The translations under genes and the position numbers were made by a program. A DNA stretch of 38,651 bases, taken from assembly GCA_015228785.1 (NCBI GenBank), contig JADGCU010000013.1, positions 1-38,651 on the forward strand, written 5' to 3'. Shown here in pieces: positions 1 through 38,651 of the stretch. The notes under the pieces were generated by a model. The model worked only from the letters and a program-made list of their open reading frames with translations, ran no database searches and was not told where the DNA came from. Numbering within the stretch: position 1 is the stretch's first letter; each line of letters starts with the position of its first letter. Origin of the DNA: Candidatus Omnitrophota bacterium (GTDB taxonomy: Bacteria; Omnitrophota; Gorgyraeia; Zapsychrales; Fredricksoniimonadaceae).

Positions 1-2565
1 ACAGAGTTGCAGTTATCTACGCATGAATATCTTGATTATTTTACCGCAGCCAAGATGTTTGTCGTGTTTGAATCGGGACAGAATATTGATGCTTTTATTG
101 ATATGGGATTATCGGGTGTTATATTCTCAACGATGGTTGATGAATTTAATAAGAAGGACGCTAAGGGGATTGTGGATGTCAGCGACAAGTTTAGGGCTCA
201 ATTAGCTAAGCTTAAAGTCGCACGAGACAAGGATCCTAATATGCCAACCATTTCTGTTGAGCGCGGCGCAGTGTCTTCTAAAAGTAGCGACGGGAAGGGT
301 TCCGGTTTCGTTGGCGCAGTTGCCAATACGTTAACAACCGCCGGGAAAGCTATTTCAGTATTTGCGGAGAGTTCGTTTGGTTGGGGGCTCGCGGCACCAA
401 CTCCGGTTTCTTTGCCAGCCAGTGTTCCGTCTGATCTGATCGTTTCTTCAAAGGGAAGCGTGACCTCTTTTGTTCCGGCGGGCCCCTCTCTACAGAGCGC
501 TGAAGAGCCTTCTTCTCTTGCTACGCCTCAAGTCCCTGTGACTAACGTGCCAGAATCAAATGATGAAAATCTTACTTCACAAGCTATCATCGTTGCCGCA
601 GGGCCAGCTCAAGAGACTTTTCATGGCGCGCCCGTGGATGCTTCGCATTTACCGAACGTACCCGGACCGCAGAGTCAAGACTTGCTTTTCACCGATCAGG
701 TCACATCCAATGGAAGCATCGTTTCTCCGCAAATGACAGGGTCTATTGCGCCAGTAATTCCCGCGATCACGACGCTCGTTGTGAATACGGTTTCTCAAAA
801 TCCTGTTGAGGCGGAATCTGTGAAGGTTCCTGTCTCATTACCAAGTGCAGTCCAACTGGGGAACTTGACCATTGCCGGGGTTTCTTCAAATGGGAATGTT
901 ACTGACTCGTCGGTCTTAGCGCCCCTGAACACGGCCGCTTCTGGTGAGAAAGGAGAGGAGGGTCCCATTGTTATTAAAATTGAGAATGATGCTTCTTTTA
1001 AGACTCATTTGTCTCCCGATCCCGAGGAGAAGTCCGATGGATCCCCGGTTAAAGTTCAAGTCGCAAAGCAAGAAAAGCCTCATGTTGAAATCATTTCGAC
1101 AGTGTCTGATGCGGAAAAACCTTCGACCTTGTTTCAATGGGGAGCTCTTCACCGTGGCTTGGCAGGGGCAATAGGTTCATTCTTATTAGGCGCTGTCGCC
1201 TGGTTTGGCTTCAGGAAAAAAGGGAAGACGAAGAGAGGCGCGAGTGAGAGGGAAGATTTAAAAATAGAATTTGTAGATCAGGTACAGGGAGCCCTTGCTT
1301 CCGGTGCTGCTCAATTAGCACAAGGGAGTCTTGGAGAGACTGCACCTCCCGTTGTCAATCCTGTGCCGGCCAAGGCGCTGGATCGGATGACGAGGTTAAG
1401 TCAGCTGGCAGAGGAGAATATCAGGGTACAAGCGGTCATTACGCTTTTGCAGGATGAGACGGGATTCTTTGATGCTAGATCGATAGCTGGTCTTATGCTT
1501 GGTGAGAGCGAGAGATTGAAACAGATCAGAGAAGCCGGGCTGAATGCGACGGATTTAGATTCGCTGGAACATGTTGCTTATATGGCAGAGATCAGAAAGT
1601 TCCGGGAACAAGGCCTGCGGAATGCTCAAGAGATCCAGGGATTGAGGCAGGAAGCGGCCAGGGCCGGGGATGGGATCATAGAAAGCGGCTTGATCCAGAT
1701 GATGTTAAAGAGCAAAGATGCGGCGTTGTCTCAGGAAGATTGGGATGCGTTGGTTGAGGAGATGAAGAAAAATAAGAATTTCCTCGAGAGCGTTTTGGCC
1801 AGGCCCATGGATGAGAACAATGGTTTTAAACAGGCGCCGTCTGCTGTGCCGGTTGTGTATCGTGCCGAACTCAGTGACCTGGAGCTTCAAGCGTTAGCGG
1901 GGCAGCTGAAGTCTTTACCTGAGGGGGTCTTTGAAGTCAGCGGTTTGAGGAATTTGAGCATCATGGATCTCATGAGTAAAGTTAACGACGCAACACAGTC
2001 TGTGGGGAAGGCGGATTTTGTAGCTGCTGTGGGTATTTTAAGACGATGCGCTCAGCTGACGGATGAACAAATGCGTAATCTTATTATTAAATTTAATACC
2101 TTGGCAGAACTTAAGGCGGCAGAAGAAAAGCAGGTCGGCGAAAAGATGCGTGAGGTGATCCGGTCAGAAAAGATGCAATATGAGGGGGCTGTCACGAAGT
2201 TAACAAAACTTCGCAGTGCCCTTAATGATGCTATCGCCGCCATCGAGCCGCCTAAAGAGGTTGGTGGTATTAATTTGAGTGACAAGAATTTGACTATTAA
2301 TCTCAAAGTTGATGGCAATGGCATGCCGCTTTCGCCACAGTTTCAGGACCCGGCTATGGTTAATATTGAGGGATTGACACCTATCATCCGCGAGATCTCG
2401 CCAGCAAGTGCGGTCAATATTCCGGCCCTTTCGGAATTCTCGCAGGTAAGAGGGGCGATGCTGTGTAACAAGACGCACAAGGCATGTGACGCAGGGTATA
2501 TGAGGACGCCATTTAGTATTTGGAATCAAGAAAAAGATCGCAAGAGTATAATCCACGGCTCCTAG
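1..2565 (+). CDS. Large Ser/Pro/Val-rich single-pass membrane protein, 5'-truncated by the window edge
   Basis: The frame is open from the first base with no in-frame stop upstream of the first usable start (TTG at 7), so this is the C-terminal part of a longer protein; about 854 residues are visible. Numbering from the TTG, residues about 85-375 are rich in Ser, Pro, Val, Thr and Ala with almost no Cys, like a disordered exported stalk. One hydrophobic helix follows at about 384-402, with a basic FRKKGKTKR flank that suggests a cytoplasmic C-terminal side. Residues about 405-760 are Ala/Glu/Leu/Lys-rich and probably mostly helical. The last 36 or so residues change character (Cys, basic), which could be a natural tail or an old frameshift. 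I recognise no catalytic domain and assign no function. Large low-complexity proteins of this kind are known in Omnitrophota, but membership of such a family is a guess. Confidence 0.75.
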   Translation, partial: TELQLSTHEYLDYFTAAKMFVVFESGQNIDAFIDMGLSGVIFSTMVDEFNKKDAKGIVDVSDKFRAQLAKLKVARDKDPNMPTISVERGAVSSKSSDGKGSGFVGAVANTLTTAGKAISVFAESSFGWGLAAPTPVSLPASVPSDLIVSSKGSVTSFVPAGPSLQSAEEPSSLATPQVPVTNVPESNDENLTSQAIIVAAGPAQETFHGAPVDASHLPNVPGPQSQDLLFTDQVTSNGSIVSPQMTGSIAPVIPAITTLVVNTVSQNPVEAESVKVPVSLPSAVQLGNLTIAGVSSNGNVTDSSVLAPLNTAASGEKGEEGPIVIKIENDASFKTHLSPDPEEKSDGSPVKVQVAKQEKPHVEIISTVSDAEKPSTLFQWGALHRGLAGAIGSFLLGAVAWFGFRKKGKTKRGASEREDLKIEFVDQVQGALASGAAQLAQGSLGETAPPVVNPVPAKALDRMTRLSQLAEENIRVQAVITLLQDETGFFDARSIAGLMLGESERLKQIREAGLNATDLDSLEHVAYMAEIRKFREQGLRNAQEIQGLRQEAARAGDGIIESGLIQMMLKSKDAALSQEDWDALVEEMKKNKNFLESVLARPMDENNGFKQAPSAVPVVYRAELSDLELQALAGQLKSLPEGVFEVSGLRNLSIMDLMSKVNDATQSVGKADFVAAVGILRRCAQLTDEQMRNLIIKFNTLAELKAAEEKQVGEKMREVIRSEKMQYEGAVTKLTKLRSALNDAIAAIEPPKEVGGINLSDKNLTINLKVDGNGMPLSPQFQDPAMVNIEGLTPIIREISPASAVNIPALSEFSQVRGAMLCNKTHKACDAGYMRTPFSIWNQEKDRKSIIHGS

Positions 2566-2644
2566 AGAAATTATTGAGATCAACATCCAGCGGGGACAAG
2601 ATTCTTTCATGTGCCGGTTATGTCCGATGAAGGACTGTTTCGCG

Positions 2645-2676
2645 CCAGGAATTTATTAGATGTTTCCTGGGTTTTA
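2645..2676 (+). terminator. Possible hairpin terminator after the large membrane-protein gene
   Basis: CCAGGAA and TTCCTGG form a perfect 7-bp stem around an 11-12 nt loop, followed by GTTTTA. The T-tract is short, so this is only a weak candidate for an intrinsic terminator. Its position about 80 bases after the stop codon and before the lysS promoter fits that role. Confidence 0.35.
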
Positions 2677-2710
2677 GGCATTTCGACTTGTGGTTTATCC
2701 CTTCGTTTTT

Positions 2711-2756
2711 CCGTCCTGTGTCTTGTGTTCGGCGACCTTGTGCCTTGTGCCTGCTT
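2711..2756. repeat. Degenerate heptameric tandem repeat (TGTCCTG/TGTCTTG type)
   Basis: Read in 7-base steps the stretch contains CCTGTGT, CTTGTGT, one diverged unit, then CCTTGTG, CCTTGTG and CCTGCTT. The reverse complement has CAGG/CAAG-NNN heptads like those found in other gaps of this window (13963-14025, 17876-17903, 37772-37806). A short open frame crosses it but has no ribosome-binding site or protein-like composition, so the DNA appears to be non-coding. Confidence 0.55.
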
Positions 2757-2760
2757 TCCG

Positions 2761-2789
2761 TTGACACCCCCGACGCCTTTCCGTATAAT
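2761..2789 (+). promoter_or_regulatory. Consensus sigma70-type promoter for the lysS operon
   Basis: TTGACA (2761-2766) and TATAAT (2784-2789) both match the consensus exactly with a 17-bp spacer. Transcription would start near 2796, giving a leader of about 55 nt rich in A/T before the AAAGGAG ribosome-binding site of lysS. This is the clearest promoter in the window. Confidence 0.88.
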
Positions 2790-2850
2790 GAGCCCACTTT
2801 ATTATTAAATAATATAAATCTATAAAAGGTTATATTTAAAGGAGTTCGCT

Positions 2851-4365
2851 GTGGAAATTGATGAGATCATGAAGATCCGGATGGATAAGAGGGATGCCTT
2901 GAGGGCCAAAGGGATGAACCCTTATGGGGGGCGTTTTTTAGGGACTGAACCGATCGCCAAGGTCCTTGATGGCTTTGCGGAAGAGAAGCCGGCACTCATT
3001 GCGGGGCGTATTATGTCCATGCGTGATCACGGGAAGGTCTTTTTTGTGGACTTGATGGATCAGAGCGGACGCATGCAGTTGTTTTTTAAAGAAGCGGTGC
3101 TGGGTGAGGCGTGGGCCATGTTCCGGTTGCTTGATATCGGGGATATTATTGGCGCCGAGGGCACGCTCTTTACGACGAAGATGGGGCAAAAGTCGCTTCG
3201 GGTCATGAAATTTACGGTCCTTTCTAAGGCGCTGATGTCACCACCGATCGGTAAAGAGAAGATTGAAAAAGAAGGCGAGGGTGAATCGGGGGAAACGTCA
3301 AAGAAATTTTACGGCCTTCAGGATGTGGATACGCGTTATCGTCAGCGTTATGTCGACATGATCGCCAATCCTGAGGTACGGGATGTATTTGTTAAGCGCA
3401 GCCGGATTGTGTCTTATATTCGTAATTTTCTTGATAGTCGAAACTTTCTGGAAGTCGAGACGCCTATGCTTCAAACGCAGGCAGGAGGCGCACGTGGTCG
3501 CCCATTTCAGTCTAAGCATAATGCTTACAATATGGATGTTTTTATGCGTATTGCGCCTGAGCTTTATTTGAAGCGGCTTCTTGTCGGTGGATTGGAGCGC
3601 GTTTATGAGATCAACCGTAATTTTCGCAACGAAGGTGTTTCAACCCGCCATAATCCGGAATTCACGATGCTTGAACTGTATCAGGCGTATGGCGATATGC
3701 AGGACATGATGGATATTACAGAGACCTTGATTAGTTCGCTTGCCAAAGAGATCACCGGCTTTTATAAGGTTCCCTATCAGGGGCAGACTATTGATTTCAC
3801 GACACCCTGGAAGCGTGTGTCGTTTGCTGGTCTTATCAAGGAGAAGTTTGATATCGATCCGACGGATTCTGCAGAAAAGATGCTCGAGAAGGTCAAGGTT
3901 CGTCGTCCTGGGAATTACAAGCTTGATAAGCTTACTAAGTCTGCGATCATGAAGATCGTTGAGGAGATCCTGGATGAGGATGCCACGCTGGACCCTGTTT
4001 TCTTCACGGATTATTTTACATTTTTGTGTCCATTAGCGAAGACCGATCCAGCTAATCCTGCGCTTTCTAAACGTTTCGAGTTCTTTATCGCCGGCATGGA
4101 AGTCGGGAATGCGTATTCTGAGTTGAATGATCCTTGCGAGCAGCGGGAGCGCCTTATGGAGGATCTTAAGGATGATCCGGAAGCGAGTGCCCGTTCTATT
4201 GACGAGGATTTTGTGCGTGCCCTTGAGTATGGCATGCCGCCAGCAGGGGGCCTGGGGATCGGGATTGATCGGCTGGTGATGTTGCTGACAGATTCCGCGT
4301 CAATCAGGGATGTGATTTTATTCCCGCTGATGAAACCGTTAGAAGAGAAAAAGACAGACGCCTGA
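2851..4365 (+). CDS. lysS: Lysyl-tRNA synthetase, class II
   Basis: Charges tRNA-Lys with lysine in the cytoplasm. The 504-residue length is normal for bacterial LysS. An N-terminal OB-fold anticodon-binding domain (about 45-140) includes the GRIMSMRDHGK strand typical of the family. The class II catalytic domain follows, with motif 2 around FRNEG (258-262, then TRHNPEFT) and motif 3 as GLGIGIDRL from 467. The GTG start is chosen because AAAGGAG lies six bases upstream and the protein then aligns with the usual N-terminal helix. It is the first gene after a perfect promoter and is followed closely by lolC and lolD, so it likely leads that transcript. A 20-residue charged insertion (KEKIEKEGEGESGETSK) near 134-151 joins the two domains. 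Confidence 0.97.
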   Translation: MEIDEIMKIRMDKRDALRAKGMNPYGGRFLGTEPIAKVLDGFAEEKPALIAGRIMSMRDHGKVFFVDLMDQSGRMQLFFKEAVLGEAWAMFRLLDIGDIIGAEGTLFTTKMGQKSLRVMKFTVLSKALMSPPIGKEKIEKEGEGESGETSKKFYGLQDVDTRYRQRYVDMIANPEVRDVFVKRSRIVSYIRNFLDSRNFLEVETPMLQTQAGGARGRPFQSKHNAYNMDVFMRIAPELYLKRLLVGGLERVYEINRNFRNEGVSTRHNPEFTMLELYQAYGDMQDMMDITETLISSLAKEITGFYKVPYQGQTIDFTTPWKRVSFAGLIKEKFDIDPTDSAEKMLEKVKVRRPGNYKLDKLTKSAIMKIVEEILDEDATLDPVFFTDYFTFLCPLAKTDPANPALSKRFEFFIAGMEVGNAYSELNDPCEQRERLMEDLKDDPEASARSIDEDFVRALEYGMPPAGGLGIGIDRLVMLLTDSASIRDVILFPLMKPLEEKKTDA

Positions 4366-4385
4366 CCTTTGGGTTATTGGAAATT

Positions 4386-5588
4386 ATGAATTACGAACTC
4401 TGGCTTAGTTATAGATACCTGGTCGCCCGCAAGGATAAATTCCTGGCGTTGATCAACTGGGTTTCGATCCTGGGGATTGCGATCGGGGTTGCTGCGCTCA
4501 TTGTTGTGATCGGTGTTATGAGTGGTTTTGATCGGGATCTCAAGGAAAAGATCATTGGTACGACCGCCCATATTCTTATTGATCGTGAAACAGGGGTTAA
4601 GAATTTTGAGAAATTGCGTACGCGCCTCGCGGCTGTTCCGGGTGTGGCGGGTGTTTCGCCGTATGTCCTGGGTAATGTCTTTCTTGAGCGTGGAAGCCGG
4701 GCCTATGGGCTTGTGCTTCGTGGGGTTGATCCTCGCAGCGAAGGGTCAGTTACCCAGATCAATAAGTACCTTCAGAATGGTGCCAAGATCGAGATGTTGG
4801 AGGCGAATGAGGTCGTGATTGGCAAGGAGCTCGCGCGTTTTTATGGCTATAAGGTGGGGGATTCCATCGCGCTTTTATCGCCGGTATCGGGCGTTGCGGG
4901 GGAAGGCTGGCGGCATACCTTTAAGATCATGGCCATCTTTAATTCGGGAATGTATGATTATGATCGCAACCTTATTTTTATTCATATTCAGGATGCGCAA
5001 AGCGTGTTTAATCTTCCACCTGATCTTGTATCCGGCATGGCGGTGAAGCTTACCCATATTGACCAGGCGCCACTTATTAAAAAGAGGATTCAGGAAACGA
5101 TCGGTTTTAGTTATGAGGTGCGTACGTGGATCGAGCAGAATGCTAATTTCTTTGATGCGCTTAATCTTGAGAAATTTGCGATGTTTGTGATTTTGACGTT
5201 GATCGTGATCGTCGCGTCTTTTAATGTTGTGAGTGCGTTGATCGTGACGGTCACATCTAAGACAAAAGATATTGGGATCTTGAAAGCGGTTGGTGTTCCT
5301 GCGGCCTCTATCCGTCAGATCTTTACGATTTACGGCATGGCGCTGGGCTTGATCGGCACGCTTTTGGGCCTGGCTGGCGGCATGGGGCTTGCGTGGGTTT
5401 TACGTGAGACGGAGCTTATTAAGCTGCCGCAGACGGTTTATTATATTGATCATCTTCCGGTCTTGGTCCAGACGAATGATGTCCTGTTGATCACAGGGTG
5501 TGCGGTGGTGATCACGTATCTCGCGACGATCTACCCTGCGGCGCGTGCGGCGAGTTTAGAACCGGTGGAAGCATTGAGGTATCAATAA
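4386..5588 (+). CDS. lolC: Lipoprotein-releasing ABC transporter permease (LolC/LolE family)
   Basis: Inner-membrane permease that, with the LolD ATPase encoded next, extracts lipoproteins from the inner membrane for delivery to the outer membrane. The 400-residue protein has the family layout: one N-terminal helix (about 20-45), a large periplasmic MacB-PCD-like domain (about 45-255), then three helices (about 263-288, 315-340, 365-390) of the FtsX domain. ATG at 4386 gives the typical MNYELWLSYRYL start; an in-frame TTG at 4377 is possible but less likely. Only one permease gene is present beside lolD, so the complex may use two copies of one subunit (LolF-like arrangement) or have its partner elsewhere. 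MacB/FtsX permeases are alternatives, but LolC/E fits best. Confidence 0.88.
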   Translation: MNYELWLSYRYLVARKDKFLALINWVSILGIAIGVAALIVVIGVMSGFDRDLKEKIIGTTAHILIDRETGVKNFEKLRTRLAAVPGVAGVSPYVLGNVFLERGSRAYGLVLRGVDPRSEGSVTQINKYLQNGAKIEMLEANEVVIGKELARFYGYKVGDSIALLSPVSGVAGEGWRHTFKIMAIFNSGMYDYDRNLIFIHIQDAQSVFNLPPDLVSGMAVKLTHIDQAPLIKKRIQETIGFSYEVRTWIEQNANFFDALNLEKFAMFVILTLIVIVASFNVVSALIVTVTSKTKDIGILKAVGVPAASIRQIFTIYGMALGLIGTLLGLAGGMGLAWVLRETELIKLPQTVYYIDHLPVLVQTNDVLLITGCAVVITYLATIYPAARAASLEPVEALRYQ

Positions 5589-5595
5589 TAAATTT

Positions 5596-6273
5596 ATGCC
5601 TATTTTGATTGCTCGATCAATTTCCAAGTCTTATACAGATACCCAAAAGCGCGTGGAGGTGCTGAAGGGGGTTGATTTTGAAGTCGCGCAAGGCGAGTCT
5701 GTGGCGATCGTAGGGCCTTCGGGTGCCGGGAAGTCCACGCTTCTTCATGTCCTGGGGGGACTGGATACGCCGGATCAGGGGCAGGTGATCCTGGCGGGTG
5801 CGGATGTTTACAAGATGAATGATGTGGATCGTTCGCGTATCCGTAGTCGTGAAGTGGGTTTTGTCTTTCAGTTTTATCATCTTTTCCCAGAGCTTACGGC
5901 GTTGGAGAATGTCTTTTTTCCTATGATGGTCGTGACAGGTGGTATGAGGCAGATGAATGATGTTCGGATACGGGCCAAGGTGGCACTTGAGCAGGTCGGG
6001 CTTTCGGGCAGGTTGGATCATAAACCGAATCAGCTTTCAGGCGGTGAGCAGCAGCGTGTTGCGATCGCGCGCGCGATGATCAATGAACCGCGAATTCTGT
6101 TGTGCGATGAGCCGACCGGGAATCTGGATTCTAAGACCGGGGAGGCCATTATTGAGACGCTCATGGCGCTTCATCAAGGCGAGGAGCGGACTATTATCAT
6201 TGTGACGCATGATGAAGCCATTGCTAAACGTTGCAGTCGGACTGTCTATATCAAGGACGGAGTTTTAGAGTAA
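5596..6273 (+). CDS. lolD: Lipoprotein-releasing ABC transporter ATP-binding protein LolD
   Basis: ATPase subunit powering the adjacent permease. All nucleotide-binding motifs are intact: Walker A GPSGAGKS (40-47), signature LSGGEQQR (147-154), Walker B ending in DEPTGNLD (from D171) and the H-loop VTHD (H205). At 225 residues it is the normal size for LolD, and GEQQR with EPTGNLD is typical of the LolD/MacB subfamily. It starts only seven bases after the permease stop, consistent with co-translation. MacB-type ATPases look similar; the permease context favours LolD. Confidence 0.92.
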
Positions 6274-6292
6274 ATCCGGTAGCGTGTATAAT
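6264..6292 (+). promoter_or_regulatory. Candidate promoter before ilvE
   Basis: TATAAT at 6287-6292 is preceded, 17 bp upstream, by TTTAGA (four of six consensus bases) inside the end of lolD. The -10 is perfect but the -35 is weak. A second TATAAT at 6302-6307 lacks a recognisable -35. The gap between lolD and ilvE (63 nt) is the first one after lysS long enough for an independent promoter. Confidence 0.42.
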
Positions 6293-6336
6293 ATATTTTA
6301 GTATAATGACTAAGAATTAAATAAGAAGGGGAGGAT

Positions 6337-7278
6337 ATGAAAATATATCTTAACGGAAAATTCGTGGCCAAGGAAGATGCGAAGGTGTCGGTGTTTGATC
6401 ACGGACTCTTGTATGGCGACGGGGCTTTTGAGGGTATTCGCGCCTATAGCGGGGTTGTTTTCAAGCTGGGAGAGCACATTGACCGGCTTTATGAGACGTG
6501 TCATACCATGATGATTGGCGTGGGGCTGACAAAAAAGGAAATGATCGCGGCTGTCGTTAAGACATTAAAGGTCAATGGGTTGCGTGATGCGTATATTCGT
6601 CTGGTTATAACGCGTGGTGATGGCGATCTGGGGCTTGATCCTCGTAAATGTAATGCAGGACCGAATATTTTCATTATTGCTGATAAGATTGTGCTTTATC
6701 CGGCCGAGCTATATAAGAATGGACTGACGATCGTGACGGTTCCGACAGTGCGTAATCATCCGGAGGCGATCAATCCGCAGCTGAAATCCCTTAACTATTT
6801 GAATAATATTCTGGCCAAGATCGAGGCGAATAATGCTGGGGTTCCTGAGGCGATCATGCTGGATGGGAATGGTTATGTGGCTGAATGTACGGGTGACAAT
6901 ATTTTTATGGTCAAGGACGGCATTCTAAAGACGCCGATCCAGGGCCGGTTGCGTGGCATTACCAGGGACGCGGTTATGGAGATCGCCCAGAAGAAATGTG
7001 GGCTTAAAGTTCAAGAAACGCTGATCACGCGTCATGAGTTTTTCAATGCCGAGGAGGTCTTTTTGACGGGAACGGCAGCGGAGCTTATTCCGGTTGTCAA
7101 GATCGATGGCCGTTTTATTGGTAACGGGAAACCTGGCCCTGAGACGCTCAGGCTTCTTAAGTTGTTCCATGAAGCGACGCGGAAAGACGGGGTGAAGGTT
7201 TATGAAAGAAATAAGGGGCATGACGCGCGACAGGAAACGCTAGAAAGACAGAAGGAAAAAGGAGTGAGTGAGAGGTGA
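6337..7278 (+). CDS. ilvE: Branched-chain amino acid aminotransferase (class IV fold)
   Basis: PLP enzyme of fold type IV that interconverts branched-chain amino acids and their 2-oxo acids in the cytoplasm. Family marks visible are VFDHGLLYGDGAFEGIR near residues 19-35, the PLP-binding Lys150 in LKSLNYLNN, the ECTGDNIF segment and FLTGTAAELIPV near the C-terminus. A strong AGGGGAGG precedes the ATG. Residues beyond about 285 form an unusual charged tail (Lys/Arg/Glu-rich, ending KEKGVSER) that follows the normal domain end. D-amino acid aminotransferase or aminodeoxychorismate lyase are related alternatives, but the motifs match IlvE best. It sits where ctsR would be in the Bacillus mcsA-mcsB-clpC operon. 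Confidence 0.9.
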   Translation: MKIYLNGKFVAKEDAKVSVFDHGLLYGDGAFEGIRAYSGVVFKLGEHIDRLYETCHTMMIGVGLTKKEMIAAVVKTLKVNGLRDAYIRLVITRGDGDLGLDPRKCNAGPNIFIIADKIVLYPAELYKNGLTIVTVPTVRNHPEAINPQLKSLNYLNNILAKIEANNAGVPEAIMLDGNGYVAECTGDNIFMVKDGILKTPIQGRLRGITRDAVMEIAQKKCGLKVQETLITRHEFFNAEEVFLTGTAAELIPVVKIDGRFIGNGKPGPETLRLLKLFHEATRKDGVKVYERNKGHDARQETLERQKEKGVSER

Positions 7279-7340
7279 GGAGGACAGTTATCACCTAAAC
7301 AAGGAAATTTCTTTAGTCTTTAATGCCTCGAGGTGTTGAT

Positions 7341-7886
7341 ATGAAATGTGACAAGTGTACTAAGAAGGCGACCGTCCATCTTACTGAGATCGTGGACGGC
7401 AAGGCCATGGAAATGCACATGTGTGAGGAGTGCGCGCGTGAGCAAAGCGCCCAGATGGAGCAGCAGTTTGGGCTTGCGGATCTTCTGGCGGGATTGACAG
7501 ATTTTGGAAAGCAGATTCCTGAAGTTGACAAAGATGCGGCGCAGTGCCCGACGTGCGGGCTTACGTATGAGGATTTTCGTAAGTTTGGCCGTTTTGGTTG
7601 TTCGCAGTGCTATGTGGCGTTCAAGCCGCAGCTTAAAACGCTGTTAAAAAAGATTCATGGTTCCAATGATCATTTGGGGAAAAAGCCGGTCCGTCTCGTT
7701 GAGCCGCAATTTCCGGCTCAGACGCTCACTGTGGCGACGGTGACGGAGGAGGCAGTTGCGAAGCCCCAGCCGGAAACGGTGGAAAGCCTTCGCGTTGAAA
7801 TGCAGAAAGCGATCAAGAAGGAAGATTTTGAACGTGCGGCTCAGCTCAGAGACAAGATCCATCAGATGGAAAAGGGGCAGGGATGA
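7341..7886 (+). CDS. mcsA: McsA: zinc-binding activator of McsB, with UVR motif
   Basis: Expected partner and activator of the McsB protein-arginine kinase. The 181-residue protein has four CxxC pairs at C3/C6, C28/C31, C69/C72 and C87/C90, the two-zinc-finger pattern of McsA, and a C-terminal UvrB/UvrC motif (EDFERAAQLRDKI). ATG at 7341 is preferred over an in-frame ATG 18 bases upstream because AGGTG sits just before it and the protein then begins MKCDKC as in known McsA proteins. Its stop overlaps the mcsB start (ATGA), indicating translational coupling. Confidence 0.92.
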   Translation: MKCDKCTKKATVHLTEIVDGKAMEMHMCEECAREQSAQMEQQFGLADLLAGLTDFGKQIPEVDKDAAQCPTCGLTYEDFRKFGRFGCSQCYVAFKPQLKTLLKKIHGSNDHLGKKPVRLVEPQFPAQTLTVATVTEEAVAKPQPETVESLRVEMQKAIKKEDFERAAQLRDKIHQMEKGQG

Positions 7887-8938
7887 ATTTAAACGATCTT
7901 ATCCATAGCACAGGACAGTGGCTGAAAGGCAGCGGCCCGCATGCCAATATTGTGTTGTCGTCCCGCATTCGTCTGGCAAGGAATCTGACGGGATTCAATT
8001 TTACGAATCGTGCGCAGAAAAAGGATCTGGAAGCCGTGTTGGCGTTAGTCGAGCAGGCGATGGGGCGTATTGCGCTCTTTAAAGACGCGACATTTTTTCG
8101 TCTTCATGAACTTGATAATATTGACCGTCAGTTTTTGGTTGAGCGGCATTTGATGAGCCATGATCATGCGAGCAATCCTCAAGGCAAGGGACTTATTGTG
8201 TCCAAAGAAGAGGCGCTTTCGATCATGGTGAACGAAGAGGATCATTTGCGCATTCAGGTGATGCAGTCAGGCCTGGATCTGGATGCGACATGGCAGGCGA
8301 TCGATGCGATTGATAATGCGCTTTCTGATCAGCTTCCGTATGCGTTCTTATCGGAGTGCGGGTATTTGACGGCATGTCCGACGAATACAGGAACGGGGAT
8401 GCGCGGGTCTTTGATGTTGCATCTTCCGGCTCTTGTGATGACCCGTCAGATCAATAAGGTCATGATGGCGATCTCGAAGCTAAGTTTTGCTTCCCGTGGA
8501 TTTTATGGCGAGGGGACGCAGGCGATCGGGAATTTTTATCAGATCTCGAATCAAGTGGCGCTGGGACACAGTGAACTGGATATTATTCAGAATATTAATG
8601 GCCTGATTCGTCAGATCATTGAACAGGAGGAGCAGGCACGTCAGGCGCTTTTGGTTCAGAACCGGGCGGCGCTGGAGGATAAGATTTGTCGGGCGTGGGG
8701 AATTTTGAAAAATGCCCGGGTGATCTCAAGTCAGGAGACGATCGAACAATTGTCCATGGTGCGTTTGGGGATTGACGTTGGCGTGATCCAGGAGTTGGAT
8801 CATAAGGTTATTAATGAACTGTTCATTATGATTCAGCCTGCACATTTACAGAAGATTGAAGGCAAGAAGCTGGGGACGGCCGAGCGCGATACGAAGCGTG
8901 GGCAAGTGAGCCGGGAGAGATGGAAGGGGAATGTTTAG
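7883..8938 (+). CDS. mcsB: Protein-arginine kinase McsB
   Basis: Phosphorylates arginines on damaged proteins to mark them for ClpC-ClpP degradation, as established in Bacillus. The 351 residues show the guanido-kinase catalytic domain: [10 protein letters not shown] near the N-terminus, the acidic NEEDHLR segment (117-123), the [13 protein letters not shown] segment with C165, and [12 protein letters not shown]. Near the C-terminus RDTKRG (335-340) closely resembles the RDxxRA phospho-arginine-sensing motif of Bacillus McsB, with Gly for Ala, so allosteric activation may be retained. It follows mcsA with a 4-base overlap and precedes clpC by 20 bases. Confidence 0.95.
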
Positions 8939-8958
8939 TATTTAAAAAGGAGAGGGAC

Positions 8959-11406
8959 ATGTTTAATCGATTTACAGAACGCGCACGCAAGGTCATTGTT
9001 TTCGCTAAAGAAGAGGCGCGTCGTTTTAACCATGATTACATTGGGACTGAACATCTTTTGCTGGGGTTGATCCGGGAGGGCGAGGGCGTTGCAGCCGCAG
9101 TTCTTCAAAAGCTCGGCGTAGATTTGGAGTCTATTCGTATTGAGGTTGAAAAACTTGTTCAGCCCGGACCGCAGACGCAGGTTGTGGGGGATATTCCCTT
9201 TACCCCGCGTTCTAAAAAGGCCCTTGAGCTTGCGGCTGAAGAAGCGCGTGCTTTGGGTCACAACTATATTGGGACTGAGCATCTTTTGCTCGGGCTTGTC
9301 AAAGAAGGCGAGGGCATGGCCTATCGCGTCCTTCTTAATTTGGGATTGGATCTGGGTAAGCTGCGTAATGAGGTGATGGAGCTTCTGGGCTCGGGCATTC
9401 CCGGATTTAATCAGCAGCAACAGCAGGGAGAGCAGGGGCCCAAGGGCGCGGCGCCTCAGGGTGGCAAAACGCCCGCGATCGACGCCTATGGACGCAATTT
9501 GAACAAGCTGGCTAAGGATGGAAAACTTGATCCTGTGATCGGCAGAAAGTCGGAGATTGAGCGCGTGATCCAGGTTCTTTCTCGTCGGACTAAAAATAAT
9601 CCGGTTCTTTTGGGTGAAGCGGGGATCGGTAAGACCGCGATCGTTGAGGGACTTGCCCAGCAGATCGTTGCAGGTGAAGTGCCGGAAGTGTTGCGCGACA
9701 AGACGATCGTTGTTTTGGATCTCGCGATGATGATCGCGGGAACAAAATACCGCGGTCAGTTTGAAGAGCGCATTAAAGCAGTCATGGAAGAGCTGAAGCG
9801 CAGCGGCAAGCTTGTGCTTTTTATCGATGAGATCCATACCCTCGTTGGCGCTGGAGCGGCAGAGGGGGCGATCGATGCGGCGAATATTTTGAAGCCCGCC
9901 TTGGCGCGTGGCGAGATCCAGTGCATTGGGGCCACGACCTTTGATGAATATCGTAAGAATATTGAGAAAGATGCGGCTCTTGAAAGACGTTTTCAGACGA
10001 TTCAGGTTGCGCCACCCAGTGTGGATCAGACAGTCCAGATCCTCAAGGGGCTTCGTGATAGATATGAGGCGCATCATCGCGTGAAATATTCTGATGAGGC
10101 ACTGGAAGCCGCATCCATGCTTTCGGATCGCTACATTTCGGGGCGTTTTCTTCCTGATAAGGCAGTTGATATTATCGACGAAGCTGGCGCGAGTGCGCGG
10201 CTTAAGGCGATGGTTATTCCGGATGATATCAAGGCGCTGGAGGGAGAGATCGAGAATCTGCGCAAGGAGAAAGAATCTTTTATCAAGCGTCAGGATTTTG
10301 AGAAGGCGGCGCAGCTGCGAGATCAGGAGCGTGTCGTTCGGGAGAACCTTGAAAAGCGGCGTGGTGAGTGGATGATCAGCCGTGATAATGCGAATCTTGT
10401 GATCGGGCTGGATGATATTGCGCGCGTTGTGTCTCAGTGGACAGGCGTGCCTCTCTTGCGTCTCGAGGAGAAGGAGACTGAGCGTCTATTAAAGATGGAG
10501 GAACATCTTTCTAAGGTCGTCGTTGGCCAGGAAGAGCCGATCTCCGCCATCGCGCGCGCGGTCAGGCGTTCGCGTGCGGGGATCAAGAACCCCAAGCGGC
10601 CGATCGGGTCATTTATCTTCTTAGGTCCGACAGGTGTGGGAAAGACGCTTCTGGCGCGTGCACTTTCCGAATTTATGTTTGGAGATGCGAATGCGCTTAT
10701 TCAGATCGACATGTCGGAGTACATGGACAAATATAATGTGTCGCGCCTTGTCGGGGCACCACCGGGATATGTGGGATATGAAGAGGGTGGGCAGCTGACA
10801 GAAAAAGTCCGTCGGCGTCCGTATTCTGTCATTCTTTTAGATGAGATCGAAAAGGCGCATGCGGATGTCTTTAACATCCTGCTTCAGGTTTTGGAAGAGG
10901 GGCGCCTCACGGATAGTTTGGGACGTACGGTGGATTTTCGCAATTGTGTGATCCTCATGACGTCTAACATCGGGGTTGATACTTTACGTAAGCAGGGCAA
11001 TCTTGGTTTTGCTTCTCGTAAAGATGAGGAAACGTATGAACAGATGAAGGACAAGGTGTTAACTGAGATCAAGAGGGTCTTTAAGCCTGAGTTTTTAAAT
11101 CGCATTGATGATTCGATTGTTTTTAGACCTCTCACGAGGGAGCATCTTTATAAGATTGTTGATATCGAGCTTGAGATTGTGAGAAAACGTCTTGAGGAGA
11201 AATCGATCGCTCTTGAGATGACGAAGGAAGCCGTGGAATTCTTGATCGAAAAAGGGTTTGATCCGGTCTTTGGTGCGCGGCCTTTAAAGCGCACGATCCA
11301 GAGGTATCTTGAGGATCCGATGTCAGAGGCGATTATTTCCGGGACGTTTAAAGAAGGCAGTAAGGTTTCGGTACGTCCTGAGAATGATAAACTTATCTTT
11401 GTGTGA
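8959..11406 (+). CDS. clpC: ATP-dependent Clp protease ATP-binding subunit ClpC
   Basis: Hsp100 unfoldase that feeds substrates to ClpP. The 815-residue protein has two Clp N-terminal repeats ([11 protein letters not shown] at about 27 and 103), a first AAA+ module with Walker A GEAGIGKT (219-226), a middle domain containing a UVR motif ([11 protein letters not shown] from 446), and a second AAA+ module with GPTGVGKT (556-563) and a D2-small domain. The UVR motif identifies ClpC rather than ClpB or ClpA. ATG at 8959 is chosen because AGGAGAGGG lies just upstream and the protein starts [12 protein letters not shown] as in other ClpC proteins. The first Walker A carries Ala in place of the usual Pro (GEAG for GEPG). 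Confidence 0.97.
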
Positions 11407-11411
11407 TAAGG

Positions 11412-12377
11412 ATGAAACAGAGGCGTTCGATCTTCTTAGTGGCTGTGATGATCTTGTGGCCGACTTTGTCTTGGGGTCGCGCGGTTATTCCTTTTTCGGG
11501 GACCGTTGACTTGAAGGCAGCTACGGTTGATTTGTTATTTGGCAGTGAGGGAGGGACATCCGTGGCGTTCAATGCGGCCAGGGTGACTCCGCAGAAGTAT
11601 CATATGGTGTGTGGTCTTTCGCATGTGAAGACCCCTCTGTGTGATGTGGCGACGGTCCTGACCGGGGATCTTGAATTTGTCGGGACGGGTCCCGACAAAA
11701 TGGGTCTTGTTGGAGAGATCTCAAGCCAGTATACGCTTTTGGATTATAAGCCAATCCGGGATCTTTACCTCAAGTTCTCTATCGAGGACAGAAAACTTGT
11801 TGTTGATTCTTTTTGGATTGGGGCTTTTTCTGGTCATGGAGCTGTTGATCTAGTGGGCGACAGGAGGATGGATGTTGCTTTTGAGGTCTTATCTTTAGAT
11901 CTCGAGGATATGATGGCCTTGATCCATCCTCAGGTTAAAACAAAGCCCTTGGCGTTCACCGGTGTTGTGACAGGGGAACTTAAGATGCGTGGGGCGTTCT
12001 CTCGACCGGAGGTAAGCGGAAGGCTTGTGGCGTATAATGGTCGGTTTAAGGTTTTAGATTATGACAGCATTGTTCTTAATATTGACGGGACGTATCCGCT
12101 CTTGCGGTTACCGGAGGTGATTATCACAAGTGCTGAGGGCTTAAGTTTCCGTGTTAAGGGTGCGGTGGATTTGAGTGATTTAGCGCATCTTGACAGGCAG
12201 GTCCGACTTTTTCAGCGGGTGCCGATTGTGGCTTCCTCAGGAGGACGTTCCGAGTGGGTGTTTAAGCGTTTGACCTCTGATGGAGCGAGTAAGACAGAGA
12301 TGAAGTATTTTTTAATGAAGGATGATCGAGGGGATGCCTCGGCGGTTGTTGGTGTACAAAAGAGCATAGGGTTCTAG
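11412..12377 (+). CDS. AsmA/TamB-like exported protein associated with the Mla system
   Basis: A hydrophobic N-terminus (about residues 5-22, ending SWGRA) looks like a signal peptide, so the 321-residue product is probably periplasmic or membrane-anchored. The body is rich in short beta strands; the segment GELKMRGAFSRPEVSGRLVAYNGRF matches the repeated pattern seen in AsmA, TamB and YhdP proteins, which form lipid-conducting beta grooves. It is much shorter than those proteins. The start is uncertain: ATG at 11412 has AAGG almost adjacent, and a GTG at 11403 overlapping the clpC stop is possible. It is two bases from mlaE, which suggests a role in envelope lipid transport. Function is inferred from fold resemblance and neighbours only. 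Confidence 0.68.
   Translation: MKQRRSIFLVAVMILWPTLSWGRAVIPFSGTVDLKAATVDLLFGSEGGTSVAFNAARVTPQKYHMVCGLSHVKTPLCDVATVLTGDLEFVGTGPDKMGLVGEISSQYTLLDYKPIRDLYLKFSIEDRKLVVDSFWIGAFSGHGAVDLVGDRRMDVAFEVLSLDLEDMMALIHPQVKTKPLAFTGVVTGELKMRGAFSRPEVSGRLVAYNGRFKVLDYDSIVLNIDGTYPLLRLPEVIITSAEGLSFRVKGAVDLSDLAHLDRQVRLFQRVPIVASSGGRSEWVFKRLTSDGASKTEMKYFLMKDDRGDASAVVGVQKSIGF
11676..11699. other. Perfect 10-bp inverted repeat inside the AsmA-like gene
   Basis: TTTGTCGGGA and TCCCGACAAA form a perfect 10-bp stem around a 4-nt CGGG loop, followed by one further A and no T-tract. It lies within coding sequence about 265 bases after the start codon. Folded in mRNA it would be a stable hairpin, possibly affecting readthrough from clpC into the mla genes. 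Confidence 0.5.
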
Positions 12378-12379
12378 AC

Positions 12380-13168
12380 ATGGTCAAGGTGTTTATCAGA
12401 AAGATTTATGCGCAAGTGTATGGTTTTTTATACTACGCCGGAGAATTGTCGATTCTTTTTGGGCAGACGGTGAGGTGTTTGCTTTCGACACCGCTTCATC
12501 CGTATCGATTTTTGTGGCAGGCCCGGCGTGTGGGGCTGGGGAGTGTTTTTATTGCGTCCTTGGTTGGTCTTTCGGTCGGGATGATCATTGCGCTTCAGAT
12601 GGCTTACATGATGGTGAAGCTTTCGGCTGAGATCTATATTCCCAATGTGATCGCGGTATCGATTGCCCGCGAACTGGGACCTGTTTTGACCGCTCTTATT
12701 GTGGCTGGCCGTATTGGTGCTGGAATCACGGCGGAGATAGGGACCATGGTTGTGACCGAACAGATTGATGCTTTGCGGGCGTTTGCAGTCGATCCGATCC
12801 GGTATCTTGTGGCACCGCGATTTCTCGCGCTTGTTATCATGTTGCCGGTTTTAACACTCTTTGCGGTTATCGTCGGGATCTTCGGCGGTTTCTTGATCTG
12901 CTTTTTTAAACTCTCGATAAGCGCGTATATGTATTGGGAGATGGTCAAGGAATCGCTGGTTATTAAGGATATTGTGACAGGGCTTACTAAGACCGTTTTC
13001 TTTGGCATGATTATTGCAATCGTTGGATGTTATGAAGGATTACATGTGAAGGGTGGCGCTGATGGGGTCGGGGCATCAACGACGCTTGCTGTTGTTCGGT
13101 CTTTTATTTTGATCATTCTTTTTGATTGTCTGTTTACATTTGTGTTCTATTTCTTATTTAATGCGTAA
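12380..13168 (+). CDS. mlaE: MlaE-family ABC transporter permease
   Basis: Inner-membrane permease of the Mla/MCE system that moves phospholipid between inner and outer membranes. The 262 residues contain several hydrophobic helices, the conserved ARELGPVLTALIVAGRIGAGITAEIGTM-type core (about 95-120) and the EQIDALRAFAVDP loop, all diagnostic for the MlaE/YrbE family. It starts two bases after the AsmA-like gene and is followed by mlaF seven bases later. Confidence 0.95.
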   Translation: MVKVFIRKIYAQVYGFLYYAGELSILFGQTVRCLLSTPLHPYRFLWQARRVGLGSVFIASLVGLSVGMIIALQMAYMMVKLSAEIYIPNVIAVSIARELGPVLTALIVAGRIGAGITAEIGTMVVTEQIDALRAFAVDPIRYLVAPRFLALVIMLPVLTLFAVIVGIFGGFLICFFKLSISAYMYWEMVKESLVIKDIVTGLTKTVFFGMIIAIVGCYEGLHVKGGADGVGASTTLAVVRSFILIILFDCLFTFVFYFLFNA

Positions 13169-13174
13169 GGATGT

Positions 13175-13948
13175 ATGTTCGAGATAACAAACCTTTATAA
13201 GACATTTGATAATCTTAGAGTTCTTAATGGACTCACGCTTAACATTCGTGATGGCGAGACCAAGGTTATCATCGGGCGTTCGGGTGTTGGGAAAAGTGTT
13301 CTCTTAAAGCATATTGTAGGGGTCATCAAACCTGATAGTGGGTCGATCAAGTTGGATGGTGTCGAGCTTACGGAACTTTCGAACAAAGATTACGACCAGG
13401 TTCGTAAAAATATCGGTTTAGTCTTTCAGGGTGGCGCACTTTTTGATTCACTTAATGTGGCGGAGAATGTGGGTTTCTTTCTGGATGAGTTTACCAAGCT
13501 TTCGGGTTCGCAGAAGCAGGAACGCGTGGCCCATTGTCTTTCGTTGGTCAAGCTTAAGAATGCTGAGGAGATGATGCCTGCCCAGCTTTCCGGGGGGATG
13601 CGTAAGCGTGTGAGTCTTGCCCGTGCGCTGTGCATGGAGCCAAAGATCATTTTGTATGATGAGCCGACCACAGGGCTTGATCCGGTCACAGCGGATGCGA
13701 TTAACAACTTGATCATTGAGTTGCGGGATCGATTGAAGGTCACATCGGTTGTAGTGACGCATGATATGACAGCGGCCTACAAAGTCGCAGATTCGATCGC
13801 CATGATCTATCATGGTCAGGTGATCGCGGATGGAACGCCTGAAGACATTCGCCATTCTCGTCATCCTGTTGTGAAGCAGTTTATTAACGGCGAGGCCACA
13901 GGGCCCATTGCCGATGACGAGAGCATGAAGTTTGGGCATGTGAAATAG
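13175..13948 (+). CDS. mlaF: Mla phospholipid ABC transporter ATP-binding protein MlaF
   Basis: ATPase partner of MlaE. Motifs are complete: Walker A GRSGVGKS (34-41), signature LSGGMRKR (138-145), Walker B ending DEPTTGLDP (from D162) and H-loop VTHD (H196). GGMRKRVSLARAL and the tail after the H-loop are typical of MlaF (257 residues). It lies directly between mlaE and mlaD. No mlaB or mlaC homologue is visible nearby. Confidence 0.95.
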   Translation: MFEITNLYKTFDNLRVLNGLTLNIRDGETKVIIGRSGVGKSVLLKHIVGVIKPDSGSIKLDGVELTELSNKDYDQVRKNIGLVFQGGALFDSLNVAENVGFFLDEFTKLSGSQKQERVAHCLSLVKLKNAEEMMPAQLSGGMRKRVSLARALCMEPKIILYDEPTTGLDPVTADAINNLIIELRDRLKVTSVVVTHDMTAAYKVADSIAMIYHGQVIADGTPEDIRHSRHPVVKQFINGEATGPIADDESMKFGHVK

Positions 13949-13962
13949 AAAATCGTTGGCAC

Positions 13963-14025
13963 CAGGTATCGGGCGCAGGTTACAGGATCCCGGTTGCGGT
14001 GGTTTTTATGCCAGGCGTCAGGTGG
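13963..14025. repeat. Degenerate heptameric CAGGNNN repeat between mlaF and mlaD
   Basis: The gap holds CAGGTAT, then after one 6-base step CAGGTTA, CAGGATC, CCGGTTG and CGGTGGT in 7-base register, and further on CAGGCGT and CAGGTGG. It is the only sizable gap inside the mla cluster (104 nt). An open frame runs through it into mlaD, but the mlaD ribosome-binding site lies after the repeat. Confidence 0.5.
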
Positions 14026-14052
14026 CCTGTGCTTTTAAGAAGGAGATGGAAT

Positions 14053-14745
14053 ATGCCTCGAGAAAGTAATCTGGAAGTCAAGGTTGGTGCTTTTGTCGTT
14101 GTTGCTATTATTGCGCTGGTGGCCTTTGTTTTTACCATCAGTGATTTTTCTGCATTGTTTCAGAAGGGAATGGCGTTCAGGGTCACTTTTCAGTATGCCA
14201 ATGGGCTTAAGAAGGGCGCGCCTGTACGTTTGGCGGGTGTGGATACGGGGCATGTTCAGGAGATCAAGGTTTATAGTGATCCTGCGAAGCAGAATATGAT
14301 AGTTGAGGCTCAGGTGTGGTTGATGCCTGGTGTTAGTGTTCCTTTGGATTCGACGTTCATTATTAATCAGCTCGGCATTTTGGGCGAGAAGTACCTTGAG
14401 ATTATGCCTGGAGTTGCGAAAGATATGGCGAAGGCGGACTCGATCTTTCGCGGGGAGGATCCTGTGCCTCTGGAGGAGGTCATGAAGAAGTTTTCAGGGA
14501 TTGCCCTTAAATTGGAAGAAACGTTGGCAGGGATTAATGCGGGAATCTTGACCAATGACAATAAGCGATCTTTCGCAGAAATGCTGGCGAATATTTCAGA
14601 GATTACAAGGAGTATTAAGAACGGAGAGGGAACGGTTGGGAAGCTCCTTTCTGATAAGAGTGTGTATGAGAATTTGGATGAAATGACCGCGGATCTTAAA
14701 AATAATCCATGGAAGTTGTTTTATAGACCGAAGGGAAGTAAATAG
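14053..14745 (+). CDS. mlaD: MCE-domain lipid-transport protein MlaD
   Basis: Periplasmic, membrane-anchored substrate-binding component of the Mla system. The 230-residue protein has an N-terminal helix (about 9-29) and one MCE domain (about 38-115, with NGLKKGAPVRLAGVDTGHV and LGILGEKYLEI), then a helical tail. ATG at 14053 is selected because AAGGAGATGG lies seven bases upstream and PRESNLEVKVGAF is the usual MlaD beginning; the longer upstream frame crosses repeat sequence. E. coli MlaD is about 180 residues, so the C-terminal extension is moderately long. Confidence 0.93.
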   Translation: MPRESNLEVKVGAFVVVAIIALVAFVFTISDFSALFQKGMAFRVTFQYANGLKKGAPVRLAGVDTGHVQEIKVYSDPAKQNMIVEAQVWLMPGVSVPLDSTFIINQLGILGEKYLEIMPGVAKDMAKADSIFRGEDPVPLEEVMKKFSGIALKLEETLAGINAGILTNDNKRSFAEMLANISEITRSIKNGEGTVGKLLSDKSVYENLDEMTADLKNNPWKLFYRPKGSK

Positions 14746-14769
14746 GCTCTTGCGTTTGATGAAGCGATT

Positions 14770-16146
14770 ATGAAATCTAAAACTATCTTTTCATGTCAGA
14801 GCTGCGGTTATGAATCTATGCGCTGGGTCGGGAAATGCCCGGGGTGCCAGAGCTGGAATTCATTTGTCGAGGAGACTAAGGCCAAGCGTCCGGCGCAGGA
14901 TACGCCGCGCGGGCTTTTGACGAATACCGAGGGGCCGGTCCTTTTGAGTGAGGTGACCTCCGGCCACGAGAAGCGATTTCAGACCGGGATCAAGGAATTT
15001 GACAGGGTCTTAGGTGGTGGCATTGTGGTGGGGTCTGTGACGTTGATCGGCGGAGATCCTGGCATTGGAAAATCAACGATTGCCCTTCAGGCGGGCTGTC
15101 GTTTGAGTGAAGACGGGCATAAGGTTTTGTATGTAAGCGGGGAGGAGTCGGTTGCGCAGACCAAGATGCGGGCGGACCGGATCATCAAGAAGGTCAATGC
15201 TCAGCTTTTTATTGTTAATCAGATCGATTTGAATGTCATTATTGAATATATTAACAAACTTGAGCCTGATGTTGTTGTTATTGATTCGATCCAGGTTGTT
15301 TATGAGCCGGGATTGGAGTCGAGTCCGGGTAGTGTGAGTCAGGTGAGGGAGTGTGCGGCCCTTCTTACTCAGTTGGCCAAGGCCAAGAATATCGCGCTCT
15401 TTTTGATCGGTCATGTGACCAAAGAGGGGATGATCGCGGGCCCGCGTGTTTTGGAACATATTGTGGATACGGTCTTGTATTTTGAGGGAGAGCGTTATTC
15501 AGCATATCGGGTCTTGCGTACGACTAAGAATCGTTTTGGCTCGACCAATGAATTGGGCGTTTTTGAGATGACATCTTCCGGGCTTATTGAGGTCGAGAAT
15601 CCTTCAGAGATTTTTCTATCGGAGCGATCGAAGGAGGTTTCCGGGTCTGTTGTTGTCCCGATCCTGGAGGGCACGCGTCCTTTTCTTGTCGAGGTTCAGG
15701 GGTTGGTGACCCGATCGGCGTTTGGCATGGTGCGCCATAAGGCGCAGGGATTTGATGCTAATCGGCTCGCTCTTTTGGTAGCTGTTTTAGAAAAACGACT
15801 GACCCTCAGGCTTGAGGATCAGGATATTTTTTTGAATATTGTAGGTGGTGTCAGAGTCGAGGATCCCGCTGCAGATCTGGGGGTCGCGTTGGCGGTTGCT
15901 TCAGCGTTCTTAGATAAGCCGGTTCCGGCTCATACCGCAGTTTTGGGGGAAGTCGGATTGTCGGCCGAGGTAAGAAGCGTCAGCCATATTATGCAGCGTC
16001 TTAATGAGGCGGAAAAGTTGGGATTTAAGCAGTGTCTTATCCCGAAGAACAATTTAAAGACGCGCAGTGAATTGAAATTAAAAACTCTTAAGATCGTTCC
16101 TGTGGCAACGGTCAAAGAGGCGCTCGATTTTATTCGTTCATCATAA
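14770..16146 (+). CDS. radA: DNA repair protein RadA
   Basis: RecA-like ATPase that promotes branch migration during recombination. The 458 residues show the four-cysteine zinc finger (C9, C12, C23, C26), Walker A GDPGIGKS (95-102), the diagnostic KNRFG motif (253-257) and a C-terminal Lon-protease-like domain (about 300-455). Length and order are normal. In Bacillus radA directly follows clpC; here the AsmA-like/mlaEFD cassette lies between them. The ribosome-binding site is weak. Confidence 0.97.
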   Translation: MKSKTIFSCQSCGYESMRWVGKCPGCQSWNSFVEETKAKRPAQDTPRGLLTNTEGPVLLSEVTSGHEKRFQTGIKEFDRVLGGGIVVGSVTLIGGDPGIGKSTIALQAGCRLSEDGHKVLYVSGEESVAQTKMRADRIIKKVNAQLFIVNQIDLNVIIEYINKLEPDVVVIDSIQVVYEPGLESSPGSVSQVRECAALLTQLAKAKNIALFLIGHVTKEGMIAGPRVLEHIVDTVLYFEGERYSAYRVLRTTKNRFGSTNELGVFEMTSSGLIEVENPSEIFLSERSKEVSGSVVVPILEGTRPFLVEVQGLVTRSAFGMVRHKAQGFDANRLALLVAVLEKRLTLRLEDQDIFLNIVGGVRVEDPAADLGVALAVASAFLDKPVPAHTAVLGEVGLSAEVRSVSHIMQRLNEAEKLGFKQCLIPKNNLKTRSELKLKTLKIVPVATVKEALDFIRSS

Positions 16147-16170
16147 TGGTTTCTTACTGAGGAGGAAATA

Positions 16171-17157
16171 ATGACATTACTTTTTATTCGGGTATTCTTT
16201 TTGGTCCTGAGCGTTGCCGTTGGTTTCCTGGTGGGCAATGTATATAACAAGGAAATGATGGGTATTGTCATTGGTTTGGGTGGTGGGGCTATTTTGATTT
16301 GGTTCGAGGCTGCGATGAAACGCGTCTCTGTTCGAGGCCTCTCCAGTATGGTCTTTGGTCTTCTGTTCGGGATCATCATGGCCAAGCTTGTTGCTGATAT
16401 TTTGAAGCTTTTGCCTTTTGATGAGGCGTTTCATTCTTCTTTGCGCGTAGTGATGACGTTATTTTTTTCATACCTGGGGGCTGTCATCGCGCTACGTGGT
16501 AAGGATGAGTTTAATTTGATTATTCCGTATGTGCGTTTTCGTCGGACTGATGTCAAGGACGGCGTGATTCTGGTTGATACCAGTGCGATCATCGACGGTC
16601 GTATCGCGGATATTTATCGCAGTCGGTTTCTTTCAGGACGACTGGTTGTTCCCCGGTTTGTTCTTCACGAATTGCAGCGGCTGGCGGACTCGGAAGATGA
16701 TCTTAAGCGTCAGCGCGGTCGTCGGGGGCTGGAGATACTTCGTTCTATGCAGAAGGACCCTGCCATTGAGGTAAAGATCCATGAGGATGATCTTCCCGGA
16801 GAGCGGGAGGTGGATCTTAAGCTTGTGAAGCTGGCTAAGATCCTCGATGGGCGTGTGTGCACAACGGACTTTAATTTAAGTCGTATGGCATCTATTCAGG
16901 GGACGGAGATTCTTAATATTAACGATCTCGTGAATTCTGTGAAGCCTGTCATTTTTGCCGGAGAAGAGCTGGACGTTTATATCATTAAAGAGGGCAAAGA
17001 AGAAAATCAGGGTGTTGCTTATCTTGATGATGGCACGATGGTCGTTGTGACTGATGGGCGGCGTTATCTGGGGCAGAAAACCAAGGTGGTTGTTACGTCT
17101 GTTCTTCAGACACAGGCTGGGCGCATGATCTTTTCCAAGGCGTCGGGGGCTCGATGA
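16171..17157 (+). CDS. Membrane-anchored PIN-TRAM protein (YacL family)
   Basis: The 328-residue protein has four hydrophobic helices in its first 110 residues, then a PIN nuclease-like domain (about 130-250) with conserved acids in VDTSAIIDGRI, HELQRL and TTDFNLS, and a C-terminal TRAM RNA-binding domain (about 265-325). This layout matches YacL of Bacillus, encoded between disA and ispD there. The biochemical role of YacL is not settled; an RNase or RNA-binding role is inferred from the domains. GAGGAGG precedes the ATG. Its stop overlaps the ispD start by four bases. Confidence 0.88.
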   Translation: MTLLFIRVFFLVLSVAVGFLVGNVYNKEMMGIVIGLGGGAILIWFEAAMKRVSVRGLSSMVFGLLFGIIMAKLVADILKLLPFDEAFHSSLRVVMTLFFSYLGAVIALRGKDEFNLIIPYVRFRRTDVKDGVILVDTSAIIDGRIADIYRSRFLSGRLVVPRFVLHELQRLADSEDDLKRQRGRRGLEILRSMQKDPAIEVKIHEDDLPGEREVDLKLVKLAKILDGRVCTTDFNLSRMASIQGTEILNINDLVNSVKPVIFAGEELDVYIIKEGKEENQGVAYLDDGTMVVVTDGRRYLGQKTKVVVTSVLQTQAGRMIFSKASGAR

Positions 17158-17840
17158 ATACCTGGGTGATCATTCCTGCCGCGGGGTCTGGAGAGAGGAT
17201 GAAGGTTGATGTGCCTAAGGTCTTTTTGAAGATCGGGGATTGGCCTGTTATTGTTCATGCTCTTGATGCCTTCGAGAAATGCTCTTTGATCGATGGGATT
17301 ATTCTGGTGGGGCCTGAGGAACACCTGAAGGCTCTTGAGGGGATTGTGAGGGAAGCTGGCTTTAAGAAGATCCGTCGTGTGGTCGCTGGCGGGGCAACAC
17401 GGACACAGTCAGTGCGCCATGGGCTTAAGGCTCTTGATAAGGATGTTGACGTCGTCCTTGTTCATGATGGAGCCCGGCCCTTGGTAACACCTGCGATTAT
17501 TGAGGAGAGTATTAAGGCGTGTTCTGTGAGCGGCGCGGTGGTGGTTGCTGTTCCGGTTAAACCGACCTTGAAGGTGGTGGATCCCAGGACCAGAGTGGTG
17601 AGTGAGACTCTTGATCGCACGCTTGTTTGGGAAGTGCAAACGCCGCAGGTGTTTAAGCGTGAGATCATCGAACGCGCCTATGGTGGGGATGAGAATGCGA
17701 CAGATGATGCGGCCCTTGTCGAGCGATTGGGAATACCGGTCTCGGTTTGTATGGGGGATCATCGTAATATTAAAATAACGACACCGGAAGATCTGGTGAT
17801 CGCGGAAGCTTTGTTAAGGAGCAGAGACACATATCACTAG
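17154..17840 (+). CDS. ispD: 2-C-methyl-D-erythritol 4-phosphate cytidylyltransferase
   Basis: Third step of the MEP isoprenoid pathway: transfers CMP to methylerythritol phosphate. Residues 8-16 PAAGSGERM with the following KVFLKIGDWPVI form the nucleotide-binding loop; HDGARPLV, VWEVQTPQVF and ATDDAALVERLG are the other family blocks. Length 228 is standard. It overlaps the PIN-TRAM gene by four bases and precedes ispF, the enzyme two steps later in the pathway. Confidence 0.96.
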   Translation: MNTWVIIPAAGSGERMKVDVPKVFLKIGDWPVIVHALDAFEKCSLIDGIILVGPEEHLKALEGIVREAGFKKIRRVVAGGATRTQSVRHGLKALDKDVDVVLVHDGARPLVTPAIIEESIKACSVSGAVVVAVPVKPTLKVVDPRTRVVSETLDRTLVWEVQTPQVFKREIIERAYGGDENATDDAALVERLGIPVSVCMGDHRNIKITTPEDLVIAEALLRSRDTYH

Positions 17841-17875
17841 GTAGTAGATGCGAGAACGGTGTTAACTTGTTTAAG

Positions 17876-17903
17876 TGTCTGGTATCAAGTGTTTGGTGTC
17901 CTG
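17876..17903. repeat. Four heptameric repeat units between ispD and ispF
   Basis: TGTCTGG, TATCAAG, TGTTTGG and TGTCCTG follow one another exactly in 7-base steps. The reverse complement begins CAGGACA, identical to the unit seen at 37772-37806. It fills part of the 72-nt ispD-ispF gap just upstream of the ispF start. Confidence 0.6.
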
Positions 17904-17912
17904 AAAGATCAT

Positions 17913-18395
17913 ATGTTTCGATCTGGTATTGGTTATGATGTTCATCCTCTTGCTAAAGGGCGTAAGCTTATTTTAGGAGGAGTTAAGATCCCCTATAAAT
18001 TGGGGCTATTGGGGCATTCAGATGCTGATGTCTTGTTACATGCGATTGCGGATGCTCTTCTGGGTGCTGTGGGAAAAGGCGATATTGGTGAGCATTTTTC
18101 GAATAAGAGCTCTAAATATAAAGGGATATCAAGTTTGGTGATTCTGGCTCGTGTCCGGCAGATCGTTAAGGCTGCGGGGTTTAAGGTTGTTAATATTGAT
18201 TGTGTCTTGATCGCTGAGGAGCCGAAGATCAATAGATACAAATTAGTCATGAAAGAGAAGATCGCGAGAGCTTTGGGGATAGTTGTTGATCAGGTCAATG
18301 TTAAGGCGACGACGAATGAGGGGCTTGGTTTTGTCGGGCGCAACGAAGGTATGGCGGCTTACGCGACGGCGTTGGTCAGGGCTGTGGAGCATTGA
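17913..18395 (+). CDS. ispF: 2-C-methyl-D-erythritol 2,4-cyclodiphosphate synthase
   Basis: Fifth step of the MEP pathway, forming the cyclic diphosphate. The 160-residue protein has the metal ligands D9 and H11 in YDVHPL, the LGHSDADVLLHAIADALLGA block, GDIGEHF and the KATTNEGLGFVGR segment, all characteristic. ATG at 17913 gives the standard MFRSGIGYDVH start; the open frame extends 54 bases further upstream, but that part is repeat-derived. Confidence 0.96.
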   Translation: MFRSGIGYDVHPLAKGRKLILGGVKIPYKLGLLGHSDADVLLHAIADALLGAVGKGDIGEHFSNKSSKYKGISSLVILARVRQIVKAAGFKVVNIDCVLIAEEPKINRYKLVMKEKIARALGIVVDQVNVKATTNEGLGFVGRNEGMAAYATALVRAVEH

Positions 18396-18410
18396 GGAAG
18401 GGGAGGGTTT

Positions 18411-19085
18411 ATGGTGGAGACAATCTATATCATTTTGGGCTTTTGGCTCATTATATTTATTTTCGGGTGGAATGAGGTCCGCGCGATCCAGGAACGTGAT
18501 CCAGCGGCTAGAAATCCGTTGGAAGTTGTCCTGTTGTATTCGGGGCTTCATGCGATCGTTTTTCATCGGATCGCCCATGTTTTGTGGAAGATGCGTATTC
18601 CGCTTTTGCCGCGTTTTATTTCGCAGATCGTGCGTTTTGTCACGGGGATCGAGATCCATCCTGGCGCTCAGTTGGGGACCGGGATCCTGATCGACCACGG
18701 GATGGGGGTTGTCATTGGTGAGACAGCGGTGATCGGGAATAATGTGACCATGTATCAGGGGGTGACCTTAGGGGGTACTGGCAAGGAAACAGGCAAGCGT
18801 CATCCGACGCTGGGGAGCAATATTGTTGTGGGGGCAGGAGCGAAGATCCTGGGGAATATTACCATTGGCGATAATTCTTATATTGGGGCGAATGCTGTCG
18901 TTCTGGCGAGCGTTCCGCCGAATGCAACGGTGGTGGGTGTGCCAGGACATGTGACCAAGCAGGATGGAGAGAAGATCGATAAGAAACTCGCCCACGCTCA
19001 GATTCTGGACCCTGTTATGCAGGATATTGATGAGTTAGCAGGCCGCATCGACGCCCTTGAAAAATGCCACAAAGAGAATAAGTAG
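18411..19085 (+). CDS. cysE: Serine O-acetyltransferase with an N-terminal membrane helix
   Basis: Makes O-acetylserine for cysteine synthesis. After [12 protein letters not shown] the protein matches short bacterial Cys[43 protein letters not shown] and left-handed beta-helix hexapeptide repeats. Unlike the soluble Bacillus enzyme, residues about 4-20 ([15 protein letters not shown]) form a very hydrophobic segment. AGGGGAGGG just upstream of ATG 18411 supports this start, so the segment appears genuine and may tether the enzyme to the membrane. The neighbour cysS uses cysteine, and the pair is also adjacent in Bacillus. Confidence 0.92.
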
Positions 19086-19090
19086 AGAGT

Positions 19091-20488
19091 ATGGAGCTGT
19101 ACAATTCCCTCACTAGAGAGCGCGAACATCTTTCCATGGCCCCGGGGCGTATTAATATGTATTCCTGCGGGGTCACGGTTTATGACAAGTGCCATATTGG
19201 CCATGCCCGTTCGCTTTATACTTTTGATGCGCTTGTTACATATATGCGTTATCGGGGGTATGAGGTCAAATTTGTTCGCAATATTACTGATGTTGACGAT
19301 AAGATTATTGCTAAGGCGGCTCAGACGGGAAAGACCTTTGATGAGGTCGTTCGTGAGAATATTGAGTTGTATTACAAGGATATGGCAGATCTGGGTGTTG
19401 CGAAGGCTGATGTGGAACCTCGTGCGACGGAAAATATTCCTTTGATGATCGCGCATATTGAAGGGTTAATGGCTAAGGGGCATGCCTACGCATCAGATGG
19501 TGATGTTTATTTTCGCGTTCGTTCTTTTCCAGAGTACGGCAAGCTTTCAGGGCAGAGCATTGACAAGATGCTGGATGGGGTTCGCATAGAGACGGGTGAT
19601 AAGAAAGAAGATGCGCTAGATTTTGCCCTCTGGAAGAAAGCCAAGCCCGGAGAGCCTGCTTGGCCAAGTCCGTGGGGCGGGGGACGTCCGGGCTGGCATA
19701 TCGAATGTTCCTGTATGAGCATTAAACATTTGGGGACTGAGACCCTTGATATTCATGCCGGCGGACGTGACCTGGTTTTTCCGCACCATGAAAATGAGAT
19801 TGCCCAGTCTGAGGCGTTGACAGGAAAGCCGTTTTCTAAGATGTGGATCCATCACGGGCTTCTTACGATCAACGGGCAGAAGATGGCCAAGTCTCTTGGG
19901 AATTTCATCACTGTTCAAGATGCGCTCAAAAAACATTCTGTCGGGGCTTTAAAGTTGTTTTTTCTGTCGACTCACTATGCCAGTTCCATTGATTATACGG
20001 AAGAAAAGCTTTTGGATATGGAAAAGGGTATCGCTAAATTTAAGGTTCTGGTGAAGCGCGCGCAAGATGTTGGAGAGGATAAGTTAGGCGTAGTGTTGGA
20101 GGATGTTGAATTTCTTGTCGAAGCCAAGGAGAAGATCCTTTTGGCGCTTGATACGGATTTTAATACAGCGAGTGCGGTGGGGCATCTTTTTGAGTTGGTG
20201 ACAGCGGCCAATCGATTCATGGATGATGGCAAGCAGAATGCCTATTTTGAAGGCAGTGTTCATCAGGTCATTAAGTTTTTGCGCGAGATGGTGGTTTCAG
20301 TCTTTGGCATTTCATGTGATGAGGTTCAGACAGGACTTTCTTCAGAGGAAGAGGCGCTTTTACAGGAGCGCATCGAGGCGCGCAAGACCAAGAATTGGAA
20401 GCGGTCGGATGAGTTGCGCGATGTGTTAAAGGCCCGTGGCATTATTGTTGAGGATGGAAAGGCTAGTCAGACGTGGAGAAGAGGTTAA
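19091..20488 (+). CDS. cysS: Cysteinyl-tRNA synthetase
   Basis: Charges tRNA-Cys. The 465-residue class I enzyme has the CGVTVYDKCHIGHARS signature (C26 zinc ligand, HIGH at 35-38), the GWHIECS zinc-site segment, HHENEIAQSEA and the KMSKS motif as KMAKS (264-268). The length is typical. It begins five bases after cysE. Confidence 0.97.
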   Translation: MELYNSLTREREHLSMAPGRINMYSCGVTVYDKCHIGHARSLYTFDALVTYMRYRGYEVKFVRNITDVDDKIIAKAAQTGKTFDEVVRENIELYYKDMADLGVAKADVEPRATENIPLMIAHIEGLMAKGHAYASDGDVYFRVRSFPEYGKLSGQSIDKMLDGVRIETGDKKEDALDFALWKKAKPGEPAWPSPWGGGRPGWHIECSCMSIKHLGTETLDIHAGGRDLVFPHHENEIAQSEALTGKPFSKMWIHHGLLTINGQKMAKSLGNFITVQDALKKHSVGALKLFFLSTHYASSIDYTEEKLLDMEKGIAKFKVLVKRAQDVGEDKLGVVLEDVEFLVEAKEKILLALDTDFNTASAVGHLFELVTAANRFMDDGKQNAYFEGSVHQVIKFLREMVVSVFGISCDEVQTGLSSEEEALLQERIEARKTKNWKRSDELRDVLKARGIIVEDGKASQTWRRG

Positions 20489-20570
20489 TGAAAGAAGGGC
20501 ATGGAAGATAGTACGTATTTATTTAAATCACGACTGGCTTGAACAGGCGTAGGAGTGGAGAGTAAAGAGT

Positions 20571-21191
20571 ATGGTTAAGGGGAAATTTATTACATTCGAG
20601 GGGTCTGAAGGTTGCGGGAAAAGCACGCAGTCGAAGATGCTCCTCGATTATTTACAGAAGAAGAAATTGCCGGCTAAGCTCTTTCGGGAGCCGGGTGGGG
20701 TTGTGATCAGTGAGAAGATCCGCGCTATTCTTTTAGATAAGGCGAACACGGTCATGAATAAAGAATGTGAAACGCTTTTGTACATGGCGGCACGCGCACA
20801 GTTGGTGGAGGAAGTGGTTATTCCGGAACTTAAGGCGGGTACGATTCTTTTGTGTGATCGGTTTTTGGATTCGACGATTGCCTATCAAGGCTACGGGTGC
20901 GGGGTGGATATTAAGACGATTTCATCCATGGGTAATTTTGCGACTAAAGGCCTTAAGCCGGATCTCACATTCTTTTTGGATCTTGATACGGAGGAGGGCT
21001 TGCGCCGTCGGGGAAGTGAGCGGGATCGTATTGAGCTAAGATCTCTCGAATATCATAATCGAGTGCGTAGCGGTTATCGTGAGATCGCCAGTCACGATCC
21101 TCAGCGGGTGATTATGATCGATGGTTCAAAGTCCAAGGAAGAGATTTTTCAGATCGTGAAAGACGCTCTAGAGAAATTACTTAAACAATAA
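20571..21191 (+). CDS. tmk: Thymidylate kinase
   Basis: Phosphorylates dTMP to dTDP. The P-loop GSEGCGKST is at 11-19, the DR motif appears in CDRFLDSTIAYQGYG, and the lid region RRRGSERDR follows. At 206 residues it is the standard size. GGAGTGGAGAG precedes the ATG. It opens a tmk-holB-ricT-metG run whose order recalls the Bacillus tmk to metS region. Confidence 0.96.
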   Translation: MVKGKFITFEGSEGCGKSTQSKMLLDYLQKKKLPAKLFREPGGVVISEKIRAILLDKANTVMNKECETLLYMAARAQLVEEVVIPELKAGTILLCDRFLDSTIAYQGYGCGVDIKTISSMGNFATKGLKPDLTFFLDLDTEEGLRRRGSERDRIELRSLEYHNRVRSGYREIASHDPQRVIMIDGSKSKEEIFQIVKDALEKLLKQ

Positions 21192-21221
21192 AGGTCGGTT
21201 GTTTGACCTATTGGCCTTTTC

Positions 21222-22178
21222 ATGAAGCCTCCTATCATTGATACGATTCATTCTGATATTCTTGAGCGGTTTGTTACGCTGATCAAAAATGGTCGGTTGG
21301 CTCATGCCTACTTTTTCACTGGGCCCCAGGGGATAGGCAAGGTGTCAACAGCCCTGGCTTTGGCCAAGCTTGTGAATTGTGAGGATATGGGCGCTCGGGA
21401 GTGTCACTGCCCCTCTTGTCTTAAGATTGATAATGGTAATCATGCGGATGTTGTTGTGATCGAGCATGAAGAAGATAAGACCGTGATCTCGGCTGATCAG
21501 ATCCGGGCGCTTATTGGGCGCTTGGAGCTGAAATCCCTGGAAGGGAAGTATAAGGTCGTGATCTTGAAAGATGCGGATGAGCTCTCGCCTGAGGCTGCCA
21601 ATATCTTTTTGAAGACTCTGGAGGAGCCGTCTTCGGATACGCTATTGATCCTGACCTCGGCGGCGCCAGGGCGGTTCTTGCGCACGATCACCTCCCGTTG
21701 TCACGAGGTGCGGTTCTTTCCTTTGTCCAACGACAGTCTTGCCACGCGGCTTAGAAATGAGTATGATATCTCCTCGGTTGACGCCGATATCCTGGCGAAG
21801 TTTGCCGCTGGGAGTCCGGGAAAGGCTGCTGAGATCCAGACAAGCCTCATGGAGGAGAAGAACGTTATCCTTAATGAGTTTGTCTTTGCGCCGGCCAATG
21901 AGGCGATACTAAAGAAATATGCTTCCGATAAGGATTTGGCGCGTGAATTGTGCGGGGTTTTGTTGACGTTCTTTCGTGATGTTTGGTTGTGGAAGAGCGG
22001 GGTTGGGGAAGAGGCTCTTTTTAATCGGGATCGCTTGGTTGATGTGAGGCGCTTGGCATCCAAATATGATCTTTCGGATATTGAGCATATTGTGGATCAA
22101 GTGGTGATGGCGCGGCGGGCCGCGGATGAGAATTTTAATGTCAAGATAGCGCTCACTGTATTGAAAGAAATGATATAG
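21222..22178 (+). CDS. holB: DNA polymerase III delta' subunit
   Basis: Clamp-loader subunit. The 318-residue AAA+ protein begins with the family phrase RLAHAYFFTGPQGIGK (Walker A 34-40), a zinc module with C53, C61, C63 and C66, the ISADQIR segment, then LKDADELSPEAANIFLKTLEEP and TSRCHEVRF. The conserved TSRC corresponds to the SRC motif of clamp-loader subunits. It lacks the length expected of DnaX (gamma/tau). Confidence 0.93.
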   Translation: MKPPIIDTIHSDILERFVTLIKNGRLAHAYFFTGPQGIGKVSTALALAKLVNCEDMGARECHCPSCLKIDNGNHADVVVIEHEEDKTVISADQIRALIGRLELKSLEGKYKVVILKDADELSPEAANIFLKTLEEPSSDTLLILTSAAPGRFLRTITSRCHEVRFFPLSNDSLATRLRNEYDISSVDADILAKFAAGSPGKAAEIQTSLMEEKNVILNEFVFAPANEAILKKYASDKDLARELCGVLLTFFRDVWLWKSGVGEEALFNRDRLVDVRRLASKYDLSDIEHIVDQVVMARRAADENFNVKIALTVLKEMI

Positions 22179-22220
22179 GAATGAAAGTTTAGATTTCTAG
22201 ACTTATTACAAAGGAGTTTC

Positions 22221-23021
22221 ATGCCTAAGTTAATTCAGGTTCAAGTCGGAGAATATCGCTCTACGATCTATGCGGATGCCCATGGCGGGGAATATAAGCG
22301 AGGCGATCATGTGATTGTGGAGGTAGATCGTTCCTCAGAATTTGGATGCGTGGTTTCAGATACGCTCTCGAAGGCTGATCAGGAGCGCCCGCCGGCTCCT
22401 CAGGGGAAGATCTTACGTAAATTGACAGATGGGGACCTTCGTCAGATTGATAACAACCGGATGAAGGCGCGTGATGCGCTTCATGTCTGCATCTCGAAAG
22501 TCAATGAGCAGAATCTGGATATGAAGGTGTTGACGACTGAGTATTCGTTTGATTCGACGAAGATCTTGTTTTATTTTACAGCGGAAGGCCGTGTGGATTT
22601 TCGCAATCTTGTTAAAGAGTTGGCCAAAGTGTTTCGTGTCAGGATCGAACTTAAACAGATCGGCGTGCGGGATCGGGCGAAGATGATCAAGGGTTATGGT
22701 GTCTGCGGGCAAGAACTTTGTTGCGCTAACTTCATTAAAGATTTCGGGCAATTGTCGATCAAGATGGCTAAGGAGCAGGCTTTGCCCTTGAATCCTTCGA
22801 AGATCTCGGGGGTGTGTGGGCGTATCAAGTGTTGTATGGCGTATGAATACAATGTTTATAAGGAATTGAACAAGGGTCTTCCCAAGATGGGCGCTAAGAT
22901 CCAGATCCCTGAGGGGCGAGGCAAGGTTATTAACCTGGATATTCTTAAGCGTTTGGTCTATGTGGATGTGGGGGAGGGCAAGATCGTGAAAGTCACGATG
23001 CCCAAGGAAGAGACAAAATAG
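22221..23021 (+). CDS. ricT: RicT/YaaT family protein (PSP1 domain)
   Basis: The 266-residue protein matches the PSP1 family, including Bacillus RicT (YaaT), which forms a Fe-S-containing complex with RicA and RicF that affects RNase Y activity and development. Two cysteine clusters are clear: CGQELCC (C162, C167, C168) and CGRIKCC (C199, C204, C205). GVRDRAKMIKGYG and the C-terminal VDVGEGKIVKV segment also fit. ricA and ricF homologues are not in this window, so its partners here are unknown. The gene lies between holB and metG, as in Bacillus where yaaT follows holB. Confidence 0.9.
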   Translation: MPKLIQVQVGEYRSTIYADAHGGEYKRGDHVIVEVDRSSEFGCVVSDTLSKADQERPPAPQGKILRKLTDGDLRQIDNNRMKARDALHVCISKVNEQNLDMKVLTTEYSFDSTKILFYFTAEGRVDFRNLVKELAKVFRVRIELKQIGVRDRAKMIKGYGVCGQELCCANFIKDFGQLSIKMAKEQALPLNPSKISGVCGRIKCCMAYEYNVYKELNKGLPKMGAKIQIPEGRGKVINLDILKRLVYVDVGEGKIVKVTMPKEETK

Positions 23022-23058
23022 GCCGGGACATTTCAGGCCAGTATTTTTCGTAAGACAT

Positions 23059-24564
23059 ATGAAGAATAAATTCTACGTTACAACTCCCATTTATTACGTC
23101 AATGACGCGCCGCATATTGGCCATGCCTATACGACGATCCTGGCGGATGTCTTGACGAGGTTTCATCGGGCATTGGGAGATGATTCCTTCTTTTTGACAG
23201 GATTGGATGAGCATGGGCAAAAGGTCCAGCAGGCGGCTGAAAAGCGCGGCCTTTCGCCTAAGGCTCACTGTGATGAATTGGCCCCGCGTTTTTCTGAACT
23301 CTGGAAGACGTTGGGCATTTCTAATGATGATTTTATCCGCACGACCGAATCTCGTCATATTCAAGTGGTTCAGGCTATTTTGCAGAAGGTTTATGATAAG
23401 GGTGATATTTATCAGAAAGAGTACGAAGGTATTTATTCAGTAGCCGAGGAGCGCTTTATCACGGAGAAGGAAGCGGAGTCAGGACAGTTCCGTGAGGTCA
23501 AAGTTATCAAAGAAAAGAATTATTTCTTCAAGATGAGCAGTTATCAGGATCGGCTTATTCGTTATATTGAGGAACATCCTGGTTTTATCCGGCCCGATCA
23601 TAGAAAGAACGAGATGCTGGGATTCTTGCGTCAGCCTCTGGGGGATCTGTGCATTTCTCGTCCCAAGGCGCGTCTCTCATGGGGCATTGAAATTCCTTTT
23701 GATAAGGATTATGTGACCTATGTCTGGTTTGATGCGCTCATTAATTATATTTCTGCGATCGGTTATCTTTCGGATGAGGTGAAGTTTAAGCGCTTGTGGC
23801 CTGGGACGCATCTGATTGGTAAAGATATTTTGACCACGCATTCGATCTACTGGACGACTATGCTTTTTTCCTTGGACCTTCCATTGCCGGATACGATCTT
23901 TGCGCATGGCTGGTGGTTGATGGGGGAAAGCAAGATGTCAAAATCTTTAGGGAATGTTGTGAAACCTTTGGACTTGATCGAGCGACATGGGGTAGATGCG
24001 GTCCGGTATTATCTTATGAGTGAAATGACGTTGGGGGCTGATGCGAATTTTACGCCTGAGAATTTCATTAAGCGCTATAACAGTGATCTGGCCAATGATT
24101 TTGGGAATCTTCTTAACCGTGTTTCAGGATTGATCGGAAAGAACCATGGCGGGATTATTCCGGAATTGGGGATTCCTACGCTGGCTGATGAAGAAGTGGC
24201 AGGCGCAGGTCGCGCGTTAGGTCCGAAGGTTGAAGCGTTGATTCGCGAGTATAAAGTAGACGAGGCGATCAATGAAGTGATGAATCTGATTCGTCAGGTC
24301 AATAAGTATATGGAAGCTCAGGCGCCGTGGAAATTGGCTAAGACGGATCTGCCGGCCGCTGGGAGGGTGCTGTATATCGCAACCGAGGCCTTGCGCTTGA
24401 GCGCCGTATTTTTGAAATCTGTGATGCCGACGAAGACTGTTCAAGTTCTGGAGATCCTGGGCGCTTTGGATTCAGGTTCTTTCTGGGGGGAATTGAAGCC
24501 CGGCGTTAAACTCCCGTCTTTCCCGCCTCTTTTTCCGCGCATTGAGATCGACAAACAAAGTTGA
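23059..24564 (+). CDS. metG: Methionyl-tRNA synthetase lacking zinc-knuckle cysteines
   Basis: Charges tRNA-Met. Class I features: TPIYYVNDAPHIGHAYTT with HIGH at 19-22, DEHGQKVQQAA, YVWFDALINYISAIGY and KMSKS at 292-296. The connective region normally containing zinc-binding cysteines reads YEGIYSVAEERFITEKE, with Ser and Ala where cysteines usually stand, and no CxxC follows, so the zinc site appears lost. The 501 residues end after the anticodon-binding domain, so the C-terminal EMAP/tRNA-binding domain is absent. The 3' end abuts the next gene. Confidence 0.96.
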   Translation: MKNKFYVTTPIYYVNDAPHIGHAYTTILADVLTRFHRALGDDSFFLTGLDEHGQKVQQAAEKRGLSPKAHCDELAPRFSELWKTLGISNDDFIRTTESRHIQVVQAILQKVYDKGDIYQKEYEGIYSVAEERFITEKEAESGQFREVKVIKEKNYFFKMSSYQDRLIRYIEEHPGFIRPDHRKNEMLGFLRQPLGDLCISRPKARLSWGIEIPFDKDYVTYVWFDALINYISAIGYLSDEVKFKRLWPGTHLIGKDILTTHSIYWTTMLFSLDLPLPDTIFAHGWWLMGESKMSKSLGNVVKPLDLIERHGVDAVRYYLMSEMTLGADANFTPENFIKRYNSDLANDFGNLLNRVSGLIGKNHGGIIPELGIPTLADEEVAGAGRALGPKVEALIREYKVDEAINEVMNLIRQVNKYMEAQAPWKLAKTDLPAAGRVLYIATEALRLSAVFLKSVMPTKTVQVLEILGALDSGSFWGELKPGVKLPSFPPLFPRIEIDKQS

Positions 24565-24572
24565 TTTATGCG

Positions 24573-26093
24573 ATGATTCAAATATTCCCCAAAACATATC
24601 GGGCCTCTCCTCATATATTTCTGGCATGGTTTTTGATGATGCTGGGGATTCTTTTCCGTGCGCAGCAGTTTTTTCTCAATCGGTCTTTGTGGGGGGATGA
24701 GGCTTCCCTTGCGCTTAACATCATGGAGCGGTCGTTTGTCGACCTTTTGAAACCATTGGATTATGCGCAGGGAGGGCCTTTGGGATTTCTGATGGTTGAA
24801 AAGGTCCTGGTCAGCCTGTGGGGCAGCAGTGAGTATGTCCTTCGGTTCTTTCCATTTTTGTGTGGCGTATTGTCTGTTTTTTTATTTTATAAAGTTGCTT
24901 TGCGATATATTGCTCCTCGGGCTGTCCCGATCGCTTTGGGATTCTTCTCTTTTTCTGGCTGGTTGACTTATTATTCATCTGAAGCCAAACAATACTCGGG
25001 AGATGTTCTCTTTACGCTAATTCTTCTTTGGGTAGCGGCGAAGATATACGCAGAGGCCTTAAGCGTATCGCGGGTTATTGGCTACGGCTTGGTTGGTGGT
25101 ATTTCGGTATTCTTTTCGCATCCGGCCGTATTTGTGTTAGTCGGGAGCGCTATCAGTTTGGCATTGGATTTCTTATGTCGTAAGGATCGGGAGAAACTGG
25201 GCAAACTTGGTGTGATATGCGGCATATGGTTACTGGGGGGTGGCCTCTGTTTTTGGGCTAGCTATGGCTATTTACTGGGATTGAGGAATAGTCAGTATTT
25301 GGCGGACTTTTGGGATAGAGGTTTTATCCATTTCCCTTTAAATCTGTCTTGGCTTAGGAAATATTTGTTGAGTGTTTTTAGGGACCCTGCGGGGCTTTGT
25401 CCTGAGTGGTTGGGGCTCATAATTTTTGTTGGGGGGGGGATTTCTTTATGGCGTGATAAAAGAGGCTTATTATATGTTTTACTGATTTCTATCGTGGTTA
25501 CGCTGTTTGCTAGCGCAGGGCACATATATCCTTTTGTCACGCGTCTGTTGTTGTTTATGATCCCGATCATTCTTCTTCTAGTCGCAGAGGGGATTGAAAT
25601 GATCGTGTTTCGGGTGCGTCCGTTCTTTCGTATTATCGGAGTTGCGCTTTCTTTGGCCTTATTGCTTTATTCCATGAAAATGGCATGGCCACTAGCTAAG
25701 CCCCCTCATTCTCAGGAAGAAATGAGGCCGGTTGCTGTTTATATCTTTAAGCATAAGCGTCCCGGGGATATGCTTTGTTTGTATTCTAATGCCGGAAGAA
25801 CATATTTATATTATATGAAAAGAGGGTATTTCGATATTGAGGATACTATTCGAGGAAGGCTACCGGTGGCGGGTCGGAAGAGAGATCTTGCCGATTTCGA
25901 CAGATTACGTGGTCATAGAAGGGTATGGGTTCTTTTTGATCAGGCCATGATGTTAAAAGAACGGAAAGAGAACTTGGGGCTGTTAAAGCATTTGGATACA
26001 ATAGGGGTAAGGAAGAGGACTTATAAGGCAGTAGGAGTAGCGGTTTATTTGTATGACTTTTCTTTGCGCAAAGTGGAAGCCCGGTCATTATAG
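24573..26093 (+). CDS. GT-C family membrane glycosyltransferase (PMT/GT39-like)
   Basis: The 506-residue integral membrane protein has about ten hydrophobic helices through residue 370, then a hydrophilic C-terminal domain. Near the N-terminus NRSLWGDEASLALN (WGDEA about 40-44) matches the first-loop acidic motif of GT-C glycosyltransferases that use polyprenyl-phosphate sugars, and SSEAKQYSGD is also typical of the PMT_2 group. The donor and acceptor cannot be told from sequence. The start is uncertain: ATG at 24573 is taken, but an in-frame TTG at 24561 overlaps the metG stop. No good ribosome-binding site is seen. Codon and base use look somewhat more A/T-rich than its neighbours, and the gene has no clear link to metG or mtnA. 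Confidence 0.78.
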   Translation: MIQIFPKTYRASPHIFLAWFLMMLGILFRAQQFFLNRSLWGDEASLALNIMERSFVDLLKPLDYAQGGPLGFLMVEKVLVSLWGSSEYVLRFFPFLCGVLSVFLFYKVALRYIAPRAVPIALGFFSFSGWLTYYSSEAKQYSGDVLFTLILLWVAAKIYAEALSVSRVIGYGLVGGISVFFSHPAVFVLVGSAISLALDFLCRKDREKLGKLGVICGIWLLGGGLCFWASYGYLLGLRNSQYLADFWDRGFIHFPLNLSWLRKYLLSVFRDPAGLCPEWLGLIIFVGGGISLWRDKRGLLYVLLISIVVTLFASAGHIYPFVTRLLLFMIPIILLLVAEGIEMIVFRVRPFFRIIGVALSLALLLYSMKMAWPLAKPPHSQEEMRPVAVYIFKHKRPGDMLCLYSNAGRTYLYYMKRGYFDIEDTIRGRLPVAGRKRDLADFDRLRGHRRVWVLFDQAMMLKERKENLGLLKHLDTIGVRKRTYKAVGVAVYLYDFSLRKVEARSL

Positions 26094-26147
26094 GTATTCT
26101 TGAAACTGCCTGTTTATTAATGATTTCATTTTTAAGGAAGGATATGT

Positions 26148-27197
26148 ATGTCAGTTAAGACTATTTTATGGACTGGCAAAGTGGTTCGTCTTATTGATCA
26201 GACAAGATTACCTAAAAAACTTGTTTATATTGATTGTTGCGAGGTCGAGCCGCTTTGGTGGGCGATCAAGGAGCTCAAGGTCCGTGGGGCGCCCGCTTTG
26301 GGGATTGCGGCTGCGTTTGCCGTTCTTTTGGGCGTTAAGAAGTTTAAAGGTGATGATACGCAACAATTCAGGAGTTATATTCTGAAACTCTGCGATTACA
26401 TTGCGACATCCCGTCCGACAGCGGTGAATTTGTTTAATGCCCTTAACCAGATGCGAGGGCTTGTCCTTAAGAATCCTAAATGTTCTGTGCCCGTTTTGAA
26501 GGCGGTCCTTGAGTCTGAAGCGCTTGCGATTTATGAAGAGGATCGTGCCGTATGCCGGGCTATGGGGAGACATGGAGCGAGGCTTATAAAGAATGGCGGC
26601 ACCTACATGACGGTCTGTAATGCTGGTGCTTTGGCGACCGCGGACTATGGGACAGCGCTTGGTGTTTTTTACGCGGCTAAAGATGTGCGAAAGAAGTTCA
26701 GTGTTTTTTCTCTCGAGACGCGGCCACTTCTACAGGGGGCGAGATTGACGACATGGGAGCTGTTAAGAAACAAGATCGATGTGACGTTGATCTGTGACAA
26801 TATGGCCGCAACGGTCATGAAAAACAGGAAGATCGACGCGATCTTTACGGGTGCGGACCGGATCGCCTCCAATGGGGACGCGGCCAACAAGATTGGAACC
26901 TACATGTTGGCGGTTTTGGCCAAACATCATGGGGTTCCTTTTTATGTGGTAGCGCCTAAGACGACCTTTGATTTGAATATCAAGTCAGGGGTTCAGATTC
27001 CGATCGAAGAGCGCGCTGCTGATGAGGTGCGTCATTTTCATGGAACACAGACCGCCCCTCAAGGTGTTAAAGTTTTTAATCCTGCTTTTGATGTTACTCC
27101 TGCTACGTTGATTACTGGCATTGTGACTGAGTATGGGCTTATTCAAAAACCATATTGTCGCACTATTAACAGGATTCTGAGCATTGGAAGTTCTTAA
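26148..27197 (+). CDS. mtnA: S-methyl-5-thioribose-1-phosphate isomerase
   Basis: Methionine-salvage enzyme converting methylthioribose 1-phosphate to methylthioribulose 1-phosphate. The 349 residues show VRGAPALGIAAAF, the catalytic Cys in CNAGALAT (C157), ETRPLLQGARLTTWEL and the catalytic Asp in GADRIASNGD (D237), separating it from eIF2B subunits and ribose-1,5-bisphosphate isomerase. AAGGAAGG precedes the ATG. No other methionine-salvage gene is present in the window. Confidence 0.95.
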   Translation: MSVKTILWTGKVVRLIDQTRLPKKLVYIDCCEVEPLWWAIKELKVRGAPALGIAAAFAVLLGVKKFKGDDTQQFRSYILKLCDYIATSRPTAVNLFNALNQMRGLVLKNPKCSVPVLKAVLESEALAIYEEDRAVCRAMGRHGARLIKNGGTYMTVCNAGALATADYGTALGVFYAAKDVRKKFSVFSLETRPLLQGARLTTWELLRNKIDVTLICDNMAATVMKNRKIDAIFTGADRIASNGDAANKIGTYMLAVLAKHHGVPFYVVAPKTTFDLNIKSGVQIPIEERAADEVRHFHGTQTAPQGVKVFNPAFDVTPATLITGIVTEYGLIQKPYCRTINRILSIGSS

Positions 27198-27482
27198 TGA
27201 AACATGATTGTTGATAGGGTTCATTTTTTGAGCCCGTTGTTTTCGGCTCAATTGATAAGATATGAGCGGCAATAGCCTAGGTGGGAATATTCTTTTCGTA
27301 GAGGTGGGTGGAGCCTGTAGTCCAATTAATTTGTGGAAAATATCTTATTCTTTTGTGTATAATAATATTAATAGTTTTATCGTAGACGTGCATCTATTTT
27401 GTTGGGATGAAAGATGAATTTGGCTATCGCTTGCGTGGTAAGTGCTACGCTGGCAAGCCCTTATTTTACAAAGGAGGAGAGC
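27198..27482. other. Intergenic region between mtnA and the small exported protein
   Basis: This 285-nt stretch has no convincing gene. It holds a 7-bp hairpin (TTGAGCC at 27228-27234 with GGCTCAA at 27245-27251, no T-tract after it) that might end the mtnA transcript, and a candidate promoter at 27334-27363. The latter would give the next mRNA a leader of over 110 nt. Confidence 0.5.
27334..27363 (+). promoter_or_regulatory. Candidate promoter for the small exported protein gene
   Basis: TATAAT (27358-27363), preceded by TG as in the ilvE promoter, has TGGAAA 18 bp upstream (four of six -35 bases). Transcription would start near 27370, about 113 nt before the chosen start codon. Confidence 0.4.
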
Positions 27483-27788
27483 ATGAAGAAGGCGGTATTG
27501 GGATTACTCGTAGGGTTTGTGATTTTCTCAGGAGTGTCGTTCGCGCAGACGGCTGCACCGGTAAAGCTTGCTGCTGTAAAGGTTCAACCAGCTCCGCTTC
27601 CAGGACAGGTCGAATGGGCGGCTTTGATGAAGAAGCAGGGTGAAGCCCGAAAGGCGCTTAATGATCAGTTGATGGTGGAACGGGATGCTTTTCTCGCAAA
27701 GTATCCAGAGCTTTCAGCCCGTATTAAAGCTCAGGAAAAGGCGGCTAAAGAGCGTGCTGAAAAGCGCAAGGCTGAGAAGGCGAAGTAG
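27483..27788 (+). CDS. Small exported Lys/Ala-rich protein of unknown function
   Basis: The 101-residue product starts MKKAVLGLLVGFVIFSGVSFAQ, a textbook signal peptide with likely cleavage after SFA (about residue 20). The mature part is a Pro/Val-rich linker followed by a highly charged helix (ALMKKQGEARKAL to the Lys/Glu/Ala-rich end), likely a single coiled coil. AAAGGAGGAG immediately upstream makes this start far better than the in-frame ATG at 27414. I recognise no family; resemblance to small periplasmic helical proteins is only general. Confidence 0.75.
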   Translation: MKKAVLGLLVGFVIFSGVSFAQTAAPVKLAAVKVQPAPLPGQVEWAALMKKQGEARKALNDQLMVERDAFLAKYPELSARIKAQEKAAKERAEKRKAEKAK

Positions 27789-27822
27789 AATAGTCAAAAC
27801 AGTAATTAGGGATTTTGAAATT

Positions 27823-27877
27823 AAGCCGGGATGTCTTATTGTTTTTATATAAAACGTAAGGCATTCCGGTTTTGTTT
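27823..27877 (+). terminator. Strong hairpin terminator after the small exported protein gene
   Basis: AAGCCGGGATGTCTTA (27823-27838) pairs with TAAGGCATTCCGGTTT (27857-27872) over 16 positions when G-U pairs are allowed, with an 18-nt loop, followed by TTTGTTT. It lies about 35 bases after the stop codon and fits an intrinsic terminator. Confidence 0.65.
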
Positions 27878-27973
27878 CGCAAGGATTCTTGCGAAACACC
27901 CCCGAGCCACGGGGCGAGCTGTGGCGAGCCCGGGCGCGGGGGTTGTGCGGGCAAGGATTCCTGAAAAGAATGC
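27874..27973. repeat. Structured GC-rich intergenic element with nested inverted repeats
   Basis: Directly after the terminator, GTTTCGCAAG and CTTGCGAAAC form a perfect 10-bp hairpin with GATT loop (27874-27897). ACCCCCG (27898-27904) pairs with CGGGGGT (27937-27943) enclosing CCAC/GTGG. The 10-mer GCAAGGATTC occurs at 27879-27888 and again at 27951-27960, the second copy followed by GAATGC that can pair with its own start. G+C is clearly higher than in the flanks. No coding signal is seen. Confidence 0.55.
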
Positions 27974-27999
27974 AGGGCTTAGGGGTTGAAGACACTACC

Positions 28000-28905
28000 A
28001 TGACAGCATTATCAAAAATTGGTGAATTTGGCTTGATAGAGCGTTTTAAGCGTTTTCAGAACCTGTCGCGTCATGTTGTCACGGGCATGGGTGATGACGC
28101 GGCTGTTCTGGAGTATGATAAGACGCGTTATCAACTTTTGACAACGGATATGATGGTTGAGGGCAGACATTTTTGGAGTTCTATGTGTCCGGAGGAAGTG
28201 GGGTATAAGGCGCTCGCTACGAACATTAGTGATATTGCCGCGATGGGCGGTGTTTCGAGGAGTGCGGTCATCTCTTTAGGCGTTCCGGGAAAAATGGACG
28301 CAGATTATCTACAGAAAATTTATCAGGGATTCTACCGTTTGGCGCGTAAGTTTGGCGTGAGTCTGGTTGGCGGGGACACCGTAGCCTCTGACAAGATCAT
28401 TATTAATGTTGCTCTTTTAGGTGAGGTTGAGAAAAAGAATCTTGTGCTTCGTTCGGGGGCCCAGGCAGGGGATGTGATTTTTGTATCTGGAGGGCTTGGT
28501 AATTCTTTCAAATCCGGTCGGCATTTGACGTTTGTGCCAAGGACGAAGGAAGCGCGGTTTTTGGTTGAGCACTTTAAGCCATCGGCGATGATCGATATTT
28601 CGGATGGGCTAGCGGGTGATCTGGGGCATGTTCTTAAGGCCAGTTGTGTGGGGGCGGAGCTTGATGAAAGATTTATTCCGGTTCATCAGGACGCCATGTT
28701 GGATCAGGCGCTTTATGAGGGGGAAGATTACGAATTGCTTTTCACGCTTTCACCTGTAAAGGCGCAGAGGCTTGCCCGGAGTAAACGCGGGGATTTCTGT
28801 TTTTACCCGATCGGCGTGATCGTTCCTGGTAGGCCTAAGCTTACCTTGAGACGAAAAAACGGAAAGAATATTTCTTTAAAGACAAAGGCGTTCTCACACT
28901 TTTGA
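28000..28905 (+). CDS. thiL: Thiamine-monophosphate kinase
   Basis: Forms thiamin diphosphate from thiamin monophosphate. The 301 residues contain the ThiL/PurM-fold blocks GMGDDAAVL, TTDMMVEGRHF, ALATNISDIAAMGG, VGGDT and IDISDGLAGDLGH, and EGEDYELLF near the end. ATG at 28000 yields MTALSKIGEFGLIERF, the family start; upstream open frame runs through the structured element and is rejected. AGGGG is 14 bases upstream, so initiation is modest. The stop overlaps the tsaE start (TGATG). Confidence 0.94.
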   Translation: MTALSKIGEFGLIERFKRFQNLSRHVVTGMGDDAAVLEYDKTRYQLLTTDMMVEGRHFWSSMCPEEVGYKALATNISDIAAMGGVSRSAVISLGVPGKMDADYLQKIYQGFYRLARKFGVSLVGGDTVASDKIIINVALLGEVEKKNLVLRSGAQAGDVIFVSGGLGNSFKSGRHLTFVPRTKEARFLVEHFKPSAMIDISDGLAGDLGHVLKASCVGAELDERFIPVHQDAMLDQALYEGEDYELLFTLSPVKAQRLARSKRGDFCFYPIGVIVPGRPKLTLRRKNGKNISLKTKAFSHF

Positions 28906-29375
28906 TGCGATCGATCCGCTGGACTTCTCATTCTTATGAAGATACGCTTGCCTTGGGCGCACGGTTTGCCAAGTGCCTTAAGGCGGGAGATATTGTCTGC
29001 CTATTCGGTGATCTGGGTGCCGGGAAGACCGCTTTTACAAAGGGGATCGCTAGGGGTCTTAAGATCAATCCTCATGAGGTTCACTCGCCGACATTTGTGT
29101 TGATGAGTGTCTATGAGGGTAAGATCCCGGTCTATCATTTTGATTTGTACCGTATTGGGGCGAGTGACCTGTTGGATATAGGATATGAAGAATTCTTTTA
29201 CGGGAAAGGCCTTGCTGTTATAGAATGGTCCGAAAGATTGGGGGCGCTTATGCCCAAAGATCACTGGCATGTGAAACTCGCGCATCAAGGTGATGATCGC
29301 AGGAATATTACCCTTTCTTATCAGGGGGTAAGTTTGAAAGAGCGGTTTGACAAGGCGGCTAAGAAACTCGCATGA
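28905..29375 (+). CDS. tsaE: tRNA threonylcarbamoyladenosine biosynthesis ATPase TsaE
   Basis: ATPase that cycles the TsaB-TsaD complex during t6A synthesis. The 156 residues have the P-loop GDLGAGKT (35-42), HSPTFVLMSVYEG and HFDLYRI, the standard TsaE blocks. ATG at 28905 overlaps the thiL stop in TGATG; a TTG three bases earlier is less likely. The 3' end overlaps tsaB by four bases. Confidence 0.95.
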   Translation: MRSIRWTSHSYEDTLALGARFAKCLKAGDIVCLFGDLGAGKTAFTKGIARGLKINPHEVHSPTFVLMSVYEGKIPVYHFDLYRIGASDLLDIGYEEFFYGKGLAVIEWSERLGALMPKDHWHVKLAHQGDDRRNITLSYQGVSLKERFDKAAKKLA

Positions 29376-30079
29376 AAATACTCGCAGTTGATACCTCAAC
29401 AAAGCATCTTTCTCTCGCCGTAACAGAAGGCGACAAGATCCTCTCCACGCACAATGTGCGTCCTAAAAAAGATTTATCGTTGACTATTACTTTTGATATC
29501 GAACATGCCCTAAGGAAAGCAAATCTTGTTTTGCATGATCTTGACGGCTTTGCTATTGGCCTTGGTCCCGGGTCTTTTACGAGTCTGCGCGTTGGGCTTT
29601 CTATGATGAAGGCTTTTATCATGGTGACAGGAAAACCTGTTGTGGGAGTTTCAAGTTTGGATGTGATCGCGATGAATATCACAGCCCATAAACCCACACA
29701 GATCTGTGTGATTAATGATGCGCGGAGGAATCTTCTTTACAGTGCGATTTACGAGAAGAAAGATACGGGCTTGACGCGAAGGAGTGAATATCTGTTGAAG
29801 CCTGTTGATGAAATTTTGGTATTGTTGAAAGATGAGGTTGTCTTTGTGGGAGATGGGATTCAACTGTATAAGGATCACATCATAACAAAAGCCCAGGAGT
29901 GGAATAATAGATTTACACCGCGTTTTGAGACGGACAAGCACTGGCTTCCCTATGCCAAGGAGCTGGCGCGTTTGGGGTATCAGAGATTCTTAAGAGGCGA
30001 GTCTGACAAGGTGGATACGCTCTCGCCTTTGTATCTTTATCCGGAAGATTGTCAGGTGCACCGTAAGGAAACGAAGTAA
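29372..30079 (+). CDS. tsaB: tRNA threonylcarbamoyladenosine biosynthesis protein TsaB
   Basis: Scaffold partner of TsaD. The 235-residue ASKHA-fold protein begins MKILAVDTSTKHLSLAV and has AIGLGPGSFTSLRVGLSMMKAF and VVGVSSLDVIA, all diagnostic. It is translationally coupled to tsaE by an ATGA overlap. In Bacillus thiL, tsaE and tsaB are followed by rimI and tsaD; here alr follows instead. Confidence 0.95.
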   Translation: MKILAVDTSTKHLSLAVTEGDKILSTHNVRPKKDLSLTITFDIEHALRKANLVLHDLDGFAIGLGPGSFTSLRVGLSMMKAFIMVTGKPVVGVSSLDVIAMNITAHKPTQICVINDARRNLLYSAIYEKKDTGLTRRSEYLLKPVDEILVLLKDEVVFVGDGIQLYKDHIITKAQEWNNRFTPRFETDKHWLPYAKELARLGYQRFLRGESDKVDTLSPLYLYPEDCQVHRKETK

Positions 30080-30111
30080 GACGTGAGAGTCTCGCGTCTC
30101 ATCTGTCCTTT

Positions 30112-31278
30112 ATGAAACAACTTACTCAATATTCCCCTCCGATGGCCTGGGCTGAAATAGATCTTTCTGCAGCCCGTCATAATTTTCGTGAGATCAGAAA
30201 ACTTGCCAATGCTCAGCTTGAGCCACGTATGGTCAGGAATGTTGATATCCTTTCTGTTGTTAAGGCTGATTCTTACGGTCATGGTATGGGTCAGATCGCT
30301 AAGGTTCTTGAGAAGGAGGGTGGGAGGTTTTTTGCGGTGTCTAATGTCGAGGAGGCCGTCACACTTCGTCTTTCAGGAAATAAGCACCCTATTCTTTTGT
30401 TTGAAACAACATTTCCCGAGTTAGCAAAGACCATTGTGCGTTTTGATTTGATTTCGAGTGTGTGCACGCTGGATTTTGTTCAAGCCTTGGACCGCGCTGC
30501 TCGTAAGGCGCGAAAGACAGCGGCTGTTCATGTCAAGGTCGATACGGGCATGTCGCGCCTAGGTATTCTTCATACGCAAGCCGTGGAGTTTGTGAAGCGT
30601 GTCGCAGGGTTTGAGAATATTCGTATTGAAGGGATCTTTACGCATTTCCCCGTCGCAGACACGGATAAGGTGTTTACAGAGAAGCAGATTGAGGCTTTTT
30701 CTGATGTTATTGCGGAACTGATCAAGAGTGGCATTCCGTTTAAATATCTTCATGCGGCTAACAGCATGGGGATTGGCGCTTACAAGAATCGTTATTTTAA
30801 TTTAGCGCGGCCTGGGGTCATGTTGTACGGGTTGTATCCTAGCGCAGATCTTCATGCGAAAGTATCGCTTAAGCCCGTTATGTCTGTGAAGACGCGGGTG
30901 ATCTTTGTAAAAACCATTCGCCGAGGTTCAGGCATTAGTTATGGGCATACATTTAAAGCGCTTTCTGATATCCCGACAGCGGTTTTGGGGATCGGGTATA
31001 GTGATGGGTATCGCCGTGCGTTCTCAAATACGGGCCATGTTCTTATCAATGGGCTTCCTTGCCCCGTTTTGGGACGTGTCACCATGGATCAGACGATCGT
31101 GGATATTTCGCTCGCCTTACGTGGCGGGGGAATAAATATAGGAGATGAGGCTGTCATTTTAGGGAGTCAGAAGGGTTCTGTGATCTCGGCGGATGATCTC
31201 GCCGAATGGGCAGGTACGATCAATTATGAGATCGTGTGTAATTTGGGGAATCGTCTGCCTCGGGTGTATCACAGATAG
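30112..31278 (+). CDS. alr: Alanine racemase
   Basis: Supplies D-alanine for peptidoglycan. The PLP lysine is K51 in SVVKADSYGHG; the catalytic tyrosine is about Y277 in GISYGHTF; RLGI, GIFTHF and VTMDQTIVDIS are further family blocks. Length 388 is normal. Its presence implies a peptidoglycan wall. The 32-nt gap from tsaB contains GTCTCGC and GTCTCAT in 7-base register, perhaps a remnant of the heptamer family. Confidence 0.96.
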   Translation: MKQLTQYSPPMAWAEIDLSAARHNFREIRKLANAQLEPRMVRNVDILSVVKADSYGHGMGQIAKVLEKEGGRFFAVSNVEEAVTLRLSGNKHPILLFETTFPELAKTIVRFDLISSVCTLDFVQALDRAARKARKTAAVHVKVDTGMSRLGILHTQAVEFVKRVAGFENIRIEGIFTHFPVADTDKVFTEKQIEAFSDVIAELIKSGIPFKYLHAANSMGIGAYKNRYFNLARPGVMLYGLYPSADLHAKVSLKPVMSVKTRVIFVKTIRRGSGISYGHTFKALSDIPTAVLGIGYSDGYRRAFSNTGHVLINGLPCPVLGRVTMDQTIVDISLALRGGGINIGDEAVILGSQKGSVISADDLAEWAGTINYEIVCNLGNRLPRVYHR

Positions 31279-31287
31279 GCGAGGGAT

Positions 31288-32022
31288 ATGAAAAAGCCAT
31301 GGGCTATTGTATGCATAGTTGTGGGGCTTCTTGTTGTGCTGGGCCCGGGCAAGGATCTTGTCATCCGCTCTGCCGTGATTGTTGCCGCAAAGGCGGTTGC
31401 CGGCGTCGATGTTAAGATGGGCTACTTTTCGCTCAGTCTCATGGGGCAGTCGGTCAAAATCAGGGATGTTCGTGTTTATAATCCTGAAGGATTTCCTACG
31501 CAAGAGGTTATGGTGGATATTCCTGGGATTGATGTTCAGTTGGACACGTTTGCGTTTTTAAAGAATACGCTTCATGTTAAATACATGCGACTTGATCTTA
31601 GAGAGGCTCGGGTCATTAAGAATCAAAATGGGAAGCTTAATGTGAATTCTCTCAAATTTGCTGAGAAAAAAGACGGTGGGCGTAAGAGTGGTCTGGTAGT
31701 GAAAGAAAAGTCTCCCCGGGAAATGGCCATGAAGTTCGACTTGGTTTCTCTTAATATTGGCAAAGTGATCATGGAGGATTATACAGGCAAAGGAGATGGG
31801 CTTAAGGTTTCAGTCTACGATGTCAATCTGAAGGAGAAAGAATTCAGGAACATGACTAGTGCGACGCAGCTTGCGTCTGTGGTTATGCTCACGGCCATGA
31901 CGCCTGCCGGGGTTCAAGGTGCGTTCTCTCTGGGGGCTAAGGTTCTTGGGGGTGCTGTGGGTTCGGCCAGTCATACTGTGGGGGGAGTTTTGAAAACGAT
32001 TAAAAACAGGTTGGGTGATTAA
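31288..32022 (+). CDS. Short AsmA-like membrane-anchored protein
   Basis: The 244-residue product starts with one hydrophobic helix (about 5-30), then a beta-rich domain with VDVKMGYFSLSLMGQSVKIRDVRVYNPEGF and VMVDIPGIDVQLD, the pattern of the AsmA N-terminal domain. A Lys-rich stretch (about 125-150) and a Gly/Ala/Val-rich C-terminus follow. AsmA-like proteins are implicated in phospholipid movement to the outer membrane; a role here is inferred. It ends in the terminator shared with the convergent comF-lptF-lptG operon. Confidence 0.68.
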   Translation: MKKPWAIVCIVVGLLVVLGPGKDLVIRSAVIVAAKAVAGVDVKMGYFSLSLMGQSVKIRDVRVYNPEGFPTQEVMVDIPGIDVQLDTFAFLKNTLHVKYMRLDLREARVIKNQNGKLNVNSLKFAEKKDGGRKSGLVVKEKSPREMAMKFDLVSLNIGKVIMEDYTGKGDGLKVSVYDVNLKEKEFRNMTSATQLASVVMLTAMTPAGVQGAFSLGAKVLGGAVGSASHTVGGVLKTIKNRLGD

Positions 32023-32052
32023 GAAAGCAGTTCTGAGTTTTGATAGGATGTA

Positions 32053-32084
32053 AAAGGCGGGACATTGTTCCCGCTTTCTTTTTG
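32053..32084. terminator. Bidirectional intrinsic terminator between converging operons
   Basis: AAGGCGGGA pairs with TCCCGCTTT around a 6-nt loop, followed on the plus strand by CTTTTT. On the minus strand the same hairpin is followed by CTTTTA. It lies between the AsmA-like gene and the end of lptG and can serve both. Confidence 0.78.
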
Positions 32085-32093
32085 GGGAGGCGG

Positions 32094-33200
32094 TTAAAAG
32101 AGTTTTTTCGTGATCCAGGCGCCAGCCGTCAGAAAAAGGATCGGGGCGAACCATGCGGCGGCCCAAGGTGGTAAAGCGCCGCCTTTCCCCAGGGCCAGTC
32201 CGAGCGCGTTGACAACGAAGAAAAGAAATCCGATCAGGAGGGCGATCCCGACCGATGCAAAGGTCAGGCCTTTACGCTTTCCGGTGACTAGCGCAAAGGG
32301 AAGCCCGACCAGGATAATGATGATGCAGGCAAAGGGGTACGCGATTTTTTGATGGAGATCCACTCTCAGGCTGTTGAGGACTCCTGTGGCGCCACTTCCC
32401 TTGAATCGTTTCATGTAGGCTTTGAGTTCCCGGATATTCATCGTCGACACGGTTGATTTTTGTTTGAGGATGTCATTCGGCGATTCCTTGATGTCTACGA
32501 TCTTCTCTTTGAAAAAGGGTGCGTCTCCTTCCAGGGACTGATCTTCAGGAAGATAGTGGGTGATCTGGCAGTTAAAGAGTTTCCAGGCAGATCCCGTCCA
32601 TTCACCGCGCATGGCGGTTATTTTTTCTGTCATGCGTTGCCGGGAGTCTTGGCCGATCACGGTCAAGCCACTGAGGGTTTTGTCTGAGGGGCTGAACTCA
32701 TCGATAAAGAAAAGCCGGTTGTCGAGCCCGTAGAAGAACAGTTTTTTGATGGGGGGACGTTTTTGTCCGCGATTTGATTGCTGGACTTTGATCTTGTCTT
32801 GTTTGATCTCTTGGGAAAGGGATGCAGACTGGGGGACAAACTTTTCATTGACCATAAAGACTATCGCCGAGATCATGAGCGAGAAAATAAGGGCTGGGCG
32901 TGTAATTTTCCAGAAGTCGAGGCCGCTTGCCCGAAGGGCAATTATTTCGTTATTATTATTGAGGGTGCTGTACGTAAAAAGTGTAGCTAAAAGAGATGCG
33001 ATCGGGGATGTCTGAACAAAAATGATCGGGAAGAAAGAGACGTAGTATTGGCCGATGGTGAGCCACGGAACTTTATTGGCCAGAAAGTCATCCATGTGTG
33101 TTGCCAGATCAATCAGGATGTAGAGAAAACAGAATAGAGAGATCGTCGCCAGGAAGATCGTGATGACAGAGCGAGTGATGTAGGAGTCTAGGATGCGCAT
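32094..33200 (-). CDS. lptG: LPS export permease LptG (YjgQ family)
   Basis: Inner-membrane permease of the LptB2FG complex that extracts lipopolysaccharide. The 368-residue protein has the YjgP/YjgQ layout: helices in the first 115 residues, a periplasmic beta-jellyroll domain (about 130-260) and C-terminal helices. ATG at 33200 gives MRILDSYITRSV, matching the start of its paralogue lptF (MRILHNYILKEC) and of known LptG; the frame upstream lies inside lptF. It overlaps lptF by 13 bases. Which of the two is formally F or G is assigned by order and is less sure than family membership. Confidence 0.88.
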   Translation of the reverse strand: MRILDSYITRSVITIFLATISLFCFLYILIDLATHMDDFLANKVPWLTIGQYYVSFFPIIFVQTSPIASLLATLFTYSTLNNNNEIIALRASGLDFWKITRPALIFSLMISAIVFMVNEKFVPQSASLSQEIKQDKIKVQQSNRGQKRPPIKKLFFYGLDNRLFFIDEFSPSDKTLSGLTVIGQDSRQRMTEKITAMRGEWTGSAWKLFNCQITHYLPEDQSLEGDAPFFKEKIVDIKESPNDILKQKSTVSTMNIRELKAYMKRFKGSGATGVLNSLRVDLHQKIAYPFACIIIILVGLPFALVTGKRKGLTFASVGIALLIGFLFFVVNALGLALGKGGALPPWAAAWFAPILFLTAGAWITKKLF

Positions 33201-34279
33201 AGGTTGTAATTGAGGATGAGAACGATGATGCCGCCGATGACATCCGGCGTCCACATGACCATGCCTGGTTGCGCGAATCCCTGGCTTGCCAGGGCCTCAC
33301 AGCCTACTGAAAAAAGATAATAAGGCGCTGCGAAAATGATAGCCAGAAGAAGGTTGGCTGTTTTGGCTCGTCTATGGGTGATGACCGCGATGGGAAATCC
33401 GAGGAGGATGAATAACAGCGGCGCAAACGACCAGCTGATCTTGCGATGATATTCTGTGATGAGGGGCTTGGCATCAATCTCTTGTTTGGTGTACGATCCG
33501 ATCGATTTTGTTAATTCTTTTAGCGTCATGCCTCGTGGTTTTTTCTCGATCTTGCCGCCTTTTCGGGAAAGGTCGAGTGTCATGAAAGACTGTTTGAAAT
33601 TCAGTTTAAAGAAATTGTTGGGGTTGTTGAAGTCCGGCTCATCAGATGTTCCGTTGATGAGCTTGAGCATGACCTTTTGTTCTCCTGGAACAGGGGTGAA
33701 TTCGCCTTCTTGAGCAATGATCGTTCGTGTTGGTTTTCCATTGGGCTGGGGTTGGTAGATGCGGATATTGTATAAGCGGTTTCGTTCGATCCGGTAGATA
33801 AACAGGACCGTTCCGTCGAAGGCATCAATAAATGTTCCGGCTTCAAGCAAGGCTGCGGGGTTCTTTGTTGATGTTTCTTTGAGAAGCGCTTTTTGGGCGT
33901 GATAGGCCTTGGGGATCACGCTGTCATTGAGAAAAAGAAGAAAGAAAGAGAGCGCCAGCCCCAGTGCGATAAGAGGCGCCAGGACGGTTTTTAAGGGGAT
34001 GCCGCTGGCGCGGATCGCAACGATTTCATTATCTGAGGAGAATCGTCCAAAGGTGAGAATGACAGCGGCCAGGGCTGCAATCGGGAGCGTATATCCGAGA
34101 AGGACCGGAATATTGTATAGGAACGCCAGGCTGACGGTTGAAAGACTTATGCCTTGGTTAATGACTTTGTTGGCTAGTTGCGGCAAGTATCCTAGGAGAA
34201 AGACAAAAGTCAGTACGCCAAGCGCGATGGTGAAGGGGATGACGCATTCTTTGAGGATGTAGTTATGAAGAATTCGCAT
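33188..34279 (-). CDS. lptF: LPS export permease LptF (YjgP family)
   Basis: Partner permease of LptG. The 363 residues show the same layout, with N-terminal helices to about 115, a jellyroll domain and final helices; EIVAIRASGIPLKTVLAP is the cytoplasmic segment contacting LptB. Its ATG follows the comF stop codon with no gap (TAA then ATG on the minus strand), so it depends on that transcript. No lptB is nearby. It implies an LPS-bearing outer membrane. Confidence 0.9.
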   Translation of the reverse strand: MRILHNYILKECVIPFTIALGVLTFVFLLGYLPQLANKVINQGISLSTVSLAFLYNIPVLLGYTLPIAALAAVILTFGRFSSDNEIVAIRASGIPLKTVLAPLIALGLALSFFLLFLNDSVIPKAYHAQKALLKETSTKNPAALLEAGTFIDAFDGTVLFIYRIERNRLYNIRIYQPQPNGKPTRTIIAQEGEFTPVPGEQKVMLKLINGTSDEPDFNNPNNFFKLNFKQSFMTLDLSRKGGKIEKKPRGMTLKELTKSIGSYTKQEIDAKPLITEYHRKISWSFAPLLFILLGFPIAVITHRRAKTANLLLAIIFAAPYYLFSVGCEALASQGFAQPGMVMWTPDVIGGIIVLILNYNLCAS

Positions 34280-35002
34280 TTAAGCTAAAGATAGAACGAT
34301 TATGCCAACTTTAACAGCGCCTGCTGTTTTTAACACGTGAGCGGCTTCTGAGGCTGTTGCCCCTGTTGTCAGGAGATCATCGACGAGGATGATCTTTTTA
34401 TCCTTGACGGTCGAAAGAGGTTTCATTCTAAAAGCGCCTCGAACGTTTGTCCAGCGTTCTTTTTCGCCCAGATCACTTTGGCGGGTGCTGTGGCCGATGC
34501 GTTCGAGTTGGTCTGTAAGGCATGGGAGGTGAAGGATTTGGGATAATCCCTCGGCTAATAATAGCGCCTGGTTATAGCCACGTTCACGGAGTCTTGTTGG
34601 CGTGAGTGGCATGGGGATGATAGCATCAAATTCTTTGAGGTGCAGAGAGTAGCGATTGAGGAATGTGTGTGCAATGTGGGAAAATGTTTTTCGCAAGGAT
34701 GTCTTATTTTGGAATTTAAAAGACGGAATGAGCTCTTTCATCGGAGGTTGATAGAGGGTAAATCCCCAGGCCAAGTCGAAATCCGGGGAGTGTTTCTGGC
34801 AATCACGGCACAGGCCTTCTGGCGAATAGGTTTCAAGATGCCGGGAGCATCGTAGACAGAATGGCGGATGGTTATAGGGGATCTTCTTCTGACAGGAACG
34901 GCATAGTGGGTTCTTATTTGTTTCCTCATCGTATTTGTGGCATAGGATACAGTTGCGCGGGAATATGAGGTCTGTGAGATCAGATATAACAGACATAAAC
35001 AT
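34280..35002 (-). CDS. comF: ComF-family phosphoribosyltransferase-like protein
   Basis: The 240-residue protein has an N-terminal zinc-finger region with several Cys pairs (C18/C21 and following) and a type I phosphoribosyltransferase domain with RLRERGYNQALLLAEGL and the PRPP loop ILVDDLLTTGATA. ComF/GntX proteins assist DNA uptake or use of DNA as a nutrient; the role here is inferred. The start is likely ATG at 35002, though an ATG at 34996 is close. The promoter just upstream predicts transcription to begin at this ATG. It is the first gene of the comF-lptF-lptG operon, an unusual pairing of competence and LPS genes. Confidence 0.9.
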   Translation of the reverse strand: MFMSVISDLTDLIFPRNCILCHKYDEETNKNPLCRSCQKKIPYNHPPFCLRCSRHLETYSPEGLCRDCQKHSPDFDLAWGFTLYQPPMKELIPSFKFQNKTSLRKTFSHIAHTFLNRYSLHLKEFDAIIPMPLTPTRLRERGYNQALLLAEGLSQILHLPCLTDQLERIGHSTRQSDLGEKERWTNVRGAFRMKPLSTVKDKKIILVDDLLTTGATASEAAHVLKTAGAVKVGIIVLSLA

Positions 35003-35008
35003 GCCTAA

Positions 35009-35037
35009 ATTTTAACACGACGGAAAGGACATGTCAA
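35009..35037 (-). promoter_or_regulatory. Promoter of the comF-lptF-lptG operon
   Basis: On the minus strand TTGACA (35037-35032) and TAAAAT (35014-35009) are separated by 17 bp, a near-consensus promoter. Six bases later comes the ATG of comF at 35002, so the predicted +1 coincides with the A of the start codon and the message may be leaderless. Confidence 0.72.
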
Positions 35038-35053
35038 AAAAACGCGTTCCTTC

Positions 35054-35081
35054 TTGACTGACGTTGTGGGCATGATACAAC
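35054..35081 (+). promoter_or_regulatory. Divergent promoter for the beta-barrel gene
   Basis: TTGACT (35054-35059) and TACAAC (35076-35081) are 16 bp apart, and TGA directly before the -10 makes an extended -10 element. The start near 35088 gives a 19-nt leader containing AGAGG. A later TATAAT at 35091 has no -35. It is back to back with the comF promoter. Confidence 0.45.
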
Positions 35082-35106
35082 AAATATAGATATAATAAGA
35101 GGATTT

Positions 35107-36195
35107 ATGCATCAATTAAGAATATTACTTATAGTTCTTGGTTGTGCGGTTATTTTGTCATCAGGCGCGTGGGGGTACGTGCCGAGTGAGGAAGTGTCGC
35201 AGGCCTTGGATGAGTATGAGTCTGGAGGCAGTCCAGCGAGTGATGATGCGATGCTCCCTCAAAGAACTCGTTCTGAGTCGAGATATTCTTCAGAACCTCT
35301 CGATGAGGATGAACCCTCCCGGGTAGATAATTCTTCCGAGGAACCTCTGTTGGCACGCAGGCCTCATGAAACGGAGATGGGGCTGGAGACCTATGGGTAT
35401 CAGTATCTTGAGACCGTTGAGGGGGATCATTTTATGGACCTCAAGGGGCGCTTTTTCGGGTTTTTTGTAAATCATACGTTTCGTCCCAATCAGTTGGATC
35501 CATTATTTTCAGGATTGATGAATATGTTTCGTTTGGAGCTTCGTTATGCCAGGGGGACGTTGAATTATACGGGAGGAGTGCAGTTCGGCAATGGCGATAG
35601 CGTGCCTTTGACCATGAGTGGGGTTCCTGATTGGGTTGTAGAAGGTCGAGCGATTGCGGGACTGGATATGCCCTTTCATGGGATGACCGTGACACCCTTC
35701 ACAGGCCTTGGCATCCGTGCGCTTGAAGATGATGCGTCCAAGGTCACCGGAACTTTTGACAATCATGGGGTCCAGGACACGATCAGTGGGTACAGGCGCG
35801 TTTCTCATTATTACTATCTTCCTATTGGTGTGGAAATCGAAAAGCGTTTTATTGGTGATTGGAGGGCGCGCCTGAGCATGGAATATGACTTTCTGATGGC
35901 TGGTATGCAAAGGAGCTATTCGCCTGTTGACATCACTTATGAAGGCGTCAATTATCATTATGATTCGATCAAGAATAAGCAGGTGAAGGGTTATGGTATG
36001 CGCGTTGCGCTTAATTTTAAGAAGGATATACAGCAGTTTGGGTTTTTTGTTGAGCCGTTCTATCGGTTTTGGGATATTGAGGATTCGGAAGTGGCGCACA
36101 TGAGTGGGCCAGCAGGTTATGAGTTTGTGGGGATTGCGATGGAGCCATCGAATACAACGCGGGAGATTGGCGTCAAGATGGGTGTGGTTTTTTAG
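35107..36195 (+). CDS. Putative outer-membrane beta-barrel protein
   Basis: A signal peptide (about residues 1-23, ending SSGAWG) is followed by a Ser/Glu/Asp/Pro-rich, probably disordered stretch (about 25-85) and then alternating beta-strand sequence with many aromatic residues through the C-terminus. The last residue is Phe (GVKMGVVF), typical for beta-barrels inserted by BAM. The 362-residue size fits a barrel of perhaps 10-14 strands. I recognise no specific porin or adhesin family. It precedes a second small exported protein. Confidence 0.72.
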   Translation: MHQLRILLIVLGCAVILSSGAWGYVPSEEVSQALDEYESGGSPASDDAMLPQRTRSESRYSSEPLDEDEPSRVDNSSEEPLLARRPHETEMGLETYGYQYLETVEGDHFMDLKGRFFGFFVNHTFRPNQLDPLFSGLMNMFRLELRYARGTLNYTGGVQFGNGDSVPLTMSGVPDWVVEGRAIAGLDMPFHGMTVTPFTGLGIRALEDDASKVTGTFDNHGVQDTISGYRRVSHYYYLPIGVEIEKRFIGDWRARLSMEYDFLMAGMQRSYSPVDITYEGVNYHYDSIKNKQVKGYGMRVALNFKKDIQQFGFFVEPFYRFWDIEDSEVAHMSGPAGYEFVGIAMEPSNTTREIGVKMGVVF

Positions 36196-36216
36196 AATAG
36201 AGCGAGGGGGGATTTT

Positions 36217-36525
36217 ATGAAGAAATGTGTGGTTGTTGCCGGTATTCTCTGGGGGATTCTGTTGGGAGGGAGTTCATTTGCTGCTTTTCCTACTGATGAG
36301 ATCCAGATTTTGGAGCAAAAAGATATCACAGTTCTTTCTGATGATAAGCTCATAGATGCGTATATTGATGTGATGGTTGAGATGGAGGCGTCCAAGGCCT
36401 TCCATGCGACCAGTGGCTTTAAGCCCAAGGAGTACGTGCGCTATAAAGAACTTCTTAAATATCGTATGCTTCTTCGTTTTGAGATTTACCGTAGAAAGCT
36501 TGAGCTCCCGCCCGAAGCCAATTAA
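36217..36525 (+). CDS. Small exported protein of unknown function
   Basis: The 102-residue product has a signal peptide (MKKCVVVAGILWGILLGGSS, cleavage near SFA) and a mature helical domain of about 80 residues with KDITVLSDDKLIDAYIDVMVE and VRYKELLKYRMLLRFEIYRRK. GAGGGGGG precedes the ATG. It lies 21 bases after the beta-barrel gene and could be its partner. I recognise no family. Confidence 0.72.
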   Translation: MKKCVVVAGILWGILLGGSSFAAFPTDEIQILEQKDITVLSDDKLIDAYIDVMVEMEASKAFHATSGFKPKEYVRYKELLKYRMLLRFEIYRRKLELPPEAN

Positions 36526-36604
36526 GAGTTTCTTATCATGGGTCATCTGGGCATGTAGAATCAATGAGAGTGGGTGGAAAACAGTACGAAATGGAGAGGT
36601 GTTT

Positions 36605-37168
36605 ATGTTAACGGCATCGAGTATGGATTGTCAAAAGCGGTTGTTTGATCTTTTGAAGAGTCAGGCGTTCTTTAAGGGAGACTTCACTCTTTCTTCAGGA
36701 AAAAAAAGCAGTTATTATTTGGACGCGCGTTTGGTCACGTTGTCTGCCGAAGGGGCGTTCTTATGCGGACGATTGATTCATGACTTGGTGAAAGAGGTTA
36801 AGCCCACGGCCATTGGTGGACCGACACTGGGGGCAGATCCTATGGTCGGGGCCGTGGGAGCGGTGAGTTTTCTTGAGAAGCGGCCGGTGAAGACTTTCAT
36901 TATTCGCAAGGAAGCCAAGGGGCACGGAAAAGGAAAGATGGTTGAGGGGCCGGCGCTCACAGAAAGTGATCGGATCGTTATTATTGATGATGTGGCAACG
37001 ACGGGAAAGGCTTTTATCCATTCATTGGATGCCCTTGCCCAAGATGGCCTTAAGCCTCTTCGCTGCGCTTGTATCATTGACCGTCAAGATGGGGCCAAGG
37101 AGGCGTTAGCTTCGCGGGGCGTAGAATTGGTGTCGTTATTTACCGCCGCTGAGTTTCTAAAAGATTAA
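36605..37168 (+). CDS. pyrE: Orotate phosphoribosyltransferase
   Basis: Joins orotate and PRPP to make OMP in pyrimidine synthesis. The 187 residues show FTLSSGKKSSYYLDAR near the N-terminus, RKEAKGHGKGKMVEG and the PRPP loop IVIIDDVATTGKA (D128-D129). ATG at 36605 follows GGAGAGG and gives the normal length; the longer upstream frame overlaps the previous gene. Confidence 0.94.
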   Translation: MLTASSMDCQKRLFDLLKSQAFFKGDFTLSSGKKSSYYLDARLVTLSAEGAFLCGRLIHDLVKEVKPTAIGGPTLGADPMVGAVGAVSFLEKRPVKTFIIRKEAKGHGKGKMVEGPALTESDRIVIIDDVATTGKAFIHSLDALAQDGLKPLRCACIIDRQDGAKEALASRGVELVSLFTAAEFLKD

Positions 37169-37191
37169 ATTGTGAAGGATGTTATCATTTT

Positions 37192-37770
37192 ATGAAGAAA
37201 ATCATTCTTGCCTCTGCTTCGGTCCAAAGAGGAAATTTAATGAAACTTATGAAGATTCCTTTTGTCGTTAAGAAGTCAAAGGTCGAAGAGATCTCAAAGA
37301 TTACGACCAACGTGGCAGATCTTGTTAAAAAGAATGCTTTTATCAAGGCTTTGGACATCGCGGAAGAAACTAAGGTTGATGCCTTGGTGATTGGCGCTGA
37401 TACTGTTGTTTATGCCAAGGGTAAGCTCGTGTTAAAACCGCGGAATTTGCGAGAGGCTAAGAAGAATCTTAAGGAGTTAATGTCCGAGCCGCATTGGGTA
37501 TATACTGGGGTTGCTGTGATCGATGTCAGGAGCAAAGAGGCGCTCGTCGACTACGAGAAGACCAAGGTTTTTATGACCGTTCTGTCTGATGATGAGATCG
37601 ATCGTTATCATAAGGAAGTTCCGCCTATGGATAAGGCCGGTGGATTTGATATTGAGGGTAGGGGTGGGCTTTTTATTCCGCGGATCGAGGGTGATTACTC
37701 GAATGTTGTGGGACTTCCTTTGGCGAAGTTGTTTCAGATGCTGAAGAAGTTTGGTATCCATGCCTTATAA
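37192..37770 (+). CDS. maf: Maf-family nucleotide pyrophosphatase
   Basis: Maf proteins hydrolyse non-canonical or selected nucleoside triphosphates. The 192-residue protein has ILASASVQRGNLM (in place of the common SASPRR), VIGADTVV, HWVYTGVAVID and DKAGGFDIEGRGG. The Ser-Val-Gln in the first motif departs from the usual Pro-Arg, which may affect nucleotide choice. It is followed directly by the M48 gene, whose alternative starts lie inside the maf end. Confidence 0.92.
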   Translation: MKKIILASASVQRGNLMKLMKIPFVVKKSKVEEISKITTNVADLVKKNAFIKALDIAEETKVDALVIGADTVVYAKGKLVLKPRNLREAKKNLKELMSEPHWVYTGVAVIDVRSKEALVDYEKTKVFMTVLSDDEIDRYHKEVPPMDKAGGFDIEGRGGLFIPRIEGDYSNVVGLPLAKLFQMLKKFGIHAL

Positions 37771-37771
37771 G

Positions 37772-37806
37772 GACACAGGACATAGGACACAGGACATAAG
37801 ACAAAG
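37772..37806. repeat. Five tandem 7-bp units at the start of the M48 gene
   Basis: GACACAG, GACATAG, GACACAG, GACATAA and GACAAAG follow without gaps; stepping by two bases the unit is CAGGACA. Just downstream, CCTGTGT and TTGTGTT (37850-37864) resemble the complement of the unit and could pair with the array. This is the clearest array of the family in the window. Confidence 0.75.
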
Positions 37807-37831
37807 GAAAGCGTGGGCGTTTCGAAAGCTC

Positions 37832-38644
37832 ATGGTTCTTTTTGTGCCCTGTGTTTTGTGTTTTTTGCCTTTCTTGTCTGGCTGTGGCGGCCTTATGACT
37901 AATTTTAATACCGCGACCAATGAACAGGAAACGAGTGTTTATTCAACGGATCAGGAAGTGCAGATGGGTGCGGCTGTTGCCCTTCAAGTCGAGAAGGAAT
38001 TAAAGATTATTGATGATCCGATAATGAATGAACGTGTAGAGCGGATTACTCAAAAGATCGCGGATGTCTGTGATCGTAAGGATATCGTTTATATTGGCAA
38101 GGTGATCGAGGAGAAAGAGGTAGAGGGTTCGCCGATTGTTAATGCCATGTCGCTTCCGGGCGGGTATATTTATATGTTCAAGGGGTTGATGGAATATATT
38201 AAAGATGATGATGAGCTTGCTGCTGTCATTGCTCATGAGATTGCGCATGTGACAGCCCGGCATAGCATCAAGCGTCTTCAGGCGTCCTATGCGAGCTTGG
38301 CCGTTGTCCTGGCCTCTATCCCGGCAAGCCCTGCGCTTGCGGGAGGGCTCAATGCCACCTTTCAGAGCATGTTTTTAAAATATTCTCAGGAGGATGAGAT
38401 CCAGGCGGATAATCTGGGCATAAAATATATGAAACTTGCTGGGTATGATGCTCAGGGCATGATCAAGATGCTGGAGGCCCTTCAGGAGTATGACCGCAAG
38501 CAGCCGATTCGGCCTAAGTATTATGGACGAACGCATCCTTATGTTCATGAGCGGATTGCGTCAGCGAATCGTACGATCACTGGCGACCTGTCATTTCGCG
38601 ATTGGGTACGCTTGACGGGAGAGAGGGAAGATTATAAAAAATGA
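37832..38644 (+). CDS. M48-family metallopeptidase, lipoprotein (LoiP/YggG-like)
   Basis: Membrane-tethered zinc protease probably acting on periplasmic or outer-membrane proteins. From ATG 37832 the 270 residues start with a hydrophobic segment and lipobox LSGC (lipidated Cys18). The zinc site is HEIAH (H135, E136, H139) with the third ligand in EIQAD (E189). Length and layout match LoiP/YggG; BepA is longer and has TPR repeats. The start is uncertain: this ATG lacks the usual basic residues before the hydrophobic core, whereas in-frame ATGs at 37751 or 37760 add RQRKAWAFRK but read through the 7-bp repeat and overlap maf. The stop is seven bases before the window end, so the gene is complete. 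Confidence 0.9.
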   Translation: MVLFVPCVLCFLPFLSGCGGLMTNFNTATNEQETSVYSTDQEVQMGAAVALQVEKELKIIDDPIMNERVERITQKIADVCDRKDIVYIGKVIEEKEVEGSPIVNAMSLPGGYIYMFKGLMEYIKDDDELAAVIAHEIAHVTARHSIKRLQASYASLAVVLASIPASPALAGGLNATFQSMFLKYSQEDEIQADNLGIKYMKLAGYDAQGMIKMLEALQEYDRKQPIRPKYYGRTHPYVHERIASANRTITGDLSFRDWVRLTGEREDYKK

Positions 38645-38651
38645 GATATTT

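Follow-up and report, generated by a model that had tools for sequence, protein, structure and literature searches.

The heptamer array between the maf gene and the M48 peptidase gene analysed here is one half of a palindrome. With a probability of roughly two in three (0.68), we take it to be the 5' arm of an imperfect palindromic element with a 7-bp period, of a type widespread in Omnitrophota, that lies across the maf-M48 boundary and within the translated N-terminus of the M48 protein. The window, that is, the whole stretch of DNA analysed (38,651 nt), belongs to an Omnitrophota genome of 2.02 Mb in 123 contigs, 82% complete, which is denoted G000 below; related genomes and loci are denoted by similar labels. 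The features of the window are the following.

37192-37770, forward strand: maf, encoding a Maf-like protein (PF02545, E = 7.2e-50)
37751-38644, forward strand: M48 peptidase lipoprotein ORF in its longest form, with a TTG start (PF01435, Peptidase_M48, E = 1.5e-30)
37760-37762, forward strand: proposed ATG start of M48, 8 nt before the maf TAA, with a product beginning MPYKDTGHRTQDIRQRKAWAFRKLMVLFVPCVLCFLPFLSGC (from the open frame and from the starts of relatives at the maf stop)
37760-37885, forward strand: proposed signal peptide of the M48 lipoprotein, reaching as far as the lipobox Cys (from reading the sequence)
37770-37808, forward strand: imperfect heptamer array of AGGACAC/AGGACAT units (TRF, pattern scan and lag-7 scan)
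37769-37801, forward strand: purine-rich 5' arm of the palindrome, beginning inside the maf stop codon (stem alignment and RNA fold)
37802-37839, forward strand: loop of the palindrome, containing ATG 37832 (sequence, stem alignment and fold)
37840-37872, forward strand: pyrimidine-rich 3' arm, in codons of the putative h-region of the M48 signal peptide (FVPCVLCFLPF; stem alignment and fold)
2712-2752, reverse strand: CACA-type family member that apparently has a single arm (pattern matches), upstream of an ORF that we take, from reading alone, to be lysyl-tRNA synthetase-like

The array starts on the final base of the TAA that ends maf and consists, in order, of the units AGGACAC, AGGACAT, AGGACAC, AGGACAT and AAGACAA. 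TRF assigns it a period of 7 with 5.6 copies and 81% matches, or 92% when the period is taken as 14. The pattern AGGACANAGGACA, allowing up to two mismatches, has 10 matches in the window, five of them in the array, against a mean of 1.83 in shuffled sequences, none of which (0/100) contains 10 or more. The top lag-7 score of the window, 23/28, is located at 37769, and 100 Markov shuffles evaluated at lags 4-15 peak at 21. The array is beyond chance, by a margin that is not huge when the array is considered on its own. The original prediction had placed a five-unit array at this position, and the location of the array and its gene context are as described there; it is not, however, a stand-alone simple repeat, since it pairs with a second arm at 37840-37872 that had been overlooked, as had the numerous elements of similar kind elsewhere in the genome. 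Arm-to-arm pairing comprises 22 Watson-Crick pairs, eight G.T, two A.C and one transversion, and the whole element is about 104 nt long. With a 201-base query, no second place is found in its own genome, and a search of the window against Rfam gives no match at the gathering score.

The M48 ORF matches BepA best among NCBIfam models, at 115 bits, which is under the 570-bit cut-off. The long form of its product begins MPYKDTGHRTQDIRQRK..., in which LSGC is presumably the lipobox under the familiar lipobox rule, with its Cys codon at 37883-37885. Only two starts keep the basic n-region, TTG 37751 and ATG 37760, both within maf as originally pointed out, and from either of them no stop interrupts the M48 frame across the palindrome. 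The sole ATG start between the array and the lipobox, ATG 37832, gives a product that reads as uncharged at its beginning (MVLFVPCVLCFLPFLSGC), and the nearest purine-rich sequence, AAAGGA, ends about 23 nt upstream of it; the earlier description of this repeat-free start as lacking both a charge and a well-spaced ribosome-binding site is accurate. By analogy with relatives in which M48 starts at the maf stop, ATG 37760 is the likely start; ATG 37832 is a possible start, less likely than ATG 37760.

The explanation we propose is as follows. Elements of this type lie mostly between co-directional genes, and many of them begin where the gene upstream has its stop codon. At the maf-M48 boundary, translation of M48 from ATG 37760 would be coupled to the termination of maf and would proceed through both arms, such that the purine-rich 5' arm, together with the loop, encodes the charged n-region and the pyrimidine-rich 3' arm encodes the hydrophobic h-region, followed by LSGC. 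The element may have originated at the DNA level by local slippage combined with arm-to-arm template switching (or copying).

Evidence for read-through comes from the same junction in relatives. We considered 52 maf/M48 loci, of which 30 came from the search for relatives and 22 were named loci (L096-L117, the best-scoring 22 of 80). After exclusion of 11 loci without maf, six without an M48 anchor and three duplicates, 32 usable junctions are left, in which maf and M48 share one open frame in 19 cases and are separate genes in 13. A palindrome that scores above all 30 of its own shuffles is present at seven of the 13 separate junctions and at none of the 19 fused ones, to be read against a background density of elements that ranges from a few per hundred genes up to the value for G031, 33 per 186 genes. 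The seven are those of G000, G001 (a congener and the closest relative), G025, G031, G029, G020 and L097. Five are 7-periodic, with words that differ among G000/G025, G001, G031 and G029, and the palindromes of G020 and L097 are not heptamer arrays. At the latter locus, from another Omnitrophota MAG, ten-base inverted repeats of the AACGCGAATT type occupy the position of the M48 leader (L097:2850-2960).

At element-free junctions, the M48 start is at or near the maf stop, with an ATGA overlap in G005 and G014. Among the junctions with a palindrome, the ATG of M48 overlaps the maf stop in G031, G020 and L097 and abuts it in G029, and in these four M48 can be read without a stop through the whole palindrome to the lipobox (for example, MRREKIEDRRWRTEDGRFYFPFSIFHFLFSAFCLITLTGC in G031). 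No usable M48 start can be read downstream of the palindrome in G031 or G029; the sole usable start is at the maf stop, and thus both arms must be translated. The original claim that the repeat is translated is in this way supported by the relatives; in the window species itself read-through is not forced, because ATG 37832 is viable by hydrophobicity alone. Counting all seven junctions, six have an M48 frame that crosses the element without a stop, and the corresponding background for intergenic elements is 40 of 111 frames (36%). The exception is G001, where a stop codon in the M48 frame lies inside the outer 5' arm and M48 would start within the element. In the fused maf-M48 frames (19/32; L039, L041, L044, L045, L047, L049, L050, L052, L054, L055, L057, L059 and others), the lipobox is in mid-frame, and MLKKFGV, the conserved C-terminus of Maf, might also serve as the n-region of M48.

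Elements of this type are dispersed through the window's own genome and those of relatives. The pattern GRCACARGRCACARG, with at most one mismatch, occurs at 25 places in G000 compared with five for the reversed control, and heptamer hairpins are predicted at most of the loci viewed. An unbiased scan for tandem arrays was carried out on sampled stretches of G000 (415 kb), G025 (400 kb), G031 (183 kb) and G029 (167 kb). Arrays of period 7 number two, 10, 21 and four in these samples, respectively; in addition, there are two arrays of period 14 in G000 and 15 of period 8 in G025, and other periods (9, 11, 12, 18 or 21) are represented by single arrays only. Markov shuffles yield no tandem arrays at the stringent setting. 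Most of the arrays in the sampled relatives form palindromes whose 5' arm is rich in purines, and many begin at the upstream stop codon. Unit words vary widely among loci (e.g., AGGACAC, GGCACTAA, GGAGAAC, AAGTCGT, CAGTGGT and CGACTAT). A view in which all elements form a single family built on one CACA word is rejected because other genomes use many different words. Several loci have unusual layouts: in G025, 14 near-perfect GGCACTAA octamers face inverted octamers in an array that looks recently expanded (L222:5167-5360), and a longer unit, composed of heptamers and an A-rich spacer, is itself present four times (L219:18170-18410); in G000, a one-armed heptamer array lies in frame within an ORF of 1799 codons (L212:1551, contig C105).

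For a description of element anatomy, we used a first set of 40 stems with scores of at least 11, located between co-directional genes of G000, G001 and G025, and an independent set of 38 stems from G031 and G029. The 5' arm is purine-rich in 39/40 and 35/38 stems, and it starts between -16 and +35 nt from the upstream stop codon in 36/40 and 26/38, respectively. At least six of 17 elements in G000 are found at the identical gene junction in G001; this is a lower bound, since the G001 stretches were picked for holding the pattern. On ORF reading, the shared junctions are rplU-obgE, leuA-like-aroE, TPR-miaA, pyrC-LOG, argG-argH and maf-M48. A clear hairpin is present in both genomes at rplU-obgE, leuA-aroE and maf-M48; the miaA hairpin is weak in G001, the pyrC-LOG element is one-armed in G000, and argG-argH is compared over a partial slice of G001. 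As judged from these junctions, the position of the element is inherited between the two genomes.

The composition of the arms has a direct consequence for what they encode. For 98 elements of five genomes, each translated in six frames, hydrophobicity is greater for the 3' arm than for the 5' arm in 513 of 588 tests, with mean GRAVY values of +0.99 and -1.41, respectively. Almost regardless of frame, the codons of a purine-rich arm specify charged residues and those of its T-rich complement specify hydrophobic residues, so that an element located where a gene begins would be a signal peptide ready for use. Elements can also lie in frame within genes. In G031, an ATP synthase alpha-like protein (L258:8546-10075) carries a clean in-frame insertion of 21 residues that is encoded by a CAGTGTT heptad palindrome and is absent from all five aligned relatives, and in G025 a heptad element is in frame inside an exosortase gene. 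Three consecutive pseudopilin-type genes of G031 (GspG and two prepilin-like genes; L258:15485-17236) each have their own heptad palindrome at the leader. Their leaders look element-built, and so do those of an LptE lipoprotein, of a DUF192 lipoprotein, of a second M48 protein, of a GH123-like lipoprotein (G025) and of Lnt (G001); within this group, initiation inside the 3' arm is possible in some cases. We suggest, tentatively and at distinctly less than even odds, that leader peptides in Omnitrophota recurrently derive from purine-first heptad palindromes, and that such palindromes were the material from which the leaders of lipoproteins, prepilins and proteases (M48 and its paralogue, LptE, DUF192, GH123 and three T2SS-type pseudopilins) were made or remade on repeated occasions. 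Note that translation together with the downstream gene is not a general property of the elements: the downstream frame is open in 16 of 37, compared with 24 of 74 for the other frames.

The alternative that survives best is that the palindromes are neutral by-products, in which slippage and template switching make functionless heptad palindromes wherever they are tolerated, the M48 leader being a place that tolerates one. Each genome has many unrelated unit words, every one of them palindromic; G.T and A.C mismatches are equally common in G031; and the elements have no association with Y1_Tnp (PF01797), which is absent from G001 and G025, two of the genomes richest in the CACA pattern. Against a wholly neutral origin stand the purine-first bias of the arms and the location of the elements at stop codons, which point to a degree of constraint. 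We consider this explanation quite credible, falling somewhat short of an even chance; it is compatible with read-through into M48 and hence only partly a rival of the translated-leader reading.

A second alternative is that the palindrome acts only as mRNA structure (for stability, attenuation or blocking of the start in the loop), with M48 translated from 37832 and the hairpin intergenic. The predicted fold is strong: the RNA of 37766-37880 has a minimum free energy of -45.1 kcal/mol (z = -5.78), a value equalled by none of 200 shuffles, and a hairpin is retained at some orthologous junctions despite sequence change. In the stems of G000, G001 and G025, G.U pairs also exceed A.C pairs (140 vs 59; observed share 0.704, expected 0.581, p = 4e-4 against arm composition). 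However, this excess does not reach significance when G000 is taken by itself (p = 0.10), is explained in part by the GT-rich composition of the sense strand and is not replicated in the independent set from G031 and G029 (73 vs 64, p = 0.73), and because of this failure selection at the RNA level is treated as unproven. Moreover, 37832 has no ribosome site near it and would leave the n-region without charge, the 3' arm is part of the coding sequence, and in G031 and G029 both arms are necessarily translated. The explanation by RNA structure alone is accordingly improbable, at about one chance in a handful. Far less probable still is a phase-variable switch, as originally proposed, in which a changing number of units brings M48 into and out of the reading frame of an upstream start: the arithmetic holds, as 7 is not a multiple of 3 (one added unit leads to a stop after 10 codons and one lost unit to a stop after 43, whereas loss of three keeps the frame), and near-perfect arrays of G025, among them the one of 14 units, suggest that slippage occurs in the phylum, but the units at maf-M48 are imperfect, the internal start 37832 would bypass the array and be unaffected by it, and the same palindrome type and unit vocabulary are common to many loci without a switching layout.

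The translated palindromic element can be compared with several known repeat systems. REP/BIME palindromes, which are associated with RAYT transposases, are intergenic, occur inside operons and are not known to have heptad periodicity. The Omnitrophota elements resemble them in being palindromes between genes, and differ in their heptad periodicity and in their lack of Y1_Tnp association. An origin from RAYT/REP is rejected: in a search of 37 genomes for Y1_Tnp, there are no matches in G001 and G025 and one in G000, and its presence is unrelated to how abundant the CACA pattern is. In two genomes, G009 (C102:641-715 and 1598-1777) and G012 (C13:165218-165858), a CACA-type array nevertheless has a Y1_Tnp match at a distance of no more than about 1 kb.

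The GGGAATC heptamers of Xanthomonas, the nearest of the known systems, are intergenic and form about 70 convergent inverted pairs per genome that are capable of stem-loop formation; their positions are mostly common to relatives, while their length and sequence vary (PMC4692102). The maf-M48 tandem heptamers similarly have a nearby inverted partner, as indicated by TRF, stem alignment and fold. Unlike the single G-quadruplex-type word of Xanthomonas, the Omnitrophota elements use many words and periods of 7 and 8, mostly lack G-runs and are often translated; in the AGGACAC/AGGACAT units of maf-M48, G runs do not exceed two, which does not agree with a GGGAATC-type G-quadruplex. Rickettsia palindromic elements (RPE), the nearest system as regards coding use, are in-frame insertions in protein genes that form families of about 150 bp with conserved peptides (PMC10969869). 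A clear in-frame palindrome is that of the atpA-like gene in G031; in the window, the M48 frame is open from 37760, the putative start, and the element there may be read in frame. In contrast to RPE, which share sequence and peptide, the Omnitrophota elements are 7/8-periodic arrays without conserved sequence and with only putative mobility, and the maf-M48 element is shorter and has locus-specific unit words. The TAACTGA repeats of Beggiatoaceae and cyanobacteria are dispersed heptamers located mostly just upstream of starts, but they are direct repeats of a single word, with only one inverted set reported (PMC4679880). The four-fold heptanucleotide elements of Geobacter metallireducens are tandem and occur at 49 places within and between genes; unlike the Omnitrophota palindromes, they are described as a single direct-repeat family with a proposed regulatory role (PMC2700814). 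PARCELs, too, are coding repeats of palindromic type; their motif has 25 residues (PMC2996958). By their defining features, the maf-M48 element is none of GGGAATC, RPE or REP/RAYT, yet it works like GGGAATC pairs and RPE. In the open-licence PMC literature, we found no title that describes such repeats in Omnitrophota, Omnitrophica or OP3, or heptanucleotide signal peptides.

Imperfect heptamer arrays located where genes begin should not automatically be taken for contingency loci. The marked 7/8-bp periodicity, realised with many words per genome, is a separate puzzle that may be mutational or functional. If the translated-leader reading is true, non-coding repeats that spread for reasons of their own would supply working secretion signals, and the birth of signal peptides would become directly testable.
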